Origin: an uncultured Bacteroidales bacterium
GTDB lineage: Bacteria; Bacteroidota; Bacteroidia; Bacteroidales; Paludibacteraceae
DNA: 58,098 nucleotides
NCBI GenBank assembly: GCA_902784425.1
Contig: CACZUS010000008.1
Location: forward strand, 1-58,098
Direction of reading: 5' to 3'
Position numbers and translations under genes: made by a program. Under the pieces are notes generated by a model. The model was not told the DNA's origin and ran no database searches. It saw only the letters and a list, made by a program, of their open reading frames with translations. This document shows positions 1 through 58,098 of the stretch, one piece after another; position 1 is the first letter of the stretch; every line of letters starts with the position of its first letter.

Positions 1-953
1 GTGGTGGAGAAATCATGGTATCCAGAGAAATCTCTTTTTGCACACATGAATAGGTAATCGTGATGCTCATAGTTTAATACAGCATCGATACCGCCCGTAC
101 AAGGAATGCGAATTGGTCCGGGAGGCAAACCTGCATATTTATATGTGTTGTATGGAGAATCTACAAATCCTGCACCTGTCACACGTTTGATGGAGAAATC
201 ACCTAGGGCGAATTTCACGGTTGGGTCAGCTTGAAGCATCATGCCAATGCGAAGGCGGTTGAGGTAGAGCCCTGCTACTTTAGGACGTTCATCATTTTTG
301 ATGGTCTCTTCTTCTACGATAGAGGCTAGGGTGCTTACTTCCAAACGGGTTAATTGGCAGTCTGCTAGTTTTTTCTGACGTTCATCCGTCCAGAATTTTT
401 CATATTCCTTGTTCATTTTCTCGATGAATTCTTTAGGGGTGATGTTCCAATAGAATTCGTATGTGTTGGGAATGAATATGGCTATGTTGTTTTCTTTGGT
501 GAGACCATATTTGTTGAGAGTTTCAGGACTGTCTAATTCTTCAAGAAATTCCTCTTTGCTCATCATCAGAACCTCATCTACGCGTTGTGCGAATTGATCT
601 TTTGTACGGATGTTGTTGAAGGTGAAACGAACAGGTGTTTGTCGTCCGCTTCGTAATTTTTGAATGAGTTTGAGGCTGCTCAGTCCGTTGGTGAGTTCGT
701 ACCTTCCTGCTTTCACCTTGTCTTGGTACCCCAACAGTTTGGCTGCCAATTTTAAAGATGTCATGTTTTGAATGACTCCGGTTAGTTCCAAGTTCTCCAT
801 GACAGAATTGTATCCTTGGTCGGAATAGATCTCAAAGTATACTGGAGATTCCGTTTTTACATTGCTTGACAATAGATATTTATAACCGACGAAACCTGCA
901 ATTCCACCTAAAATAAGGAGCGCAATAACTATTTTAGACAATTTTTTCTTCAT
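1..953 (-). CDS. mltG: Endolytic murein transglycosylase MltG (YceG family), 3' end cut by window
   Basis: Cleaves nascent peptidoglycan glycan strands at the inner membrane and so limits strand length. About 317 residues are visible; the ORF runs off the left edge, so the C-terminus is missing. Residues 1-27 are a basic N-terminus followed by one membrane anchor (KIVIALLILGGIAGFVGY). The family signature is present: LASIVEEET at about 209-217, whose first Glu (E214) aligns with the catalytic Glu of E. coli MltG, and the downstream LQADPTVKFALG segment. The ATG at 951-953 follows a Bacteroidetes-type promoter (1047-1079) and one copy of the recurrent leader hairpin (1015-1035). Family assignment is firm; the gene is absent from ORF lists that need both ends because it is partial. 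Confidence 0.93.
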   Translation of the reverse strand, partial: MKKKLSKIVIALLILGGIAGFVGYKYLLSSNVKTESPVYFEIYSDQGYNSVMENLELTGVIQNMTSLKLAAKLLGYQDKVKAGRYELTNGLSSLKLIQKLRSGRQTPVRFTFNNIRTKDQFAQRVDEVLMMSKEEFLEELDSPETLNKYGLTKENNIAIFIPNTYEFYWNITPKEFIEKMNKEYEKFWTDERQKKLADCQLTRLEVSTLASIVEEETIKNDERPKVAGLYLNRLRIGMMLQADPTVKFALGDFSIKRVTGAGFVDSPYNTYKYAGLPPGPIRIPCTGGIDAVLNYEHHDYLFMCAKRDFSGYHDFST

Positions 954-1014
954 TGTTTTTGCTTTTTTTATGGGTTCTCAAAAACCACATTATCTAACAA
1001 AATATTATTTTAGT

Positions 1015-1035
1015 GGTGAATATAAGGAACTCACC
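1015..1035 (-). promoter_or_regulatory. Leader inverted repeat, copy 1 (mltG)
   Basis: On the mltG sense strand it reads GGTGAGT, a seven-base spacer, then ATTCACC: a 5-bp GGTGA/TCACC stem with further similarity to three other leaders in this window (7769-7787, 16776-16796, 35740-35760). It starts about 10 nt after the expected transcription start and ends 61 nt before the ATG. Function unknown; operator or RNA hairpin are both possible. Confidence 0.6.
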
Positions 1036-1046
1036 TCAATACTCTA

Positions 1047-1079
1047 CAAAAATAATGAATATTTCTTTGGATTTTCAAA
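1047..1079 (-). promoter_or_regulatory. Promoter for mltG
   Basis: On the minus strand a TATTTTTG box (1047-1054, fits TANNTTTG) lies 21 nt downstream of TTTTG (from about 1076), matching the Bacteroidetes sigma-AB promoter pattern. It overlaps the plus-strand tRNA promoter (1066-1097), so the two promoters share DNA. Confidence 0.6.
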
Positions 1080-1097
1080 AAAGAGTCCTTATATTTG
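1066..1097 (+). promoter_or_regulatory. Promoter for tRNA-Ser
   Basis: TTTG (1066-1069), 20-nt spacer, TATATTTG (1090-1097): near-ideal Bacteroidetes -33/-7 pair. Transcription would start about 50 nt before the mature tRNA. Confidence 0.7.
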
Positions 1098-1152
1098 CAC
1101 TCGCAAATCAGATTTGATTGCGCATATATACAAATCCATATAAATGGGGTTT

Positions 1153-1239
1153 GGTGAGATGGGTGAGTGGCTTAAACCACCAGTTTGCTAAACTGACGAA
1201 CGGGTAACCGTTCCGGGGGTTCGAATCCCCCTCTCACCG
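1153..1239 (+). tRNA. tRNA-Ser (anticodon GCT)
   Basis: An 87-nt cloverleaf: acceptor stem GGTGAGA/TCTCACC with discriminator G at 1239; anticodon stem CAGTT/AACTG around loop TGCTAAA, giving anticodon GCT (serine, AGC/AGT codons); a long variable arm typical of class II tRNASer; T-arm GGGGG-TTCGAAT-CCCCC. CCA is not encoded. A rho-independent terminator follows at 1292-1327. Confidence 0.96.
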
Positions 1240-1291
1240 CAAGGTTTTAGAACGAAGACATAGGGTAATCAATTATTTATAGTAATAGACG

Positions 1292-1327
1292 AGTCAATCA
1301 AGAATATCTTGGTTGTCTTTTTTTTTA
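1292..1327 (+). terminator. Terminator of the tRNA-Ser unit
   Basis: Stem CAATCAAG/CTTGGTTG (one G-T pair) with a 4-nt loop, followed by a run of T broken by a single C. Confidence 0.75.
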
Positions 1328-1350
1328 TCCCCCTTTCTGATATAAAATAA

Positions 1351-1380
1351 GGAAGGCTGAACCGAAGTCCAGCCTTCCCT
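1351..1380 (-). terminator. Terminator of the xylan-enzyme gene
   Basis: Perfect 9-bp stem GGAAGGCTG/CAGCCTTCC with a 10-nt loop; on the minus strand it is followed by a T-rich tail (TTATTTTATA). It lies about 50 nt past the stop codon at 1428. Confidence 0.7.
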
Positions 1381-1427
1381 TGAATGATGAAACTCTTAAC
1401 AGAGTAAAAGTTGAGATATTTTAATTA

Positions 1428-4400
1428 TTATTTAACAATCATACTCTTTCCTTCCACGAAATTATTTGCTTTCATCACGTAGTGATAGATGCCCTTTGGC
1501 AGATTTGCAGTGGAGAAGGTGACGATATTCAAACCTTCGTTGTATTCGCCTGCAACTATCTCTTTCACTTTTTGACCTAAGCTATTATAAAGTTCAATGG
1601 AAACGAATGATCTTTCAGCGACATTAAACGTAATTGTAGTCTCGTCGTCTGTTGGATTTGGTGCATTTTGAGAAAGATAGTATCCATCTTGATTTACTCC
1701 AACTTCAGCAACACTGCTTGTGCCACAACCCTTGTTTTCTATCTTGTGTCCACCCCAGTCAAATTTTCCAGAGCTATGATTGCTGCTTACAGTGCTGGTG
1801 CGGATTTTGGTGTTTTGTGAATTATCACCATACAAGAATTTGTTGATGAATGCTTGTACCGCTTTGTTTTGGTTGTTAGAAGCTTGACAGTGGGAATGTC
1901 CACCTTCTACTACATAACCGAAACGGTCTTCAATGCCCATCGCCTTCCAAACTTCTTCAGCAGCTTTTAGTGAAGCGATACCAGAAGCATCACCCAACCA
2001 TACATAATCTGGATTTCCCAATGCAAGGAATGCACGAGGCGCACACATTGCAATCAATTCATGATGGTCGTAAGGCAATTTGTCGATTTGAGATTGGAAG
2101 TTGCTCTTGAAACTGTTGAGGAACCAGTCGTAGTTGGTGTTAGAGATACCTTCCACGTCTGAACCGATTTCAGAACTTACACGCCATGAGTTGATACCAC
2201 CTCCACCAGATTCTTGTGCAATTGTCAATGTGATACGTTCGTCGAATGCTCCTGCATACAGTGCCATTTTTCCAGCATAAGAGCAACCAGTTACAGCGAT
2301 ACGTTCCATATCAGCCTTTAACTTGCCTTCATCAGCCAATATTTTAAGACCATCAATTAAACGGCTGATACCCCATGACCATGCGCAATAATCAGCTTTC
2401 GTGTTGAATGTTCCAGGATAGAGTTTGTAGAATGGATCGTTTTGGCTTCTTCCATTTCCTCCGAATCCGGAATTGTACTCAGCAATTTGAGAGTGAGTGA
2501 ATGGTACTTGGATACACTTAGAGAAATAAGAAGAACTTAAACTTCCTGTGTTGCCATCCATACCAATCACGATTGGGTGAGGTCCATTTCCAGATGGAAT
2601 TGACATCTTACTTGTTAGTGTAAGTTTATTGCTTCCGTTGTGAATGGTTACGGTCATAGTGCTTCCAGAAAGAGATGCTTCTATCTTATCAAACTTAGGT
2701 TTCTCTCCGATCTCCCAGTACTCAATCTCACGCTTAATTTCGTTACGACGGCAAGACCAGTCGCAGAAATCTGTTACCTTGCCGCTACCATCAGCCCATT
2801 CGAATGGGTTAGGCAATGTTCTGCATGATTTCAGATTGTTTTTGTTTAATGAAGATGGCTCATCGCAATCTGCGCCAGTGTTCTCTACAGAATAGTTGAT
2901 AGGGTATACGCCAGCAGGGTTTGAACCGCTACCAGAGCCAGATCCTGAACCTGAACCTGATCCGCTGCCACTACCAGAACCACTACCAGAACCAGAACCG
3001 CTTCCACTTGTTGTGTCTACTTCTGTGAACGTTAGTTTGTCCAGATTACAGTTGTTGTTGCCAATTTTTACTTTCAAAATATGTTTTCCTTCTGAAAGTG
3101 TTGATGTTGTTGCTTTGATTGTCTCATAATCATCCCAACTTGGAGTGGAAGAACCAGATAATGAAGCAATCTCTTTGTCATCTAAGTAAAGTGTGAACTT
3201 CACGTCGTCATTCTTGTTTGATCCTACAGCTTCTACATCGTATTTGGCAGTTTTCTTTACGTTAACTGTATATTCCAACCATTCGCTAGAAGTGGTGTAA
3301 CCAACAGCCATTCCATCGGATGTTTTTACGATGTCAACACCTTCGTCTGTACGATATTTAGCATCACCTTCGTTGTTGTCGTCAGAATCATTGTAGGCAT
3401 TTCCGTTACCTCCGATATCATAGTTCTCTGCCTCTACGACACCAGGAATTGTAAATGCATCCTTATATGGCTTTTGCTCTACTACAGTAGAACCACTGCC
3501 AGATCCAGATCCTGAACCTGAACCACTTCCTTGACAACTCAAGTCACCGAGAGAACTCTCTTTGCCTTTCCATGACATACTAGCGCAGGTGTATTCCACA
3601 GATCCTGAACCTCCACCTACTTCACAAAGAATTTTACAATCGTAGATGCCTCCTAAGTTAACACCTAATTTCTCCCAGTTCTTGAAGTGCTCGGTGATGT
3701 TAACGTGTCCGCAAGTCTGATAAGAAGAACGAATAGCGAATACTTGGTCGAATGTAGATGTACCGTCGATAGAAGGTTGGTTGATTCTCTTTCCAACCTT
3801 TAAAGTATATGTAACACCATCCACTGTGTAGGTTCCTTTGGTTGCTGCTTGTCCATTGCGGCTTTGATCCCAGAACATACCACCTCCGTTAGGAGTGAAA
3901 GAATCTTCTACAATATAATACTCAATCAACGGACTTCTTGTCCATCCGTATATTCCTATATATGAGTAGCTTCCTCCACCACTTCCTTGTTTTGTGTAGT
4001 TATATACTGCGTGGATTTCTCCCAAGTCGGTATATTTCTTAGAGTTAGAACCATCGTAATAACCTACACGTGCCAAATAGTCACCTGAGTTACTCCAGCT
4101 AGCCTTGAATGCGCAGTCGGCTTTTCCTCCGAACACAGTCAAGTCTCCACCTCCACCATCGCGCCATTGCTCTACGTGATATCCATTACCAACGTCTTGT
4201 CTTACATTTCCTGATACAGATTTTCCTCCTGAATATTTTGTTTTCATAGAGCATGGATCAGGGGCGCAGTTGTCGGTTGAAGTGGATGATGAACCACCAG
4301 GCTCGGTTGTGCTGCTTCCTGGGTCAGTTGTGCTACTTCCTGAAGAAGGTTCCATTTTCAACACTTTCAACATTTGTTCTGCATAACGTTGTCCCAATGT

Positions 4401-5186
4401 ACGGTAACTCGCAGATGAGAAGTGAAGACCATCACCTTTATTGCCAAGACCTTGTGCGGAAATGACGTATGAGTTAGGAATGGTGTTTGGAACTTTTGCA
4501 ATGATATTGTTCATGCTACCACATTGACCACCTTGGTCGCTACGTACTACTTCTCCTACAAGCAAAGGAACATCTGCAGCATTTAGTCCTAAGTCTTTGA
4601 TTAGGTCGTTGTAGATGGCTTTTACACGATTTGGCCAGTCGTTTTGTCCTGTGTTAGTTTCTCCTTGATGAAGGAGGATTCCTTTGATGACACCTACCTT
4701 CTGTGCAGCTTTTCCCATCTCGACCAATCGTCCGTAAGGATTTCCTCCATACGACTGAATGGTGCTCTGCATGTATGACTCTGCACGATAGTTCTGGTAG
4801 TTTGTCTTTTCGAACAATTGAATGTCACAACCTGCGATTGCTACAACTGTAACACCCACTTTGATGTTCTCTGGCAAATTCTTTACCATTGTACGTCCAA
4901 AGTAATCTACTGGTCCGAGATGCGATCCACTACAGCATGAGAGTGGGGGAGTAGCATCATACCAATTGCCTTTTCTTCTGCTTCCGCAGTTGTCGTACGA
5001 ACAGAGAACTTGAAAACGTTTGTCCACCGTCTGATCTTGGCTTTCAATGTTTCCTTGTCCCTCCATGTTGGATTGCCCGAAACACAAATAAATGTGAAAA
5101 TTCGGATCTGGATCTGCGTAACCGCTCACCAGACATCCAAACAGCATACTAAATGCTGTCAGGAAAAAGAGTTTGATGTTTTTCAT
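1428..5186 (-). CDS. Secreted CE6 acetyl esterase - GH11 xylanase - CBM6 - CE15 glucuronoyl esterase with T9SS sorting domain
   Basis: A 1252-residue, multi-activity hemicellulase. Signal peptide about 1-24. Residues 27-277: CE6/SASA acetyl xylan esterase, with GQSNMEG (nucleophile S39), HQGETN and DGLHFS (D252/H255). Residues 305-522: GH11 beta-jelly-roll xylanase with PLIEYYIVE (nucleophile E422) and ITEHFKNWE (acid/base E499). Residues 573-725: CBM6 (VVEAENYDIGG). Residues 760-1120: CE15 glucuronoyl esterase with GCSYAGK (S969), QESGGGG (E992) and GGHSHC (H1097/H1099). Residues 1168-1252: T9SS type A C-terminal domain (SQNAPNPTDDET...). Ser/Thr/Pro/Gly and alternating Ser-Gly linkers separate the modules. 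The four modules would together deacetylate xylan, cut its backbone, bind it and cut lignin-glucuronate esters, on the cell surface or outside. Cys-rich CE modules suggest disulfides. It stands alone as one transcription unit with no SusC/D pair nearby. Domain assignments are strong; activity is inferred from motifs. Confidence 0.95.
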   Translation of the reverse strand: MKNIKLFFLTAFSMLFGCLVSGYADPDPNFHIYLCFGQSNMEGQGNIESQDQTVDKRFQVLCSYDNCGSRRKGNWYDATPPLSCCSGSHLGPVDYFGRTMVKNLPENIKVGVTVVAIAGCDIQLFEKTNYQNYRAESYMQSTIQSYGGNPYGRLVEMGKAAQKVGVIKGILLHQGETNTGQNDWPNRVKAIYNDLIKDLGLNAADVPLLVGEVVRSDQGGQCGSMNNIIAKVPNTIPNSYVISAQGLGNKGDGLHFSSASYRTLGQRYAEQMLKVLKMEPSSGSSTTDPGSSTTEPGGSSSTSTDNCAPDPCSMKTKYSGGKSVSGNVRQDVGNGYHVEQWRDGGGGDLTVFGGKADCAFKASWSNSGDYLARVGYYDGSNSKKYTDLGEIHAVYNYTKQGSGGGSYSYIGIYGWTRSPLIEYYIVEDSFTPNGGGMFWDQSRNGQAATKGTYTVDGVTYTLKVGKRINQPSIDGTSTFDQVFAIRSSYQTCGHVNITEHFKNWEKLGVNLGGIYDCKILCEVGGGSGSVEYTCASMSWKGKESSLGDLSCQGSGSGSGSGSGSGSTVVEQKPYKDAFTIPGVVEAENYDIGGNGNAYNDSDDNNEGDAKYRTDEGVDIVKTSDGMAVGYTTSSEWLEYTVNVKKTAKYDVEAVGSNKNDDVKFTLYLDDKEIASLSGSSTPSWDDYETIKATTSTLSEGKHILKVKIGNNNCNLDKLTFTEVDTTSGSGSGSGSGSGSGSGSGSGSGSGSGSGSNPAGVYPINYSVENTGADCDEPSSLNKNNLKSCRTLPNPFEWADGSGKVTDFCDWSCRRNEIKREIEYWEIGEKPKFDKIEASLSGSTMTVTIHNGSNKLTLTSKMSIPSGNGPHPIVIGMDGNTGSLSSSYFSKCIQVPFTHSQIAEYNSGFGGNGRSQNDPFYKLYPGTFNTKADYCAWSWGISRLIDGLKILADEGKLKADMERIAVTGCSYAGKMALYAGAFDERITLTIAQESGGGGINSWRVSSEIGSDVEGISNTNYDWFLNSFKSNFQSQIDKLPYDHHELIAMCAPRAFLALGNPDYVWLGDASGIASLKAAEEVWKAMGIEDRFGYVVEGGHSHCQASNNQNKAVQAFINKFLYGDNSQNTKIRTSTVSSNHSSGKFDWGGHKIENKGCGTSSVAEVGVNQDGYYLSQNAPNPTDDETTITFNVAERSFVSIELYNSLGQKVKEIVAGEYNEGLNIVTFSTANLPKGIYHYVMKANNFVEGKSMIVK
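2922..3008 (-). repeat. Ser-Gly linker repeat (long copy)
   Basis: Low-complexity DNA coding for about 29 residues of strictly alternating Ser-Gly (residues 727-755) between CBM6 and CE15. Built from hexamer variants of GGTTCA/GGATCT type in register with the reading frame, so slippage changes linker length without shifting the frame. Confidence 0.85.
3489..3530 (-). repeat. Ser-Gly linker repeat (short copy)
   Basis: Same type of hexamer repeat, coding for about 14 alternating Ser-Gly residues (553-566) between GH11 and CBM6. Near-identical DNA to the 2922-3008 block flanks the CBM6 segment on both sides, giving direct repeats around an exchangeable module. Confidence 0.8.
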
Positions 5187-5290
5187 TTTGCTTTGTTTAT
5201 TAATGTAATTATGGTATATAAATCTAATACATCGAACATAATTCTCCGTATCATGAACCTTTCATCTTCGTCAAATATCATCTTGGGCAT
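5183..5290 (-). CDS. Possible upstream ORF coupled to the xylan-enzyme gene
   Basis: A 35-codon frame opens at ATG (5290) and its TGA overlaps the ATG of the xylan enzyme as ATGA, the arrangement seen in translational coupling. The peptide is charged at the start (MPKMIFDEDERF) and aliphatic near the end. A 36-codon open frame in AT-rich DNA is easily met by chance, and I see no family. Offered as a candidate leader peptide only. Confidence 0.2.
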   Translation of the reverse strand: MPKMIFDEDERFMIRRIMFDVLDLYTIITLINKAK

Positions 5291-5477
5291 TCAGCTTCTT
5301 GGCTTCTTCATAAGCCTTCGTACAGTTTCACTCACTCGCACCCTCTTAAATAATACAATTCAGTTCATGTTTTTGTGTTTTTCGTGCTAGATATGTACAA
5401 AGTGTAATAGTGTAATAATCACATAAAATATCTTGTCTTATCTTCACATCGAAAAATTTTCAATTCGAAAAACAGTG

Positions 5478-5507
5478 CAAATATAATCTTTTTTTTATCA
5501 TTACAAA
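5478..5507 (-). promoter_or_regulatory. Promoter for the xylan-enzyme gene; 5187-5552 non-coding leader
   Basis: Minus-strand TTTG (5504-5507), 18-nt spacer, TATATTTG (5478-5485). It predicts a 5' untranslated leader of about 285 nt before the start at 5186, long for this organism. The rest of 5187-5552 holds the candidate upstream ORF, an 11-bp direct repeat TCACATAAAAT (5419-5429 and 5523-5533) and a T-rich tail after uvrB (about 5505-5513) that may end its transcript. No known riboswitch fold was recognised. Confidence 0.6.
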
Positions 5508-5552
5508 AAAAAAGCGAATTTATCACATAAAATTTGTGCCCCCCTTTAGAAC

Positions 5553-7562
5553 TTATTTGAGCAGTGCTTCTAGCCGTAGTATCTCGTCTCTGTATTGCGC
5601 AGCTTCGATGAAATCGAGGTTTTTCGCACATTGCTTCATGGCTTTTTTTGCCTTTTCGATGGCTTTCTCTATGTCGGTTCTTGTCTGTAGTTTCGGACTC
5701 TCCTCGGCGGCTATGGATTGAAGATTCTCTGTTGGGTACTCTTTCCTGCTGACTTCCGTCTTGCTGGTCTCGCTTGTTAGAACTGACTTACTGTTCTTGA
5801 TGGCTGATTTCGGTGTTATGTTATGCTCTATGTTATAGGCCATCTGCTTTTCTCTTCTTCTATTTGTCTCGTCGATGGTGAGCTGCATACTTCGTGTGAT
5901 CTTGTCGGCATACATGATTGCTTTTCCATTGACGTTTCTGGCGGCGCGACCCACTGTTTGCGTTAGTGCTCGGTGAGAACGGAGCATGCCTTCTTTGTCG
6001 GCATCGATAATGGCTACTAATGAGACTTGGGGCAGGTCTAGTCCTTCCCTAAGTAGGTTGACTCCTACAAGGACATCGAACAAACCATTTCTCAAATCTT
6101 CCATAATCTGTACGCGTTCCAGTGTTTCTACGTCAGAATGGATATAGTTGCTTCGTACACCCATTTTCTCAAGATAGGCTTGTAACTCTTCTGCCATTCT
6201 TTTGGTGAGGGTGGTGACTAAGACACGTTCGTCTTTTTCCGCTCTGACTTGGATCTCCTCGAGCAAGTCATCAATCTGATTGTTGCTAGGACGAACCTCG
6301 ATGATTGGATCTAACAAACCTGTCGGACGAATCACCTGCTCGACAAATACTCCTCCTGATTTTTTCAATTCGTATTCTGCTGGTGTGGCACTGACATAGA
6401 TGCTTTGCCCTACCAATTGCTCGAATTCATCAAACTTGAGTGGACGGTTGTCTAATGCCGATGGAAGACGAAATCCGTAATTGACCAAAGTACTCTTTCT
6501 GGAATAATCGCCTCCGTACATAGCGTGGATTTGCGGAATGGTTACGTGACTCTCATCAACGACCAAAAGAAAATCTTTTGGAAAATAGTCTAACAGACAG
6601 AATGGACGTGTTCCTGGCTTGCGTCCGTCAAAATAGCGGGAATAATTCTCAATGCCAGAGCAGTGTCCCAGTTCCTTGATCATCTCCAAGTCGTAGTTGA
6701 CTCGTTCGTATAGACGTTTCCCCTCAAACACCTTGCCGATGGATTGGAAATATTCAACCTGAGTGTTCAGATCGTCCTGAATCTCGTTGACCGCCTTGTT
6801 GATTCGCTCCTGTGTGGTGACAAACAAGTTGGCAGGATAGATGTTGTACTCTTCGAAGGAATCAATGTGAATGTTATTGATGGGGTCTATGGATTCTATC
6901 TCCTCAATTTCATCGCCCCAAAAATGAATTCTTATGATATAATCGGTATAGGCTAAAAAGACATCTACCGTGTCGCCCTTCACTCTAAATCGTCCGTGGT
7001 CTAGCTCTATTTCATTGCGCATGTACAAACTTTCCACCAGTTTGCGAAGTAGATAGTTCATGCTCATCATTGCCCCACGCTTGATGGTGATCATGGTGCT
7101 GTAGAAATCATCGGGATTTCCTATGCCATAGAGACAAGAGACGGAGGAGACCACGATAACATCCCTTCTTCCTGATAGTAGGGAAGATGTGGTGGACAGA
7201 CGAAGTTTCTCTAGTTCGTCATTGATAGAGAGGTCTTTTTCTATGTATGTATCCGTATTAGGCAGATAGGCTTCCGGTTGAAAGTAGTCGTAGTAGGAGA
7301 CAAAATACTCCACTGCGTTGTCGGGAAAGAAACTTTTGAACTCACTGAAAAGCTGAGCCGCTAATGTCTTGTTGTGACTTAATATTAGCGTGGGCCGTTG
7401 TACTTTCTCAATAACGTTAGCAATGGTGAATGTCTTACCGGAACCTGTAACACCTAATAATGTCTGATGCTGCGTACCAGAAAGGACGCCATTGGCAAGC
7501 TCCTCAATAGCTTGAGGTTGATCGCCTGTGGGTGCAAATTCGGATGACAGCTTGAATTTCAT
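5553..7562 (-). CDS. uvrB: UvrABC excinuclease subunit B
   Basis: DNA damage-recognition helicase of nucleotide excision repair; receives DNA from UvrA and recruits UvrC. 669 residues, normal length. N-terminal FAPTGDQPQAI, Walker A GVTGSGKT (about 38-45), the beta-hairpin region YYDYFQPEAYLPNTDTYIEKD (start about 91), DESH helicase motif II, LLREGLDLPQVSLV, and GRAARN motif VI. A C-terminal UVR motif (DFIEAAQYRDEI) that contacts UvrC closes the protein after a variable, Ser/Thr/Lys-rich linker. It follows the PspC gene by 3 bp, so the two are one transcript. Confidence 0.98.
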   Translation of the reverse strand: MKFKLSSEFAPTGDQPQAIEELANGVLSGTQHQTLLGVTGSGKTFTIANVIEKVQRPTLILSHNKTLAAQLFSEFKSFFPDNAVEYFVSYYDYFQPEAYLPNTDTYIEKDLSINDELEKLRLSTTSSLLSGRRDVIVVSSVSCLYGIGNPDDFYSTMITIKRGAMMSMNYLLRKLVESLYMRNEIELDHGRFRVKGDTVDVFLAYTDYIIRIHFWGDEIEEIESIDPINNIHIDSFEEYNIYPANLFVTTQERINKAVNEIQDDLNTQVEYFQSIGKVFEGKRLYERVNYDLEMIKELGHCSGIENYSRYFDGRKPGTRPFCLLDYFPKDFLLVVDESHVTIPQIHAMYGGDYSRKSTLVNYGFRLPSALDNRPLKFDEFEQLVGQSIYVSATPAEYELKKSGGVFVEQVIRPTGLLDPIIEVRPSNNQIDDLLEEIQVRAEKDERVLVTTLTKRMAEELQAYLEKMGVRSNYIHSDVETLERVQIMEDLRNGLFDVLVGVNLLREGLDLPQVSLVAIIDADKEGMLRSHRALTQTVGRAARNVNGKAIMYADKITRSMQLTIDETNRRREKQMAYNIEHNITPKSAIKNSKSVLTSETSKTEVSRKEYPTENLQSIAAEESPKLQTRTDIEKAIEKAKKAMKQCAKNLDFIEAAQYRDEILRLEALLK

Positions 7563-7565
7563 TTG

Positions 7566-7745
7566 TTATTCTTCTTTCATGACGAATAGACATACAAGAT
7601 AGGCAATGAGTCCTGTTCCATAGGCAAGTATCAATATTGCCCAGATGATACGTACAATAGTGATGTCAACATCGAAGTATTCAGCGATACCAGCAGCAAC
7701 ACCGAATAGCTTTTTGTCTTTAGATCGTTTTAGTTCTTTTGCCAT
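7566..7745 (-). CDS. PspC-domain small membrane protein
   Basis: 59 residues. An N-terminal basic stretch (MAKELKRSKDKK), then the PspC signature LFGVAAGIAEYFDVDITIVRIIWAIL and a second hydrophobic segment ending in MKEE. PspC proteins are small inner-membrane proteins linked to envelope stress. The ATG at 7745 is chosen; an in-frame TTG six bases upstream is less likely. It is the first gene of a pair with uvrB, 3 bp apart; whether PspC has a role with repair is unknown. A copy of the recurrent leader hairpin lies 24 nt before the start. Confidence 0.9.
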   Translation of the reverse strand: MAKELKRSKDKKLFGVAAGIAEYFDVDITIVRIIWAILILAYGTGLIAYLVCLFVMKEE

Positions 7746-7768
7746 TTTCAATATAGTTTTATTAGAAT

Positions 7769-7787
7769 GGTGAATTAAAGACTCACC
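7769..7787 (-). promoter_or_regulatory. Leader inverted repeat, copy 2 (pspC-uvrB)
   Basis: Sense-strand GGTGAGT-CTTTA-ATTCACC, 19 nt; the flanks extend the stem to ATGGTGA/TCACCAT. Same orientation to its gene as copies at 1015, 16776 and 35740; expected +20 to +38 of the transcript from the 7814-7821 box. Confidence 0.6.
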
Positions 7788-7813
7788 ATGGTTGTGATTA
7801 ATAAAAGAGACTA

Positions 7814-7821
7814 CAAAATTA
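7814..7821 (-). promoter_or_regulatory. -7 box for pspC-uvrB
   Basis: Minus-strand TAATTTTG fits TANNTTTG. No clear -33 element at the expected distance. Confidence 0.4.
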
Positions 7822-7893
7822 AAGAATTGAAATGGAATAGTTCGTGTGATGAAAATTAAATTGTGTGAAAAAATACAGATATTTGTAAAACAA

Positions 7894-7924
7894 TTGCATT
7901 ATTCAGAATATTAAGTTATTTTTG
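7894..7924 (+). promoter_or_regulatory. Promoter for the ligase-ACT operon
   Basis: TTG (7894-7896), 20-nt spacer, TATTTTTG (7917-7924), about 35 nt before the ATG at 7959. Confidence 0.6.
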
Positions 7925-7958
7925 CAATAAGTAGTAATATATTAATTAATTTGAAAAA

Positions 7959-9263
7959 ATGATTTGGAATGAGACCGTAGAGTGCATGAGTCGCGAGGAA
8001 ATGCGAAAACTTCAGAGTTTACGACTCAAACGTGTTATAGAGCGTGTTTATCATAATTGTGAGCCGTATAGAAAGCGAATGCAAGCGGCAGGGGTAACTC
8101 CGGAAGATATAAAGGATATAAAGGATATTGTAAAACTGCCTTTTTCTTCAAAGAAGGATTTGAGAGACTATTATCCGTTTGGACTATTGTCTGCACCAAT
8201 GTCTGAAATCGTTCGTGTACATGCATCGTCAGGAACTACAGGTAAGCCGATTGTAGTGGGTTTGACTAACAATGACTTGGCTGTTTGGAAAGAGGTAGGT
8301 GCTCGTTGTTTGACAGCTTATGGTCTCGGACAAAACGATATTGTTCAGGTTTCTTATGGCTACGGATTGTTTACTGGTGGATTAGGCGCTCATTCTGCGG
8401 TTGAGAACATTGGTGCAACGGTTATCCCAATGTCAAGTGGAAATACTCAAAAGCAAATTATGATGATGCATGATTTGGGCGTGAAGGCATTGGCTGCCAC
8501 TCCTTCTTATGCAATGTATTTGGCAGAGGCAATGGAGTCTTCTCCATATAAGCGCGAAGAGTTTAATTTACGTGTAGGCGTTTTCGGCGCTGAACCATGG
8601 ACGGAAGCAATGCGTAGAGAGATCGAAGCGAAGATGGGTATCAAAGCTTATGATATTTATGGATTAACTGAAATTATGGGTCCAGGTGTTGGTTATGAAT
8701 GTGAATGTCAGTGTGGTACACACTTGAATGAAGATCATTTCTACCCTGAAATCATCGACCCAGAAACAGGTGAACCATTGCCAGAGGGTGTAGAGGGCGA
8801 GTTAGTCTTCACAACATTAACGAAAGAGGGTATGCCTCTGATTCGTTTCCGTACGAGAGATTTGACAGCTTTGCACTATGAAAGATGTTCGTGCGGACGT
8901 ACATTGGTACGTATGGATAAAATTATGGGTAGATGCGATGATATGTTGATTATTCGTGGTGTGAATGTATTCCCAAGTCAGGTAGAATCAGTTATCTGCG
9001 AATTGGAAGAGTTTGAACCATTCTTCTTCATTACGGTGGATAGAGTTAACAATACGGATACTTTCGAAATCATGGTGGAGGTAAAACAAGAGTACTATAC
9101 AGATGACATGAGAAGTATGATGGAGCTTAAAAAGAAAATTGCTCATAAGATACAAAGTGTTGTTGGTATTCAACCAGATATCCGTTTGGTAGAACCTCGT
9201 ACGATAGAAAGAAGTGAAGGAAAAGTAAAACGTGTGTTAGATAAACGTGTATTTAAGAACTAA
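7959..9263 (+). CDS. paaK: Phenylacetate-CoA ligase family AMP-forming ligase
   Basis: Activates aryl acids (phenylacetate or a related indole/aryl acetate) to CoA thioesters with ATP. 434 residues, the usual length. Motifs: ASSGTTGKPIVVG (P-loop, about 89-101), YGYGLFTGG, YGLTEIMGPGVG, and the hinge RFRTRDL followed by CSCGRTLVRMDKIMGR and the C-terminal lysine-bearing domain. A Cys-rich insert (YECECQCGTHLNEDH) is typical of the bacterial family. No phenylacetate ring-degradation genes are near; in Bacteroidetes the same ligase-ACT pair occurs alone, so it more likely serves amino-acid-derived aryl acids under anaerobic conditions (inference). Cotranscribed with the ACT gene. Confidence 0.9.
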   Translation: MIWNETVECMSREEMRKLQSLRLKRVIERVYHNCEPYRKRMQAAGVTPEDIKDIKDIVKLPFSSKKDLRDYYPFGLLSAPMSEIVRVHASSGTTGKPIVVGLTNNDLAVWKEVGARCLTAYGLGQNDIVQVSYGYGLFTGGLGAHSAVENIGATVIPMSSGNTQKQIMMMHDLGVKALAATPSYAMYLAEAMESSPYKREEFNLRVGVFGAEPWTEAMRREIEAKMGIKAYDIYGLTEIMGPGVGYECECQCGTHLNEDHFYPEIIDPETGEPLPEGVEGELVFTTLTKEGMPLIRFRTRDLTALHYERCSCGRTLVRMDKIMGRCDDMLIIRGVNVFPSQVESVICELEEFEPFFFITVDRVNNTDTFEIMVEVKQEYYTDDMRSMMELKKKIAHKIQSVVGIQPDIRLVEPRTIERSEGKVKRVLDKRVFKN

Positions 9264-9289
9264 ATTGTAGATGTTTTATGTGTGACGAA

Positions 9290-9709
9290 ATGATAATTAA
9301 GCAACTTTCTGTCTTTTTGGAAAATAAGGTGGGAAGATTAAACCATGTGGCAGAAATCCTAGGTGGTGCTGGTATCAATATGACCGCTTTTAGTGTTGCC
9401 GATAACTCGGATTTTGGTATCTTGCGTGTGATTGTACATGAACCAGAACGTGCTCAGAAGTTATTGAAGGAACATTTGTTCGCAGTCTCTTTGACGGATG
9501 TGATCTGCTTGAAGATTGGTAACAAACCAGGATCTCTTTCTTCTGTATTGAAAATATTGGAGAAAGAGGGTATCTACATTGAATATATGTATGCTTTCTC
9601 GGAAGGTGAAAATGCAAATATCGTTATTCGACCAGATAAGCTTCAAGAAGCTTTGGATGCGTTGAAACGTAACAATGTGGGTATGCTTCAGTCTGATATG
9701 ATTCAGTAA
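9290..9709 (+). CDS. Tandem ACT-domain protein
   Basis: 139 residues with two ACT folds: MIIKQLSVFLENKVGRLNHV (start) and ICLKIGNKPGSLSSVLKILE (about 76-95). ACT domains bind amino acids and control enzymes. No catalytic domain is attached, so it is probably the regulatory or sensing partner of the ligase 26 bp upstream. An alternative ATG at 9278 would add MCDE; 9290 is preferred because MIIKQLSVF is where the ACT fold begins. A strong hairpin terminator follows. Confidence 0.85.
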   Translation: MIIKQLSVFLENKVGRLNHVAEILGGAGINMTAFSVADNSDFGILRVIVHEPERAQKLLKEHLFAVSLTDVICLKIGNKPGSLSSVLKILEKEGIYIEYMYAFSEGENANIVIRPDKLQEALDALKRNNVGMLQSDMIQ

Positions 9710-9730
9710 TTCTATTGTGTTGAATATGAA

Positions 9731-9768
9731 AAAAGGAGATTGATTGTCAATCTCCTTTTTCTTTTTTT
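9731..9768. terminator. Bidirectional terminator
   Basis: 13-bp perfect stem AAAAGGAGATTGA/TCAATCTCCTTTT with 3-nt loop, T-rich on both sides. Serves the ligase-ACT operon (+) and the hydrolase gene ending at 9778 (-). Confidence 0.85.
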
Positions 9769-9777
9769 ATCTCTTGC

Positions 9778-10566
9778 TTATTCTTCCATATTTAATATAC
9801 GAAGAGCATTCTTGTAAAGTATGGCGTTTCGATCTTCTTCGTTTAACTCAAGTTTGTTGAAGCGTTCCAACTCCTCTTTGTGGTCCCACATAGGATAGTC
9901 GACGCCAAATAACATTTTGTCTACTCCGTGATTGTGAATGATTCTCATAGCCTGTTCTGTCGATATCTTCCACAGACTGCTGGAGGTGTCGAAATAGACA
10001 TTTTTGCCAACCAAGTATTTCTCTGACTTGTCCCATTCCGTATATCCTCCAAAATGGGCAGCTATCATTACTAAGTCGGGATGCTTTTCTAAAACATGGG
10101 CAATCCTTTGTGGACCAGAAAAATCGTAACGGAAGTCTCCCGCATGTGTGAGCACGGGTAATTTCAATTCTGCGATGACATCATATATCTTGTCCATTTC
10201 CGGACAATCTACGGCAAACTTTTGAAAGTCGGGATGTAACTTTATACCTTTAAGTCCCGCCTCTTTTATTCGCCTGAGCTCAGCGTCGAAATTGTCATAT
10301 TCAGGATGGATGGTACCAAATCCGATGAACTCTGGATGAGCAGAAATCTCTCCAATGATGTAGTTGTTGATGGACTCCACTTGATGTGGCGCTGTTGCCG
10401 TGGAATGAACAATGTAGTGATTGACACCTATCCGGCTTCCACTCGCTAATAACTGCTCCGGACTTCCCTTATATTCCATTGGAATGTGATAAAAATCACC
10501 AATGGTTTTACTTGCCTTTTCTGCAATCTTTGCAGGGTAAATGTGTGCGTGAAAATCTATTATCAT
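9778..10566 (-). CDS. Amidohydrolase-2 family metal-dependent hydrolase
   Basis: 262 residues, a TIM-barrel amidohydrolase. Metal-site motifs in order: DFHAHIYP (HxH, residues 4-11), GIKLHPDFQ, VLTHAGDF, IAAHFGGY and LFGVDYPMW (late Asp). No signal peptide, so cytosolic. Family members decarboxylate or hydrolyse small cyclic or aromatic acids; the substrate cannot be read from sequence. It lies 93 bp after the FAD oxidoreductase and may be read from the same transcript or from its own promoter. Confidence 0.85.
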   Translation of the reverse strand: MIIDFHAHIYPAKIAEKASKTIGDFYHIPMEYKGSPEQLLASGSRIGVNHYIVHSTATAPHQVESINNYIIGEISAHPEFIGFGTIHPEYDNFDAELRRIKEAGLKGIKLHPDFQKFAVDCPEMDKIYDVIAELKLPVLTHAGDFRYDFSGPQRIAHVLEKHPDLVMIAAHFGGYTEWDKSEKYLVGKNVYFDTSSSLWKISTEQAMRIIHNHGVDKMLFGVDYPMWDHKEELERFNKLELNEEDRNAILYKNALRILNMEE

Positions 10567-10659
10567 AATGGACGCAAAGGTACATTATTTTTTCTTTATT
10601 TGTAGTTTAAAAGCCTACATTTGTTTGGCTAAAATGTCTGTTAAAATAATCACTAATAG

Positions 10660-12237
10660 TTATTCAACATTCATTTTCTGCGCAATCACCTCAGCACATC
10701 GTTCTCCATCCACAGCTGATGATGTGATTCCTCCTGCATAACCTGCACCTTCTCCGCATGGATAGAGTCCTTTGATGCGGATGTGCTCCAATGTCTCTTC
10801 GTTGCGTGGAATGCGGATGGGGGATGAGGTACGTGACTCCACACCAATGATGATAGCGTCGTTGGTTAGAAAACCATGCATCTTTTGATCAAAGGCTTTG
10901 AACCCTTCTTGTAGCCTTGTCCGAATGAAATCTGGCATCCACTGATGCATGGCTGATATCTTAATTCCTGGAAGATAGGAGGTGGCTGGTAGGTCGGTCG
11001 ACTCTACTCCGCGAACAAAATCCCGTAGACGCTGCGCGGGCGCAATGGCTTTCTCTCCCTCTCCATTCTCGTAGGATAGATGCTCGTATGCCTCCTGAAA
11101 TTTCAAACCTGCCATCACTCCATATTGCTGATAGTCTGTTAAGTCTTCAGGGCGAATCTCTACGACAATGCCTGAATTGGCAAATTTGGAGTTTCGTGAA
11201 GAGGATGACATTCCATTGACGACACCTTCGCCTATTCCTGTTGAGGCTGGGACTATGAATCCGCCTGGACACATACAGAATGAGTAAACCCCACGACCCT
11301 CTATTTGTGTCACCAAATTGTATTCGGCAGCTGGTAGGTAATTGCCCCTTCCTTCTTTACTATGATATTGTATCTGATCAATAAGTCTTTGCTGATGTTC
11401 AACACGGACTCCCATGGCAAACCCTTTGCTCTCAAGTTCGACACTTTGACGATGTAGCATCTCGTAGATGTCGCGTGCGGAATGTCCCGTAGCCAATATG
11501 ACAGCTTCGGCATGCCACTCTTTTCCGTCTGTCGTTCGTACTCCCTTTATGGTATCCTTCTCAATAATCAGTTCTGATACCTTTGTCTCAAAATGAATCT
11601 CCCCTCCATGCTGAAGAATGGTCTCCCTCATGTTTTTGATGACGGTGGGTAGCTTGTCCGTTCCTATGTGAGGATGTGCTTCATAAAGTATGGAGTCTTG
11701 TGCACCGTGCATGTGAAAGATATCTAAGATGCGACTGCAGTCTCCCTTCTTTTTGGAACGAGTTAACAGTTTTCCATCAGAGAATGTGCCGGCACCTCCC
11801 TCTCCAAAACAATAGTTGGATTCTGTGTTGAGACCTTCTCGACGATTGAGTAAGGCAATGTCTTTCTTACGATCACTTACCATTTTGCCTCGTTCTATGA
11901 TGATGGGTTTCAATCCCAGTTCGATGAGACGAAGCGCTCCAAACATTCCTGCAGGCCCTGCACCTACAATGATGACAGGCTTCTTGTCTTGTACATCTTG
12001 ATAATGAAAAGAGTGTTCAATCTTTTCTGGTTGCGTATTGTCTGTATAGACATTAAGTGTCAAATTGATTTTGATGTCATTGCGTTTTCTCGCATCGGTC
12101 GATTTCTTTATGATTTGAATCGTATGAATGCGATCCGCTTTGACATGAATCTTTTTCGTGATTTGATCTTTCAGTTCAGATTCGACAAAAGCTTGCTTTG
12201 GGGTGAGTGCTAATTGAATGTTTTGGTAAGAAGCCAT
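10660..12237 (-). CDS. FAD-dependent oxidoreductase (COG2509-type)
   Basis: 525 residues. An 80-residue N-terminal alpha/beta domain precedes the dinucleotide-binding fold VIIVGAGPAGMFGALRLIELG (GxGxxG at 92-97). Next come FGEGGAGTFSDGKL (about 144-157) and the C-terminal FAD segment GLYPCGEGAGYAGGITSSAVDG. This matches the widespread, poorly characterised family of predicted FAD dehydrogenases. No signal peptide; soluble. It begins 12 bp after the LytTR regulator gene, so it is probably the last gene of the sensor operon, which is an unexpected partner. Substrate unknown. Confidence 0.85.
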   Translation of the reverse strand: MASYQNIQLALTPKQAFVESELKDQITKKIHVKADRIHTIQIIKKSTDARKRNDIKINLTLNVYTDNTQPEKIEHSFHYQDVQDKKPVIIVGAGPAGMFGALRLIELGLKPIIIERGKMVSDRKKDIALLNRREGLNTESNYCFGEGGAGTFSDGKLLTRSKKKGDCSRILDIFHMHGAQDSILYEAHPHIGTDKLPTVIKNMRETILQHGGEIHFETKVSELIIEKDTIKGVRTTDGKEWHAEAVILATGHSARDIYEMLHRQSVELESKGFAMGVRVEHQQRLIDQIQYHSKEGRGNYLPAAEYNLVTQIEGRGVYSFCMCPGGFIVPASTGIGEGVVNGMSSSSRNSKFANSGIVVEIRPEDLTDYQQYGVMAGLKFQEAYEHLSYENGEGEKAIAPAQRLRDFVRGVESTDLPATSYLPGIKISAMHQWMPDFIRTRLQEGFKAFDQKMHGFLTNDAIIIGVESRTSSPIRIPRNEETLEHIRIKGLYPCGEGAGYAGGITSSAVDGERCAEVIAQKMNVE

Positions 12238-12249
12238 ACGTTTATGACA

Positions 12250-12978
12250 TTATAAAATGGAATATTTGTTAAGAAACGCTTGGAAACTGTCTTTGTACGA
12301 GTCGGATATTGGAATGTATTCTTTTCCAAATATGATTCTGTTTCGCTCGATGGTCTTGATCTTCTTGGGTTGTACGATGAAAGATCTGTGAACACGAATG
12401 AACTGATCTTGTGGTAACATTGTCTCTAATGATTTCATGCTCATAAGTGATAGAATAGGGTATTGCTCTCCTTCTACAAAGATTTTCACGTAATCTTTCA
12501 ATCCTTCGATATGAGTAATCTTGTCAAGTTCTATCTGAACTAGTTTATAGTCTGATTTGACGAAGATACTTCTCTTGCGACTCTCTGTTGCACCCTCTTC
12601 TTTGTGATCGGTGTTTGCCATTTCATACCAAGCAAGTGCTTTGTTGGCAGCCTCCAAGAAGTCGGGATAGCTGATGGGTTTCATCAGATAGTCCAATGCA
12701 TTTACCTTGTAGCCCTCCAATGCATATTGCTGAAAGGCAGTGGTAAAGATGATTTTGGTCTTGTCTTTGATGATTTTGGAAAACTCCAATCCATTCAGCT
12801 CAGGCATTTGAATGTCTAAGAACAACAGATGAGGTGGGTTTTCCTTTAATGTGGACATGGCTTCTACGGCATTTTCAAACTTGCCTACCAAATTCAAAAA
12901 TGGAGTCTTCTTTACGTAACTTTCCATTAATCCGAGAGCTAATGGCTCGTCGTCGATGATGATACAATCTAGTGTCAT
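12250..12978 (-). CDS. LytTR-family response regulator
   Basis: 242 residues. Receiver domain 1-120 with acidic pair D9/D10, phospho-acceptor D55 in LLFLDIQMPE, switch Thr in IIFTTAF and conserved Lys in LMKPIS. LytTR DNA-binding domain about 140-242 (RKRSIFVKSDYKLVQI...FIRVHRSFIVQPKKI). It pairs with the LytS-like kinase gene 19 bp upstream on the same strand. Targets unknown; candidate sites would be looked for in front of the operon itself. Confidence 0.95.
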   Translation of the reverse strand: MTLDCIIIDDEPLALGLMESYVKKTPFLNLVGKFENAVEAMSTLKENPPHLLFLDIQMPELNGLEFSKIIKDKTKIIFTTAFQQYALEGYKVNALDYLMKPISYPDFLEAANKALAWYEMANTDHKEEGATESRKRSIFVKSDYKLVQIELDKITHIEGLKDYVKIFVEGEQYPILSLMSMKSLETMLPQDQFIRVHRSFIVQPKKIKTIERNRIIFGKEYIPISDSYKDSFQAFLNKYSIL

Positions 12979-12997
12979 GCTTTCCTGTATGTATTAG

Positions 12998-14149
12998 TTA
13001 TTTATTCTTAATTATTAGTTTTGAAACGTATGTATCTCCCTCTACACTATATGTGTATGAGTGTCTGTTTGGATAAATCAGTTCCAATCTTCTTTTGGTG
13101 TTTTCCACGCCGATTCCCGAACCACTTTTGTCTTGATTCTCATCTTTTGGGAAATAACTGTTTTGCAGGTCGCAAACGATGTCGTTATCTTCCGTCAGTT
13201 GAATGGAAAAGTGAATGAAGGAGTTCTGTTGTGATGAAACGCCGTGCTTGAATGCGTTCTCAATCATTGAGATGAACAGCAATGGGGCGATAGGGAAACT
13301 TGGGTTTCGATCCACTTGCATGTTTACTTGAACATCTACTTTGCTAGACAGACGAAGTTTCATGAGCTTCACATAGTTGCTGATAAATTCCACTTCCTTG
13401 CTGATGGGAACCAAGTCGGTGTCTGCATCATACAAGACATAACGAAGCATTTTGCTTAGTTCCATGACCGCCTCTTGTGATTTGTCCTGACTGATGGCAA
13501 TCAGAGCGTAAATGTTGTTGAGCGTGTTAAATAGGAAGTGCGGGTTAAGCTGACTTTTGAGATTTTTGAGTTCGGCTTCCACCTTTTTTTGTTCTGCTTC
13601 TTTTCTCTCTTGCTCATTCAAGTAAAGTCTCTTCATGGAAAGTAGTGCGATGGCTGTTCCGATGAAACAGATGTAGGCAATAAAGTTATAGAGTATTCCC
13701 CACATGTCGCTTCCTTTGTTTTTGCTTCTTCTGATTTTGTCGGCTTGGATTCGAGCTTCCAATTCGCCACAGTTGTGCTCTTGCATATATTTTACGATGT
13801 TGGCACGCTCTTGGTTCTGACGTTCAGTGCGTTCAGCTTCCAGAATAGGTTGCGTTTCGACATGAACCGCATAGTTTATGCCACAGAGAATGGAAATGCT
13901 TATGAGGTTGTATAGAAGGAAATGTTTCCATCTTCCGTTGATCATGAATTTTTTTATGAGAAGAGAGTAGTTCAGATAGAAGATGGACATGAGTGATAGG
14001 GTAGTTACTACATGTCGAATATAGTGTATGGTGTTTACATTGTCTCTGTTTGGAAAGACAAAAATAGGAGATACAAGAAACATTACCCATACGATAATGT
14101 GTATAAATGGAGTGAGTTTGATTTTCCCGATTTTAGACAATAAGCCCAT
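12998..14149 (-). CDS. LytS/YehU-type membrane sensor histidine kinase
   Basis: 383 residues. Four predicted membrane helices (about 12-30, 45-65, 77-95, 150-170), with a charged loop rich in Glu/Arg/Gln between helices 3 and 4 (about 100-146). A coiled coil (EQERKEAEQKKVEAELKNLK) leads into the His_kinase box LNPHFLFNTLNNIYAL (phospho-His H204). The HATPase domain has MIENAFKHG and GSGIGVENTKRRL. It phosphorylates the adjacent LytTR regulator. The loop is the likely sensing part. Its stop lies 3 bp from the next gene's start region. Confidence 0.94.
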   Translation of the reverse strand: MGLLSKIGKIKLTPFIHIIVWVMFLVSPIFVFPNRDNVNTIHYIRHVVTTLSLMSIFYLNYSLLIKKFMINGRWKHFLLYNLISISILCGINYAVHVETQPILEAERTERQNQERANIVKYMQEHNCGELEARIQADKIRRSKNKGSDMWGILYNFIAYICFIGTAIALLSMKRLYLNEQERKEAEQKKVEAELKNLKSQLNPHFLFNTLNNIYALIAISQDKSQEAVMELSKMLRYVLYDADTDLVPISKEVEFISNYVKLMKLRLSSKVDVQVNMQVDRNPSFPIAPLLFISMIENAFKHGVSSQQNSFIHFSIQLTEDNDIVCDLQNSYFPKDENQDKSGSGIGVENTKRRLELIYPNRHSYTYSVEGDTYVSKLIIKNK

Positions 14150-14151
14150 TT

Positions 14152-15192
14152 TTATTTTTTGTTTTTAATTGTTAAGTCAATATATATGGGTAGGTGATCA
14201 CTATACCCGTATGCGAAGAGTGTTCCTAAAAATGCACGTTTGGGCGCATATCCAGTGGCACTCTCTTTTAATAAGAATTTCTCCTGACATATTTTCATTC
14301 CGTCCTGTTGTACGAAGCAGGAGGCTTCACTATCCAATAGTGCACCCGACACTATGAATTGGTCGAGCATCCCCCATTTCCCTCCAAATTTGTGACTGCC
14401 AATATCACCTTTTTCATGAATGGGATAACTCAGATTGTAAAGTTGGTCAAAGATATAACTTTTTTGTGGAGAAACCGCACATAACCCATGAATTAAACTA
14501 TTGTTGTCTGGATAGTCGTTGAAGTCTCCCATGATAATAATCTTGGAACGAGCGTTTTTTGCAAAAAGTGCATCTGTCGCATCTCGTAGTGTTGAGGCGG
14601 CTGACATTCGTTTCTCTTCAGATTCTAATTCGCCACCATAACGGGATGGCCAGTGATTGACAAAGACGTGAAGCGTGTCTCCGTTGGTCAGTATGCCTGT
14701 TGCATGCAAGATGTCGCGCGTGGGTTTCCCGTCTGTAATATGTACTGGAATAAATTCTTCAGCGATGAGATGAAATCGTTGAGGATGATAAACAAGAGCC
14801 ACATCGACACCGCGCAGATCGGGCGAGTCTTTGTGGACGAATTGGTAGCCAACCTCTCGTAGTTGAGTGTGATAGAGAAGGTCACTTACCACTTTGGCAT
14901 TCTCCACTTCGCATAATCCAATCAAAATGGGTGTTTGCCATTCGCCAGCTGCAGTGATGGCTCGTGATAGGTTGTTGATTTTAACCCAGAATTTAGCTTC
15001 TGTCCATTCGTGATCACCTGTAGGAGTGAATGATTCATCGCTAGTGAGCGAGTCGTCAACGCAATCAAACAGATTCTCCAGGTTGTAACTAATGATTCTG
15101 ATACTCTCAAAATCATCTTTAGCGTGTAGTGCAATGTCTGTTGTCCACGAAAGAACAACGATAAAAAACATTAGATAGAAATTTCTCTTCAT
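14152..15192 (-). CDS. Exported endonuclease/exonuclease/phosphatase-fold protein
   Basis: 346 residues with an N-terminal signal peptide (MKRNFYLMFFIVVLSWTTDIALHA). EEP-fold motifs: ISYNLENLFD (about 35-44), GLCEVENA (catalytic Glu), VFVNHWPSRYGG, IIIMGDFNDYPD and GYSDHLPIYI (terminal Asp-His). The family includes nucleases, phosphoesterases and sphingomyelinases; export points to periplasmic or extracellular nucleic-acid or phospho-ester cleavage. It sits in the operon between the beta-repeat lipoprotein (9 bp upstream) and the histidine kinase (2 bp downstream). Confidence 0.88.
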   Translation of the reverse strand: MKRNFYLMFFIVVLSWTTDIALHAKDDFESIRIISYNLENLFDCVDDSLTSDESFTPTGDHEWTEAKFWVKINNLSRAITAAGEWQTPILIGLCEVENAKVVSDLLYHTQLREVGYQFVHKDSPDLRGVDVALVYHPQRFHLIAEEFIPVHITDGKPTRDILHATGILTNGDTLHVFVNHWPSRYGGELESEEKRMSAASTLRDATDALFAKNARSKIIIMGDFNDYPDNNSLIHGLCAVSPQKSYIFDQLYNLSYPIHEKGDIGSHKFGGKWGMLDQFIVSGALLDSEASCFVQQDGMKICQEKFLLKESATGYAPKRAFLGTLFAYGYSDHLPIYIDLTIKNKK

Positions 15193-15201
15193 ATAACTTG
15201 T

Positions 15202-16668
15202 TTATGGATTGTCACTTTCTTCTTCCACCTCTTCATGCCATTGATAAGCACCCAAGTCGGGAAGCGTGTCGTTTTGTCGTGTGATATTGTCTTTGTCTGT
15301 TAAACATTCAGGGAACGATTTTAGAATATCAAGGTCCCCTTTCTGACGCGCAACGCTGTTTTCGGTCAGATGAAAATCATATCCGGATACCTTGCTGACG
15401 GATACGAATTGAGGATTCTTCTCCCAGATACATTCTGTAAAAAACTCATCAGAATAGAACTCCTCTTCTATGTTGTTGAATGGGAAAAGACAATGGTTGA
15501 ATTGATATTGGAACTGGTCGGATGGATTTTCACATTCGAACTTCAGACCAGTCTCTTGGTTAGCACTGAATATGATACAGTTGTTGAATTTTGCAAGGAG
15601 AGAAGCATTCCCTTGGGTCGAGTCTACGGATTTGTCTGTTAACAATAGAGTGTAGGGTGTGATACCGTATTCGCCTTGACCTGTAGATGTCTTAGCAAAT
15701 GTGCAATGATTAAATGTATAGATGCCTCCTTGTAAGATGACGTTGCTTCGAATTTCTCCACAGGAGAAAATGGAGTTGTATGCATATATGTTAGCGCAAT
15801 GTGCGTCTAAGACACTTCTTTTCACTAAATGAATCTGTGAGTTTCCGATAATTAAACGAGGATTTTTTTCGTCCACTTCAGCAGAGTCTATTTTAATGCC
15901 GAACAGACCGTTTTGGATTTCGGTATATTTCAATTCGTTTTTGGTGCTATTCCCCGAAAAATGAATTCCTCCCCATTGATTGCTTTTGTTCTCATAATAA
16001 CGTTCTTTGCGCTCTCCTCTGAATGTTATAGGCGCTTCGAAAGTGCCATTGCATACGAGACGTCCATCTACCATTATGGTTGACTGAGGATGAAAATAGA
16101 GTGTGGCACCCTCTTGAATGGTTAGTGTGGCGGTGGAGTCAATTCGTAGCGTGTCATAGATGATATAAGGCTTGTCGTTTGTCCATTCAACGGAACCTTT
16201 TATTGTATCGTTTTTTATTCTGTGAACATCTTGACCGTATGCAGTAAGAACAACACGTTCTCTGTTTTTGTTATAGGTGAATACGACGGAACTTTCGATT
16301 AAGAATGGAGCGTTATCGCCAATTTCTTTTGAATAGAATTGAACGAAGAGGTATAGACTGTCTCTCGATAAAATGTTGATGTTCTCAAAATGAGTTCCAC
16401 TTTTGCCGTCTAAATTGATTTGAAAACAATTGTGTGTTGATAGTAGGTCGCAACTCTCGATTTGGATGTCTTTGTCCGTTTCATTGTATATCATAATGAC
16501 ACTTATTGGCGTCAGCTCTTCGGTGAAGATGGTGTCAAATTTCAGAGAGTCGGTGGAGTAGGATAGTCTGTATGAACTATCTGATGTGAAATCATCTTTA
16601 CAGGAGAAGAGAAAAAATGTGCCAATTATGCTGACAAAGAGGAATATCCAATTGTTGTTTAATCTCAT
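15202..16668 (-). CDS. Large lipoprotein with right-handed beta-helix-like repeats
   Basis: 488 residues from the ATG at 16668, which places a clean lipoprotein signal (MRLNNNWIFLF...FFLFSC) at the N-terminus; an upstream ATG at 16701 would put 11 extra residues in front. After the lipid-bearing Cys come an immunoglobulin-like part (about 30-140) and repeated strand segments (LTIQEGATLYFHPQSTIMV, GGIHFSGNSTKNELKYTEI, NCIIFSANQETG, NHCLFPFNNIEEEF) typical of parallel beta-helix proteins, ending LGAYQWHEE as in choice-of-anchor-Q proteins. Surface or periplasmic; carbohydrate or polymer binding is plausible but unproven. First gene of the sensor operon. Confidence 0.8.
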   Translation of the reverse strand: MRLNNNWIFLFVSIIGTFFLFSCKDDFTSDSSYRLSYSTDSLKFDTIFTEELTPISVIMIYNETDKDIQIESCDLLSTHNCFQINLDGKSGTHFENINILSRDSLYLFVQFYSKEIGDNAPFLIESSVVFTYNKNRERVVLTAYGQDVHRIKNDTIKGSVEWTNDKPYIIYDTLRIDSTATLTIQEGATLYFHPQSTIMVDGRLVCNGTFEAPITFRGERKERYYENKSNQWGGIHFSGNSTKNELKYTEIQNGLFGIKIDSAEVDEKNPRLIIGNSQIHLVKRSVLDAHCANIYAYNSIFSCGEIRSNVILQGGIYTFNHCTFAKTSTGQGEYGITPYTLLLTDKSVDSTQGNASLLAKFNNCIIFSANQETGLKFECENPSDQFQYQFNHCLFPFNNIEEEFYSDEFFTECIWEKNPQFVSVSKVSGYDFHLTENSVARQKGDLDILKSFPECLTDKDNITRQNDTLPDLGAYQWHEEVEEESDNP

Positions 16669-16718
16669 ATTTTTAAAGTTGTTTAGGGAGTCTGTCTCCA
16701 TTTCCCTTATTAGTGATA

Positions 16719-16757
16719 CAAAAATAGTGCAAAAATCTCAGAAAGTTTCTATCTTTG
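16719..16757. promoter_or_regulatory. Divergent -7 boxes
   Basis: Minus-strand TATTTTTG (16719-16726) for the lipoprotein operon and plus-strand TATCTTTG (16750-16757) for the acyltransferase gene lie back to back. Neither has a clear -33 element. Confidence 0.45.
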
Positions 16758-16775
16758 TTTGTTTTTTGAGATGAA

Positions 16776-16796
16776 GGTGAGTTCTATCAATTCACC
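16776..16796 (+). promoter_or_regulatory. Leader inverted repeat, copy 3 (acyltransferase)
   Basis: GGTGAGT, seven-base spacer TCTATCA, ATTCACC; starts about 12 nt after the expected transcription start and ends 64 nt before the ATG at 16861. Same sense orientation as the copies at 1015, 7769 and 35740. Confidence 0.6.
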
Positions 16797-16860
16797 AATT
16801 AAAAAATGATTAGTTGAGATTAAAAATTAATTTGAGTATCCACCTTAAAAGATACTATAA

Positions 16861-17409
16861 ATGAGACAAAAGATATCTTCATTTTTGTTGAGATTGATGG
16901 GATGGAAATATGAGCTATCTGTGGAGCTCCCCGAAAAGGCAATCTTTTGTGTTGCGCCTCATACAAGCAATTGGGATTTGTTGATGGGCGAATTGCTTTA
17001 TTTTGCTGTGGGAGGGAAGCACAAGGTCTCTTTCCTAATAAAAAAAGAATGGTTCTTTTTTCCGTTGAATTATTTGTTCAAAATGATAGGAGGTGTCCCT
17101 GTTGATCGTCAGAAACGCACCTCTATGGTGGAACAGATGGCAAATGAGTTTCAGAAGAGAGACCAATTCTGTTTGGCTATTACGCCAGAGGCAACGAGAA
17201 AAGCCAATCCTGATTGGAAACGAGGTTTTTATTATATCGCTTTGTCTGCAAAGGTTCCTGTCCTTTTAGTTTATCTTGATTATTCGGAAAAGAAGGCTGG
17301 GGTAGAGCGAACACTTGAGTTGACGGGTGATGAGGAGACTGATATCCAGACTGTAAAACAATATTATTCATCCTTTAAGGGTAAATACCCTGAAAATTTC
17401 GCTATTTAG
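16861..17409 (+). CDS. 1-acyl-glycerol-3-phosphate acyltransferase family protein
   Basis: 182 residues, short for the PlsC family. It keeps block I HTSNWD (HX4D, H34/D39) and TPEATRKANPDWKRGFYYIA, the block III equivalent with Glu followed by the family's positively charged stretch. No strong membrane helix beyond a hydrophobic patch. Members transfer acyl groups to phospholipid precursors or lipid A-like acceptors. The nitrilase gene begins one base after its stop, so the two are translationally coupled. Confidence 0.87.
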   Translation: MRQKISSFLLRLMGWKYELSVELPEKAIFCVAPHTSNWDLLMGELLYFAVGGKHKVSFLIKKEWFFFPLNYLFKMIGGVPVDRQKRTSMVEQMANEFQKRDQFCLAITPEATRKANPDWKRGFYYIALSAKVPVLLVYLDYSEKKAGVERTLELTGDEETDIQTVKQYYSSFKGKYPENFAI

Positions 17410-17410
17410 T

Positions 17411-18181
17411 ATGCGAATCGCATTGTTTCAGATGAATGTCCGTTGGGGTGATGTGAAAGCTAATATGCAATCGCTTCATACATGGATAATGGAGCATTTC
17501 TTGGAGACAGATTTATTAGTCGTGCCAGAGATGTTCACAACTGGATTTTGTGTTGATTCGTCATCGCTAGCAGAAACAGAAGATGGTCCAACCCTTACTC
17601 AGATTCGGGAGTGGAGCCAGACGTATCATATTGCTATTACGGGAAGTTTGATGATACGAGAGCATGACACTAATTATAATCGTGCTTTTTTCTTCACCCC
17701 AGATGGTCAATCATTTTATTATGATAAAAGACATCTGTTTCAAATGGGAAGTGAAGGCCGCTATTTCACCAAAGGCGAAAAACGAGTGATTGTGCCTTAT
17801 ATGGGGTGGAATATTTTGTTGCAGATTTGTTACGATTTGCGATTCCCTGTTTTTTCCAGAGTGCGGAATAATGATTACGATTTAGCCATCTATATGGCAT
17901 GTTGGCCGACTGCCCGTATTGGCGCATGGAAAACGTTGTTGCCAGCACGTGCTATTGAAAACGAAGCGTTTGTGTGTGGTGTCAATGCGGTGGGTGTTGA
18001 TTCTGAAGGTAGAGCTCAGGGAGGCAATTCCATGCTTTTGGATATGAAAGGGCATCCACTTCTGCTATTATCTGACCAAGAAGAGAATTCTGCTATAATA
18101 GATATTCAAATAGATGAATTACAGGCGTTTAGGAGTAAATTTCCAGTATGGAAAGATGCTGATAATTTTGAATGCCTATAA
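17411..18181 (+). CDS. Carbon-nitrogen hydrolase (nitrilase superfamily, YafV/omega-amidase-like)
   Basis: 256 residues with the complete Glu-Lys-Cys triad: E40 in VVPEMFTTGF, K106 in YYDKRHLFQMG and C140 in LLQICYDLRFPVF. FTTGF and KRHLF match the omega-amidase/YafV branch, which removes ammonia from alpha-ketoglutaramate-type products. Cytosolic. Coupled to the acyltransferase by a one-base gap; no obvious pathway link, so probably a house-cleaning enzyme. Followed by a terminator at 18306. Confidence 0.9.
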   Translation: MRIALFQMNVRWGDVKANMQSLHTWIMEHFLETDLLVVPEMFTTGFCVDSSSLAETEDGPTLTQIREWSQTYHIAITGSLMIREHDTNYNRAFFFTPDGQSFYYDKRHLFQMGSEGRYFTKGEKRVIVPYMGWNILLQICYDLRFPVFSRVRNNDYDLAIYMACWPTARIGAWKTLLPARAIENEAFVCGVNAVGVDSEGRAQGGNSMLLDMKGHPLLLLSDQEENSAIIDIQIDELQAFRSKFPVWKDADNFECL

Positions 18182-18305
18182 AAAAATGCATCGTTGAGAA
18201 ATTTTTTTTGGAATTTTTGTGTGAAAATTAACAAAAAAAATGGATATTTGCGGTGAAAACAAAACGTTTAGATTTTTTTTAAGTTAGGTTTAGGTTAAAT
18301 TGATT

Positions 18306-18337
18306 AAGGGAAGCTGTGGAGCTTCCCTTGGTTTTTT
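18306..18337 (+). terminator. Terminator of the acyltransferase-nitrilase operon
   Basis: Perfect 10-bp stem AAGGGAAGCT/AGCTTCCCTT, 4-nt loop, then GGTTTTTT. Confidence 0.85.
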
Positions 18338-18339
18338 AG

Positions 18340-18437
18340 TATGGGCGAATAGCATTCGCCTGTGTTGGGTGCACGCACTAACGTGAGAATGTTGGAGAAG
18401 AGAGGCGAATGCTATTTGCCCATACAAGGGTGCGTGC
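18340..18437. repeat. REP-type inverted pair (REPIN-like) with extra pseudoknot pairing
   Basis: Two 21-nt arms, 18340-18360 and 18404-18424, are inverted copies with a single mismatch. Each arm contains its own small palindrome (GGCGAAT-AGC-ATTCGCC and the partner GGCGAAT-GCT-ATTTGCC), the defining layout of a REP doublet. In addition GCACGCAC in the loop (18371-18378) is complementary to GTGCGTGC just outside (18430-18437), which would form an H-type pseudoknot. The whole 18182-18918 gap is otherwise AT-rich and non-coding apart from the items listed separately. No RAYT transposase gene is in the window. Confidence 0.7.
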
Positions 18438-18519
18438 GGAATGATTGATTGATGCGAAAGAGTGGGTGAATAGGTCATTGAGTAGATGCTAAGTATCCGC
18501 AAGGGAAGAGAGCGGAAGA

Positions 18520-18542
18520 GATCATGATTTTTCGTCATGATC
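18520..18542. repeat. Small inverted repeat
   Basis: Perfect 8-bp arms GATCATGA/TCATGATC around TTTTTCG. Not followed by a T run in plus orientation, so not a terminator for the upstream operon. It may be the outer boundary of the repeat-rich insert. Confidence 0.5.
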
Positions 18543-18627
18543 ATGCATTTGTAAAGGCCGCCACCTTAGCCGCCATTCTTGTGAAGATGCCTGAAGTTTT
18601 CTTCGCATAGTTTCGAATCATCATAAG

Positions 18628-18798
18628 ATGGTCGTTCAGTTGGGAAAATATTACGACTTAAAAGACCCGTATGGAGATTATTACACCCGTAGGTATTTGG
18701 CGTTTCTCTCTTCTAATGACATAAATTCATATTGGTTTAGTTCTAGATATAAAATTTATGCAGAAAAGGATGGCTTATTTCTTTTCGGTTATAAATAG
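18628..18798 (+). CDS. Possible 56-residue ORF or gene remnant
   Basis: Open frame from ATG 18628 to TAG 18798. The product is rich in Tyr/Phe/Trp/Arg and charged residues (starts MVVQLGKYYDLKDPYGDYY), unlike a random AT-rich frame. No promoter match and no family recognised; the preceding frame is open only back to a TGA near 18592. It could be the C-terminal remnant of a larger gene carried with the neighbouring repeats. Confidence 0.3.
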   Translation: MVVQLGKYYDLKDPYGDYYTRRYLAFLSSNDINSYWFSSRYKIYAEKDGLFLFGYK

Positions 18799-18884
18799 GT
18801 AATATATAAACACATATACTCAATTAGAATATAAAAAGAAAGATTGTAATAGAGGGCATGTGTTTATCCAATTGAAAAATTATG

Positions 18885-18892
18885 TACCTTTG
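18885..18892 (+). promoter_or_regulatory. -7 box for panB
   Basis: TACCTTTG fits TANNTTTG, 26 nt before the ATG at 18919. The -33 region (TGTTT near 18861) is weak. Confidence 0.5.
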
Positions 18893-18918
18893 TATGGTTA
18901 TTTTAAAAAATATTAGAA

Positions 18919-19734
18919 ATGTCTGTACATACTGAAATTAAGAAAGTAACAACGAGTGTTCTTCGTAAAATGAAGACACAAGGAGAGAAGATTTCTATGT
19001 TGACTTCATACGACTTCTCTATGGCCTCTATCGTTGATAAGGCAGGTGTTGATGTTATTTTGGTGGGTGATTCTGCTGCAAACGTTATGGCAGGTTATCC
19101 GACCACTTTGTTGATCACGTTGGATCAGATGATTTATCATGCTCAGTGTGTTGTGCGTGCTGTTAGCCGTGCCCATGTAGTGGTGGACATGCCTTTCGGT
19201 TATTATGAATCGTCTGAAGCGGATGCTGTGCGTTCGGCTGCTCGCATCATGAAGGAATCGGGCGCTGATTCTCTTAAAATTGAGGGTGGTGAAGAGGTTT
19301 TGCCATGCATTCAAAAGATTATTAATGCGGGTATCCCTGTTATGGGACACCTCGGTTTGATGCCTCAGTCGGTCAATCAATATGGATCATACGCATTGCG
19401 TGCAAATAATGAATCGGAGGCTAAGAAATTGATTGAAGATGCTAAAAAATTAGAAGCGGCAGGTTGCTATGCTCTTGTCTTGGAGAAAATTCCGGCAGAA
19501 TTGGCAAAGAAAGTAACAGAATCAATCTCTATCCCTACGATTGGTATTGGCGCAGGTGGCGCTACTGACGGTCAGGTGTTGGTGGTGCATGATATGTTGG
19601 GTATCAACAAAGGCTTCGCCCCTAAGTTCCTTCGTCGTTATGCTAACTTGGCAGACGAGATGACGGAGGCTATTCAACATTATATTTCTGATGTGCAATC
19701 AGGCGATTTTCCTAATGAAAATGAGCAGTACTGA
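18919..19734 (+). CDS. panB: 3-methyl-2-oxobutanoate hydroxymethyltransferase
   Basis: First committed enzyme of pantothenate/CoA synthesis: transfers a hydroxymethyl group from methylene-THF to ketoisovalerate to give ketopantoate. 271 residues, normal length. Signatures: MLTSYDFSMASIVDKAGVDVILVGDSAANV (from about 27), MPFGYYESS, KIEGGEE, GHLGLMPQSVNQYG, LVLEKIPAELA and the metal/active-site region IPTIGIGAGGATDGQVLVVHDMLG. The rest of the pantothenate pathway is not in the window. Single-gene unit with its own promoter box and strong terminator. Confidence 0.97.
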   Translation: MSVHTEIKKVTTSVLRKMKTQGEKISMLTSYDFSMASIVDKAGVDVILVGDSAANVMAGYPTTLLITLDQMIYHAQCVVRAVSRAHVVVDMPFGYYESSEADAVRSAARIMKESGADSLKIEGGEEVLPCIQKIINAGIPVMGHLGLMPQSVNQYGSYALRANNESEAKKLIEDAKKLEAAGCYALVLEKIPAELAKKVTESISIPTIGIGAGGATDGQVLVVHDMLGINKGFAPKFLRRYANLADEMTEAIQHYISDVQSGDFPNENEQY

Positions 19735-19770
19735 TTGAATACGAATTTTTTTTCAACATGTGACAATATA

Positions 19771-19800
19771 AAAGCCCTTGCTTTTGGCAAGGGCTTTTTT
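19771..19800 (+). terminator. Terminator of panB
   Basis: Perfect 10-bp stem AAGCCCTTGC/GCAAGGGCTT, 5-nt loop, then T run. It also lies downstream of the minus-strand gene ending at 19823 and may serve both. Confidence 0.85.
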
Positions 19801-19822
19801 CAATTGTTGTTATGTGAGTCCA

Positions 19823-20641
19823 TTACTTAATCATCCAAAAGAGAACCTCTCCAATACTGTTCTCTTCAATATCTTTATCTGTATGCGTGGAGTTGAGTGT
19901 CTTTTTCTCTTTGTCAAAGTAGAATAAGGCGGTGTCTCCAGCTTTTAATGCCTCTTTCGATTTGGCTGAGTATACGTCGTTATTGATAACGAGTATCGGA
20001 TTGTTACCGGTCAATGTGATATTCTCTGAATTGTTGATTCTCAACAGAACACTCTCCGCCAAACTGCTTATATAGATGGTGCTGATGTATTCATGATTGG
20101 CTGACGAACATATGTATTCCTCATTATGTTTAATGGCAACGCTTTGAAAAGCGTGCTCAGGTCGTGTTGAGGCTTCCTTCTCGAAGTGATATTCTGTTTT
20201 GATTTTTTTGCCTTTCTCGTTCACACTACAGATGCTTAGTATCATACTGGTGCGATTGTTGAAAGTGACACACGCTTTATGACAAGGAAAACTGTCGAGT
20301 TGATTCATCAAAATGGTATCTCCATCTGTCACGTAGTTACTTTTGTATTTTACAATGTAGTTGTCACTTTCTTTGTATTCGATTCTGTATGAACTGTTGT
20401 TTGTAAAGGTGAATGGAATATTGAGCCATTCCCCTTCTTTGCGCGAGGCTACCTCATCGTACATCCATGTGGAGCCAGAGCGAAGTTCCAACTCTACACA
20501 CTTCTTCGAAATCCATGTTCCGGGAAGATTGTCGTGAATCTCTAGTTTCTCTTCGGGTTCATCTTTGCATGAGAAGAAGAGTAATGATAATAAGGAGAAT
20601 GCAAAAGCCCCTTTTATATAATTAAATACCGTATGTTTCAT
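19823..20641 (-). CDS. Unknown lipoprotein
   Basis: 272 residues. Lipoprotein signal MKHTVFNYIKGAFAFSLLSLLFFSC followed by Lys-Asp-Glu. The mature part begins NLPGTWISKKCVELELRSG, resembling lipocalin-like lipoproteins, then has many Ser/Thr-rich beta segments (SILRINNSENITLTG-like). I do not recognise a specific family. It is 137 bp downstream of the DUF481-like gene on the same strand; both may be envelope proteins in one unit with tsaD. Confidence 0.75.
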   Translation of the reverse strand: MKHTVFNYIKGAFAFSLLSLLFFSCKDEPEEKLEIHDNLPGTWISKKCVELELRSGSTWMYDEVASRKEGEWLNIPFTFTNNSSYRIEYKESDNYIVKYKSNYVTDGDTILMNQLDSFPCHKACVTFNNRTSMILSICSVNEKGKKIKTEYHFEKEASTRPEHAFQSVAIKHNEEYICSSANHEYISTIYISSLAESVLLRINNSENITLTGNNPILVINNDVYSAKSKEALKAGDTALFYFDKEKKTLNSTHTDKDIEENSIGEVLFWMIK

Positions 20642-20778
20642 ATCCGTTCTGGTTTAAATTTATATTACATCTCATGTATCCTTATGGAATCAATTTCTTT
20701 GCGTCTAGTGCGAATATAAGAAAAATGTTTTGAATTGACAATTATTTTTGAAAAATGTTGTCTGACAAAATTGTGTCC

Positions 20779-21537
20779 TTAGAATTTCACGGTAAGAGAA
20801 AATTCTGTGGAGAAATCGTCTTTCTTGTATTCTTCGGAAGGCACTTTGTTACGCCGTTCGTAATCAAAATTGACATCGAAGAAGAAATGAGTGCTGATTT
20901 TACATTCAAAAACGAATTGACTTAAAATGTGGTAGTCGCTGATGTCGAAGATACTTGGCTGGTAGAAACACAAAGCTTTGATGGTCAGTGCTTCGCCTAT
21001 TTTTTGACGCATCTTCGGACGAATAGAGATTCTATAGTTGATATTGTCAAGTTCTTTCTCGTTTGTGGTGTATTCAGCCTGATCGAAGACGAATGCGGCA
21101 CTGATGGAGTAGTTGCAGATCTTTTCTTTTTCGTAAATTTTAAATTTGCCTCCGGTTAGTGCACAGATTTGATATTCGTATCCTTTGTGTCTATTTGCGA
21201 AGTACTCCACTGCGATGAAAGGAGACCAGGTGTTGTGTTGAAACCAATCGACTTTGACAGCAGCCTCGATACCATTGTTCGTTTCATCGCCGTTTTCTTT
21301 GCGTAACACATACTTACACAGAGAATTAAATGATAGAATGCTGTCGTCCCTTTCTACCTGCACTTTTGATTTCAAACCAAAGTTTCTTACGTTTCCTTCG
21401 TTGTATTCTCCTCCCAATGAGGCGGAAAAATTCCATTTCTTAGCCTCTTTTGTTGGCTCTTCTGCCCATAGTTGTGTGAAATTTAAAAACAGAGAGATGA
21501 AAAAGACAATGACAATGTATATCTGATTCTTATGCAT
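20779..21537 (-). CDS. DUF481-like outer-membrane beta-barrel protein
   Basis: 252 residues with a signal peptide (MHKNQIYIVIVFFISLFLNFTQLWA). The mature chain is a run of amphipathic strands, opening WNFSASLGGEYNEGNVRNFGLKSKVQVERDD, the pattern of YdiY/DUF481 salt-induced outer-membrane proteins, and ending FSTEFSLTVKF with a terminal Phe as barrels do. Role in the outer membrane is not known. It starts 41 bp after tsaD's stop and is probably cotranscribed with it. Confidence 0.75.
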   Translation of the reverse strand: MHKNQIYIVIVFFISLFLNFTQLWAEEPTKEAKKWNFSASLGGEYNEGNVRNFGLKSKVQVERDDSILSFNSLCKYVLRKENGDETNNGIEAAVKVDWFQHNTWSPFIAVEYFANRHKGYEYQICALTGGKFKIYEKEKICNYSISAAFVFDQAEYTTNEKELDNINYRISIRPKMRQKIGEALTIKALCFYQPSIFDISDYHILSQFVFECKISTHFFFDVNFDYERRNKVPSEEYKKDDFSTEFSLTVKF

Positions 21538-21578
21538 ATTGTTTGAAAATATTGGCGGATTCTATTAATTCGTTTCAC

Positions 21579-22604
21579 TTATACCTCGACACGAGAAAAT
21601 GGAGGAAGTGAAATGTCGCAGAACTCCTGATCCAAGTATTTGAAATAGCCAGCTATCGCCACCATGGCACCATTGTCTGTGGTGTAGGAGAATTTCGGTA
21701 TGTGGATGGTCCACTTGTATCTTTGGGCATGGTCTTCGAATGCTGCTCGTAGAGCAGAATTGGCGGAGACACCACCTGCGACTGCCACTTGCTTGATTCC
21801 CAAATCTTTAACGGCTTTGCGAAGTTTGGTCATAAGAATATCGATGACCGTATGTTGAAGAGAGGCACACAAGTCGTTTTTGTTCTCCTCTATGAAATTA
21901 GGATTTTTCTTTAATTCATCTCTCAACAAGTAGAGAAAGGATGTTTTTAATCCGCTGAAACTATAGTCGTAGTTGGGAATTTGGGGTTTGCATAGCTGAA
22001 ATGCGTTTTCATTGCCTTCTTTGGCAAGACGGTCGATAACAGGTCCGCCAGGGTAGGGTAGTCCCATGACTTTAGCACATTTGTCGAATGCTTCACCAGC
22101 TGCGTCGTCGATGGTTTGTCCGATGATTTCCATGTCTCGTGGACTTTTTACTAGTACAATTTGAGAGTTGCCACCAGAGACTAGTAGGCAGAGAAATGGA
22201 AATTTAGGCGTCTCCTTTTCCTCACCTTTGGTTTGTATGAAGTGAGCAAGAATATGCGCATGAAGGTGGTTTACTTCGATTAATGGAATGTTTAACGATA
22301 GAGACAATCCTTTAGCAAAGGAAGTACCGACTAATAGAGAACCCATAAGTCCGGGGCCGCGGGTGAAAGCAATGGCAGAAAGTTCTTCTTTACCTATGCC
22401 AGATTGTTTGATGGCCTCGTGAACGACGGGAATGATGTTCTGTTGATGTGCACGAGAAGCAAGCTCTGGCACTACACCTCCGTATGCTTCATGAACTTTT
22501 TGACTGGCGATGACATTGGATAAAAGATATCCATCGCTTAAGACTGCTGCAGAGGTATCATCACATGAAGATTCAATCGCTAAAATATTAACTGGTTTCC
22601 CCAT
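21579..22604 (-). CDS. tsaD: tRNA N6-threonylcarbamoyladenosine transferase TsaD
   Basis: Universal tRNA-modifying ATPase that transfers threonylcarbamoyl to A37 of ANN-decoding tRNAs, with TsaB/TsaE/TsaC. 341 residues. Signatures: ILAIESSCDDTSAAVL at the N-terminus, metal-binding His pair in EVNHLHAHILAH (H113/H117), CLLVSGGNSQIVLV, TIDDAAGEAFDKCAK, YPGGPVIDRLA and VAGGVSANSALR. Divergent from tamB across about 200 bp. Confidence 0.97.
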   Translation of the reverse strand: MGKPVNILAIESSCDDTSAAVLSDGYLLSNVIASQKVHEAYGGVVPELASRAHQQNIIPVVHEAIKQSGIGKEELSAIAFTRGPGLMGSLLVGTSFAKGLSLSLNIPLIEVNHLHAHILAHFIQTKGEEKETPKFPFLCLLVSGGNSQIVLVKSPRDMEIIGQTIDDAAGEAFDKCAKVMGLPYPGGPVIDRLAKEGNENAFQLCKPQIPNYDYSFSGLKTSFLYLLRDELKKNPNFIEENKNDLCASLQHTVIDILMTKLRKAVKDLGIKQVAVAGGVSANSALRAAFEDHAQRYKWTIHIPKFSYTTDNGAMVAIAGYFKYLDQEFCDISLPPFSRVEV

Positions 22605-22629
22605 ATCGTTAAAAATTTTTAAACGATTG

Positions 22630-22690
22630 CAAAATTACAAAAAACGGGGAATAAAAGCATCGAATCTCTGAAAACTATTTTTTATTTTTG
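22630..22690. promoter_or_regulatory. Divergent -7 boxes of tsaD and tamB
   Basis: Minus-strand TAATTTTG (22630-22637) lies 26 nt before tsaD; plus-strand TATTTTTG (22683-22690) lies upstream of tamB. The -33 elements are not clear. Confidence 0.45.
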
Positions 22691-22808
22691 TATCTTGAAT
22701 TGTGGAAAATTGTAGAGAAATTCCATATTGTGTAAAACTTGTGCTTTGTCGGGAAATGGGAAAGCCATATAATATGCTTGAGATATAAAACGATTTACCT
22801 ACATATTA

Positions 22809-25800
22809 TTGGCCATAGTGGGCGTGATTTTTGCATTCCTGCTTTTTGGATATGTTGCATTGCAAAATAAAAAGATGCAACAATCGGTTGTTTCTGCCGT
22901 TACCAATAGTCTTTCTCATCAGGTGGGTAGTCGCGTTTCGATCGATGAAATAGAGTGGAATTTCCCCAATAGCTTTGTCTTGAAAAATGTCTATATTGAG
23001 GATTTGAATCAAGATACGATGCTTTTTATGGATCGTACGAAAGTCACAATCAATTTGTGGAGACTTCTTTCCTCTCAGATTTCTTTTCGAACGGTTCAGT
23101 TCTCTGGATTGGAAGCCAATCTCTCTGTGGATTCTATGCAGGTGCCCAATTTCCAGTTTTTCGTGGACGCGTTCCGCCCTGATAATAATGATACATTGTC
23201 ATTCAAGTGGTCGATGGATATTGAGTCTTTCGCCTTCAATGATTGTAGAATAGCATATAAAAATCCTTATAAAAATCAAATGATCGGGCGTTTGAATCCG
23301 AATGATTTGTATGTCTACGAAATCAATGGATGCCTTTATGTCAATGCCTTTCAAGAACGAGAATTGTCTTTTTCGATGGATAATATATCGTTTAAAGAAC
23401 AATCTGGCTTTGAAGTGGATAACATATCTGCTAAAATAAAATCAGACAATGATATTATTGAGGTGAAGAACTTTTTGCTGAAGACTCCTAAAAGTCAGTT
23501 GGATATTGATAATTTCACTGTCTATCATGACCATATGAAAGCGTTTAAAGATCCGATTCATATGTTGAGAGGGGAATTGTCCATTGCTCGTTCCACCATA
23601 CATCCTTCTGATTTCTCAGCTCTCAAACCATCTTTGGAAACTTTACAGCAACAGTTGCAGATTGAAGGTGACTTTTATGGCTACCTTTCACATTTGCAAA
23701 TGGATAATTTGTCTATCCGATATGGTACTGCCTCTTGTGTGTCGGGAAACCTCCTGATGAGTGATTTCTTTCCGAATTCGCAGGATGTGAAATTGAATGG
23801 TACATTGGAACAAATATCCTCTAATTCAACTGAATTAAAAGAAATCCTCCGAATTGCATTGGATCGAGATATTCAATTGCCTTCCGCCTTGGATTCTGTG
23901 GGAACCTTTGCTTATCGGGGTACGTTGATAGGTGATTTGTCAAACATGAAAACGGAAGGGATGATAACCTCCAATTTGGGCTTTATCAATACCTCCGTTA
24001 CGGTTAGTTCTCCTGATTTATTACTCAATTCGTATAAGATTGTTGGAAATATAAATACTACAGACTGCCATCTTAATAAAATTTTCGGTGCATCATCTAA
24101 ATTGGGCAATCTTGCTTTTAAAATGAATGTTACATTGGACAAATTGTCGGATAGAAATTTCATTCTGGATGCGGATGGCTCCATCGATTCTATTTATTAC
24201 AAAAACTATTGTTATCAAAATGTTAGTTTGAAGGGTAAGTTTGACAACAATGGTTTTGATGGAAAGGTGATTATGAGCGACAAAAATGCAGAGTTGAGTT
24301 TCTTAGGCAAATCGGATTTGCGGAAGGAAAAACCATTGTTCCATTTTGTCTCTAATGTAAATGACATTGATCTGGTGAAAACGCATCTGTTGGAAAATGC
24401 GGAAGACGCTCATGTCTCTTTTAATGTGGAGACTAATTTTGTGGGGAAAAATTTGGATGACCTGGAAGGATCTTTTTCAATGGATAATGTTGTGCTGACA
24501 CAGGATGACAAGGAATTGAGTCTTAGTAATTTCAGCCTTTCTGCATCTACCCTTCCTAACAATGAAAAGAAATTGTCCGTCTATTCCGATTATCTGAATG
24601 GCTCTCTGTCTGGCTCCTATTCTTTTTCTTCTTTATATGCGCTATTGTACAATGTGGCTCAGAAATATCTTCCAGCCATCTTAAAGGATGAAAAACCAAT
24701 AGTAAAAAAAGAGGGGAGAAGTAATCGGTTTACTTTCGATTTTACGGTAGAAAATTTGGAGCCGATTCATGATGTATATCCTATGCCAGTGGTCAATGTA
24801 GAAGAGGCTCGAATCAGTGGTTTCTTAAATGAGGAAAAAGAAAAATTCCGCTTTCGCTTGGATGCACCTAAATTACGTAAGAAAGAGTCGTATCTGAATG
24901 ATTGTGTGTTGCTATGTGAAAATCCGTATGACCAGTTGAAACTGTTATGCAGAACGACTTATTTGCCTAAAAATAAAATGCGTAATCCTTACTATCTCTC
25001 TCTTAATACGAATGCGAAGGAGAATAAGGTCAATGTGAACTTTAATTTCAGTAATTCCGTAGAGGAAACCTATAGTGGTAATGTTGAGTTGAATGCTGAT
25101 TTTAAGGATTATGTGAAAGGAGAGGGCTTGACAGCAGATTTCCATATAAGTCCATCAAAGATTATTTTAAATGATACAATATGGAAAATAAAAGACAGTA
25201 AAATTTACTTGGATAAGAAATGGGTGAAAGTGGATAGCTTCTTGTTTGAACATGGTTCCCAATTCTTGTGTGTTAACGGTGTTAATTCTTCTTTGATGTC
25301 TGATAGTATCAATATCCATTTTAGCGATTTGTACTTAGGTTACATCAGTGATATCATTGCCAATAAGGATATTTCATTTAATGGAGTGACTGCAGGTGAT
25401 GTCTATTTGTTTAAACTGTTTAATCTTCCTTGTTTTAAAGGCGACTTGTATGTTTACGATGGCGCATTGAATGATTGTTTGTTAGGTGATTTGTCGGTTA
25501 AATCATCGTGGAAAGAAAAAGAAAAATGTATTGATTTCTATGTGGATCTTCTTTCTATGATTGAAGGGAAACAAGACTTGTCGAAGTCAACGTTGCATGG
25601 AGGTGTTTTCTTAGGCAATGATTCGTTGTTTATAGGGGGGCATTTGAAAGATGTGGATTTGAAGTTCCTACGTAAGTATTTGAATAATGTGTTGCAGAAT
25701 AATACTGGAACGGCAACTGGTGATTTGAAGGCGTATGGTAAGTTTGGTAATATAGGATTGGATGGAACTTTGTTCGTGAAGAATATGGCGTTTAATGTGG

Positions 25801-27338
25801 ATTTTCTGAAAACGTCATATGTATTAAGTGATTCAGTAAAACTGACTCCTCATACAATCGAATTAAATCAGACTCAATTGTTTGATACGGAAGGTCGATA
25901 TGGTATTGTCTCAGGTATGTTGTTGCACGATGCATTTCGAAATCTAAAATATGCCTTCAATATGAAGTGCGACAACCTATTGATGTTGAATACGAAGGAA
26001 GAGGATAATGAAACTTTTTATGGAAAAGTTTATGCGAAAGGAACAGCTCGCATATCTGGAAATTCAGAGGTGGTCAACATGAATTTAAACATGAAAACGA
26101 TGCCGAATACTCTTCTTACAATTCCGATTGAAGGTACAACGACGGCTAAGGAGGGTAATTTTGTTACTTTCGTGCAACATGAGGATCAAAAGACAATGGC
26201 GGAGAAACGTCGTATCCGTCGAGAAAAAATGAAACAGTTAAGTGAAAAGAAGAACGCTTCGCATTCCAATATACAATTGACGTTTGATATGGAGGCAACT
26301 CCAGACGCTCAGATTCAGTTGATTATGGATCAGCAACAGGGCGATGTGATTCGTGGTAATGGGGCTGGCGCTCTTCGTATGACATATAATCAAAGAGATA
26401 ATAATTTCAAAATGTATGGTGGTTATGAAATAGAGAAGGGCGAGTATCTCTTTACCATACAGAGTGTGATCTCTAGAAAGTTTGAGATTGTCAAGGGTAG
26501 TGTGGTCCAATGGTCTGGTAGCCCGTATAATGCAGATTTGAATATAAAGGCTAAGTATGGTCTTAATGCTCCAATCGGTGATATTATAGAAGTTCCCAAA
26601 GGACGTAATACAACGGCCGTTAATTGCTTGCTGAATTTGAAGGGAACCATTAATTCACCATCCATCAAATTTGATATAGAGTTGCCTAATTCGGACGAAG
26701 ATGTGAAAAGTCGTTTGAAAACAGCCATTAATACAGAAGAGGCGATGAACCGAAATGTGGCTTCTCTTTTGGCATTTGGACATTTCTATACTTTGGATAA
26801 GATGGATGGAGGTCTAATCGCCACAAATGATTTGTCCTCGGTTGGTTTCTCTACGTTGTCATCTCAGTTGACCAGTTGGATCTCTAAAATGAACCAGGAT
26901 GTCAATATTGGATTGAATTACAGACCGAATGCTACTTATGATGGAACTACATCCACAGAGTTTGATGTGGCACTTTCTACACAATTTTTGAATGAACGTC
27001 TGGTGTTGAATGGTAATTTCGGTTATCGTGATGTCGTTACGGGAGAAGATGAACTGGTGAACAATCAAATTATTGATGTTGATATCGAATACAAGTTGAA
27101 CAAGTCTGGTAAACTACGTACAAAAGCGTTCAATCGATCGAATAATGGATATTTCAAACAGACTGGATATACACAGGGTGTGGGTATTGTCTATCGTGAG
27201 GATTTCGATTCATTCTCAGAGTTGACACGCAATTACTGGCAAGCCTTGAAAAGAGTCTTTGATAAGAAGAAAGAAGATGAGAAGGAAGAAGGCGAGAATG
27301 ATAATAAAAAAGAGAAGAAAGAGAAGAAAGGGAAATGA
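22809..27338 (+). CDS. tamB: TamB-like translocation and assembly module protein
   Basis: 1509 residues from a TTG at 22809. A single N-terminal membrane anchor (AIVGVIFAFLLFGYVAL) is followed by a very long beta-rich AsmA/TamB-type groove and, from about residue 1150, the conserved TamB C-terminal domain (NIQLTFDMEATPDAQIQLIM, GNGAGALRMTYNQRDNNFKMYG, GEYLFTIQSVISRKFEIVKGS, NVASLLAFGHF). It ends in a highly charged Lys/Glu tail. TamB proteins span the periplasm for barrel insertion and phospholipid transport. No ATG is in frame near the start; shifting one base near 22785 would join an ATG at 22756 or 22774 to this frame, so the true N-terminus is uncertain. It converges on the next gene with no gap. 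Confidence 0.88.
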   Translation: MAIVGVIFAFLLFGYVALQNKKMQQSVVSAVTNSLSHQVGSRVSIDEIEWNFPNSFVLKNVYIEDLNQDTMLFMDRTKVTINLWRLLSSQISFRTVQFSGLEANLSVDSMQVPNFQFFVDAFRPDNNDTLSFKWSMDIESFAFNDCRIAYKNPYKNQMIGRLNPNDLYVYEINGCLYVNAFQERELSFSMDNISFKEQSGFEVDNISAKIKSDNDIIEVKNFLLKTPKSQLDIDNFTVYHDHMKAFKDPIHMLRGELSIARSTIHPSDFSALKPSLETLQQQLQIEGDFYGYLSHLQMDNLSIRYGTASCVSGNLLMSDFFPNSQDVKLNGTLEQISSNSTELKEILRIALDRDIQLPSALDSVGTFAYRGTLIGDLSNMKTEGMITSNLGFINTSVTVSSPDLLLNSYKIVGNINTTDCHLNKIFGASSKLGNLAFKMNVTLDKLSDRNFILDADGSIDSIYYKNYCYQNVSLKGKFDNNGFDGKVIMSDKNAELSFLGKSDLRKEKPLFHFVSNVNDIDLVKTHLLENAEDAHVSFNVETNFVGKNLDDLEGSFSMDNVVLTQDDKELSLSNFSLSASTLPNNEKKLSVYSDYLNGSLSGSYSFSSLYALLYNVAQKYLPAILKDEKPIVKKEGRSNRFTFDFTVENLEPIHDVYPMPVVNVEEARISGFLNEEKEKFRFRLDAPKLRKKESYLNDCVLLCENPYDQLKLLCRTTYLPKNKMRNPYYLSLNTNAKENKVNVNFNFSNSVEETYSGNVELNADFKDYVKGEGLTADFHISPSKIILNDTIWKIKDSKIYLDKKWVKVDSFLFEHGSQFLCVNGVNSSLMSDSINIHFSDLYLGYISDIIANKDISFNGVTAGDVYLFKLFNLPCFKGDLYVYDGALNDCLLGDLSVKSSWKEKEKCIDFYVDLLSMIEGKQDLSKSTLHGGVFLGNDSLFIGGHLKDVDLKFLRKYLNNVLQNNTGTATGDLKAYGKFGNIGLDGTLFVKNMAFNVDFLKTSYVLSDSVKLTPHTIELNQTQLFDTEGRYGIVSGMLLHDAFRNLKYAFNMKCDNLLMLNTKEEDNETFYGKVYAKGTARISGNSEVVNMNLNMKTMPNTLLTIPIEGTTTAKEGNFVTFVQHEDQKTMAEKRRIRREKMKQLSEKKNASHSNIQLTFDMEATPDAQIQLIMDQQQGDVIRGNGAGALRMTYNQRDNNFKMYGGYEIEKGEYLFTIQSVISRKFEIVKGSVVQWSGSPYNADLNIKAKYGLNAPIGDIIEVPKGRNTTAVNCLLNLKGTINSPSIKFDIELPNSDEDVKSRLKTAINTEEAMNRNVASLLAFGHFYTLDKMDGGLIATNDLSSVGFSTLSSQLTSWISKMNQDVNIGLNYRPNATYDGTTSTEFDVALSTQFLNERLVLNGNFGYRDVVTGEDELVNNQIIDVDIEYKLNKSGKLRTKAFNRSNNGYFKQTGYTQGVGIVYREDFDSFSELTRNYWQALKRVFDKKKEDEKEEGENDNKKEKKEKKGK

Positions 27339-28148
27339 TTAATTGCCTATTTCTACGTTTAATCCTACATGCCCATAACTAATATTCCCATGATATTCCC
27401 TCTTTAATTGGGCATATTGATCTATACCAGTGCAATGACATGCTACTATTCTGTTAATGTCAAGAGCATTTAATTTTTCTGCTAATTGATGGATGGTTGC
27501 TTCATCTTCATGGAGTGTATGGAATCCTCCCATCACTAAATCAATAGGAAGATGAAATGTTTGAATGGCACTCGTAATAGTGTTGACGATACCTCGATGG
27601 GCACATCCGCTTATGATAGATAATTTGCCATTATTGATTATGGATAGATATTGCTCGTCGTTAAATGTGTCTTCCTTGTATTCCTCTCCATCTCGAATGG
27701 TTAGATGCGTGAAATGAGTTTCTCGTGGGTCAAATAATTGTATGAAAGGACAAACAAATATACCGTCGGTTATTTCTGTCGTCTCTTTGACGATGTGCAG
27801 ACGATGTGTTGGTATTTGAATTCCTTTCGGGAGACCAATGTATTTTCGGATTCTGTTGTACTTGTTGCTGTCATAACCTTCTTTCACGTAAATGTTTGCA
27901 TGATCATTTAAAAGAAGAAATCGTTGGAGTCCGCCCGTGTGGTCGTAATGTCCGTGACTGAGGACAAGTGAGTCAATCTCATTCACGTTGATTTCGAAAA
28001 TCTTTGCGTTGTCCGCAAAGAGACCTGTTTGTCCTGTGTCGAAAAGGATTTTATGATGATTGTCTGTCTCGATATAGGCAGAGAAACCAAGTTCTGCTTT
28101 CGCCTCAGCTTGGAAGACTGTATTTTCAATGATGATTTTAATCTTCAT
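27339..28148 (-). CDS. Metallo-beta-lactamase-fold hydrolase (DHPS-like subgroup)
   Basis: 269 residues. Metal ligands SHGHYDHTGG (H65, H67, D69, H70), GCAHRG and GGFHTLH in the order of the class annotated as 7,8-dihydropterin-6-yl-methyl-aminobenzene phosphate synthase-like; LFDTGQTGLFADNA precedes the first motif as in that group. Cytosolic. Activity in bacteria is not established. It starts 16 bp after the sigma factor gene's stop and is likely cotranscribed with it; its stop abuts the tamB stop. Confidence 0.85.
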   Translation of the reverse strand: MKIKIIIENTVFQAEAKAELGFSAYIETDNHHKILFDTGQTGLFADNAKIFEINVNEIDSLVLSHGHYDHTGGLQRFLLLNDHANIYVKEGYDSNKYNRIRKYIGLPKGIQIPTHRLHIVKETTEITDGIFVCPFIQLFDPRETHFTHLTIRDGEEYKEDTFNDEQYLSIINNGKLSIISGCAHRGIVNTITSAIQTFHLPIDLVMGGFHTLHEDEATIHQLAEKLNALDINRIVACHCTGIDQYAQLKREYHGNISYGHVGLNVEIGN

Positions 28149-28164
28149 ATAGAATGGGATTTCC

Positions 28165-29034
28165 TTAGCCCAAATAGCTCTTCAACATTTTACTGCGAGA
28201 GTGCTGACGTAGCTTTCGAATGGCTTTTTCTTTAACTTGACGCACTCTTTCTCGGGTGAGATCTAACTGGGTTCCAATCTCCTCTAATGTCATTTCTGGG
28301 TATCCTCCAACGCCAAAAAACATTTTGATGATTTTATTCTCTCTTTCAGTTAGGGTGGAGAGAGCTCTTTCAATCTCTTCGCTAAGCGACTCTTTGATGA
28401 GAGATTTGTCGGCACGAGGGGAGTCTTCGTTGACTAAAACGTCCAACAAACTATTATCGGCGCCGTCATTGGGGTCGAAAGGAGCATCTACAGAGATGTG
28501 CCTTCCCGATGTTCTTAATGCTTCTGAAATTTTATCAGTTGGAATGTCTAATATTTCAGACACCTCTTCCGCTGATGGCCTTCTCTCGTTTTGTTGTTCA
28601 AACTGTGAGAATACTTTGTTTATCTTGTTGAGTGATCCCACTTGGTTGAGCGGGAGTCGTACAATGCGAGATTGATCGGCAATGGCTTGAAGAATGGATT
28701 GTCGAATCCACCATACAGCATAGGATATGAATTTGAATCCGCGGGTTTCGTCAAATTTTTCTGCTGCTTTAATCAAACCCACATTGCCTTCGTTGATGAG
28801 GTCGGGGAGACTCAATCCTTGATTTTGGTATTGCTTGGCAACGGAAACGACAAAACGAAGATTGGCTCTGGTTAATTTCTCCAAAGCTTTTTGATCTCCA
28901 TTCTTTATCCTTTGTGCTAATTCCACCTCCTCTTCAACAGAGACTAGTTCCTCTCGACCTATTTCTTGCAGATACTTTTCTAAAGAGGCACTTTCTCTGT
29001 TAGTGATGGATTTGTTTATTTTTAATTGTCTCAT
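28165..29034 (-). CDS. rpoD: Primary RNA polymerase sigma factor (SigA/RpoD of Bacteroidetes)
   Basis: 289 residues, the short form usual in Bacteroidetes: no region 1.1, starting with [26 protein letters not shown] (region 1.2 from about 15). Region 2 contains [35 protein letters not shown] and [13 protein letters not shown]; region 3 follows; region 4 helix-turn-helix is [29 protein letters not shown]. It would read the TTTG/TANNTTTG promoters seen across this window. Confidence 0.96.
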
Positions 29035-29079
29035 TCTTTACGCGAGTCAGATTATCGGAATGCGAAAAGTCTACTTGTG

Positions 29080-29097
29080 ATTCTCTTTAAAGAGAAT
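29080..29097. promoter_or_regulatory. Perfect 18-bp palindrome upstream of rpoD
   Basis: ATTCTCTTTAAAGAGAAT is fully self-complementary, flanked further out by GTCT/AGAC. It lies in the 78-bp gap between a lipoprotein gene and the sigma factor gene, both minus strand. It could end the lipoprotein transcript or act as a repressor site; no T run is adjacent. Confidence 0.4.
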
Positions 29098-29112
29098 AGA
29101 CATGAGCAAAAA

Positions 29113-29841
29113 TTAGTTGATGAATGTATAGATTGGCTCGTCTGCAACAACGACGGTTCCAGCTGCACCAGTCTTTATTTTAATGCTATAAGCTTCAATA
29201 CCCTCGTTTTTATTAGGCTCGGACTCTCCATAAATAGTATATGTGGAGTTTGGATCTAATTTTGGAAATGCGTACATTCCATTTTCGTCAGCTCTTGTGT
29301 CACTGACATCTAAAGAGCCCTCTTTTTGTGCATAGACACGTAAAGAGAATCCAGGAATCCAATCATCCGACTCTTTGTATAACGCATTTATGGTTCCTAC
29401 GACTCCGCATTTCCCTACATTCTTTCCATCATAGATGTATATGTCAGGAGGACATAATGTGCCGCCTTCGGTAAGTTCAATGTTTACTAAAGTCGCTTGT
29501 TTGTCGCCAGAAGCATAATCGGACAATGCGTATAAAGTGTAATTTCCTGCATAGAGGTGTCTGAAACAATAGGTGCCGTCAAAACCTGTGCTGGTTTTGT
29601 CGTCGTATCCGAAGTCGTGTTCTCCATAGATAATATAGACATCCTCGTCTTTTGCAATTATTGTGTCTTTTGCAAATGTATAAGAACCATCTGCTAATTG
29701 AATGATTTTGCCATCGTCAATTATCTTATAGACAATTCCAAAAATGGTTCCTTCTCCTCCTTCTCCTTCTTCTTTTTCACAAGATGTGATGATGCAACTA
29801 ATGGTAAGTAATTGTAATATAAACAATAGAGAGCGTCTCAT
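29113..29841 (-). CDS. Lipoprotein with carboxypeptidase-regulatory-like repeats
   Basis: 242 residues with lipoprotein signal MRRSLLFILQLLTISCIITSC, then an acidic Glu/Gly stretch. Two Ig/CNA-B-like beta modules follow: GTIFGIVYKIIDDG... with FDGTYCFRHLYAGNYTLYALSDY, and CGVVGTINALYKESD... with DENGMYAFPKLDPNSTYTIYG. The repeated pattern of 'xGxYxFxxLxxxxYTxYxxS' is that of carboxypeptidase-regulatory-like domains. Envelope protein of unknown function. Confidence 0.75.
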   Translation of the reverse strand: MRRSLLFILQLLTISCIITSCEKEEGEGGEGTIFGIVYKIIDDGKIIQLADGSYTFAKDTIIAKDEDVYIIYGEHDFGYDDKTSTGFDGTYCFRHLYAGNYTLYALSDYASGDKQATLVNIELTEGGTLCPPDIYIYDGKNVGKCGVVGTINALYKESDDWIPGFSLRVYAQKEGSLDVSDTRADENGMYAFPKLDPNSTYTIYGESEPNKNEGIEAYSIKIKTGAAGTVVVADEPIYTFIN

Positions 29842-29881
29842 GTTTCTAAAATATTAGATTTATACTTTGTAAATTTTTGTC

Positions 29882-29889
29882 CAAATATA
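29882..29889 (-). promoter_or_regulatory. -7 box for the 29113-29841 lipoprotein
   Basis: Minus-strand TATATTTG, 41 nt before the start codon; no clear -33. Confidence 0.4.
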
Positions 29890-29935
29890 CAATAAACCGC
29901 TTAATTCGTAAAATAAATTCAGCAAAATAACTTTC

Positions 29936-32239
29936 CTATTCGATTAATTTGTCGTGGAAGATTAAATATCCAATGTTTAATCCCGCATTCCAATTTTTCT
30001 CTGGATAACTGTACCAATTGACATATACGCTTGCGGTTATGTATTTTAATTGGGCTACGGCTGTCAATTCGCTGATAAGATATAATCTCTGGAATGGCTC
30101 GTCGTATGTGGCAGAGAACAAAGCTGTTTGCTGTATGGCGCGGTAGGGAACATACAGATAATTCTCAAAGCGAAGATGAAGTATCTTGTTGAGATTATAG
30201 ATGGGTTTCACACCAGCAGCGAAATAGATTTTTGATCGGAACGCCTGATTGAACACCATCATAGAGTGTTTTGTGGGGGTGAATGCGGGAGACATCAATA
30301 GCGTCTCCATGTAATTCCCTTCTAATTTATGGGTCGAGAATACCGATTCGCCTAATAAACCTAAGGTGAAGCGTTTTGAAAGTGGAATGTAATGGTCTAT
30401 CAATCCTGACACCTGAATCCAATTATTACTATGTATCTCCTTCAACTTCACTAATTGATTGTTCATGTTGTCTATCATTTCGCTTTCGCCCCTTCCAAAT
30501 ATGTATTGAACGGTAATCTTTGCTTTACTGCCTCCTATTGGAAATTGCTTGTGAGAAAGTGAATTGTGATTGAATTGGAACAATGCTGTACCAAGGCTGT
30601 ACTTTGTCTCGTCGAATTCCTTTTCTCCTGTTGTGTATGGACCATGATAGGTGTTTTTGATGGTTCCGTATCCCATACCTGTATTAAATTCTCCCTTAAG
30701 GAAAAATGGAATGGCAATTTTCGCTTTTGTGTAAAATTCTGTGCTGAACGCCTCCGTAGGTATGTCTGTCATATAGAAGGCATATTGCTTGCTTGAATAG
30801 GAAAAATGATTGATGTCTGCTATGAGTTTCACACAGAATGGAAGTTGAGAAGGGAAGTCGATTCTCGCTTGTAAATGTGCGTCTTTGTATAGCATACCAA
30901 TTTGCCCGTCTAGAGATATATCATATGCGAGATAACGCATTCCCAAGTATTTCAGACCAAGGTAGAGTTGGTTGGATGATGTTGACGATATGTTTCCTCC
31001 GATACCAATCTTGAAGTGGTCGTTCAGTGTGACGTCTAGTATTAGATCGTAATAGCCAGTTTGCTTGTTGTATCGAGCATGGGCAATTATCTCTCCGATT
31101 TTTTTGTCGGATAATAATTTGAAATAGGTATGTTTGAAACTTTCATAATCGAAGATGTCATCGTCGTTATGGAAATTCTTTTCTATATATATCTTTTGTT
31201 GTGAGTTTACACCTCTTACAATCACGTTCTTGAATACGAGGGGCGGTTTCTTCTGATTAAAGGCTGCTCGTTTTGCATCAACCGTCTCTTTGTCAATGCG
31301 TCTTGACACTTTCGCCTTTATCTCATCCATGTGCGCGATTGTACTGTCATAGCCATATTGAATAAGTTCTTTGGCTCTGTGGAAGTCGAGTAGACTGACA
31401 TCCGTATAGTGAAAGTGTAGGTGTTTGCCATTTAATTCGGAAAGATCGTAGTTGGTGTGTTGCATAATCAGATTTTCCAACAATACGAAAGGATCATCAC
31501 CTCTAGCGGTTGTGCTGTTGGCACTTACAGAGCTACCTATGATATAATCGGCTTTTAATTCATCTTTCATCACGTCGATGGGGAAATTGTTGTAAATGCC
31601 GCCATCTAGCATAAGGTGGTCGTCGACACTGATAGGCTTGAATACAAAGGGAAAGGTCATGGATGTACGAACAGCGTCGCCAAGGTCTCCTTTCCTGTGC
31701 ACGTGTTGAGCTTTTGTGACGACATCGGTAGCTACGCAACGAAAAGGAACGAACAGACTGTCAAAATTGTTGTTACATACGGTGCTCGCCTGAGAGAAGA
31801 GATACATGCAGGCCTGATTCATTTGATCTGGTGATATGAAACTGGTCGGCAGTATGGGCTTTATACTTAAAGAATCGTCTATGTTTAGTTTGAAAGAGGC
31901 AAATTCAGGTGTCTCATCTTCACTTTTAAAAAAGAATTTGAAATTGTCACTTATCTGACCCTTTTGCCAAGTGATGAAGTCTTCTGACGATAATAGTTCT
32001 TCCATCTCATCGGGTGTGTATCCCATGGCATATAATGAGGCCACGATAGCACCCATGGAGGTGCCTGCTATGTAGTCGATTGGTATTCCATTTTCTTCCA
32101 ATGCGCGAATGACTCCTACGTGCGTGCATCCTTTTGCTCCACCACCACTTAATACTAAGCCCACTTTTTGAGCTTGCATAGAGGGGAAGAACCCAATGAT
32201 TAGAAAGGTTAACAGCAAGATTTTGAGTTGTTTCACCAT
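29936..32239 (-). CDS. Patatin-like phospholipase fused to an outer-membrane barrel
   Basis: 767 residues. Signal peptide (to about 23), then patatin domain 24-300 with oxyanion loop LSGGGAKG, nucleophile GTSMG (S61) and LDGGIYNNFP (catalytic Asp). A POTRA-like segment (about 335-400) and a C-terminal Omp85/BamA-type barrel (about 400-767) follow. This is the layout of PlpD-type (type Vd) surface lipases and of Bacteroidetes homologues annotated as patatin/BamA family. The barrel would carry or display the lipase at the outer membrane. It stands alone; promoter box at 32349. Confidence 0.9.
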   Translation of the reverse strand: MVKQLKILLLTFLIIGFFPSMQAQKVGLVLSGGGAKGCTHVGVIRALEENGIPIDYIAGTSMGAIVASLYAMGYTPDEMEELLSSEDFITWQKGQISDNFKFFFKSEDETPEFASFKLNIDDSLSIKPILPTSFISPDQMNQACMYLFSQASTVCNNNFDSLFVPFRCVATDVVTKAQHVHRKGDLGDAVRTSMTFPFVFKPISVDDHLMLDGGIYNNFPIDVMKDELKADYIIGSSVSANSTTARGDDPFVLLENLIMQHTNYDLSELNGKHLHFHYTDVSLLDFHRAKELIQYGYDSTIAHMDEIKAKVSRRIDKETVDAKRAAFNQKKPPLVFKNVIVRGVNSQQKIYIEKNFHNDDDIFDYESFKHTYFKLLSDKKIGEIIAHARYNKQTGYYDLILDVTLNDHFKIGIGGNISSTSSNQLYLGLKYLGMRYLAYDISLDGQIGMLYKDAHLQARIDFPSQLPFCVKLIADINHFSYSSKQYAFYMTDIPTEAFSTEFYTKAKIAIPFFLKGEFNTGMGYGTIKNTYHGPYTTGEKEFDETKYSLGTALFQFNHNSLSHKQFPIGGSKAKITVQYIFGRGESEMIDNMNNQLVKLKEIHSNNWIQVSGLIDHYIPLSKRFTLGLLGESVFSTHKLEGNYMETLLMSPAFTPTKHSMMVFNQAFRSKIYFAAGVKPIYNLNKILHLRFENYLYVPYRAIQQTALFSATYDEPFQRLYLISELTAVAQLKYITASVYVNWYSYPEKNWNAGLNIGYLIFHDKLIE

Positions 32240-32348
32240 TAGTTTTGTCTCTTTTATTAGCGGAATTTCGATATGTAATATTGCAATAGATTTCTATAAA
32301 TATCCCTATTCTTATATTTTGAAAGAAGAATTCATAGAAGTCGCTGTA

Positions 32349-32356
32349 CAAAGATA
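32349..32356 (-). promoter_or_regulatory. -7 box for the patatin-barrel gene
   Basis: Minus-strand TATCTTTG, 110 nt before the start codon; no good -33 at normal spacing. Confidence 0.4.
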
Positions 32357-32441
32357 TATTTTTTCAATAAAAAAAGTCTTTTAGACAAAACATATAATGT
32401 AAAAAAATATTTCGAAGAGTGTTTGTCGTGTGAGTATTGAC

Positions 32442-32476
32442 AAAAAAAAGACTGACCAATTGGCCAGTCTTTTTTA
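32442..32476 (-). terminator. Terminator of the 32491 secreted protein gene
   Basis: On the minus strand GACTGGCC-AATT-GGTCAGTC (8 bp, one G-T pair) flanked by A and T runs; 15 nt past the stop codon. Confidence 0.8.
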
Positions 32477-32490
32477 TTTAGAAATAAAGA

Positions 32491-33888
32491 TTATTTCTTG
32501 ATGATGATTTGAGAGATAACACCATTAGCTGTGTTAGCCTTAGCAATGTAAGAACCAGCAGCCAAGCCAGCGATGTTCTCGTTAGCAACTTTAACACCAG
32601 TCATAGAAAGAACCTCGATAATTGCGTCAGCATCGTTGTAAACTTTTACGATGTCACCATCTACATAGATAGCAGCGTTAGCAATTTCGCTTTCGATTTC
32701 GTTTACGTCAACACCACCCTTGCAAAGAGCCAATTGGATGTTATCGATAACGTAACCATAATCTTTCTCGTTAGATTGGAATTTCAAAGATACTTTAGTT
32801 GCACCCTCTGGGATAGTGATTTCGTTTTCTACTTCAGCCCATTCTGATGGAATGTTGATGTCACCGAACAACTTAACAGTTGTTTTTGCTTCATCGTTGA
32901 ATGTTGCCCATGCACCAAGACCTTGGTTGTCAACGTCATCGTAGAAAGTAGTACCCTCAACCCATTTGTATTTAACCAATGCGTTAGCTACCAAAGTACC
33001 GCTAGCGTTAGCAGTCAAGTCAATGTCATTGATTTCAGTAGCTTTTGTTCCGTGAACATACAATTGGTGAATCATTTCATAATCCAAATAAACATCAGCT
33101 GGATCTAGGTTCATTGTCCACTCTCTTGACAACTCACTGTTTCCTTCGATCTTATAACCACCAGCAGTGAATTCTGCAGGGAATTGTCCAATGTTTCCAT
33201 TGTTCCATGGCAAGATCAAACCTTGAATTGGCTCGAAGTTCTCAGTATAGATTGGTCTGTAGCACTCTCCGTAAGGAACGAATGCGATTGTCTTGATATA
33301 GATAGGATCAACTACATATCTTGGATCCAAATCACGGCAATAAGAGAAACCGATGTAATCAATTGTTGGAGTAAAGTGGTTCAAGTAAACCAATCTAGCT
33401 TCAGATTTCCATACGTTTGCTTGTGCGTGAAGAGTACCATCCCATAGAATGTTTGCATCTGCTTCATCAACAGGCAAATCTGTTTTTTCTGTTCTGTTAG
33501 CATAGTCACCTGCGAACAAACCTGCACGGAACATTGTTTTCTTTGCTCCAGCCTCAGTTGTGATAGCGTTGAACAAAAGACCGTCTTCTGTTTGATCACA
33601 TGCACTTTCTGGTAGGCTGTATTCAAGTACCATATACCATGCTTCGTGTGTGTTGATTGGGTTTAATGAACAATCAAAATATACGTCTTTGTATTGAGCA
33701 ACGTGAGTATATTTAGCTGCTACTGCACCATCTGGTGCTTGAACACCGAATTCGATAACATCACCGTCATCAGCTTGGTTGACACTGTAACCTTCTTGCA
33801 ACTGACCGTCCTTAACAATGTAGTAAGGATCTGCAAAGGTACCCATGGACAAAAGTCCTGCGAATGCGAGTAAACTTACTTTTTTCAT
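32491..33888 (-). CDS. Secreted protein of unknown function with T9SS-like C-terminus
   Basis: 465 residues. Signal peptide MKKVSLLAFAGLLSMGTFA, then no family I recognise. The middle has aromatic-rich beta segments (EAWYMVLEYSLPES, HTHAQANVWKSEARL-like) and a carbohydrate-binding-like region near 345-395 (TVKLFGDINIPSEW, ATKVSLKFQSNEKDYGYVIDNIQLALC). The last 75 residues (VDGDIVKVYNDADAIIEVLSMTGVKV...GVISQIIIKK) match a T9SS type A sorting domain. Codon use is markedly uniform and the flanking intergenic regions are long, both consistent with high expression (inference). Confidence 0.78.
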   Translation of the reverse strand: MKKVSLLAFAGLLSMGTFADPYYIVKDGQLQEGYSVNQADDGDVIEFGVQAPDGAVAAKYTHVAQYKDVYFDCSLNPINTHEAWYMVLEYSLPESACDQTEDGLLFNAITTEAGAKKTMFRAGLFAGDYANRTEKTDLPVDEADANILWDGTLHAQANVWKSEARLVYLNHFTPTIDYIGFSYCRDLDPRYVVDPIYIKTIAFVPYGECYRPIYTENFEPIQGLILPWNNGNIGQFPAEFTAGGYKIEGNSELSREWTMNLDPADVYLDYEMIHQLYVHGTKATEINDIDLTANASGTLVANALVKYKWVEGTTFYDDVDNQGLGAWATFNDEAKTTVKLFGDINIPSEWAEVENEITIPEGATKVSLKFQSNEKDYGYVIDNIQLALCKGGVDVNEIESEIANAAIYVDGDIVKVYNDADAIIEVLSMTGVKVANENIAGLAAGSYIAKANTANGVISQIIIKK

Positions 33889-34140
33889 AAAATACTAATT
33901 TAAATTTATACTAATGTTAGTTTAATTTTCTTCTCTTTTTAATTTGGGTGCTAATTTATGTAATTTTTTTTTGTTATCGAATAAAAAAACACTTTTTATT
34001 ATGGAAAAACTCGTTATTTTCCCCTATCGTATATGGTATTTTGGTTAGACTGAGTCGTCAAGAGTATATCTTATGCGAAATCAATTTGAAGTTATGCGTT
34101 AAAAAATAATACTTTAGCGTTAAAAACTGTGGTATGAATA

Positions 34141-34189
34141 AAAAAGGAAGGGAAGAACATTTAAGATTCCTCCCTTCCTCATTTTTTTT
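34141..34189 (-). terminator. Terminator of the acyl-CoA carboxylase operon; 33889-34201 otherwise non-coding
   Basis: Minus-strand AGGAAGGGA/TCCCTTCCT core extended by a G-T and three more pairs to about 13 bp, with A/T runs on both sides, 13 nt past the stop at 34202. The remaining 250 bp up to 33889 is AT-rich and must hold the promoter of the secreted protein gene, but I find no exact TANNTTTG on the minus strand there. Confidence 0.8.
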
Positions 34190-34201
34190 CTTTTAGGAAA
34201 A

Positions 34202-35722
34202 TTACAAAGGTATATTTCCATGCTTCTTTGCTGGATTGGCACGGATTTTTGTGTGCGTCATATCCAACGCCTGAATCAATTTCTCTCTTGTTTGAGATGG
34301 TAATATGATTTCATCAATATAACCTAATTCTGCTGCACGATAAGGATTGGAGAATTTCTCTTCATATTCCTTTCTTGCTTTTTCTTTCTCCTCGTCGCTT
34401 ACTTTCTTGTAGAGAATGTTGACAGCTCCGTCTTGACCCATTACGGCGATTTCTGCGTTAGGATATGCGAAGTTTACGTCTGCACCTGTGTGCTTGCTTG
34501 ACATAACGATGTAAGCTCCTCCGTATGCCTTTCTTGTGATAACTGTGATCTTAGGCACAGTTGCCTCTACGTAAGCATAGACGATTTTTGCTCCGTGACG
34601 GATGATACCTCCGTGCTCTTGTGTGCATCCAGGAAGGAATCCTGGTACGTCAACGAACGATACGATAGGAATACTGAAGCAATCGCAGAAGCGAATGAAG
34701 CGAGCAGCTTTGTCAGATGTGTCGATGTCCAATACACCAGCTTGGAATGCAGGTTGATTAGCTACAATTCCGACAACTTTACCTTCTATTCTGGCAAAAC
34801 CAACTAATATGCTTGGTGCAAAATTCTCTTGAATCTCAAAGAAATAACCACCATCCACTACGCTTTCAACCAACTCCTTCATGTCGTATGGCTTGCTTGG
34901 ATCTGTTGGAATGAAATTGTCAAGGTCTGAACTTGGTGGCTCCATGTTTGATGAATGAGGTGCTTGTGGCGCATCATCCATGTTGTTAGATGGTAGGAAT
35001 GCCAACAATTCGCGAACCATCATCAATGTGTCTTCTTCATTCTCTCCCATGAAGTGAGCCACTCCACTTGTTGAGTTGTGAACAGAAGCACCTCCTAATT
35101 CCTCTTTGTCTACCTCTTCGTGAGTGACTGTTTTAACTACTTCTGGTCCAGTTACGAACATATGGCTATGCTCTTTCACCATGAAGATGAAGTCGGTTAG
35201 GGCAGGAGAGTAGCAAGCACCACCTGCACACGGACCTAATATAACGGATATTTGTGGGATCACACCAGAAGCGATTGTGTTTTGGTAGAAAATGTCTCCA
35301 TATCCAGCCAAACTTGAAACACCTTCTTGAATACGAGCACCTCCAGAATCGTTCAATGCAATGATAGGAGCGCCCATCTTCAAGGCTAATTTCTGTAACT
35401 TGACGATTTTGTTTGCGTTTGTCCTGCTCAAAGATCCACCAAACACGGTGAAATCGTAGGCATACACGTAAACCAATCTACCGTCTATTTTTCCGTATCC
35501 ACCAACGATGCCATCTCCAGCTAATTGCTGTTTCTCCAAGCCGAAATTGTGGCATTGATGGATGACAAACTTGTCTATCTCGACGAATGTTCCCTTGTCT
35601 AAAAGGATCGCAATACGTTCTCTGGCTGTTAATTTGCCAGCTTTATGTTGCTTTTCGATACGAGCTGCATCACCAGCTTCCGCTATTCGATTCAACTCTA
35701 TAAATCTCTCGTTTGCAGACAT
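34202..35722 (-). CDS. pccB: Acyl-CoA carboxylase carboxyltransferase subunit (propionyl/methylmalonyl-CoA type)
   Basis: 506 residues, full-length crotonase-fold carboxyltransferase: LTARERIAILLDKGTF near the start, VYAYDFTVFGGSLS, ALNDSGGARIQEGVSSLAGYG, VILGPCAGGACYSPALTDF, FMVTGPEVVKTVT-like (HMFVTGPEVVKTVTHEEV), VDVPGFLPGCTQEHGGIIRHGAK, and KAYGGAYIVMSSK. It moves CO2 between biotin and propionyl-CoA/methylmalonyl-CoA. Third gene of an operon with the biotin carrier and biotin carboxylase, which argues for an ATP-using carboxylase rather than a sodium-pumping decarboxylase (no OadG-like gene here). Copy 4 of the leader hairpin sits 17 nt before the ATG. Confidence 0.93.
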   Translation of the reverse strand: MSANERFIELNRIAEAGDAARIEKQHKAGKLTARERIAILLDKGTFVEIDKFVIHQCHNFGLEKQQLAGDGIVGGYGKIDGRLVYVYAYDFTVFGGSLSRTNANKIVKLQKLALKMGAPIIALNDSGGARIQEGVSSLAGYGDIFYQNTIASGVIPQISVILGPCAGGACYSPALTDFIFMVKEHSHMFVTGPEVVKTVTHEEVDKEELGGASVHNSTSGVAHFMGENEEDTLMMVRELLAFLPSNNMDDAPQAPHSSNMEPPSSDLDNFIPTDPSKPYDMKELVESVVDGGYFFEIQENFAPSILVGFARIEGKVVGIVANQPAFQAGVLDIDTSDKAARFIRFCDCFSIPIVSFVDVPGFLPGCTQEHGGIIRHGAKIVYAYVEATVPKITVITRKAYGGAYIVMSSKHTGADVNFAYPNAEIAVMGQDGAVNILYKKVSDEEKEKARKEYEEKFSNPYRAAELGYIDEIILPSQTREKLIQALDMTHTKIRANPAKKHGNIPL

Positions 35723-35739
35723 ATTACTTTCTTTTAAGT

Positions 35740-35760
35740 GGCGAATTTATGAAACTCACC
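35740..35760 (-). promoter_or_regulatory. Leader inverted repeat, copy 4 (between carrier and pccB)
   Basis: Sense-strand GGTGAGT, seven-base spacer TTCATAA, ATTCGCC: one base different in the distal arm. It occupies almost the whole 39-bp gap between the biotin carrier stop (35762) and the pccB start, so here it is inside an operon. Confidence 0.6.
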
Positions 35761-35761
35761 T

Positions 35762-36286
35762 TTAGTTTATATTTTCCTCTTCTGGTGCCTCGCCCAACTC
35801 AATCAATGATTGGTTGCCTGCGATATTGTCACCTTCGTTCACTAATATTCTCTTCACTAAGCAATCATCTTTCACTTTGTATTCGCTTTGCATCTTCATG
35901 GCTTCGATGATGATTACCGGACTTCCAGCTCTGACGATTTCTCCTTCTTTCACCAATATTCTGATTACCTTTCCTGGCATTGGAGAGAAAACTTTGTCTT
36001 GTTTCTCGTTTGATTTTGCCTTTTTGGTTCCGTATTGGTAAGGATTGACTATTTCAACATGGAATGTGTTGAAAGCAACGCTCACGGTATAGTCTTGGTT
36101 GTTTTCGCTTGGCTTTAATTCTGCATTGTATGAATGTCCATCTTCTGTGATGATGGAGCAGAGCCCATTTTCTGCCATTACAATGTCGAGGTTGTATGTC
36201 TTATCGTCCACCAAAATCTCCACTTTGTTATTCTCTTTGTTAACAAGGGAAATCTCTTTGATTTTGTTTCCGACTTTAATTTTCAT
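35762..36286 (-). CDS. Biotin carboxyl carrier protein of the acyl-CoA carboxylase
   Basis: 174 residues. A poorly conserved N-terminal beta region (1-95) is followed by the biotinyl domain with EAMKMQSEY (biotinylated Lys about K131), preceded by SPMPGKVIRILVKEGE and followed by the mirror-image half VKRILVNEGDNIAGNQSLIEL. Its N-terminal part resembles the small carrier domain of PccA/Pyc alpha chains, here as a separate protein. Middle gene of the operon, 45 bp after accC and 39 bp before pccB. Confidence 0.93.
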   Translation of the reverse strand: MKIKVGNKIKEISLVNKENNKVEILVDDKTYNLDIVMAENGLCSIITEDGHSYNAELKPSENNQDYTVSVAFNTFHVEIVNPYQYGTKKAKSNEKQDKVFSPMPGKVIRILVKEGEIVRAGSPVIIIEAMKMQSEYKVKDDCLVKRILVNEGDNIAGNQSLIELGEAPEEENIN

Positions 36287-36331
36287 ACTTATTTTGTTTT
36301 GTTAATATTCTTTTTCTTGAAACGAAAAGTC

Positions 36332-37855
36332 TTACAATGTCCTTAGATTCGTACGTTTTCCGAATTCTCTCCATCTGCTGATAGGACGGTTGTCGTTTGC
36401 ACAGATGGCTGGACGCTCTTCATTCAATAGATAATCGAAGTAGGCAGCGATTGCTGCGATGTCTTCTGTGTCATGAGTCTCTTCCGTCTCATCTTCCAAT
36501 GTGATTTCTTCCAACACTTGTTTGTTGTCTTCTAGGAAGGATGTGGTGTAATGACCTTTGACGAAGTCTGGCACTTCCAATATCTTTCTCAAGTATGACA
36601 AGTTGGTCTTTGTGCCTGTGATTTTGTATTCGTACAAAACGCGACGCATACGTTCGATGGCGTAGGTCCTGTTGGCAGCCCATACGACTAGTTTGCTCAA
36701 CATGGAATCGTAGTAGATAGGTATTTCGTATCCTTCGTAGCAGAAACTGTCGACACGTACACCAATACCAGATGGCTCTGTCATCAATTTGATGATACCT
36801 GGAGTAGGAGTGAAGCCGTTCTCTGCGTCCTCTGCACAGATACGACACTCGATAGCATGTCCACGTTGTGATAAGTCTTCTTGTTTGAAACGAAGCGGTT
36901 CTCCATTGGCTACTTTGATTTGCTCTTTTACCAAGTCGATACCAAGTACTTCTTCTGTGATTGGGTGCTCCACTTGCAAACGAGTGTTCATTTCCAAGAA
37001 GTAATAGTTGAGTTTGTCGTCAACCATGAACTCGATGGTTCCTGCACCTTCGTATTTCACAGCTTTGGCAGCACGAACTGCAATTTCACCCATTTCCTTA
37101 CGCACTTTCTCAGTCATGATTGGAGAAGGTGTCTCTTCAATCACTTTCTGGTGCTTGCGTTGGATGGAACATTCACGTTCGAAAAGGTGAACTACGTTGC
37201 CATGTTTGTCAGCCAACACCTGAAATTCTATATGATGAGGGTGCTCGATGAGTTTTTCCATATATATGGTACCATTAGCAAAGGAAGCAATTGCTTCAGA
37301 AATGGCACTATCGTATGCGTTTTTCAATTCGGAGGCTTCGCGAATGATTCGAATTCCTTTACCTCCACCACCTGCAGATGCTTTGATCATCACAGGGAAT
37401 CCAATGTTCTTGGCTGTCTCAAGCGCCTCTTCGTAAGATTCGAGAGGACTTTCTGTTCCAGGTACAACAGGAACACCGGCCGCAATCATCAGCTTGCGAG
37501 CGGTGATCTTATCACCCATGTCTTGAATTGCTTTGTATGGAGCTCCAATGAAAATGATTCCCTCTTTTTCGCAACGCTTCGCAAATTCGGCGTTTTCAGA
37601 TAGAAAGCCATATCCTGGATGGATGGCGTCAGCATTGAATTTTTTTGCTGCTGCAATGATGTTGTCAATCTTCAAATAACTTTCGGAGGATTGCGCAGGT
37701 CCGATACAAACGGCTTCGTCGGCAAAAAATACATGCCTTGACGTTCTGTCAGCTTCGGAATAAATTGCTACGGTCTTTATGCCCATCTCCTTACATGAGC
37801 GCATGACACGCATCGCAATCTCCCCTCTATTGGCAACTAGAATTTTAGATATCAT
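36332..37855 (-). CDS. accC: Biotin carboxylase subunit of acyl-CoA carboxylase
   Basis: 507 residues. ATP-grasp biotin carboxylase: ISKILVANRGEIAMRVMRSCKEMG, YLKIDNIIAAAKKFNADAIHPGYGFLSENAEFA, the Gly-rich loop KASAGGGGKGIRI, MEKLIEHPHHIEFQVLADKHGNVVHLFERECSIQRKHQKVIEE, EMNTRLQVEHPITEEVLGIDLV. A 50-residue C-terminal extension rich in Asp/Glu (TLEDETEETHDTEDIA) is unusual for AccC and more like the PCC type. ATG at 37855 chosen over the TTG at 37861. First gene of the operon, after a good promoter at 38025-38054. Confidence 0.93.
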   Translation of the reverse strand: MISKILVANRGEIAMRVMRSCKEMGIKTVAIYSEADRTSRHVFFADEAVCIGPAQSSESYLKIDNIIAAAKKFNADAIHPGYGFLSENAEFAKRCEKEGIIFIGAPYKAIQDMGDKITARKLMIAAGVPVVPGTESPLESYEEALETAKNIGFPVMIKASAGGGGKGIRIIREASELKNAYDSAISEAIASFANGTIYMEKLIEHPHHIEFQVLADKHGNVVHLFERECSIQRKHQKVIEETPSPIMTEKVRKEMGEIAVRAAKAVKYEGAGTIEFMVDDKLNYYFLEMNTRLQVEHPITEEVLGIDLVKEQIKVANGEPLRFKQEDLSQRGHAIECRICAEDAENGFTPTPGIIKLMTEPSGIGVRVDSFCYEGYEIPIYYDSMLSKLVVWAANRTYAIERMRRVLYEYKITGTKTNLSYLRKILEVPDFVKGHYTTSFLEDNKQVLEEITLEDETEETHDTEDIAAIAAYFDYLLNEERPAICANDNRPISRWREFGKRTNLRTL

Positions 37856-38024
37856 ACACAAAACATTTAATCAGGATTGAACACTGTATGCACATAAATG
37901 TCAGTCTCACATCACAACCATCTCCTATACGGTGTCTTTCCCTTTCGATTTTAAAAACTTAGGTTGATTAAATTGATCATTAATTCAACGAAACTAACTA
38001 GCCCTTATTTGGCTAATTTCGGTG

Positions 38025-38054
38025 CAAAGATACACTTTATTTTTTAATTTACAA
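38025..38054 (-). promoter_or_regulatory. Promoter for the acyl-CoA carboxylase operon
   Basis: Minus-strand TTG (38052-38054), 19-nt spacer, TATCTTTG (38025-38032). Leader of about 165 nt. It is separated by roughly 100 bp from the divergent promoter of the SLC13 gene; the shared 37856-38293 region is AT-rich with no other gene. Confidence 0.65.
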
Positions 38055-38157
38055 TTTTTAAATTTTAGAATTATGCAAAATATTATAAAATGTGTACGAA
38101 AGTTAAATTTTGTTAAAATGAGGGTGCAAAAATTGTGAAAATCTTTTCACTTTTCTT

Positions 38158-38189
38158 TTTGTATAATTTATGCGCATTTTATACATTTG
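38158..38189 (+). promoter_or_regulatory. Promoter for the SLC13 transporter gene
   Basis: TTTG (38158-38161), 20-nt spacer, TACATTTG (38182-38189). The leader of about 100 nt contains a half-copy of the leader motif (GGTGAATTAA at 38246-38255, opposite orientation). Confidence 0.65.
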
Positions 38190-38293
38190 CGAAGTTTTTT
38201 TGAAAGGTGGTCGTTACACCTATTTAAATAAACATAAACATTAAAACATTAAAGGTGAATTAATAACTAACAAATTTATATTTAATAATTATT

Positions 38294-39922
38294 ATGGATT
38301 GTAATAGTGGACCGCAGAATAACCTTATTTTCGGTATCGAGAAAAAAAAGGTGATTGGTTTATTGGTGACAATAGTGTTGACGACTCTTGTTTGGTGTCT
38401 TCCTACGAACTTTTTCGGTGTTGAGGGATTGACTGTAATTGAGCAGAGAATTATAGCTATTTTTGTGATGGCTGCTGTAATGTGGATTATGGAACCTATT
38501 CCTATTTGGGGTACTTCCGTGGTGGTGATGGTACTGATGCTGCTGACCACGTCCGATAGTATGTTGTCTTTCCTTCACGATAATTATGGTGATATGGAAA
38601 ATCTGGATAATATGCAAAGATTGGCAGACCTTTTTGGTATCTCGTCTAATGGTGATACGCATGCTTTGAAGGAGGCCTTGAATGACGCTATGAAAAAAAG
38701 TGTTTTGTATGGCGGTGAACGTATTACGACTTTGTCGTCTAAATCAATTATGGCTTCTTTTGCTCACCCTACTGTGATGCTTTTCATGGGTGGATTTGTT
38801 TTGGCTATTGCTGCTACTAAATATAAATTGGATGCCACTTTAGCAAGAGCTATATTGAAACCTTTCGGAACAAAACCTAAATATGTGATGTTAGGTTTCT
38901 TGTTCGTTACGGCTGTTCTCTCAATGTTTATGAGTAATACTGCTACTGCTGCCATGATGATTGCTATTTTGGCACCAGTGTTGGCTACTATGCCGGAAAC
39001 GGATAATAAGGGACGTGTCGGTTTAGCTTTGGCTATCCCGGTTGCTGCAAATATCGGTGGAGTGGGAACTCCTATCGGTACTCCTCCTAACGTTGTTGCT
39101 ACAGGATGGTTGGAGAGCATAGGATTAGAAATCAGTTTCGGTAAATGGATGATGTTGATGGTTCCTTTGGCACTTCTTATCTTGTTTATTGCTTGGCTTT
39201 TCTTGTGTAAGTTCTTCCCTTCAAAACAAGAGAAAATTGAAGTGAAAATCGACGGTGATATAGATAAGAGCCCTAAGGCATATGTCGTTTATGTGACATT
39301 CGCAGTTACCATCTTCTTATGGGTATTTGGAAAGGCATTGTTCAATGTTAATGCTAATGTGGTGGCATTGATTCCGTTTGCGGTATTCTGCTTGACTGGT
39401 GTTTTTGGAAAGAAAGATTTGGCAAAGATAGATTGGGACGTGCTTTGGCTTGTAGCTGGTGGTTTCGCATTAGGTGTTGGATTGGAAAGTGCATCTGGTA
39501 TTTTGGACCCTGAAACAGGAAAGGTGATGTCGATGTCTGAACATGTTGTTAAGTCTATCGACTTCAAATCTTGGTCAACCATCGCAGTAATCCTTGGCTC
39601 TGGCGTTCTGTGCTTGGTTATGTCCACCTTTATGTCCAACTCGGCTACTGCAGCTTTGTTAATTCCTATTTTTGTGTCAATCGCCAAAGGTATGGGTCCA
39701 AAATTGGATCCTTATGGTGGAGCAACTACATTGATCGTTGGTTTGGCTTTGTCTGCTTCTTTCGCAATGGCATTGCCTATTTCAACACCTCCGAATGCTA
39801 TCGCCTATCAGAAAGGATTCATCAAACAAAGCGAGATGGCTATTGTGGGAATCTTTGTCGGTGTAGTTAGTTTGATTCTTGGTTATTTGCTGTTGTTTAA
39901 TTTCAGCAGTTTGTTGGGATAA
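38294..39922 (+). CDS. SLC13/DASS family anion transporter
   Basis: 542 residues, about 11-12 membrane helices. The two DASS signatures are present: MFMSNTATAAMMIA (SNT at about 214) and TFMSNSATAALLIP (SNS at about 448), each followed by conserved Pro-Gly-Thr loops (GVGTPIGTPPN, ISTPPNAIAY). These bind Na+ and the carboxylate of di/tricarboxylates. The extra loop 85-150 has charged, poorly conserved sequence. Placed between a carboxylase operon and a porin it most likely moves succinate or a related dicarboxylate (inference). Confidence 0.9.
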   Translation: MDCNSGPQNNLIFGIEKKKVIGLLVTIVLTTLVWCLPTNFFGVEGLTVIEQRIIAIFVMAAVMWIMEPIPIWGTSVVVMVLMLLTTSDSMLSFLHDNYGDMENLDNMQRLADLFGISSNGDTHALKEALNDAMKKSVLYGGERITTLSSKSIMASFAHPTVMLFMGGFVLAIAATKYKLDATLARAILKPFGTKPKYVMLGFLFVTAVLSMFMSNTATAAMMIAILAPVLATMPETDNKGRVGLALAIPVAANIGGVGTPIGTPPNVVATGWLESIGLEISFGKWMMLMVPLALLILFIAWLFLCKFFPSKQEKIEVKIDGDIDKSPKAYVVYVTFAVTIFLWVFGKALFNVNANVVALIPFAVFCLTGVFGKKDLAKIDWDVLWLVAGGFALGVGLESASGILDPETGKVMSMSEHVVKSIDFKSWSTIAVILGSGVLCLVMSTFMSNSATAALLIPIFVSIAKGMGPKLDPYGGATTLIVGLALSASFAMALPISTPPNAIAYQKGFIKQSEMAIVGIFVGVVSLILGYLLLFNFSSLLG

Positions 39923-39932
39923 TGTAAATGAA

Positions 39933-39968
39933 TAAAAGTGGGCACGAACCAAATCGCGCCCACTTTTA
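39933..39968 (+). terminator. Intercistronic hairpin
   Basis: Perfect 11-bp stem TAAAAGTGGGC/GCCCACTTTTA with a 14-nt loop. No strong T run follows, so it may attenuate or protect mRNA between the transporter and porin genes rather than end transcription fully. Confidence 0.65.
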
Positions 39969-39986
39969 ATGTATTAAATAAATAAA

Positions 39987-41369
39987 ATGAAGCGAATTAT
40001 AGCTCTAACAGCGGCAGCTCTGTCGTTCAATGTATTAATGGCACAGGAGGATTCTGTTGTCGTGGCAAAAGTGATTTCGGAAGAGCCGATTTCAGGGGGA
40101 ACGTCTGAAAAAACACTCTCCGTAGGTAAGGTGAAGTTTAAACCATACGGTTTTATACGTAATTATTTCTATTACGATTCACGTCAAAACGTTCAGTCGA
40201 ACGCAGGTTTGTACAATCAGATTCCTAAAGATGAAGCATGGAATGAAACGCACGATGAGGATTTGAATGATGTTTCAACCGCTAATTTCTTGGCTATTAC
40301 TTCTCGTTTGGGATTGGACATCTCGGGTGTGCGTGCTTTGAATGCAGATCTCTCTGCTAAGTTTGAGACAGACTTCTGTGGATTTGCTTCCAGTACTACG
40401 ATGCTTCGTATCCGTCAGGCTTATATGAAGATGAAATGGCAGCATAATTCCATCTTGGCTGGTCAGACTTGGCATCCTATGTCGGGTGACCTTCCTGATG
40501 TGCTTGGCTTGGCTTCTGGTTCTCCATTTCAACCATTTAGCCGTTCTCCTCAAATACGTTATGATTACACTGTAGGTAAAATGCGTTACACATTGGCTGC
40601 TATTTGGCAATTCCAATATAAGTCTGTAGGTCCTAATGGAAAATCTGATGAATACTTAACCAAAGGTATCATGCCAGAGTTTTTCATTGGATTGGATTAC
40701 GCTAATGAAAAAGGATTCCAAATAGGTGCGGGTCTCGATATGTTACGTATCCGTCCACGTACTACCACAGATTATGTCTATGACAAGAAAATTCTTGTGA
40801 ATGATACGGTGTTTGATGCAGACAACAATGTGAAGGAGGTAAATGAGGTTGAGAAAATCGTATCAGACACAACCAAACGCATAGTTAAGGAGTATGCCTT
40901 CTCTGTTTCACCAATGATGTTCATCAACTATAAGAAGGATAAGTTCTTGTTGCGTTGGAAGGGAGTCTTCGGACAAAACACCGCACATTTGAACATGATG
41001 AGTGGATATGGCGTGGTTGGCATTAATGAGGATGGTTCACGTGATTATGCACCTTTACGTAGTTTCTCCACATGGTTGAACTTGTCATATGGTAGCAAGG
41101 TGAAAGGAAACTTGTTCTTGGGATATTTTAATAACTTCGGTACGAGCAAAGCAATTTTTGGTGATTTGTACGTGAATGGAGCATCTAACATTGATTACAT
41201 ATGGAGAATATGTCCAGCTATTACTTACAATGTGAACAAGTTGACCTTAGGTTTGGAATATGAATTGACAACAGTTGGATATGGTACTCGCAATATCTTT
41301 GGAGAAGCGGTTGCCGATCATACTGTAGCAAATAATCGAATTTGTGCAATGATCAAATATGCTTGGTAA
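39987..41369 (+). CDS. Outer-membrane porin (DcaP-like)
   Basis: 460 residues with a signal peptide (MKRIIALTAAALSFNVLMA). A short N-terminal tail is followed by KFKPYGFIRNYFYYDSRQNV and many amphipathic strands (GLDISGVRALNADLSAKFETDFCG, AYMKMKWQHNSILAGQTWHPMS), ending CAMIKYAW with a terminal aromatic residue. The strand pattern fits trimeric DcaP-type porins. Following the transporter, it probably supplies the outer-membrane route for the same anion. Terminated at 41404. Confidence 0.82.
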   Translation: MKRIIALTAAALSFNVLMAQEDSVVVAKVISEEPISGGTSEKTLSVGKVKFKPYGFIRNYFYYDSRQNVQSNAGLYNQIPKDEAWNETHDEDLNDVSTANFLAITSRLGLDISGVRALNADLSAKFETDFCGFASSTTMLRIRQAYMKMKWQHNSILAGQTWHPMSGDLPDVLGLASGSPFQPFSRSPQIRYDYTVGKMRYTLAAIWQFQYKSVGPNGKSDEYLTKGIMPEFFIGLDYANEKGFQIGAGLDMLRIRPRTTTDYVYDKKILVNDTVFDADNNVKEVNEVEKIVSDTTKRIVKEYAFSVSPMMFINYKKDKFLLRWKGVFGQNTAHLNMMSGYGVVGINEDGSRDYAPLRSFSTWLNLSYGSKVKGNLFLGYFNNFGTSKAIFGDLYVNGASNIDYIWRICPAITYNVNKLTLGLEYELTTVGYGTRNIFGEAVADHTVANNRICAMIKYAW

Positions 41370-41403
41370 TCAGCGATTTGTGATTTTGTTAATAACTTAA
41401 TCG

Positions 41404-41443
41404 AATAGGGATGTAATTATTTCAATTATATCCCTATTTTTGT
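41404..41443 (+). terminator. Terminator of the porin gene
   Basis: AATAGGGAT/ATCCCTATT stem extended by GTAATT/AATTAT pairing, followed by TTTTGTTTT. The rest of 41444-41640 (about 200 bp) is the leader of nrdD and shows no clear promoter box or NrdR-type sequence. Confidence 0.75.
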
Positions 41444-41640
41444 TTTGTCCTTAGAGTTGGAGTAGAAAGCACTTAAAAAGGCAAAACAGGATGATGTTTC
41501 GTTGTTTTTCTTAGTACAAGTTTTGAATGTTTATAGGTGCAATAATGAGATGGAGGTATCCAAAAGATATTTCGATGTGACCCTATCGCTAAGTCTGAAT
41601 AGAAAATTAATAACATAAAATTTTAAATTTAATAGATAAA

Positions 41641-43728
41641 ATGAGTGGGAATATTTTTATCGTAAAGCGCGACGGAAAAGCAGAGCCATTTTCGGTAGAT
41701 AAGATCAAAAACGCTATTTCGCGTGCCTTTTTGTCCGTGGGTAGTTTCGCGACACAAGAGATTTTAACAGACATTTTAGGTCGTCTGAGTATTCATAATG
41801 GTATGAGCGTGGAGGAAATTCAGAACCAAGTTGAGTTTTCCTTGATGACAGAAAAATATTTTTCTGTGGCAAAGTCATATATTTTGTACCGTCAAAAACA
41901 TTTGGAAGACCGTGAAGTCCGCGATAAATTGCAGTTCCTTACAGATTATAGCAATGCTTCTAACTCTGCTTCTGGAAGTAAGTATGATGCCAATGCTAAT
42001 GTAGAGAATAAGAATATAGCCACTTTGATAGGTGAGTTGCCAAAGTCCAACTTCATCCGTTTGAACCGTCGTCTGTTGGTAGATCGTTTGAAGGAGATGT
42101 ATGGTAAGGAGACCTCCGATAAATACTTACAACTATTGAATCAACATTTTATCTATAAGAATGATGAAACCAGTTTGGCCAACTATTGTGCTAGTATCAC
42201 CATGTATCCATGGCTGATTGGTGGCACCTTGGCTATTGGAGGAAACTCAAAGAAACCAACCAACCTGAAGGCTTTCTGTGGTGGCTTTGTTAATATGGTG
42301 TTCATGGTATCAAGTATGTTGAGTGGTGCTTGCGCTACGCCTGAGTTCTTGATGTATATGAACTACTTCATTCAAAAGGAATATGGACAGGATTATTATA
42401 AGGATCCAGATAAAGTGGTTGATTTGTCTTCCCGTCAGCGTTCGTTGGATAAGGTGATCACGGATTGCTTCGAGCAGATCGTCTATTCTATCAATCAACC
42501 AACAGGTGCTCGTAACTTCCAAGCTGTATTCTGGAATATTTCCTATTACGATAAATACTACTTCAATAGTCTATTCGAGAATTTCGTCTTCCCTGATGGT
42601 TCTCGTCCTGATTGGGAATCTTTGAGCTGGTTGCAAAAACGTTTCATGAAATGGTTTAATGCAGAGAGAACAAAGACAGTCTTGACATTCCCAGTAGAGA
42701 CCATGGCGTTGTTGACAAAGGATGGCGAACCTCAAGATGAGGAGTGGGGTGATTTCACAGCTGAGATGTATGCTGAAGGACACTCATTCTTCACTTACAT
42801 CAGTGATAATGCAGATTCTTTGAGTAGTTGCTGCCGTTTGAGAAATGAGATTCAAGACAATGGCTTTAGCTACACTTTGGGAGCTGGTGGTGTTTCAACG
42901 GGTTCTAAGAGTGTGTTGACTGTCAACTTGAATCGTTGCGTTCAGTTCGCTGTTAAGAATGGTATTCCTTATCTAACTTATTTGGAGGAAGTGATTGATT
43001 TGGTTCACAAAGTTCAATTGGCTTACAATGAGAATTTGAAGTATCTTCAATCAAAAGGATTGTTACCATTGTTTGATGCTGGTTATATCAATTTGTCTCG
43101 TCAATATCTAACAGTTGGTGTGAACGGTTTGGTTGAAGCTGCTGAGTTTATGGGTATTGAAATCAAGGATAATCCTGAATACGTTCGTTTCGTACAGAGT
43201 ATTTTAGGTTTGGTTGAACGTTACAACAAGAAGTATCGTACTAAGGATGTGATGTTCAATTGCGAAATGATTCCTGCAGAGAATGTGGGTGTAAAACATG
43301 CAAAATGGGATCGTGAGGATGGCTATTCAGTTCCTCGTGATTGCTATAATAGTTACTTCTATATCGTTGAGGATACATCATTGAATGTGGTGGATAAGTT
43401 CCGCTTACATGGCCGTAAGTACATTGAACACCTGACGGGAGGTTCTGCTTTACACATGAATTTGGAAGAGCATTTGACAAAAGATCAATATCGTCAGTTG
43501 ATTCGTGTGGCAGCTAAAGAGGGATGTAACTACTTTACATTTAATATTCCTAACACGGTATGTAACGATTGTGGTCACATCGACAAACGCTATTTGAAGG
43601 AGTGTCCTCATTGCCAAAGTAAGAATATTGATTACTTGACTCGTGTGATTGGATATATGAAACGTATCAGCAACTTCTCTGAAGCTCGTCAGAAAGAGGC
43701 ATCTAGAAGATTCTATGCAAAATACTAA
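41641..43728 (+). CDS. nrdD: Anaerobic (class III) ribonucleoside-triphosphate reductase
   Basis: Glycyl-radical enzyme making dNTPs without oxygen. 695 residues. N-terminal ATP-cone (VKRDGKAEPFSVDKIKNAISRAF, about 8-30); barrel with conserved Cys motifs; C-terminal zinc site CNDCGH and CPHC; glycyl-radical loop RVIGYMKR (G671). Full length, no frameshift. nrdG follows 6 bp later. It marks the organism as anaerobic. Confidence 0.97.
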   Translation: MSGNIFIVKRDGKAEPFSVDKIKNAISRAFLSVGSFATQEILTDILGRLSIHNGMSVEEIQNQVEFSLMTEKYFSVAKSYILYRQKHLEDREVRDKLQFLTDYSNASNSASGSKYDANANVENKNIATLIGELPKSNFIRLNRRLLVDRLKEMYGKETSDKYLQLLNQHFIYKNDETSLANYCASITMYPWLIGGTLAIGGNSKKPTNLKAFCGGFVNMVFMVSSMLSGACATPEFLMYMNYFIQKEYGQDYYKDPDKVVDLSSRQRSLDKVITDCFEQIVYSINQPTGARNFQAVFWNISYYDKYYFNSLFENFVFPDGSRPDWESLSWLQKRFMKWFNAERTKTVLTFPVETMALLTKDGEPQDEEWGDFTAEMYAEGHSFFTYISDNADSLSSCCRLRNEIQDNGFSYTLGAGGVSTGSKSVLTVNLNRCVQFAVKNGIPYLTYLEEVIDLVHKVQLAYNENLKYLQSKGLLPLFDAGYINLSRQYLTVGVNGLVEAAEFMGIEIKDNPEYVRFVQSILGLVERYNKKYRTKDVMFNCEMIPAENVGVKHAKWDREDGYSVPRDCYNSYFYIVEDTSLNVVDKFRLHGRKYIEHLTGGSALHMNLEEHLTKDQYRQLIRVAAKEGCNYFTFNIPNTVCNDCGHIDKRYLKECPHCQSKNIDYLTRVIGYMKRISNFSEARQKEASRRFYAKY

Positions 43729-43734
43729 AATGGT

Positions 43735-44199
43735 ATGCTAAAGTATGCTGATTATGATATAGTCTTTCAGGAAATACCCAACGAGGTGACATTGGCGATT
43801 AATATCTCAAATTGTCCGAATCGTTGTGTTGGATGTCACAGTCCGTATTTGATGGAAGATGTCGGAGAGGAGTTGAATGAGACCTCTTTGAATGCGTTGA
43901 TAGAGAAGTATGGCAAGGATGTAACTTGTGTATGCTTCATGGGTGGTGATGCAGATCATAAGTCGGTAGTTGCTTTGGCACATTACATAAAAGAAAAGTA
44001 TCAGCCGTTGAAAGTGGGATGGTATTCTGGCAAGCCTAATTTGCCAGAATCCTTTCCTTTGGCTGATTTTGATTATATAAAGGTGGGACCATACAGGGAA
44101 GATTGCGGTCCGTTGAACAGTAGAACAACCAATCAGAGATTATATAGCATTTTTAATGGAGAATTGATGGATATCACAAGCAAGTTTTGGCGAAAGTGA
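43735..44199 (+). CDS. nrdG: Anaerobic ribonucleotide reductase activating protein
   Basis: Radical-SAM activase that generates the glycyl radical on NrdD. 154 residues with the CX3CX2C cluster at C27, C31, C34 in NCPNRCVGCHS and a GGDADH-type SAM-binding strand (MGGDADHKSV). Coupled to nrdD on the same transcript. Confidence 0.96.
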   Translation: MLKYADYDIVFQEIPNEVTLAINISNCPNRCVGCHSPYLMEDVGEELNETSLNALIEKYGKDVTCVCFMGGDADHKSVVALAHYIKEKYQPLKVGWYSGKPNLPESFPLADFDYIKVGPYREDCGPLNSRTTNQRLYSIFNGELMDITSKFWRK

Positions 44200-44274
44200 T
44201 TGCTTGTGAATAACCTTCGTGAATGAAATATGTAGAAATCAACCAGAGTTTAATAATCCTTATATTAGAATGAA

Positions 44275-45582
44275 TTATTTGCTTGGTGCAAATAAAGACT
44301 TTTTCTTTCTCGTAAAATAGATAGTTTGGACAATACCTCTCATGGATAGGTAGGTAAGAAAGGCTATCCATAGTCCGTCGTTACCCTGATTCGTAATGAG
44401 AAGATTGTAAAGAAGAAAAAAGGAAACGGTGGCGAATATCATTGCACATACCATACCTTTAGCCATTGTTGCGCCTACCATAATACCATCCCATAGAAAA
44501 GCGGAGAATCCACATATAGGGATTGCTACAACCCATGGAAGATAGTCGTTGGCAGCATTTATCACATTCTCCTTGTCTGTTAGTATGGATAGGATATTAG
44601 GTGTGAAGAAAAAGTAAATGATTGTGAATATGCCAACTAGTCCGAATCCCCAAAGAAACAGATAAACAATTGATTTGTTCATGTTGGCGGGGTCTTTGGC
44701 TCCGATATATCGACCGGTTAATGCTTCGCCCGCGTAAGCGAATCCATCTGTAAAATAGGAGAAGATGGAGAATAGTTGCATTAGCAGGGTGTTAACGGCT
44801 AGTAAGATGGTGCCTTGCTTAGCTCCTGCTAATGTGAAGAAGCAGGTTACGGCGGTGAGACAAACGGTTCTTATGGCAATTCCACCATTTAGGGTGGTGA
44901 ATCGTTTTAGTTTTTGTGTATCAAAAATCTCCTTTTTGTTGATGAGAGGGAAGAGGTTGTTATATTTCTTTCTCCACAGTAGGATGGCAATGAGAATACC
45001 GCAATATTGTGCGATAAGAGAGCCTATGGCAATGCCTGCGATACCGAGATTTAAAACGAAAACAGAGATTAGACTGCAGATGATATTGATTATATTGATG
45101 GAGATGGCTATAATCATCGGATAGACGGAGTTCTGCATTCCAATAAACCATCCTTTGAAACTATATAGGCACATCACGGCAGGTGCGCCTAAGATGCATA
45201 TATTAAGATATAAAATAGCTGCCTCTTCCACCTCTGGGGAGGTGTTCATATAATCAAAAGCAACTTTTTGTACAATGCTTTTTAGCAAGAATATGATGAT
45301 GCATGCCAGAAGAGAAACGAAAACGGAACGCAGCAGGGTGTTGATGGCTTCGGGGAAGTTTTTCGCACCAAAGGCTTGTGCTGTTAGTCCGCTTGTGCCC
45401 ATGCGTAGGAATCCGAAGTTCCAATAAAACAAATTGATGAGCGTGCTTCCTACTGAGATGGCGCCGATGAATGATTCGTTTCCGAGATGCCCTGCAATAG
45501 CAACGTCGACCATGCTTAGAAGCGGAATGGTGATGTTGGTTGCAATGGCAGGAATGGCGATTTTTAGAATCTTTCTATTCAT
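44275..45582 (-). CDS. MATE family efflux transporter
   Basis: 435 residues, 12 membrane helices in two similar halves. Typical MATE features: IAIPAIATNITIPLLSMVDVAIAGHLGN at the N-terminus, GTSGLTAQAFGA, GWFIGMQNSVYPM, GITGRYIGAKDP-like segment (ALTGRYIGAKD). Na+/H+-coupled exporter of cationic drugs or metabolites. Followed 3 bp by the DUF2147 gene upstream in transcription order. Confidence 0.92.
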   Translation of the reverse strand: MNRKILKIAIPAIATNITIPLLSMVDVAIAGHLGNESFIGAISVGSTLINLFYWNFGFLRMGTSGLTAQAFGAKNFPEAINTLLRSVFVSLLACIIIFLLKSIVQKVAFDYMNTSPEVEEAAILYLNICILGAPAVMCLYSFKGWFIGMQNSVYPMIIAISINIINIICSLISVFVLNLGIAGIAIGSLIAQYCGILIAILLWRKKYNNLFPLINKKEIFDTQKLKRFTTLNGGIAIRTVCLTAVTCFFTLAGAKQGTILLAVNTLLMQLFSIFSYFTDGFAYAGEALTGRYIGAKDPANMNKSIVYLFLWGFGLVGIFTIIYFFFTPNILSILTDKENVINAANDYLPWVVAIPICGFSAFLWDGIMVGATMAKGMVCAMIFATVSFFLLYNLLITNQGNDGLWIAFLTYLSMRGIVQTIYFTRKKKSLFAPSK

Positions 45583-45585
45583 TCA

Positions 45586-46029
45586 TCATTCTTTCAGTTT
45601 CTTCCAATAGATTGTTTTGCTGAAAATGCCCCAAGAACCTTTTACAGCTAATGTCTCAGCATCTTTGAATTTCAACTCTACAGTGAAGAATGATCCACGA
45701 GTGGGATCGTAGATTTTGCTATCTTTCCAAACGCCTTCTTTGTGATAGGTTAAGTCTTTGATGAGAACGATTTGATCGGCTCTGGTGTTACGTTTACTGA
45801 CGTCGGGATTCTTTTGATCCACGCGAAGTTTCCCGTTTTTATCGTACATGTTTTCCATCCAGAAAACTTGAACTTTGTAGGTGTTGTTTGGATTTTTGGT
45901 GATTCTTACTTTAGAACGGTCTCCGTCGTGTTCCAAGAAGTAGACACCTAATAGTTTGTCACCTGCAGATTGAGCGAAGCAGGATAATGAGAGGAAAAAG
46001 AAAAATAATAAGGATAAGCTTTTTCTCAT
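45586..46029 (-). CDS. Exported DUF2147-domain protein
   Basis: 147 residues from the ATG at 46029, which gives a normal signal peptide (MRKSLSLLFFFFLSLSCFA); an in-frame ATG at 46059 would add ten residues. The mature part, GDKLLGVYFLEHDGDRSKVRI...WMENMYDKNGKLRVDQKNPDVSKR, is the DUF2147 domain common in Bacteroidetes envelopes. Its function is unknown. 3 bp upstream of the MATE gene, so probably cotranscribed. Confidence 0.85.
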   Translation of the reverse strand: MRKSLSLLFFFFLSLSCFAQSAGDKLLGVYFLEHDGDRSKVRITKNPNNTYKVQVFWMENMYDKNGKLRVDQKNPDVSKRNTRADQIVLIKDLTYHKEGVWKDSKIYDPTRGSFFTVELKFKDAETLAVKGSWGIFSKTIYWKKLKE

Positions 46030-46047
46030 TGTGAAAGTTTTTAAATA

Positions 46048-46077
46048 AAAGGGACGCAATGCGTATTGCGTCCCTTT
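46048..46077 (-). terminator. Terminator of the 46098 T9SS cargo gene
   Basis: Perfect 13-bp stem AAAGGGACGCAAT/ATTGCGTCCCTTT with a 4-nt loop, 20 nt past the stop codon; T-rich tail is short. Confidence 0.8.
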
Positions 46078-46097
46078 AGATATGTTTCAATAATTGA

Positions 46098-47144
46098 TTA
46101 CTTGCCTGATTTCAACATCTTGTTAGCGTAAAGTTTACCATTAACTTTAATGCTAAGAGTGTAGTTTCCTGGGAGAAGTGCAGATGTCTCGAAGTCGTAT
46201 GAGTATTGACCAACGGTCAAGTTCTCTTTGAACAATTTAAGCACTGATTTACCGCTCAAATCGTGGATTTCAATGATAACTTCTGCATTTTCTACAAGGT
46301 CAAATGAAACGTTCAAAGACTCTGCGAATGGGTTTGGAGAAGCAAGGTAGTTGAAAGAAGCAACCTCACCCTTGGAACTCTTCTTTTTAGCAACCTTGAT
46401 TGCATCGTTTTTGTAAACTGCAGGTTTCTCCATATACATTGCTGTGTATTTTGAATTTTTGCATTTACAACCGCTTTCAGGAGTGTACTCTTGTTCTATT
46501 GTGATGATAATAGGGTAGCGAGCACCTTCTGCGAAGTATTGATAGCGGATAGAGCTGATTTTGTAAGTGCTTTGTCCGAAAGTTTCAGTGTATTCTTTGT
46601 CAACCTTAACACGAAGTACGTTTTTGTAAACGTTACCGTCAGGAAGGATCAAAGTACCCCAAGCGTCAGCTTTTGTTACGTAAGTACCATCGAAGTAGCT
46701 TGTTGTGTTGCCACTTTGAAGAGCACCTGAATATACACCAGATTTACCATCTCCAAAAGAAAGAGGGAACATCAAATCAACGATTGGCTCGTCGAGTGTC
46801 AATGTTGTATTGCTGTTTTGAAGTCCGAAGAATCTCTTTTCACTTGGAGTGATTTCAAACAATGTGTTCTTTTCTCCACCCTCGTCGCAACTTAATCTGT
46901 AACCTTCAGTTGAAGTGTTCAACAAATCTTCGTTTTGGTTGATGTAGAAGTCTTTTAACACTTTAGACTTTGAAAAGTCCCATACTTGGTTGGCACCGGC
47001 ATTGGATTGTTCTACATACTCAATCTGTTTCATGTTTCTGTAGTCACCTTCTCTCAATCCGTTTGCCTCGAATGACAAACTGTATTGAGCAAAACAACCC
47101 ATAGATAATGCTAATGCAGCTGAAAGAGTAATTAATTTTCTCAT
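46098..47144 (-). CDS. Secreted protein with T9SS type A sorting domain
   Basis: 348 residues. Signal peptide MRKLITLSAALALSMGCFA. No enzyme domain recognised; the central part is beta-rich (FEANGLREGDYRNMKQIEYVEQ). The last 80 residues (FNYLASPNPFAESLNVSFDLVENAEVIIEIHDLSGK...NKMLKSGK) are a T9SS type A domain, so the mature protein is surface-attached or released. Codon use is regular and a strong terminator follows; probably well expressed. Confidence 0.85.
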   Translation of the reverse strand: MRKLITLSAALALSMGCFAQYSLSFEANGLREGDYRNMKQIEYVEQSNAGANQVWDFSKSKVLKDFYINQNEDLLNTSTEGYRLSCDEGGEKNTLFEITPSEKRFFGLQNSNTTLTLDEPIVDLMFPLSFGDGKSGVYSGALQSGNTTSYFDGTYVTKADAWGTLILPDGNVYKNVLRVKVDKEYTETFGQSTYKISSIRYQYFAEGARYPIIITIEQEYTPESGCKCKNSKYTAMYMEKPAVYKNDAIKVAKKKSSKGEVASFNYLASPNPFAESLNVSFDLVENAEVIIEIHDLSGKSVLKLFKENLTVGQYSYDFETSALLPGNYTLSIKVNGKLYANKMLKSGK

Positions 47145-47360
47145 TTTTGTATTTATTTTTAAGAGTTTGCGTAATTAATTGAAATTTTCTGTAAAGATAG
47201 TCTTTTTTTTTGATTTAATCTACGTTTTGAAAAGTATTTTTAGGGGAAGTTGTTAAAAATATTCAAAGACAAATGCAACTTGTATTTTACCCATTTAATT
47301 TGTGCCTATGAGGATTCTCCATTTCATGAGTGGATGGTTGACTGAAATGCCCATTAAATC

Positions 47361-48014
47361 CTAATTTGGCTCCCCTTTGATATGTGGGAGTCCAATCTTG
47401 TATTTGACTGCGATGACCCTAGTGAGGATGACACTCAGTGCACTGATGATTTGCACTAATGTGACGTCGTCAATGAATTTGGAACTTATGTAATAGATTA
47501 TGCCACCAATGATACATGCTATGGCATAGATTTCTTTTCGAAATATCAGTGGTATTTGATTGATGAAGATGTCGCGTATGATACCTCCGGCTGCACCTGT
47601 GATGGTCCCCATGATAATGGCTACCCAAAAAGCGTAGTTGCAATCTAATGTTTTTTCAATTCCTACCACTGTAAAAAGCGCCAATCCAATGGTGTCGAAA
47701 ATGAAGAATGTATTGTTTAGCCGGATAAGATGTTTCCTAAATAGTATTACAAAGAGAAGGGCTGTGGCGGTCCATATCATGTAACTTGCATTCAACATCC
47801 AGAAGGGAGTGAGGTCTAAGCAGAGGTCGCGGATTGTTCCTCCTCCGATGGCGGTTACGAGTCCGACAACGTATGCTCCAAACAAATCAAAATCTTTTCC
47901 CGCAGCGAGTCGAATACCACTTATAGCAAAGGCAAAGGTGCCGATGTATTCGATAACCTCGGTGAACAGTTCTTGATTGAATTGTATGTTAGTTAGCCAT
48001 TCCGTCAGCATCAT
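47361..48014 (-). CDS. TRIC-type (UPF0126) cation channel family protein
   Basis: 217 residues, about seven membrane helices. Signature GTFAFAISGIRLAAGKDFDLFGAYVVGLVTAIGGGTIRDL and repeat GAAGGIIRDIFINQIPL: two matching halves as in prokaryotic TRIC channels (YadS/YicG). It overlaps the MerR gene by 26 bp, so translation is coupled. Ion conducted in bacteria is not certain. Confidence 0.9.
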   Translation of the reverse strand: MMLTEWLTNIQFNQELFTEVIEYIGTFAFAISGIRLAAGKDFDLFGAYVVGLVTAIGGGTIRDLCLDLTPFWMLNASYMIWTATALLFVILFRKHLIRLNNTFFIFDTIGLALFTVVGIEKTLDCNYAFWVAIIMGTITGAAGGIIRDIFINQIPLIFRKEIYAIACIIGGIIYYISSKFIDDVTLVQIISALSVILTRVIAVKYKIGLPHIKGEPN

Positions 48015-48387
48015 CTTCTGTAATGTTTAAATGTTGGTCGAAAGCCTTTCGAAGAGACTGTATTTCTGTTTTGATGTGTCGTAGTTTCAAAACCATTTCG
48101 TGTTTTTTCTCCAACTCGTCTTTTTTCTCTTTCAATAGTAGTTTCGCGCCGTCAATGGTGAGTTTCCTGTCTTTCAACAGATATTGTACTAACTGAATGT
48201 TTCGAATTTCTTTTTGTGTGTAACGACGTGTTCCTTTCGGACTCTTTTGCGGTTGTGTGAAAGGAAAATCTTTTTCCCAAAAGCGTAGTGTGGATTCATT
48301 GACCTTCAACAAGGCCGCCACTTCGCTGGTGGTGTAGTAGAGTTTCCTTTTGTCCTCAGAAGTTGGATTAGTCGTACACATTTCCAT
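47989..48387 (-). CDS. MerR family transcriptional regulator
   Basis: 132 residues. Winged helix at the N-terminus (YYTTSEVAALLKVNESTLRFWEKDFP), then IRNIQLVQYLLKDRKLTIDGAKLLL and a C-terminal coiled coil of about 45 residues (LKEKKDELEKKHEMVLKLRHIKTEIQSLRKAF). No ligand Cys, so not a metal sensor. It overlaps the M23 gene by 20 bp at one end and the TRIC gene at the other, a tight three-gene cluster. Confidence 0.92.
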   Translation of the reverse strand: MEMCTTNPTSEDKRKLYYTTSEVAALLKVNESTLRFWEKDFPFTQPQKSPKGTRRYTQKEIRNIQLVQYLLKDRKLTIDGAKLLLKEKKDELEKKHEMVLKLRHIKTEIQSLRKAFDQHLNITEDDADGMAN

Positions 48388-49339
48388 TGTTGGAGGTGAT
48401 TTGAATCATTTCATCATATTGCTCAGGAGACAGATCCATGTAATAGAAGTTACGAGGATCGGTCACTTTATCTCTGTAGTGAACCTCATAGTGGAGGTGT
48501 GGCCCGGTTGATTTCCCCGTGTTACCCATATAGGCAATGACATCACCTCGAGACACTTTGGAACCGACACGTAATGTTTTGACAAAACCGTTTAGGTGTC
48601 CGTAAAGCGTTTTGTACCCATATCCATGGTCGATGATGACTGTGTTTCCGTATCCTTGCATCCATCCCTTGAAATCGATGACACCTTTACCTGTAGCATA
48701 GATTTCCGTTCCTGTGTCTCCGGAGAAGTCCATACCTGCATGAAATTTAGGCGTTTTGTAGATGGGGTCTATTCTCATACCGAAACCGGAGGCCATTCTT
48801 CGGAGGTCTTTGTTCATAACTGGTTGAATGCCAGGAATACTCAGTAGCATATCTTCTTTGTTACGAACAAGGTTTACCACCTCGTCGAAAGAGACCGACT
48901 GTGTGTATAGCTGCCTTTTGATGTCTTCTAGTTGCGCGGCAGTTTTTGCGGCAATTTCCGAATTAGTCTTCTGCCGAATCTCATTATATTTCCTCTGTGA
49001 GTGATTCTGTCTGCGAAGGTTGGCCGCTACGGGCTCTGCTTGAACAACGGAGCGATAAAGCTGATCGTCTCGTTGCTCGATGTCTGTTAATACATCTTGT
49101 ATCTGATCAATTTGAGAATTTAATAGCTTGAATTGAGCTTCCAACTCGGCATTGGCACTTCTCAATTTCTTTTCCTGCGGAGAAGGAATAAAGAGTGCAA
49201 AGATGATGAAAAATGCAAGACCGACAAGTACACCACTTAGAAGATGGGAGATGAAACTGCCGAATTTATGCTTTATAGTGTTATCAATCCGCTCAAAAGA
49301 GAGTGTCTTTGGATTGAATTGAAATTTTGCTTTTGCCAT
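48368..49339 (-). CDS. Membrane-anchored M23 peptidase with coiled coil
   Basis: 323 residues. Short cytoplasmic tail, one helix (LLSGVLVGLAFFIIFALFIP), long coiled coil (about 75-150) and LytM/M23 domain with the metal His-Asp in FHAGMDFSG and the HLHYEVHYR motif (H-x-H). Peptidoglycan hydrolase or a regulator of one, used in cell division or elongation. First gene of the M23-MerR-TRIC cluster. A divergent promoter pair separates it from alaS. Confidence 0.93.
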   Translation of the reverse strand: MAKAKFQFNPKTLSFERIDNTIKHKFGSFISHLLSGVLVGLAFFIIFALFIPSPQEKKLRSANAELEAQFKLLNSQIDQIQDVLTDIEQRDDQLYRSVVQAEPVAANLRRQNHSQRKYNEIRQKTNSEIAAKTAAQLEDIKRQLYTQSVSFDEVVNLVRNKEDMLLSIPGIQPVMNKDLRRMASGFGMRIDPIYKTPKFHAGMDFSGDTGTEIYATGKGVIDFKGWMQGYGNTVIIDHGYGYKTLYGHLNGFVKTLRVGSKVSRGDVIAYMGNTGKSTGPHLHYEVHYRDKVTDPRNFYYMDLSPEQYDEMIQITSNNGNVYD

Positions 49340-49369
49340 TTTGATAAATTCTTTTTACAATTTACAATG

Positions 49370-49406
49370 CAAAGGTAATTTTTTTTATAGAAAAATGCTA
49401 ATTTTG
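49370..49406. promoter_or_regulatory. Divergent -7 boxes of the M23 cluster and alaS
   Basis: Minus-strand TACCTTTG (49370-49377) and plus-strand TAATTTTG (49399-49406); the -33 elements are poor. Confidence 0.5.
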
Positions 49407-49420
49407 CGCTTCAGAATAGA

Positions 49421-49440
49421 GGGGATTTCCAAAAATCTCC
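49421..49440 (+). promoter_or_regulatory. Hairpin in the alaS leader
   Basis: GGGGATTT-CCAA-AAATCTCC (8 bp with one G-T pair) sits close to the expected 5' end and just before the first possible ATG (49442). It could gate that start or be an autoregulatory site. Confidence 0.35.
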
Positions 49441-49459
49441 GATGCCTAAAATATTTAAC

Positions 49460-52072
49460 ATGTTAACAGCAAAAGAAATACGCAAATCGTTCACCGATTT
49501 CTTCGCATCGAAAGGACATACAATTGTTCCTTCTGCACCTATGGTGGTCAAAAATGACCCCACATTGATGTTTACCAATGCGGGTATGAATCAGTTTAAG
49601 GATATATTCCTGGGTAATCAACCTCGAAAGTATCCTCGTGTCGCGGACTCTCAAAAATGCCTTCGTGTCAGTGGAAAACATAATGATTTGGAAGAGGTGG
49701 GATTGGATACTTACCATCATACAATGTTTGAGATGTTGGGTAACTGGTCTTTTGGCGATTACTTTAAAAAGGAGGCGATCTCTTGGGCGTGGGAATATCT
49801 TGTGGATGTACTGAAATTGGATCCCGACCGTCTATACGCAACAGTGTTTGAAGGTAGTAAGGAGGACAATTTGAGTCGTGATGATGAGGCTGCAGAAATC
49901 TGGGCTCAGTTCTTGCCAAAAGATCGTATCATCAATGGAAACAAACATGATAATTTCTGGGAAATGGGTGACACGGGACCGTGTGGACCTTGCTCAGAAA
50001 TTCACATAGACCTTCGTGATGACTCTGAACGTGCAATCGTTCCAGGCGTCGAGTTGGTTAATAAGGATAATCCTCAGGTGATTGAGATATGGAACAATGT
50101 CTTCATGCAGTTCAATCGTAAGGCAGATGGTTCTTTGGAACCACTTCCTGCTAAGCATGTGGATACAGGTATGGGATTTGAACGCCTTTGCATGGCTTTG
50201 CAGGGTAAAAAATCCAACTACGATACGGATGTGTTCCAACCAATCATCAAAGTGATTGGACAAATCAGCGGCTTTGAATACGGTCAGAAGAAAGAGACGG
50301 ATATTGCTATGCGTGTGATTGCTGATCATATCCGTACAATCGCATTCTCTATCACTGATGGTCAATTGCCTTCTAATGCAAAGGCTGGTTATGTGATTCG
50401 CCGTATCCTTCGTAGAGCTGTTCGTTATGGATACACCTTCCTTGGCCAACGTAACGCTTTTATGTATAAGTTGATCCCTGTGTTGATTGAAACAATGGGC
50501 GAGGCTTATCCTGAATTAATCGCTCAACAACAGTTGGTGGTGAAGGTGATAAAAGAGGAGGAAGAATCTTTCCTTCGTACATTGGAAACTGGTATCCGCT
50601 TGTTGGATAAGGTGATGAATGATACGAAGACTGCAGGAAAAACTGAAATATCTGGTAAAGATGGATTCACCTTGTATGATACTTTCGGATTCCCATTGGA
50701 TTTGACGGAGTTGATCCTTCGTGAAAATGGTATGACTGTTAATGAAGAGGAGTTTAATGTTGAAATGCAAAAACAAAAGGAGCGTGCACGTAATGCGGCT
50801 TCTGTTGAGACGGGCGACTGGGTTTCTCTTCGTGAAGGTGAATCTGAATTCGTTGGATACGATCTGTTGGATACAGATGTTGAAATCCTTCGTTATAGAA
50901 AGATAAAACAAAAGAATACAGAATTGTACCAGGTCGTTTTTGATAAGACTCCTTTCTATGCAGAAATGGGTGGTCAGTTGGGCGATTCTGGTTATATCGA
51001 GTCGGATGGTGTTAAATATGAAATCATCGATACTAAGAAAGAGAATAATCTGAGCGTTCATTTGATGAAGAACTTGCCATCTGATCCTTCTGCTTCATTC
51101 CGTGCTGTGGTGAATCTTGCTAAACGTCAGCAGACTGCATGCAACCACACTGCTACTCACTTGTTAGACTATGCGTTGCGTCAGGTGTTGGGTACTCATG
51201 TGGAACAGAAAGGTTCATTGGTGTCTGCTGAATCTTTACGTTTCGACTTCTCTCACTTCCAGAAAGTGACAGACGAGGAACTTCGTCAGGTGGAGAAGAT
51301 TGCTAATGAGATGGTTCGAAAGAATATTCCATTGGAAGAATTCCGTGATATGCCAATCCAACAAGCTCGTGACATGGGTGCCATGGCTTTGTTTGGAGAA
51401 AAATATGGAGATACTGTTCGTGTGATCAAATATGGTCCGTCTATTGAATTATGTGGTGGTACGCATGTTAAGTCTACGGGCGAAATCGGAATGATTCGTA
51501 TTTTGATGGAGACTTCCGTTGCTGCAGGTGTTCGTCGTATAGAGGCTATCTCTGCTGCTAAGGTGGAGGAATTGATGAATGAGCAACAAGATATGTTGCG
51601 TGATTTGAAAACATTCTTTAATAATACACCTAATTTGGTTCAGGCTATCAAGAAGGTTATTGATGAGAATGGAGATTTGAAGAAGACCGTTGATGCTCAT
51701 GTACAGGAAAAGGTGCTTCAGACGCGTGATAAGTTGATCGAGACTGCTCAAGACAAGGGTTCAGCTAAACTCATCACATTCAAAGGTAATTTCTCTCCAG
51801 AGTTTGTGAAGTCTGTTGCATTCCAAATCCGTAATGTGATGAAAGAGAAATTAGTCTTTATTGCTGCAACCTCTGTAGAAGGAAAACCAATGTTGACAGT
51901 GGCATTGTCAGATGATATTGTTGCTGCAGGTTATAATGCAGCTCAAATGATTAGAGAGGCTGCCAAAGAGATCCAAGGTGGTGGAGGTGGACAACCATTC
52001 TTCGCTCAGGCTGGTGGTAAAAATATTGATGGATTGAGTAAGGCGTTTGATATCTTATGCTCTAAGATTTAA
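49460..52072 (+). CDS. alaS: Alanyl-tRNA synthetase
   Basis: Charges tRNAAla with alanine and hydrolyses mischarged Ser/Gly-tRNAAla. 870 residues from the ATG at 49460 ([20 protein letters not shown], the family start); an ATG at 49442 would add MPKIFN. Catalytic core: [54 protein letters not shown]. Editing domain: [13 protein letters not shown] (zinc His pair) and [16 protein letters not shown]-Ala domain at the end with [16 protein letters not shown]. Single-gene unit. Confidence 0.97.
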
Positions 52073-52122
52073 GGTGGATATAAACCTTGATAAGGTATAA
52101 GACGTTTGTTCAAATATGATTA

Positions 52123-52153
52123 AAGGGCTGACTCCGAAAAGAAGTCGGCCCTT
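52123..52153 (+). terminator. Likely terminator of alaS
   Basis: 11-bp stem AAGGGCTGACT/AGTCGGCCCTT with one G-T pair, 9-nt loop, 50 nt past the stop. The T tail is weak (GTTGTAT). Confidence 0.55.
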
Positions 52154-52190
52154 GTTGTATGTGATTAAAAGAAATAACTTTTATTTAAAC

Positions 52191-52211
52191 GGTGAATTTG
52201 TGGGACTCGTC
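52191..52211. promoter_or_regulatory. Diverged copy of the leader inverted repeat
   Basis: GGTGAATTTGTGG...ACTCGTC on the plus strand: the ATTCACC arm and GAGT are kept in the reverse orientation, two bases of the other arm differ. Unlike the four good copies it points away from the nearest gene start (52298). Weak support. Confidence 0.3.
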
Positions 52212-52297
52212 TTTTATGATTCCATTATTTTTTTGTATATTGGAACGTTAATTTATTTATTTAATTTTCGACAATTATTTAGTAACAATCATTTAAA

Positions 52298-53620
52298 ATG
52301 AAAAAGAAACTATTTATCGCTTTAGCGATCATCCTTACTGGATTAGCTTCTTGTAAGGACAAAGAGGTCTTGAACTCTCAAGAAAAGAATCAAAGTAGTG
52401 AGCCTTCTTTCATCGTACTTGATGAATCGGAGGTTACGGAACAAGAACTCTATGAGATGACAATCGGAGATATGAAGAAAAACGTTAACGCTGATGTATT
52501 CGATGGTGTGGATAGAGTTTACAAGGAGGCAAACAAAAATCAGTCTGATAATCAGGGTGCCACAACGAAAGCTTTAGTTCCGCTTTTATACAAAGTGGTA
52601 CGTATTGAGTACAGAACACTTGATCAAAACATGGAGCCTGTGAATGCTTCTGCATTGATTGTATATCCACTTCTTCGTAAAATGAATAAGGTGATGTTGA
52701 TCAACCATGGTACACAGATCGGATTTGCAATGATTCCTACACAATACACTTCTGTAGAAGCTATTATGGCTGCAACAGGTGCGCTTTGTATCCTTCCTGA
52801 CTATATTGGTCTTGGTTCTACATCCGACCATCCTGATTTATATTTGAACCATGAGGTTCACGGTCGTACCAGTGTGGATGCCCTTATTGCTCTTTTAGAT
52901 TATGCAAAAGCTAAAAAACTTTCTCTTGATAATTCATACAAATCATATATCGTAGGTTATTCACAAGGAGGATCAGTCTCTTTGGCTTCTCTTCGTAGAG
53001 TGCAACAATTGGATATGGAAACTCAAAGAAGAATCAATTTGGATAAGGTGTACTGCGGTGATGGACCATACGATCTTCGTCGTACTTTCGAGACTTATAT
53101 GGAAGATTATGAACAAGGAAAGAAGATGGGCCTTGGATCTGTGATTCCTCTTGTAATTAACAGTATGTTCAATAGCTATCCATCGGAGGTGACTGACATG
53201 AGATATGAGGATTTCTTCACACCGTGGGCTCTTTCAACGGGTGTTCCTCAAGCCGTTAAGAACAATAGTGAGAATGTGATAGATATGATGTTGAAGTTCA
53301 ATGGCAAGTCTCTTGGCGACATTCTCAATATAGAATATATCACGGAACATCCAGATCATTTGGCTAAACTTCTTGAATTGATGGATCGCCAAAATCTATG
53401 TCACGGATGGCAGCCACAGTATAAGTTGAAACTTCTTCATGGAAATCCTGATGGTGTGGTGCCATTCTCTAATTTTGAAGAGGCTGTACAAGGTCTAAAC
53501 AACAATTATGTGGAGACAAAGGTTATTAGCAATAATTCCATATTGCTTACTGACCCTCTTCTTCAACACATCAATGGTATGATGGTTATGTTGGAGGAAA
53601 TTCTTTCAGGCAAGTTTTAA
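52298..53620 (+). CDS. Secreted lipoprotein alpha/beta hydrolase (lipase-like)
   Basis: 440 residues. Lipoprotein signal MKKKLFIALAIILTGLASC, then a hydrolase resembling secretory lipases: INHGTQIGFAM (oxyanion His-Gly), nucleophile elbow GYSQGG (S222), acid in HGNPDGVVPFSN, and late His in LLQHINGMM. Serine esterase/lipase at the outer or inner membrane face. No neighbours in the same pathway; a strong terminator follows. Confidence 0.85.
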   Translation: MKKKLFIALAIILTGLASCKDKEVLNSQEKNQSSEPSFIVLDESEVTEQELYEMTIGDMKKNVNADVFDGVDRVYKEANKNQSDNQGATTKALVPLLYKVVRIEYRTLDQNMEPVNASALIVYPLLRKMNKVMLINHGTQIGFAMIPTQYTSVEAIMAATGALCILPDYIGLGSTSDHPDLYLNHEVHGRTSVDALIALLDYAKAKKLSLDNSYKSYIVGYSQGGSVSLASLRRVQQLDMETQRRINLDKVYCGDGPYDLRRTFETYMEDYEQGKKMGLGSVIPLVINSMFNSYPSEVTDMRYEDFFTPWALSTGVPQAVKNNSENVIDMMLKFNGKSLGDILNIEYITEHPDHLAKLLELMDRQNLCHGWQPQYKLKLLHGNPDGVVPFSNFEEAVQGLNNNYVETKVISNNSILLTDPLLQHINGMMVMLEEILSGKF

Positions 53621-53655
53621 TTGAGTTGATTGGAATATAATTTCATAATGGAAAC

Positions 53656-53691
53656 AAAAAAAAGTGTATCGATGAGATACACTTTTTTTTA
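53656..53691. terminator. Bidirectional terminator
   Basis: AAAAAAAGTGTATC/GATACACTTTTTTT with 5-nt loop; serves the lipase gene (+) and the zinc-ribbon gene ending at 53713 (-). Confidence 0.9.
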
Positions 53692-53712
53692 TGCTTATGA
53701 TTTAGCTAACAC

Positions 53713-54477
53713 TTAAGCGTTGTGCTCTTCTTCGCTAGCCATTTCTTGGTCGATTAGTATTCTTCCGCAATATTCGCAAACGATTACTTTCTTTCTCAAA
53801 CGAATATCCAATTGTCTTTGAGGCGGAATCTTATTGAAGCAACCACCGCATGCATCACGCTCTACAGGAACGACAGCCAATCCGTTTCTTGCGTTTTTAC
53901 GAATACGTTTGAAAGCGTTCAATAGACGATCTTCGATTTTTGCTTCTATCTCTTTTGCTTTGTCACGAAGTTTGTCTTCTTCCTGTTTTGTTTCAGATAC
54001 GATTTCATCCAATTCGGCTTTCTTTTGTACCAATGCTTCTTGACGATCAGCAATCAAGCCTTCGGTTTTTTGTAACTCGTCTTTCTTGACTTCGCTTAAT
54101 TTCTTAGCTTCTCTGATCTTTTTCTCGTGTAATTCGATGTCCAATTGTTGAAATTCGATTTCCTTGGAAAGATTTTCGTATTCACGATTGTTCTTAACGT
54201 TGTCTTGCTGTTCTTGGTACTTTGAGATAAGTCCTTTTGCTCTTTCGATATCGCCTTTTCTTCCTGTTATTTCAGAGTCGATTTGACGGATTTCGTCATT
54301 TAGGTTGGATACGCGAGTGGTCAAACCGGTAATCTCATCTTCCAAATCCTGTACTTCCAAAGGAAGCTCACCTCTTAATGTCTTAATTTTGTCGATTTCT
54401 GAGTTCACTAACTGCAAATCGAAGAGTGCCTTTAGTTTCTCTTCTACTGAAATCTCTTTAGTATCTTTTTCTGACAT
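53713..54477 (-). CDS. Coiled-coil protein with C4-type zinc ribbon (COG1579 family)
   Basis: 254 residues. A long heptad-rich coiled coil (about 15-185) is followed by a zinc ribbon with CGGC and CEYC spaced 23 residues apart (ACGGCFNKIPPQRQL...VCEYCGRIL). Homologues are widespread and often next to nif3, as here: nif3 lies 4 bp upstream. Thought to bind nucleic acid or help other proteins; function not settled. Confidence 0.9.
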   Translation of the reverse strand: MSEKDTKEISVEEKLKALFDLQLVNSEIDKIKTLRGELPLEVQDLEDEITGLTTRVSNLNDEIRQIDSEITGRKGDIERAKGLISKYQEQQDNVKNNREYENLSKEIEFQQLDIELHEKKIREAKKLSEVKKDELQKTEGLIADRQEALVQKKAELDEIVSETKQEEDKLRDKAKEIEAKIEDRLLNAFKRIRKNARNGLAVVPVERDACGGCFNKIPPQRQLDIRLRKKVIVCEYCGRILIDQEMASEEEHNA

Positions 54478-54480
54478 ATC

Positions 54481-55266
54481 TTATATGTAATTAATCGGAT
54501 TAGTTTTGCTATCTGAAAAATATGTTGCAAAGTTAGCATTATTTTTTGAAACTATCTCATAAAAAATCTCTTTTGTGAATTGTTCGGATTCAAAATGACC
54601 GAAATCAGCAATTATAGTTTGTCCGTCTGCTTCAAAGAATTGATGGTATTTCAAATCTCCTGTGAGATAGATGTCAGCTTTTTCTCTAATGGCGAGGGGA
54701 AGGAATTCGAATCCGGATCCTCCGCAGAGTGCGATTCTTTTCACTTTCTTCCCTTGTGGAATTTCAGTGTGACGGATGCATCCAATGTGGATGATTTTCT
54801 TGACGCGTTCCAAAAAATGGAGTGCGTCTTCCGCTTCATTTAATTCACCTACAATGCCCAGACCGAAGCCACTTCCATCTTTTTCCTCTTCAAGCATTTT
54901 TTCTACGTTAATGCCTAATTTTATGGCAATCTGATAATTGACGCCATGAGGGGCCTTGTCCATATTGGTGTGACTGGAGTACAACACAATATGATTTTCG
55001 ATAGCTTTTATGATGGTTCTGGCAATGTATGTGTCGGGCGTGATTTTTTTTATTCCACCAAAAATCAGAGGGTGGTGAGAGATGATTAGGTTGCATCCTT
55101 TACGAATGGCTTCGTCGACCACCTCTTCTGTAATGTCTATGCATAATAAAACACCTTTCACCTCTTGGTTGACATCTCCCACTTGAATGCCACTGTTGTC
55201 GTATGATTCTTGGTATTTAAGTGGAGCAAAGTCTTCTATTTGAGTTGTTATCTCCCGAATCTTCAT
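54481..55266 (-). CDS. Nif3-like dinuclear metal-centre protein
   Basis: 261 residues, the short form without the PII-like insert. Signatures: YDNSGIQVGD, CIDITEEVVDEAIRKGCNLIISHHPLIFGGIK (metal His-His), YSSHTNMDKAP, RIALCGGSGFEFLPLA, ADIYLTGDLKYHQF and DFGHFESEQFTKEI. Probably GTP cyclohydrolase-type fold; function uncertain. Overlaps the metallophosphoesterase gene by 4 bp and leads into the zinc-ribbon gene. Confidence 0.95.
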   Translation of the reverse strand: MKIREITTQIEDFAPLKYQESYDNSGIQVGDVNQEVKGVLLCIDITEEVVDEAIRKGCNLIISHHPLIFGGIKKITPDTYIARTIIKAIENHIVLYSSHTNMDKAPHGVNYQIAIKLGINVEKMLEEEKDGSGFGLGIVGELNEAEDALHFLERVKKIIHIGCIRHTEIPQGKKVKRIALCGGSGFEFLPLAIREKADIYLTGDLKYHQFFEADGQTIIADFGHFESEQFTKEIFYEIVSKNNANFATYFSDSKTNPINYI

Positions 55267-56444
55267 TGCTGTTTTCTTTTTAGTGTGATCACCGCGTATT
55301 TAGGTCGCATACCCATTCTGGCAGGTATGCCTACGCAACCGATTCCTCGAGATACAAAGATTTGTTTCCCGTTGTGCTCGTATAGACCGTCCCAATATTC
55401 GAACATCAATCGGGCAGGGGAGATTTTGAAACTTCCTATTTCAAGTCCCATCTGTGCAGCATGCGTATGACCGCAGAAGGTGAGGTCAATGTCGTAGAAT
55501 GGACAAATACTGTCTTTCCAGAAATTAGGTTCATGTGCCAATAGGATTTTTGTTTCGATGTCTTCCGTTCCTTTGGTGGCTTTTTGAATGTCTGCGAAAT
55601 TGTTGTTTGCTTTGCGTCCCCAACTTTCCAGTCCGATGATGGCGATGGAATCATTCCCCCTATGAATGATTTGAGATTCGTTTAAAAGAAGTTTGAATCC
55701 GAAATCTCTGATTTTCTGCCTTACGGCCATACTGTTCATCGACTTTAAATCCTCATCTTTCCAGTTGAAGTATTCACTATAGTCGTGGTTGCCAAGTATG
55801 CCAAGTTTAGGTGTGGAGTCGTTTAATCGTGCGAATACCTCTCCCCAGCCATTACATTCTGTGGCGAAGTTGTTGACCATATCGCCCGTGAAAACAATCA
55901 AGTCTGCTTTTTGCGCATTGACAGAATCCATCAATGGTTTGATTCTTTCCTGAGAGTAGGCGAAACTGCCTAAGTGCATATCACTGATTTGTAGGATTTT
56001 ATATCCTTCGAAGGATTGAGGTAGGTTTTCTATTTCCACTGTTACCTCTTGTTTGCCGAAGTTGAAACGCTGGAAGAAAACGGCGTGAAGAATGGTTAAT
56101 CCAGCAATAGCGGCGGCAACATAACCGAGGCGTTGAATCCATCTCCATCTCTTTTTCGTTAAAAAGAAGATGAGGTCGAAGGTGCAGAAAGATAGTTTTG
56201 GAATGTATACAACCCCCATCACGGTAACAAACATAATCATTCTGAAACGTTTGTCTATTGAATATATGTCGTTGAAATTCAACATTATAATCATAGAGAC
56301 AATGATGAAATAGAATGATATGATACCATGTAATATCTTAGAGGATAGATTTGTCCTGTTGTGCATAAACCTTTTGTAAAGGTATAAGTCGGGCAAAACC
56401 ACCAATAAGACTAAGAAAATCAGAAAGCTGGTGTATACATGCAT
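55263..56444 (-). CDS. Membrane metallophosphoesterase
   Basis: 393 residues. Four N-terminal membrane helices (about 5-140) and a calcineurin-like domain outside: LQISDMHLGSFAYSQ, DLIVFTGDMVNNFATEC, LGILGNHDYS, ILLAHEP and FCGHTHAAQMGLE. Related to the YkuE/YaeI family acting on lipid phosphates. In an operon of rlmD, this gene, nif3 and the zinc-ribbon gene. Confidence 0.92.
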   Translation of the reverse strand: MHVYTSFLIFLVLLVVLPDLYLYKRFMHNRTNLSSKILHGIISFYFIIVSMIIMLNFNDIYSIDKRFRMIMFVTVMGVVYIPKLSFCTFDLIFFLTKKRWRWIQRLGYVAAAIAGLTILHAVFFQRFNFGKQEVTVEIENLPQSFEGYKILQISDMHLGSFAYSQERIKPLMDSVNAQKADLIVFTGDMVNNFATECNGWGEVFARLNDSTPKLGILGNHDYSEYFNWKDEDLKSMNSMAVRQKIRDFGFKLLLNESQIIHRGNDSIAIIGLESWGRKANNNFADIQKATKGTEDIETKILLAHEPNFWKDSICPFYDIDLTFCGHTHAAQMGLEIGSFKISPARLMFEYWDGLYEHNGKQIFVSRGIGCVGIPARMGMRPKYAVITLKRKQQ

Positions 56445-56457
56445 AATCTTACTCTGT

Positions 56458-57867
56458 TTAACGTAATTCTAGTGCCACTACATTCTCAACATGATGCGTA
56501 TGAGGGAACATGTCGACAGGTTGTATGGCAGTCACTTTGTATTTAACATCCAGCAAATTCAAGTCGCGTGCTTGAGTTGCAGGGTTACAGCTTACATATA
56601 CGATTCTTTTCGGTTCTGCTGCGAGAATGGTTTCCACCACGTCGGGGTGCATTCCGTCGCGAGGAGGGTCGGTGATGATTACATCAGGTTTACCGTGCTC
56701 TTCGATGAAATCGTTTGTGAGTATGTTTTTCATATCACCCGCATAGAAAAGCGTGTTGTCAATGTGGTTGTTGATGGCATTGACTTTTGCATCTTCTATA
56801 GCTTCTGGTACATATTCTATGCCGATGACTTTCTTAGCCTGTTTTGCAACAAAGCAGGCGATGGTTCCTGTACCTGTATAGAGGTCATAAACCAATTCGT
56901 TTCCTGTCAGTTGGGCATAGTTTCTTGCCACCTTATATAGTTCGTAGGCTTGTTGACTATTTGTTTGGTAGAAGGATTTCGGACCGATTTTGAATTTTAG
57001 TCCTTCCATCTCCTCGTAAATATAATCGCGACCTTTGTAGACGATGGTCTCTTGGTCGGTAATTGTGTCATTGCATTTGCTGTTGATGACATAAATTAAG
57101 GAGGTGATTTGTGGAAATTTTTCAATCAGATGATTGAGTAATCCCTCTCTGGCTTCCTTGTCTTCGTGAAAGAATACGACAGTCAGCATGATTTCGCCCG
57201 TACTAGCGGTGCGTACGACAATGGTGCGTAGAAATCCCTCCTTGTTGCGAATGTCGTAGAAGGGGAGATTGTGTGCGTGTGCATACTCTTTTATGCAGTC
57301 GCGTATTTGGTCGCAAACCTCATCCTGTAAGTAGCATTTATCAATGTCCAACACTTTGTCGAACATGCCTGGTATATGGAAACCTAATGCATCCATATTA
57401 TCGAAGGATGCACCGGAAGCTACCTGCTCGTAGGTCAGCCATTTCTTATTGGAAAAAGTGAATTCCAGTTTGTTCCTGTATCTGATAGTTTTTGCAGAAC
57501 CTAATATTGGCGAGATTTCGGGTAACTCCACCTTTCCGATGCGAAGCAGATTGTTGTAGACTTGATCCTGCTTTGCTTTCAGTTGGTCTTCGTAGGGAAG
57601 AATTTGCCATTTACATCCGCCGCAGACACCATAATGAGAACAGAATGCTTCACTTCTACGATCGGAGTATTTGTGGATTTGGGTGACACGCGCTTCCATA
57701 TAGCTGTTTTTCTTACGAGTCACCTGAAGGTCAACAATATCTCCAGGTACAACAAATTGGGTGAAAATGACCATGTCATTCACCTTGGCTATAGCCTTTC
57801 CTTCATTGGCTATGCTAGTTATCTCAATGTTTTCTAAAAGTGGAAGTTCCTTGTTCCTTCTTCCCAT
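56458..57867 (-). CDS. rlmD: 23S rRNA (uracil-5-)-methyltransferase, RlmD type
   Basis: 469 residues. TRAM domain at the N-terminus, iron-sulfur cysteines CSHYGVCGGCKWQ, Rossmann SAM-binding LVYDLYTGTGTIACFVAKQAKKV, DPPRDGMHP and the catalytic Cys VYVSCNPATQARDL. Methylates U1939-type position of 23S rRNA. First gene of the four-gene operon ending at 53713. Confidence 0.94.
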   Translation of the reverse strand: MGRRNKELPLLENIEITSIANEGKAIAKVNDMVIFTQFVVPGDIVDLQVTRKKNSYMEARVTQIHKYSDRRSEAFCSHYGVCGGCKWQILPYEDQLKAKQDQVYNNLLRIGKVELPEISPILGSAKTIRYRNKLEFTFSNKKWLTYEQVASGASFDNMDALGFHIPGMFDKVLDIDKCYLQDEVCDQIRDCIKEYAHAHNLPFYDIRNKEGFLRTIVVRTASTGEIMLTVVFFHEDKEAREGLLNHLIEKFPQITSLIYVINSKCNDTITDQETIVYKGRDYIYEEMEGLKFKIGPKSFYQTNSQQAYELYKVARNYAQLTGNELVYDLYTGTGTIACFVAKQAKKVIGIEYVPEAIEDAKVNAINNHIDNTLFYAGDMKNILTNDFIEEHGKPDVIITDPPRDGMHPDVVETILAAEPKRIVYVSCNPATQARDLNLLDVKYKVTAIQPVDMFPHTHHVENVVALELR

Positions 57868-57893
57868 AATCTGTTACTGAATTTATTTGTGTG

Positions 57894-57973
57894 CAAAAAT
57901 ATACAAATTTTATTGGATTTAAAGCAATAAGAAGTTTCAAAATGTAAAAAAAAAGAAAAAAGTAATAACTTTG
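57894..57973. promoter_or_regulatory. Divergent -7 boxes for rlmD and the last gene
   Basis: Minus-strand TATTTTTG (57894-57901) for rlmD and plus-strand TAACTTTG (57966-57973) for the gene at 58007. The -33 elements are weak. Confidence 0.5.
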
Positions 57974-58006
57974 CAAAAAAATGAAATAACAAAAAAAACA
58001 GATAAA

Positions 58007-58098
58007 ATGAAGAAGTTTTACATTTTGTGCCTAATGGCAATGGCTTCATCGCTTGCCATGGCAAATGATTTGGTTACAACAGCCACAAAATTAGAGAA
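58007..58098 (+). CDS. Secreted protein, 5' end only
   Basis: Starts at ATG 58007 with a signal peptide MKKFYILCLMAMASSLAMA and a few mature residues before the window ends. Type cannot be told from 30 residues. Confidence 0.7.
   Translation, partial: MKKFYILCLMAMASSLAMANDLVTTATKLE

Follow-up and report, generated by a model that had tools for sequence, protein, structure and literature searches.

The window analyzed here, a stretch of 58,098 nucleotides from a Paludibacteraceae genome, encodes a multimodular protein that is probably a T9SS-exported xylan-dismantling enzyme with fixed ends, the inner modules of which are exchanged with those of paralogous T9SS genes through recombination or gene conversion. 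The gene occupies positions 1428 to 5186 of the minus strand as an uninterrupted reading frame starting at an ATG (ORF analysis), and its product of 1252 residues carries CE6, GH11, CBM6 and CE15 modules followed by a C-terminal sorting domain (CTD), as judged from the reading frame, domain matches and complete relatives. Rather than standing alone as a fusion, it belongs to a family of proteins whose modules are reshuffled.

Profile searches with the 1252-residue protein placed all five modules (SASA, GH11, CBM6, CE15 and tail) above the Pfam gathering scores, and at such scores chance matches are not an issue. The families are those named in the sequence-only reading of this DNA, none of them being reassigned to another or an inactive family, and the catalytic residues that it listed (S39, E422, E499, S969 and E992) are in place. 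A signal peptide is predicted by eye at residues 1–24, with cleavage after A24 (5115–5186; this and all following features lie on the minus strand). The clear linkers described earlier were also recovered: linker 1, rich in Ser/Thr/Pro/Gly, follows CE6 (residues 283–305, 4272–4340), and (Gly-Ser)n linkers follow GH11 (linker 2, residues 553–566, 3489–3530) and CBM6 (linker 3, residues 727–755, 2922–3008). At the DNA level linker 3 is an imperfect 18-bp repeat and, from its sequence, a possible crossover repeat. A near-full-length AF2 model built on 8 close homologues was too poor (pLDDT 47, pTM 0.32) to inform on module packing.

The N-terminal module (residues 30–274, 4365–5099) matches SASA, which we take to be the Pfam family containing CE6, with 119.4 bits. 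Residues S39, E176 and H255 do not vary among the 17 CE6 modules aligned, and D252 does; the Ser/Glu/Asp/His set is present in all 12 complete four-module proteins. The AF2 model of the module (pLDDT 92.5) has 1zmb and 2apj as top PDB folds (TM normalized to the query 0.72–0.74), both presumably classified as CE6 in CAZy. Alignment, profile and model thus point to a putative CE6 acetylesterase, which would remove acetyl groups. The GH11 module (residues 334–531, 3594–4187; Glyco_hydro_11, 119.4 bits, cut-off 27) holds E422 within IEYYIVE and E499 within EHFKNWE, both aligned with PDB 5gv1 and presumably the nucleophile and the acid/base, respectively. In the window protein it is predicted to be a xylan-cutting xylanase. 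Among the 12 complete proteins E422 is universal and E499 occurs in 10; since the acid/base Glu is replaced by Ala in G002 and G345, the GH11 slot is not always an evident xylanase. The CBM6 module (residues 610–721, 3024–3359) matches CBM_6 with 62.7 bits (cut-off 28.9), and CBM_35_2 likewise matches the protein (34.3 bits, cut-off 23). Its nearest solved relatives by sequence are 8zvk and 2y8k, and binding to xylan or cellulose is putative.

The CE15 module (residues 761–1156, 1719–2906; GCE_fung match over 846–1084, 215.6 bits) has Piromyces PrCE15 (8trx, 469 bits) as its best PDB match, a fungal protein with which it shares a GCSYAGK nucleophile elbow, the triad and the disulphide pair (PMC11345330). 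Alignment to 8trx gives the triad S969/E992/H1099, with the acid in the canonical position, and a Cys pair C968/C1100 predicted to form a disulphide. In PrCE15 the general base sits immediately before the disulphide Cys (PMC11345330); because C968-S969 and H1099-C1100 match this arrangement, the "His pair" of the sequence-only reading resolves to H1099. All 12 complete four-module proteins have the Cys-Ser/Glu/His-Cys set. In the CE15 tree PrCE15 falls inside an otherwise bacterial clade of 52 sequences (support 0.98), a placement that holds for the clade and not for an exact neighbour. In the window protein Y970 occupies the usual position of the oxyanion Arg, so that the elbow departs from GXSRXGK. 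An Arg after the catalytic Ser was found in 80 of the 96 sequences of a CE15 set that is biased towards the clade of the window's module (the collection scan kept the best 80 matches), and is a common rather than a defining CE15 feature. With Tyr in place of the Arg, the module might cleave a different uronate ester or an acyl ester, or have hardly any activity, as suggested by the low activity on model substrates of OtCE15B (Tyr) and BeCE15A (Phe) in the parts of PMC8417218 consulted, and by a paralogue in G003 and G004 that has lost the His and looks dead, a sign that decay occurs in this family. This is unlikely, given that PrCE15, the closest solved relative, has the same Tyr and cleaves benzyl glucuronate with an apparent kcat/Km of 4485 per s per M (PMC11345330), that Fl6, also without the Arg, is described as an active glucuronoyl esterase in the sections of PMC12247016 available, and that triad and Cys pair are kept throughout the complete proteins. 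The Tyr elbow is therefore compatible with activity, and the CE15 module would cleave glucuronate-lignin esters.

The C-terminal tail (residues 1176–1250, 1437–1661) matches Por_Secre_tail (Pfam, 34.8 bits) and TIGR04183 (34.3 bits, cut-off 23). An extreme C-terminal TIGR04183/PF18962 tail together with a signal peptide, the latter assigned by eye, marks T9SS type A cargo. Profile searches of the genome detected SprA (2375.7 bits) and PorU (998.9 bits), both over cut-off, and 67 of 72 T9SS tail matches exceeded theirs, in agreement with the T9SS export proposed earlier, which these sequences predict. Other T9SS architectures in this genome include GH11-GH11-CBM6-GH8-CTD and GH11-CTD. The SusD_RagB profile search of the genome found no SusD beside the multimodular gene; the single match lies on contig C5 and the window on contig C8, which bears out the SusD part of the earlier claim that no SusC/D locus is involved.

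The proposal that the same module order be sought in other genomes was followed up in 358 genomes of the family, with modules assigned by blastp against those of the window and confirmed by Pfam in 6 of the 11 other four-module proteins. The complete order occurs in at least 12 proteins from 11 of these genomes and 3 of 33 genera, a lower bound because two candidates at most (E <= 1e-150) were scored per genome. Neither G007, truncated at a contig end, nor the frame-split G015 is among the complete proteins, and the 12-protein trees do not include them. In a sample of 395 genomes of the phylum, matches outside the family begin in the CE15 region. The relatives G008 and G009 carry a parallel CBM4-GH10-CE15-CTD architecture. 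The source is an uncultured herbivore-gut lineage of the Paludibacteraceae.

Comparison of close species suggests that single modules are replaced and the remainder is nearly identical. The DNA of G010 and G015 is 97.6, 94.3 and 99.5% identical in three segments, 70.0% identical over residues 318–561 and 83.3% over the first 30, and their four-fold sites are 89% identical in CE6, 49% in GH11, 89% in CBM6, 99% in CE15 and 100% in the CTD (83% in UvrB, the species marker, the identity of which was confirmed by the family model). G010 and G011 are 97.0% identical to residue 723, 80.8% over 723–1138 and 93.6% beyond. For G000 and G004, four-fold site identity is 66% in UvrB, 61% in CE6, 94% in GH11, 79% in CBM6, 55% in CE15 and 71% in the CTD; the CE15 of G004 is 94% identical to that of a three-module protein from another species, as opposed to 81% to that of G000. 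From residue 790 onwards, the DNA of G010 and of its own tandem paralogue is 100.0% identical. Paralogues look like module donors. The window gene and that of the very close G003 differ by one mildly divergent segment only (94.5% versus 99%), and DNA identity comparison revealed zero breakpoints in G001 versus G007 and G013 versus G006. A recent cross-genus transfer of GH11 between G000 and G018a (96% amino acid identity) was considered and dropped, since DNA identity of 81% and four-fold site identity of 35% indicate saturation under strong constraint.

Across 11 pairs the multimodular gene showed 28 breakpoints and UvrB showed 2. Out of 42 breakpoints, 20 lie within 10 residues of a linker (6.9 expected), an enrichment whose p-values are overstated because the 17 pairs share genomes and constraint differs between modules; the other 22 lie away from linkers, some inside CE6, CBM6 and CE15. 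Identity breaks occur at the counterpart of linker 1 in G018a/G018b, and at or near that of linker 2 in G010/G015, G007/G015, G010/G010t and G011/G011t. Differing constraint between modules accounts for part of the breakpoints.

Module trees conflict with each other and, in part, with that of UvrB. In AU tests on the 12-protein set, the GH11, CBM6 and CE15 data each rejected all four other module trees. The UvrB tree was rejected by the CBM6 and CE15 data and not by those of CE6 or CTD; for the GH11 data the outcome depended on the G018 copy (G018a, p-AU 0.058, not rejected; G018b, 0.0013, rejected). With the CE6 data the CTD tree was marginally rejected (AU 0.047), and the SH test did not reject the CBM6 (0.063) and CE15 (0.057) trees.

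The source genomes are draft assemblies in which tandem paralogues share near-identical stretches, and a frame break within the CBM6 part splits the four-slot gene of G015; misjoined reads of paralogues could thus have generated chimaeric genes. Such an origin of the mosaics is improbable, as many swapped modules have no close copy among those loci of their own assembly that were compared, several genomes show the pattern, and both end modules, instead of being scrambled, fit the UvrB tree. Vertical descent of the whole gene under unequal constraint, to which the differing evolutionary speed of the modules, the G000/G010 breakpoints and a CTD that is least or nearly least conserved in many distant pairs could be ascribed, is very unlikely in view of the strongly differing four-fold sites within G010/G015, the AU rejection of shared trees, the tandem identity in G010 and the foreign affinity of the G004 CE15.

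The preferred reading, module replacement in an exported enzyme, would operate as follows. The signal peptide would direct the protein to the periplasm, and the tail would mediate passage through SprA and processing by PorU. Outside the cell, CBM6 may hold the protein on the plant wall, CE6 would strip the acetyl groups that block the xylan backbone, GH11 would cut the xylan so freed and CE15 would break glucuronate-lignin esters. The CE6 head and the T9SS tail would form a fixed frame, and homologous recombination or gene conversion would replace GH11, CBM6 and CE15, the partners being paralogous T9SS genes that lie either next to the gene in its own genome or in other species, with junctions that appear enriched at linkers. 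The earlier interpretation as a single secreted enzyme that deacetylates, cuts and loosens xylan from lignin stands as to module identities, residues, predicted T9SS export and the lack of a nearby SusD; the protein is, however, part of a reshuffling family, and the lignin step is one that we infer.

What is new is the mode of gene evolution, i.e. module replacement between close species; the general notion that CAZymes evolve by domain shuffling is an old one. Neither a prior description of the CE6-GH11-CBM6-CE15-T9SS order nor a characterized protein with it was found in the open-access main texts searched, in line with the earlier remark that the order was not known to be described. The Caldicellulosiruptor enzyme CkXyn10C-GE15A, presumably devoid of T9SS, also joins xylanase and glucuronoyl esterase. 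As far as PMC8280721 was consulted, it has CBM9/CBM22 on the same chain, with GH10 instead of GH11 and without CE6. "Domain shuffling" is mentioned once in the portion of PMC7151638 covered. Multimodular T9SS CAZymes without PULs are already known from rumen relatives, namely the Bacteroidales 'Candidatus Paraporphyromonas polyenzymogenes' (Ca. MH11), with its TIGR04183-tailed CAZymes, according to the main text of PMC5831590. Its GH11-CBM6 and GH8-CBM6-GH11 proteins recall the GH11-GH11-CBM6-GH8-CTD and GH11-CTD genes of the window genome, but that main text names CE1, CE3 and CE4 and neither CE6 nor CE15, and its passages on these proteins describe neither a comparable four-module order nor module exchange. 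Ruminococcus flavefaciens CesA unites acetylxylan and glucuronoyl esterases in one rumen protein but, in the passages of PMC11345330 that deal with it, has CE3 instead of CE6, a CE15-A type module with a non-canonical acid, and no mentioned xylanase. The Bacteroidota acetyl-feruloyl esterases Fll4 (PMC12247016) and BoCE6-CE1 (PMC8417218) have an N-terminal CE6 and, in the parts of these papers seen, a CE1-type partner and no xylanase, Fll4 being PUL-encoded.

A single exported polypeptide is thus predicted to combine deacetylation, xylan cutting and lignin-ester cleavage, in an uncultured lineage of the gut that seems to make little use of PULs. Herbivore-gut Paludibacteraceae may, tentatively, maintain a natural combinatorial enzyme library, in which vertically inherited head and tail frames receive inner cassettes traded among tandem paralogues and species via linker DNA, tuning would proceed by module replacement and not by new genes or PULs, and GH11 modules lacking the acid/base might serve as binders. 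Pairs such as G010/G015 and G010/G011 are naturally recombined enzymes that differ mainly in one module against a nearly constant background, and allow a direct test of the long-standing question of whether covalent linkage and module choice matter when plant walls are attacked. For BeCE15A-Rex8A, the linked protein and the equimolar mixture are reported to perform equally. Should modules be exchanged often, CAZyme phylogenies of whole genes would mislead in this group, and trees would have to be built module by module.

The open reading frame at 1428-5186 on the minus strand encodes a protein of 1252 residues which, according to Pfam, carries from the N- to the C-terminus a SASA/CE6 esterase (residues 30-274), a GH11 (334-531), a CBM6 (610-721), a glucuronoyl esterase of family CE15 (846-1084; 761-1156 by alignment to PrCE15, the Piromyces CE15, PDB 8trx) and a Por secretion tail (1176-1250). 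All five matches are above the curated cut-offs and the tail is also called by NCBIfam (TIGR04183). The protein that the sequence-only reading had proposed is real and was correctly described, and the residues it named proved to be correctly placed. The general base of CE15, assigned by analogy with PrCE15 (PMC11345330), is H1099, beside C1100, and the window's own GH11 keeps both Glu. Since matches of CE6 to solved structures were weak by sequence (best 1zmb, 36.8 bits), the module was modelled from 17 relatives; a Foldseek search with the predicted model (pLDDT 92.5) returned 1zmb and 2apj as top matches.

The modular gene is flanked by a tRNA-Ser (1153-1240) on one side and uvrB on the other. 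It provides the only PF22244 match in the 3.32-Mb draft genome (completeness 95.8%), a count that covers the CE15s recognised by this model. Elsewhere the genome encodes GH11-GH11-CBM6-GH8-tail and GH11-tail proteins, adjacent to each other, and a CE6-CBM35-GH5 protein whose tail match is below cut-off. Also present are one SprA match, four PorU matches (one above cut-off), 72 TIGR04183 matches (67 above cut-off) and only one SusD-like match, on a contig other than the window's. This setting agrees with that described for rumen Bacteroidales by Naas et al. 2018 (PMC5831590), where T9SS exports multimodular CAZymes in place of PULs. A further T9SS cargo in the window is a 348-aa protein (46098-47144, minus strand) with the T9SS tail as sole Pfam match.

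Among 358 Paludibacteraceae genomes from 33 genera, 28 from 5 genera match the window protein at E <= 1e-150, and 11 from 3 genera (G000, G001, G002, G003, G004, G010, G011, G018, G345, G354 and G355) encode the complete four-module protein, with at least 12 proteins recovered, two of them in G018. The G007 gene ends at a contig end within CE15, and that of G015 (L046:6351-10077) is broken into two frames within CBM6, through decay or assembly error. A search of 395 sampled Bacteroidota genomes at E <= 1e-100, a threshold at which a lone CE6 or GH11 would stay invisible, gave matches in 12, including the window's own; the matches in the remaining 11 start at residue 758 or later, in CE15, and two extend towards the tail. 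Among the matches listed from the collection of named genomes, the near relatives are Paludibacteraceae or Bacteroidales MAGs, from goat, yak, buffalo or horse gut where the title states a source.

Nine of the 79 CE15 loci in named genomes encode a fusion of CE15 with CE6 or GH11, and all nine belong to Paludibacteraceae or Bacteroidales MAGs (among the matches listed); weak CBM6-like matches (22-31% identity) also lie next to CE15 in loci L136, L138, L144 and L154. In 7 of the 14 Fibrobacter loci among the matches listed (L096, L097, L099, L100, L104, L105, L121), a stand-alone CE15 gene is directly followed by a separate CE6 gene, and in two Bacteroidota loci (L142, L155) CE15 is followed by CE6-tail. 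All these loci have the two esterases paired but not fused; CE6 and CE15 being neighbours elsewhere and fused here, a joint role of both is therefore supported. The four-module architecture is a further form of the already known multimodular T9SS CAZymes.

All 12 complete proteins keep the catalytic residues of CE6 and CE15, the GH11 nucleophile E422 and the CE15 elbow GCSYAGK, with Tyr at 970 where Arg is usual; the same elbow is found in 80 of 96 CE15 sequences, a set collected with this clade as query. PrCE15, with the same Tyr, is active on benzyl glucuronate (PMC11345330), OtCE15B, also with Tyr, is reported as poorly active (PMC8417218), and Fl6, likewise devoid of the Arg, is described as an active esterase (PMC12247016). 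The window CE15 is expected to be active, though its substrate is not certain. Joint action of the modules on a single chain is plausible; intramolecular synergy is reported as not observed for several multicatalytic enzymes (PMC8417218). E499 of GH11, kept in 10 of the 12 proteins, is replaced by Ala in G002 (L044) and G345 (L201), whose GH11 type shares only ~44-47% identity with the window's. This replacement is evidence against one uniform function, and the slot may be occupied there by a dead or binding-only GH11.

A GH11-CE15-tail paralogue in G003 (L059:2899-5211) and G004 (L060:4129-6441) has GRSCSGK, found in 2 of the 96 sequences, where the canonical elbow has been lost, and the GGHSHC histidine is missing from the aligned G003 copy; judging by these motifs, its CE15 is probably a dead or repurposed esterase retained beside GH11. 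In the CE15 tree, the Piromyces sequence falls within a clade whose other members come from Bacteroidota and Fibrobacter, and a CE15 with 60-64% identity to it is encoded by Fibrobacter MAGs, observations that bear on the proposed transfer to anaerobic fungi.

Conservation along the gene differs from module to module. In the syntenic pair G000/G004, DNA identity is mostly 85-95% in the coding flanks, 94-100% in GH11 and CBM6 and mostly 71-78% in CE15; identity at four-fold degenerate sites is 66% in UvrB, 61% in CE6, 94% in GH11 (109 sites), 79% in CBM6, 55% in CE15 and 71% in the C-terminal tail domain (CTD). Between G010 and G015 identity is 94.3-99.5% except at the start (83.3% over the first 30 residues) and in GH11 (70.0% over residues 318-561). 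The difference between G010 and G011 lies mainly in CE15 (80.8% over 723-1138). G007 and G015 have GH11 (93.9%) and the start of CE15 (99.7%) in common and diverge in CBM6 (61.3%) and most of CE6 (78.4% over 78-319). In G010, CE15 from residue 790 and the tail show 100.0% DNA identity to the adjacent three-module gene, a tandem paralogue. For two modules, identity suggests a likely donor: the CE15 of G004 has 94% identity to its counterpart in the three-module gene of G011, versus 81% to the one in G000, and the CBM6 of G001 has 89% identity to its counterpart in the adjacent GH8 gene of the same genome, versus 57% to the one in G000. The GH8-type gene is also mosaic: six pairs were compared, and each shows 1 to 3 breakpoints.

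The frame of the four-module gene also occurs with other inner modules: GH11-CBM6-CE15-tail, CE6-CBM6-CE15-tail, CBM4-GH10-CE15-tail, BD-FAE-CE15-tail and GH11-CE15-tail. Within genus g20, the gene lacks GH11 in G034, G356 and G360 and has it in G354 and G355, the chief difference being a single gap at about residues 300-540. G034 also encodes (L048:3924-8135) a 1403-aa protein with a BD-FAE (feruloyl-esterase-like) domain followed by four consecutive GH11 modules and a T9SS tail.

The same segmentation of the same 11 pairs gave 2 breakpoints in UvrB (2.0 kb) versus 28 in the modular gene (2.6-3.8 kb). Of the 42 breakpoints in all 17 pairs, 20 are no more than 10 residues away from a linker, against 6.9 expected, an enrichment that is descriptive because the pairs overlap. 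Each of the alignments of GH11, CBM6 and CE15 rejects the trees of all the remaining four modules in AU tests on the 12 proteins. The CE6 tree is accepted by the CTD alignment (0.0875), and the reverse comparison, of the CE6 alignment with the CTD tree, gives a marginal value (0.047). In SH tests, the CE6 alignment rejects neither the CBM6 (0.063) nor the CE15 (0.057) tree. The UvrB tree of 8 genomes, compared with either G018 copy, is not rejected by CE6 (0.15, 0.137) or CTD (0.20, 0.131) and is rejected by CBM6 and by CE15; for GH11 the outcome depends on the G018 copy chosen (0.058 or 0.0013).

The simplest reading of these alignments and trees is that the ends of the gene have remained fixed and the middle has been exchanged. 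No report of such module-by-module evolution of this gene was found in the open-access library searched, and it is this mode of evolution, more than the architecture itself, that constitutes the more interesting point.
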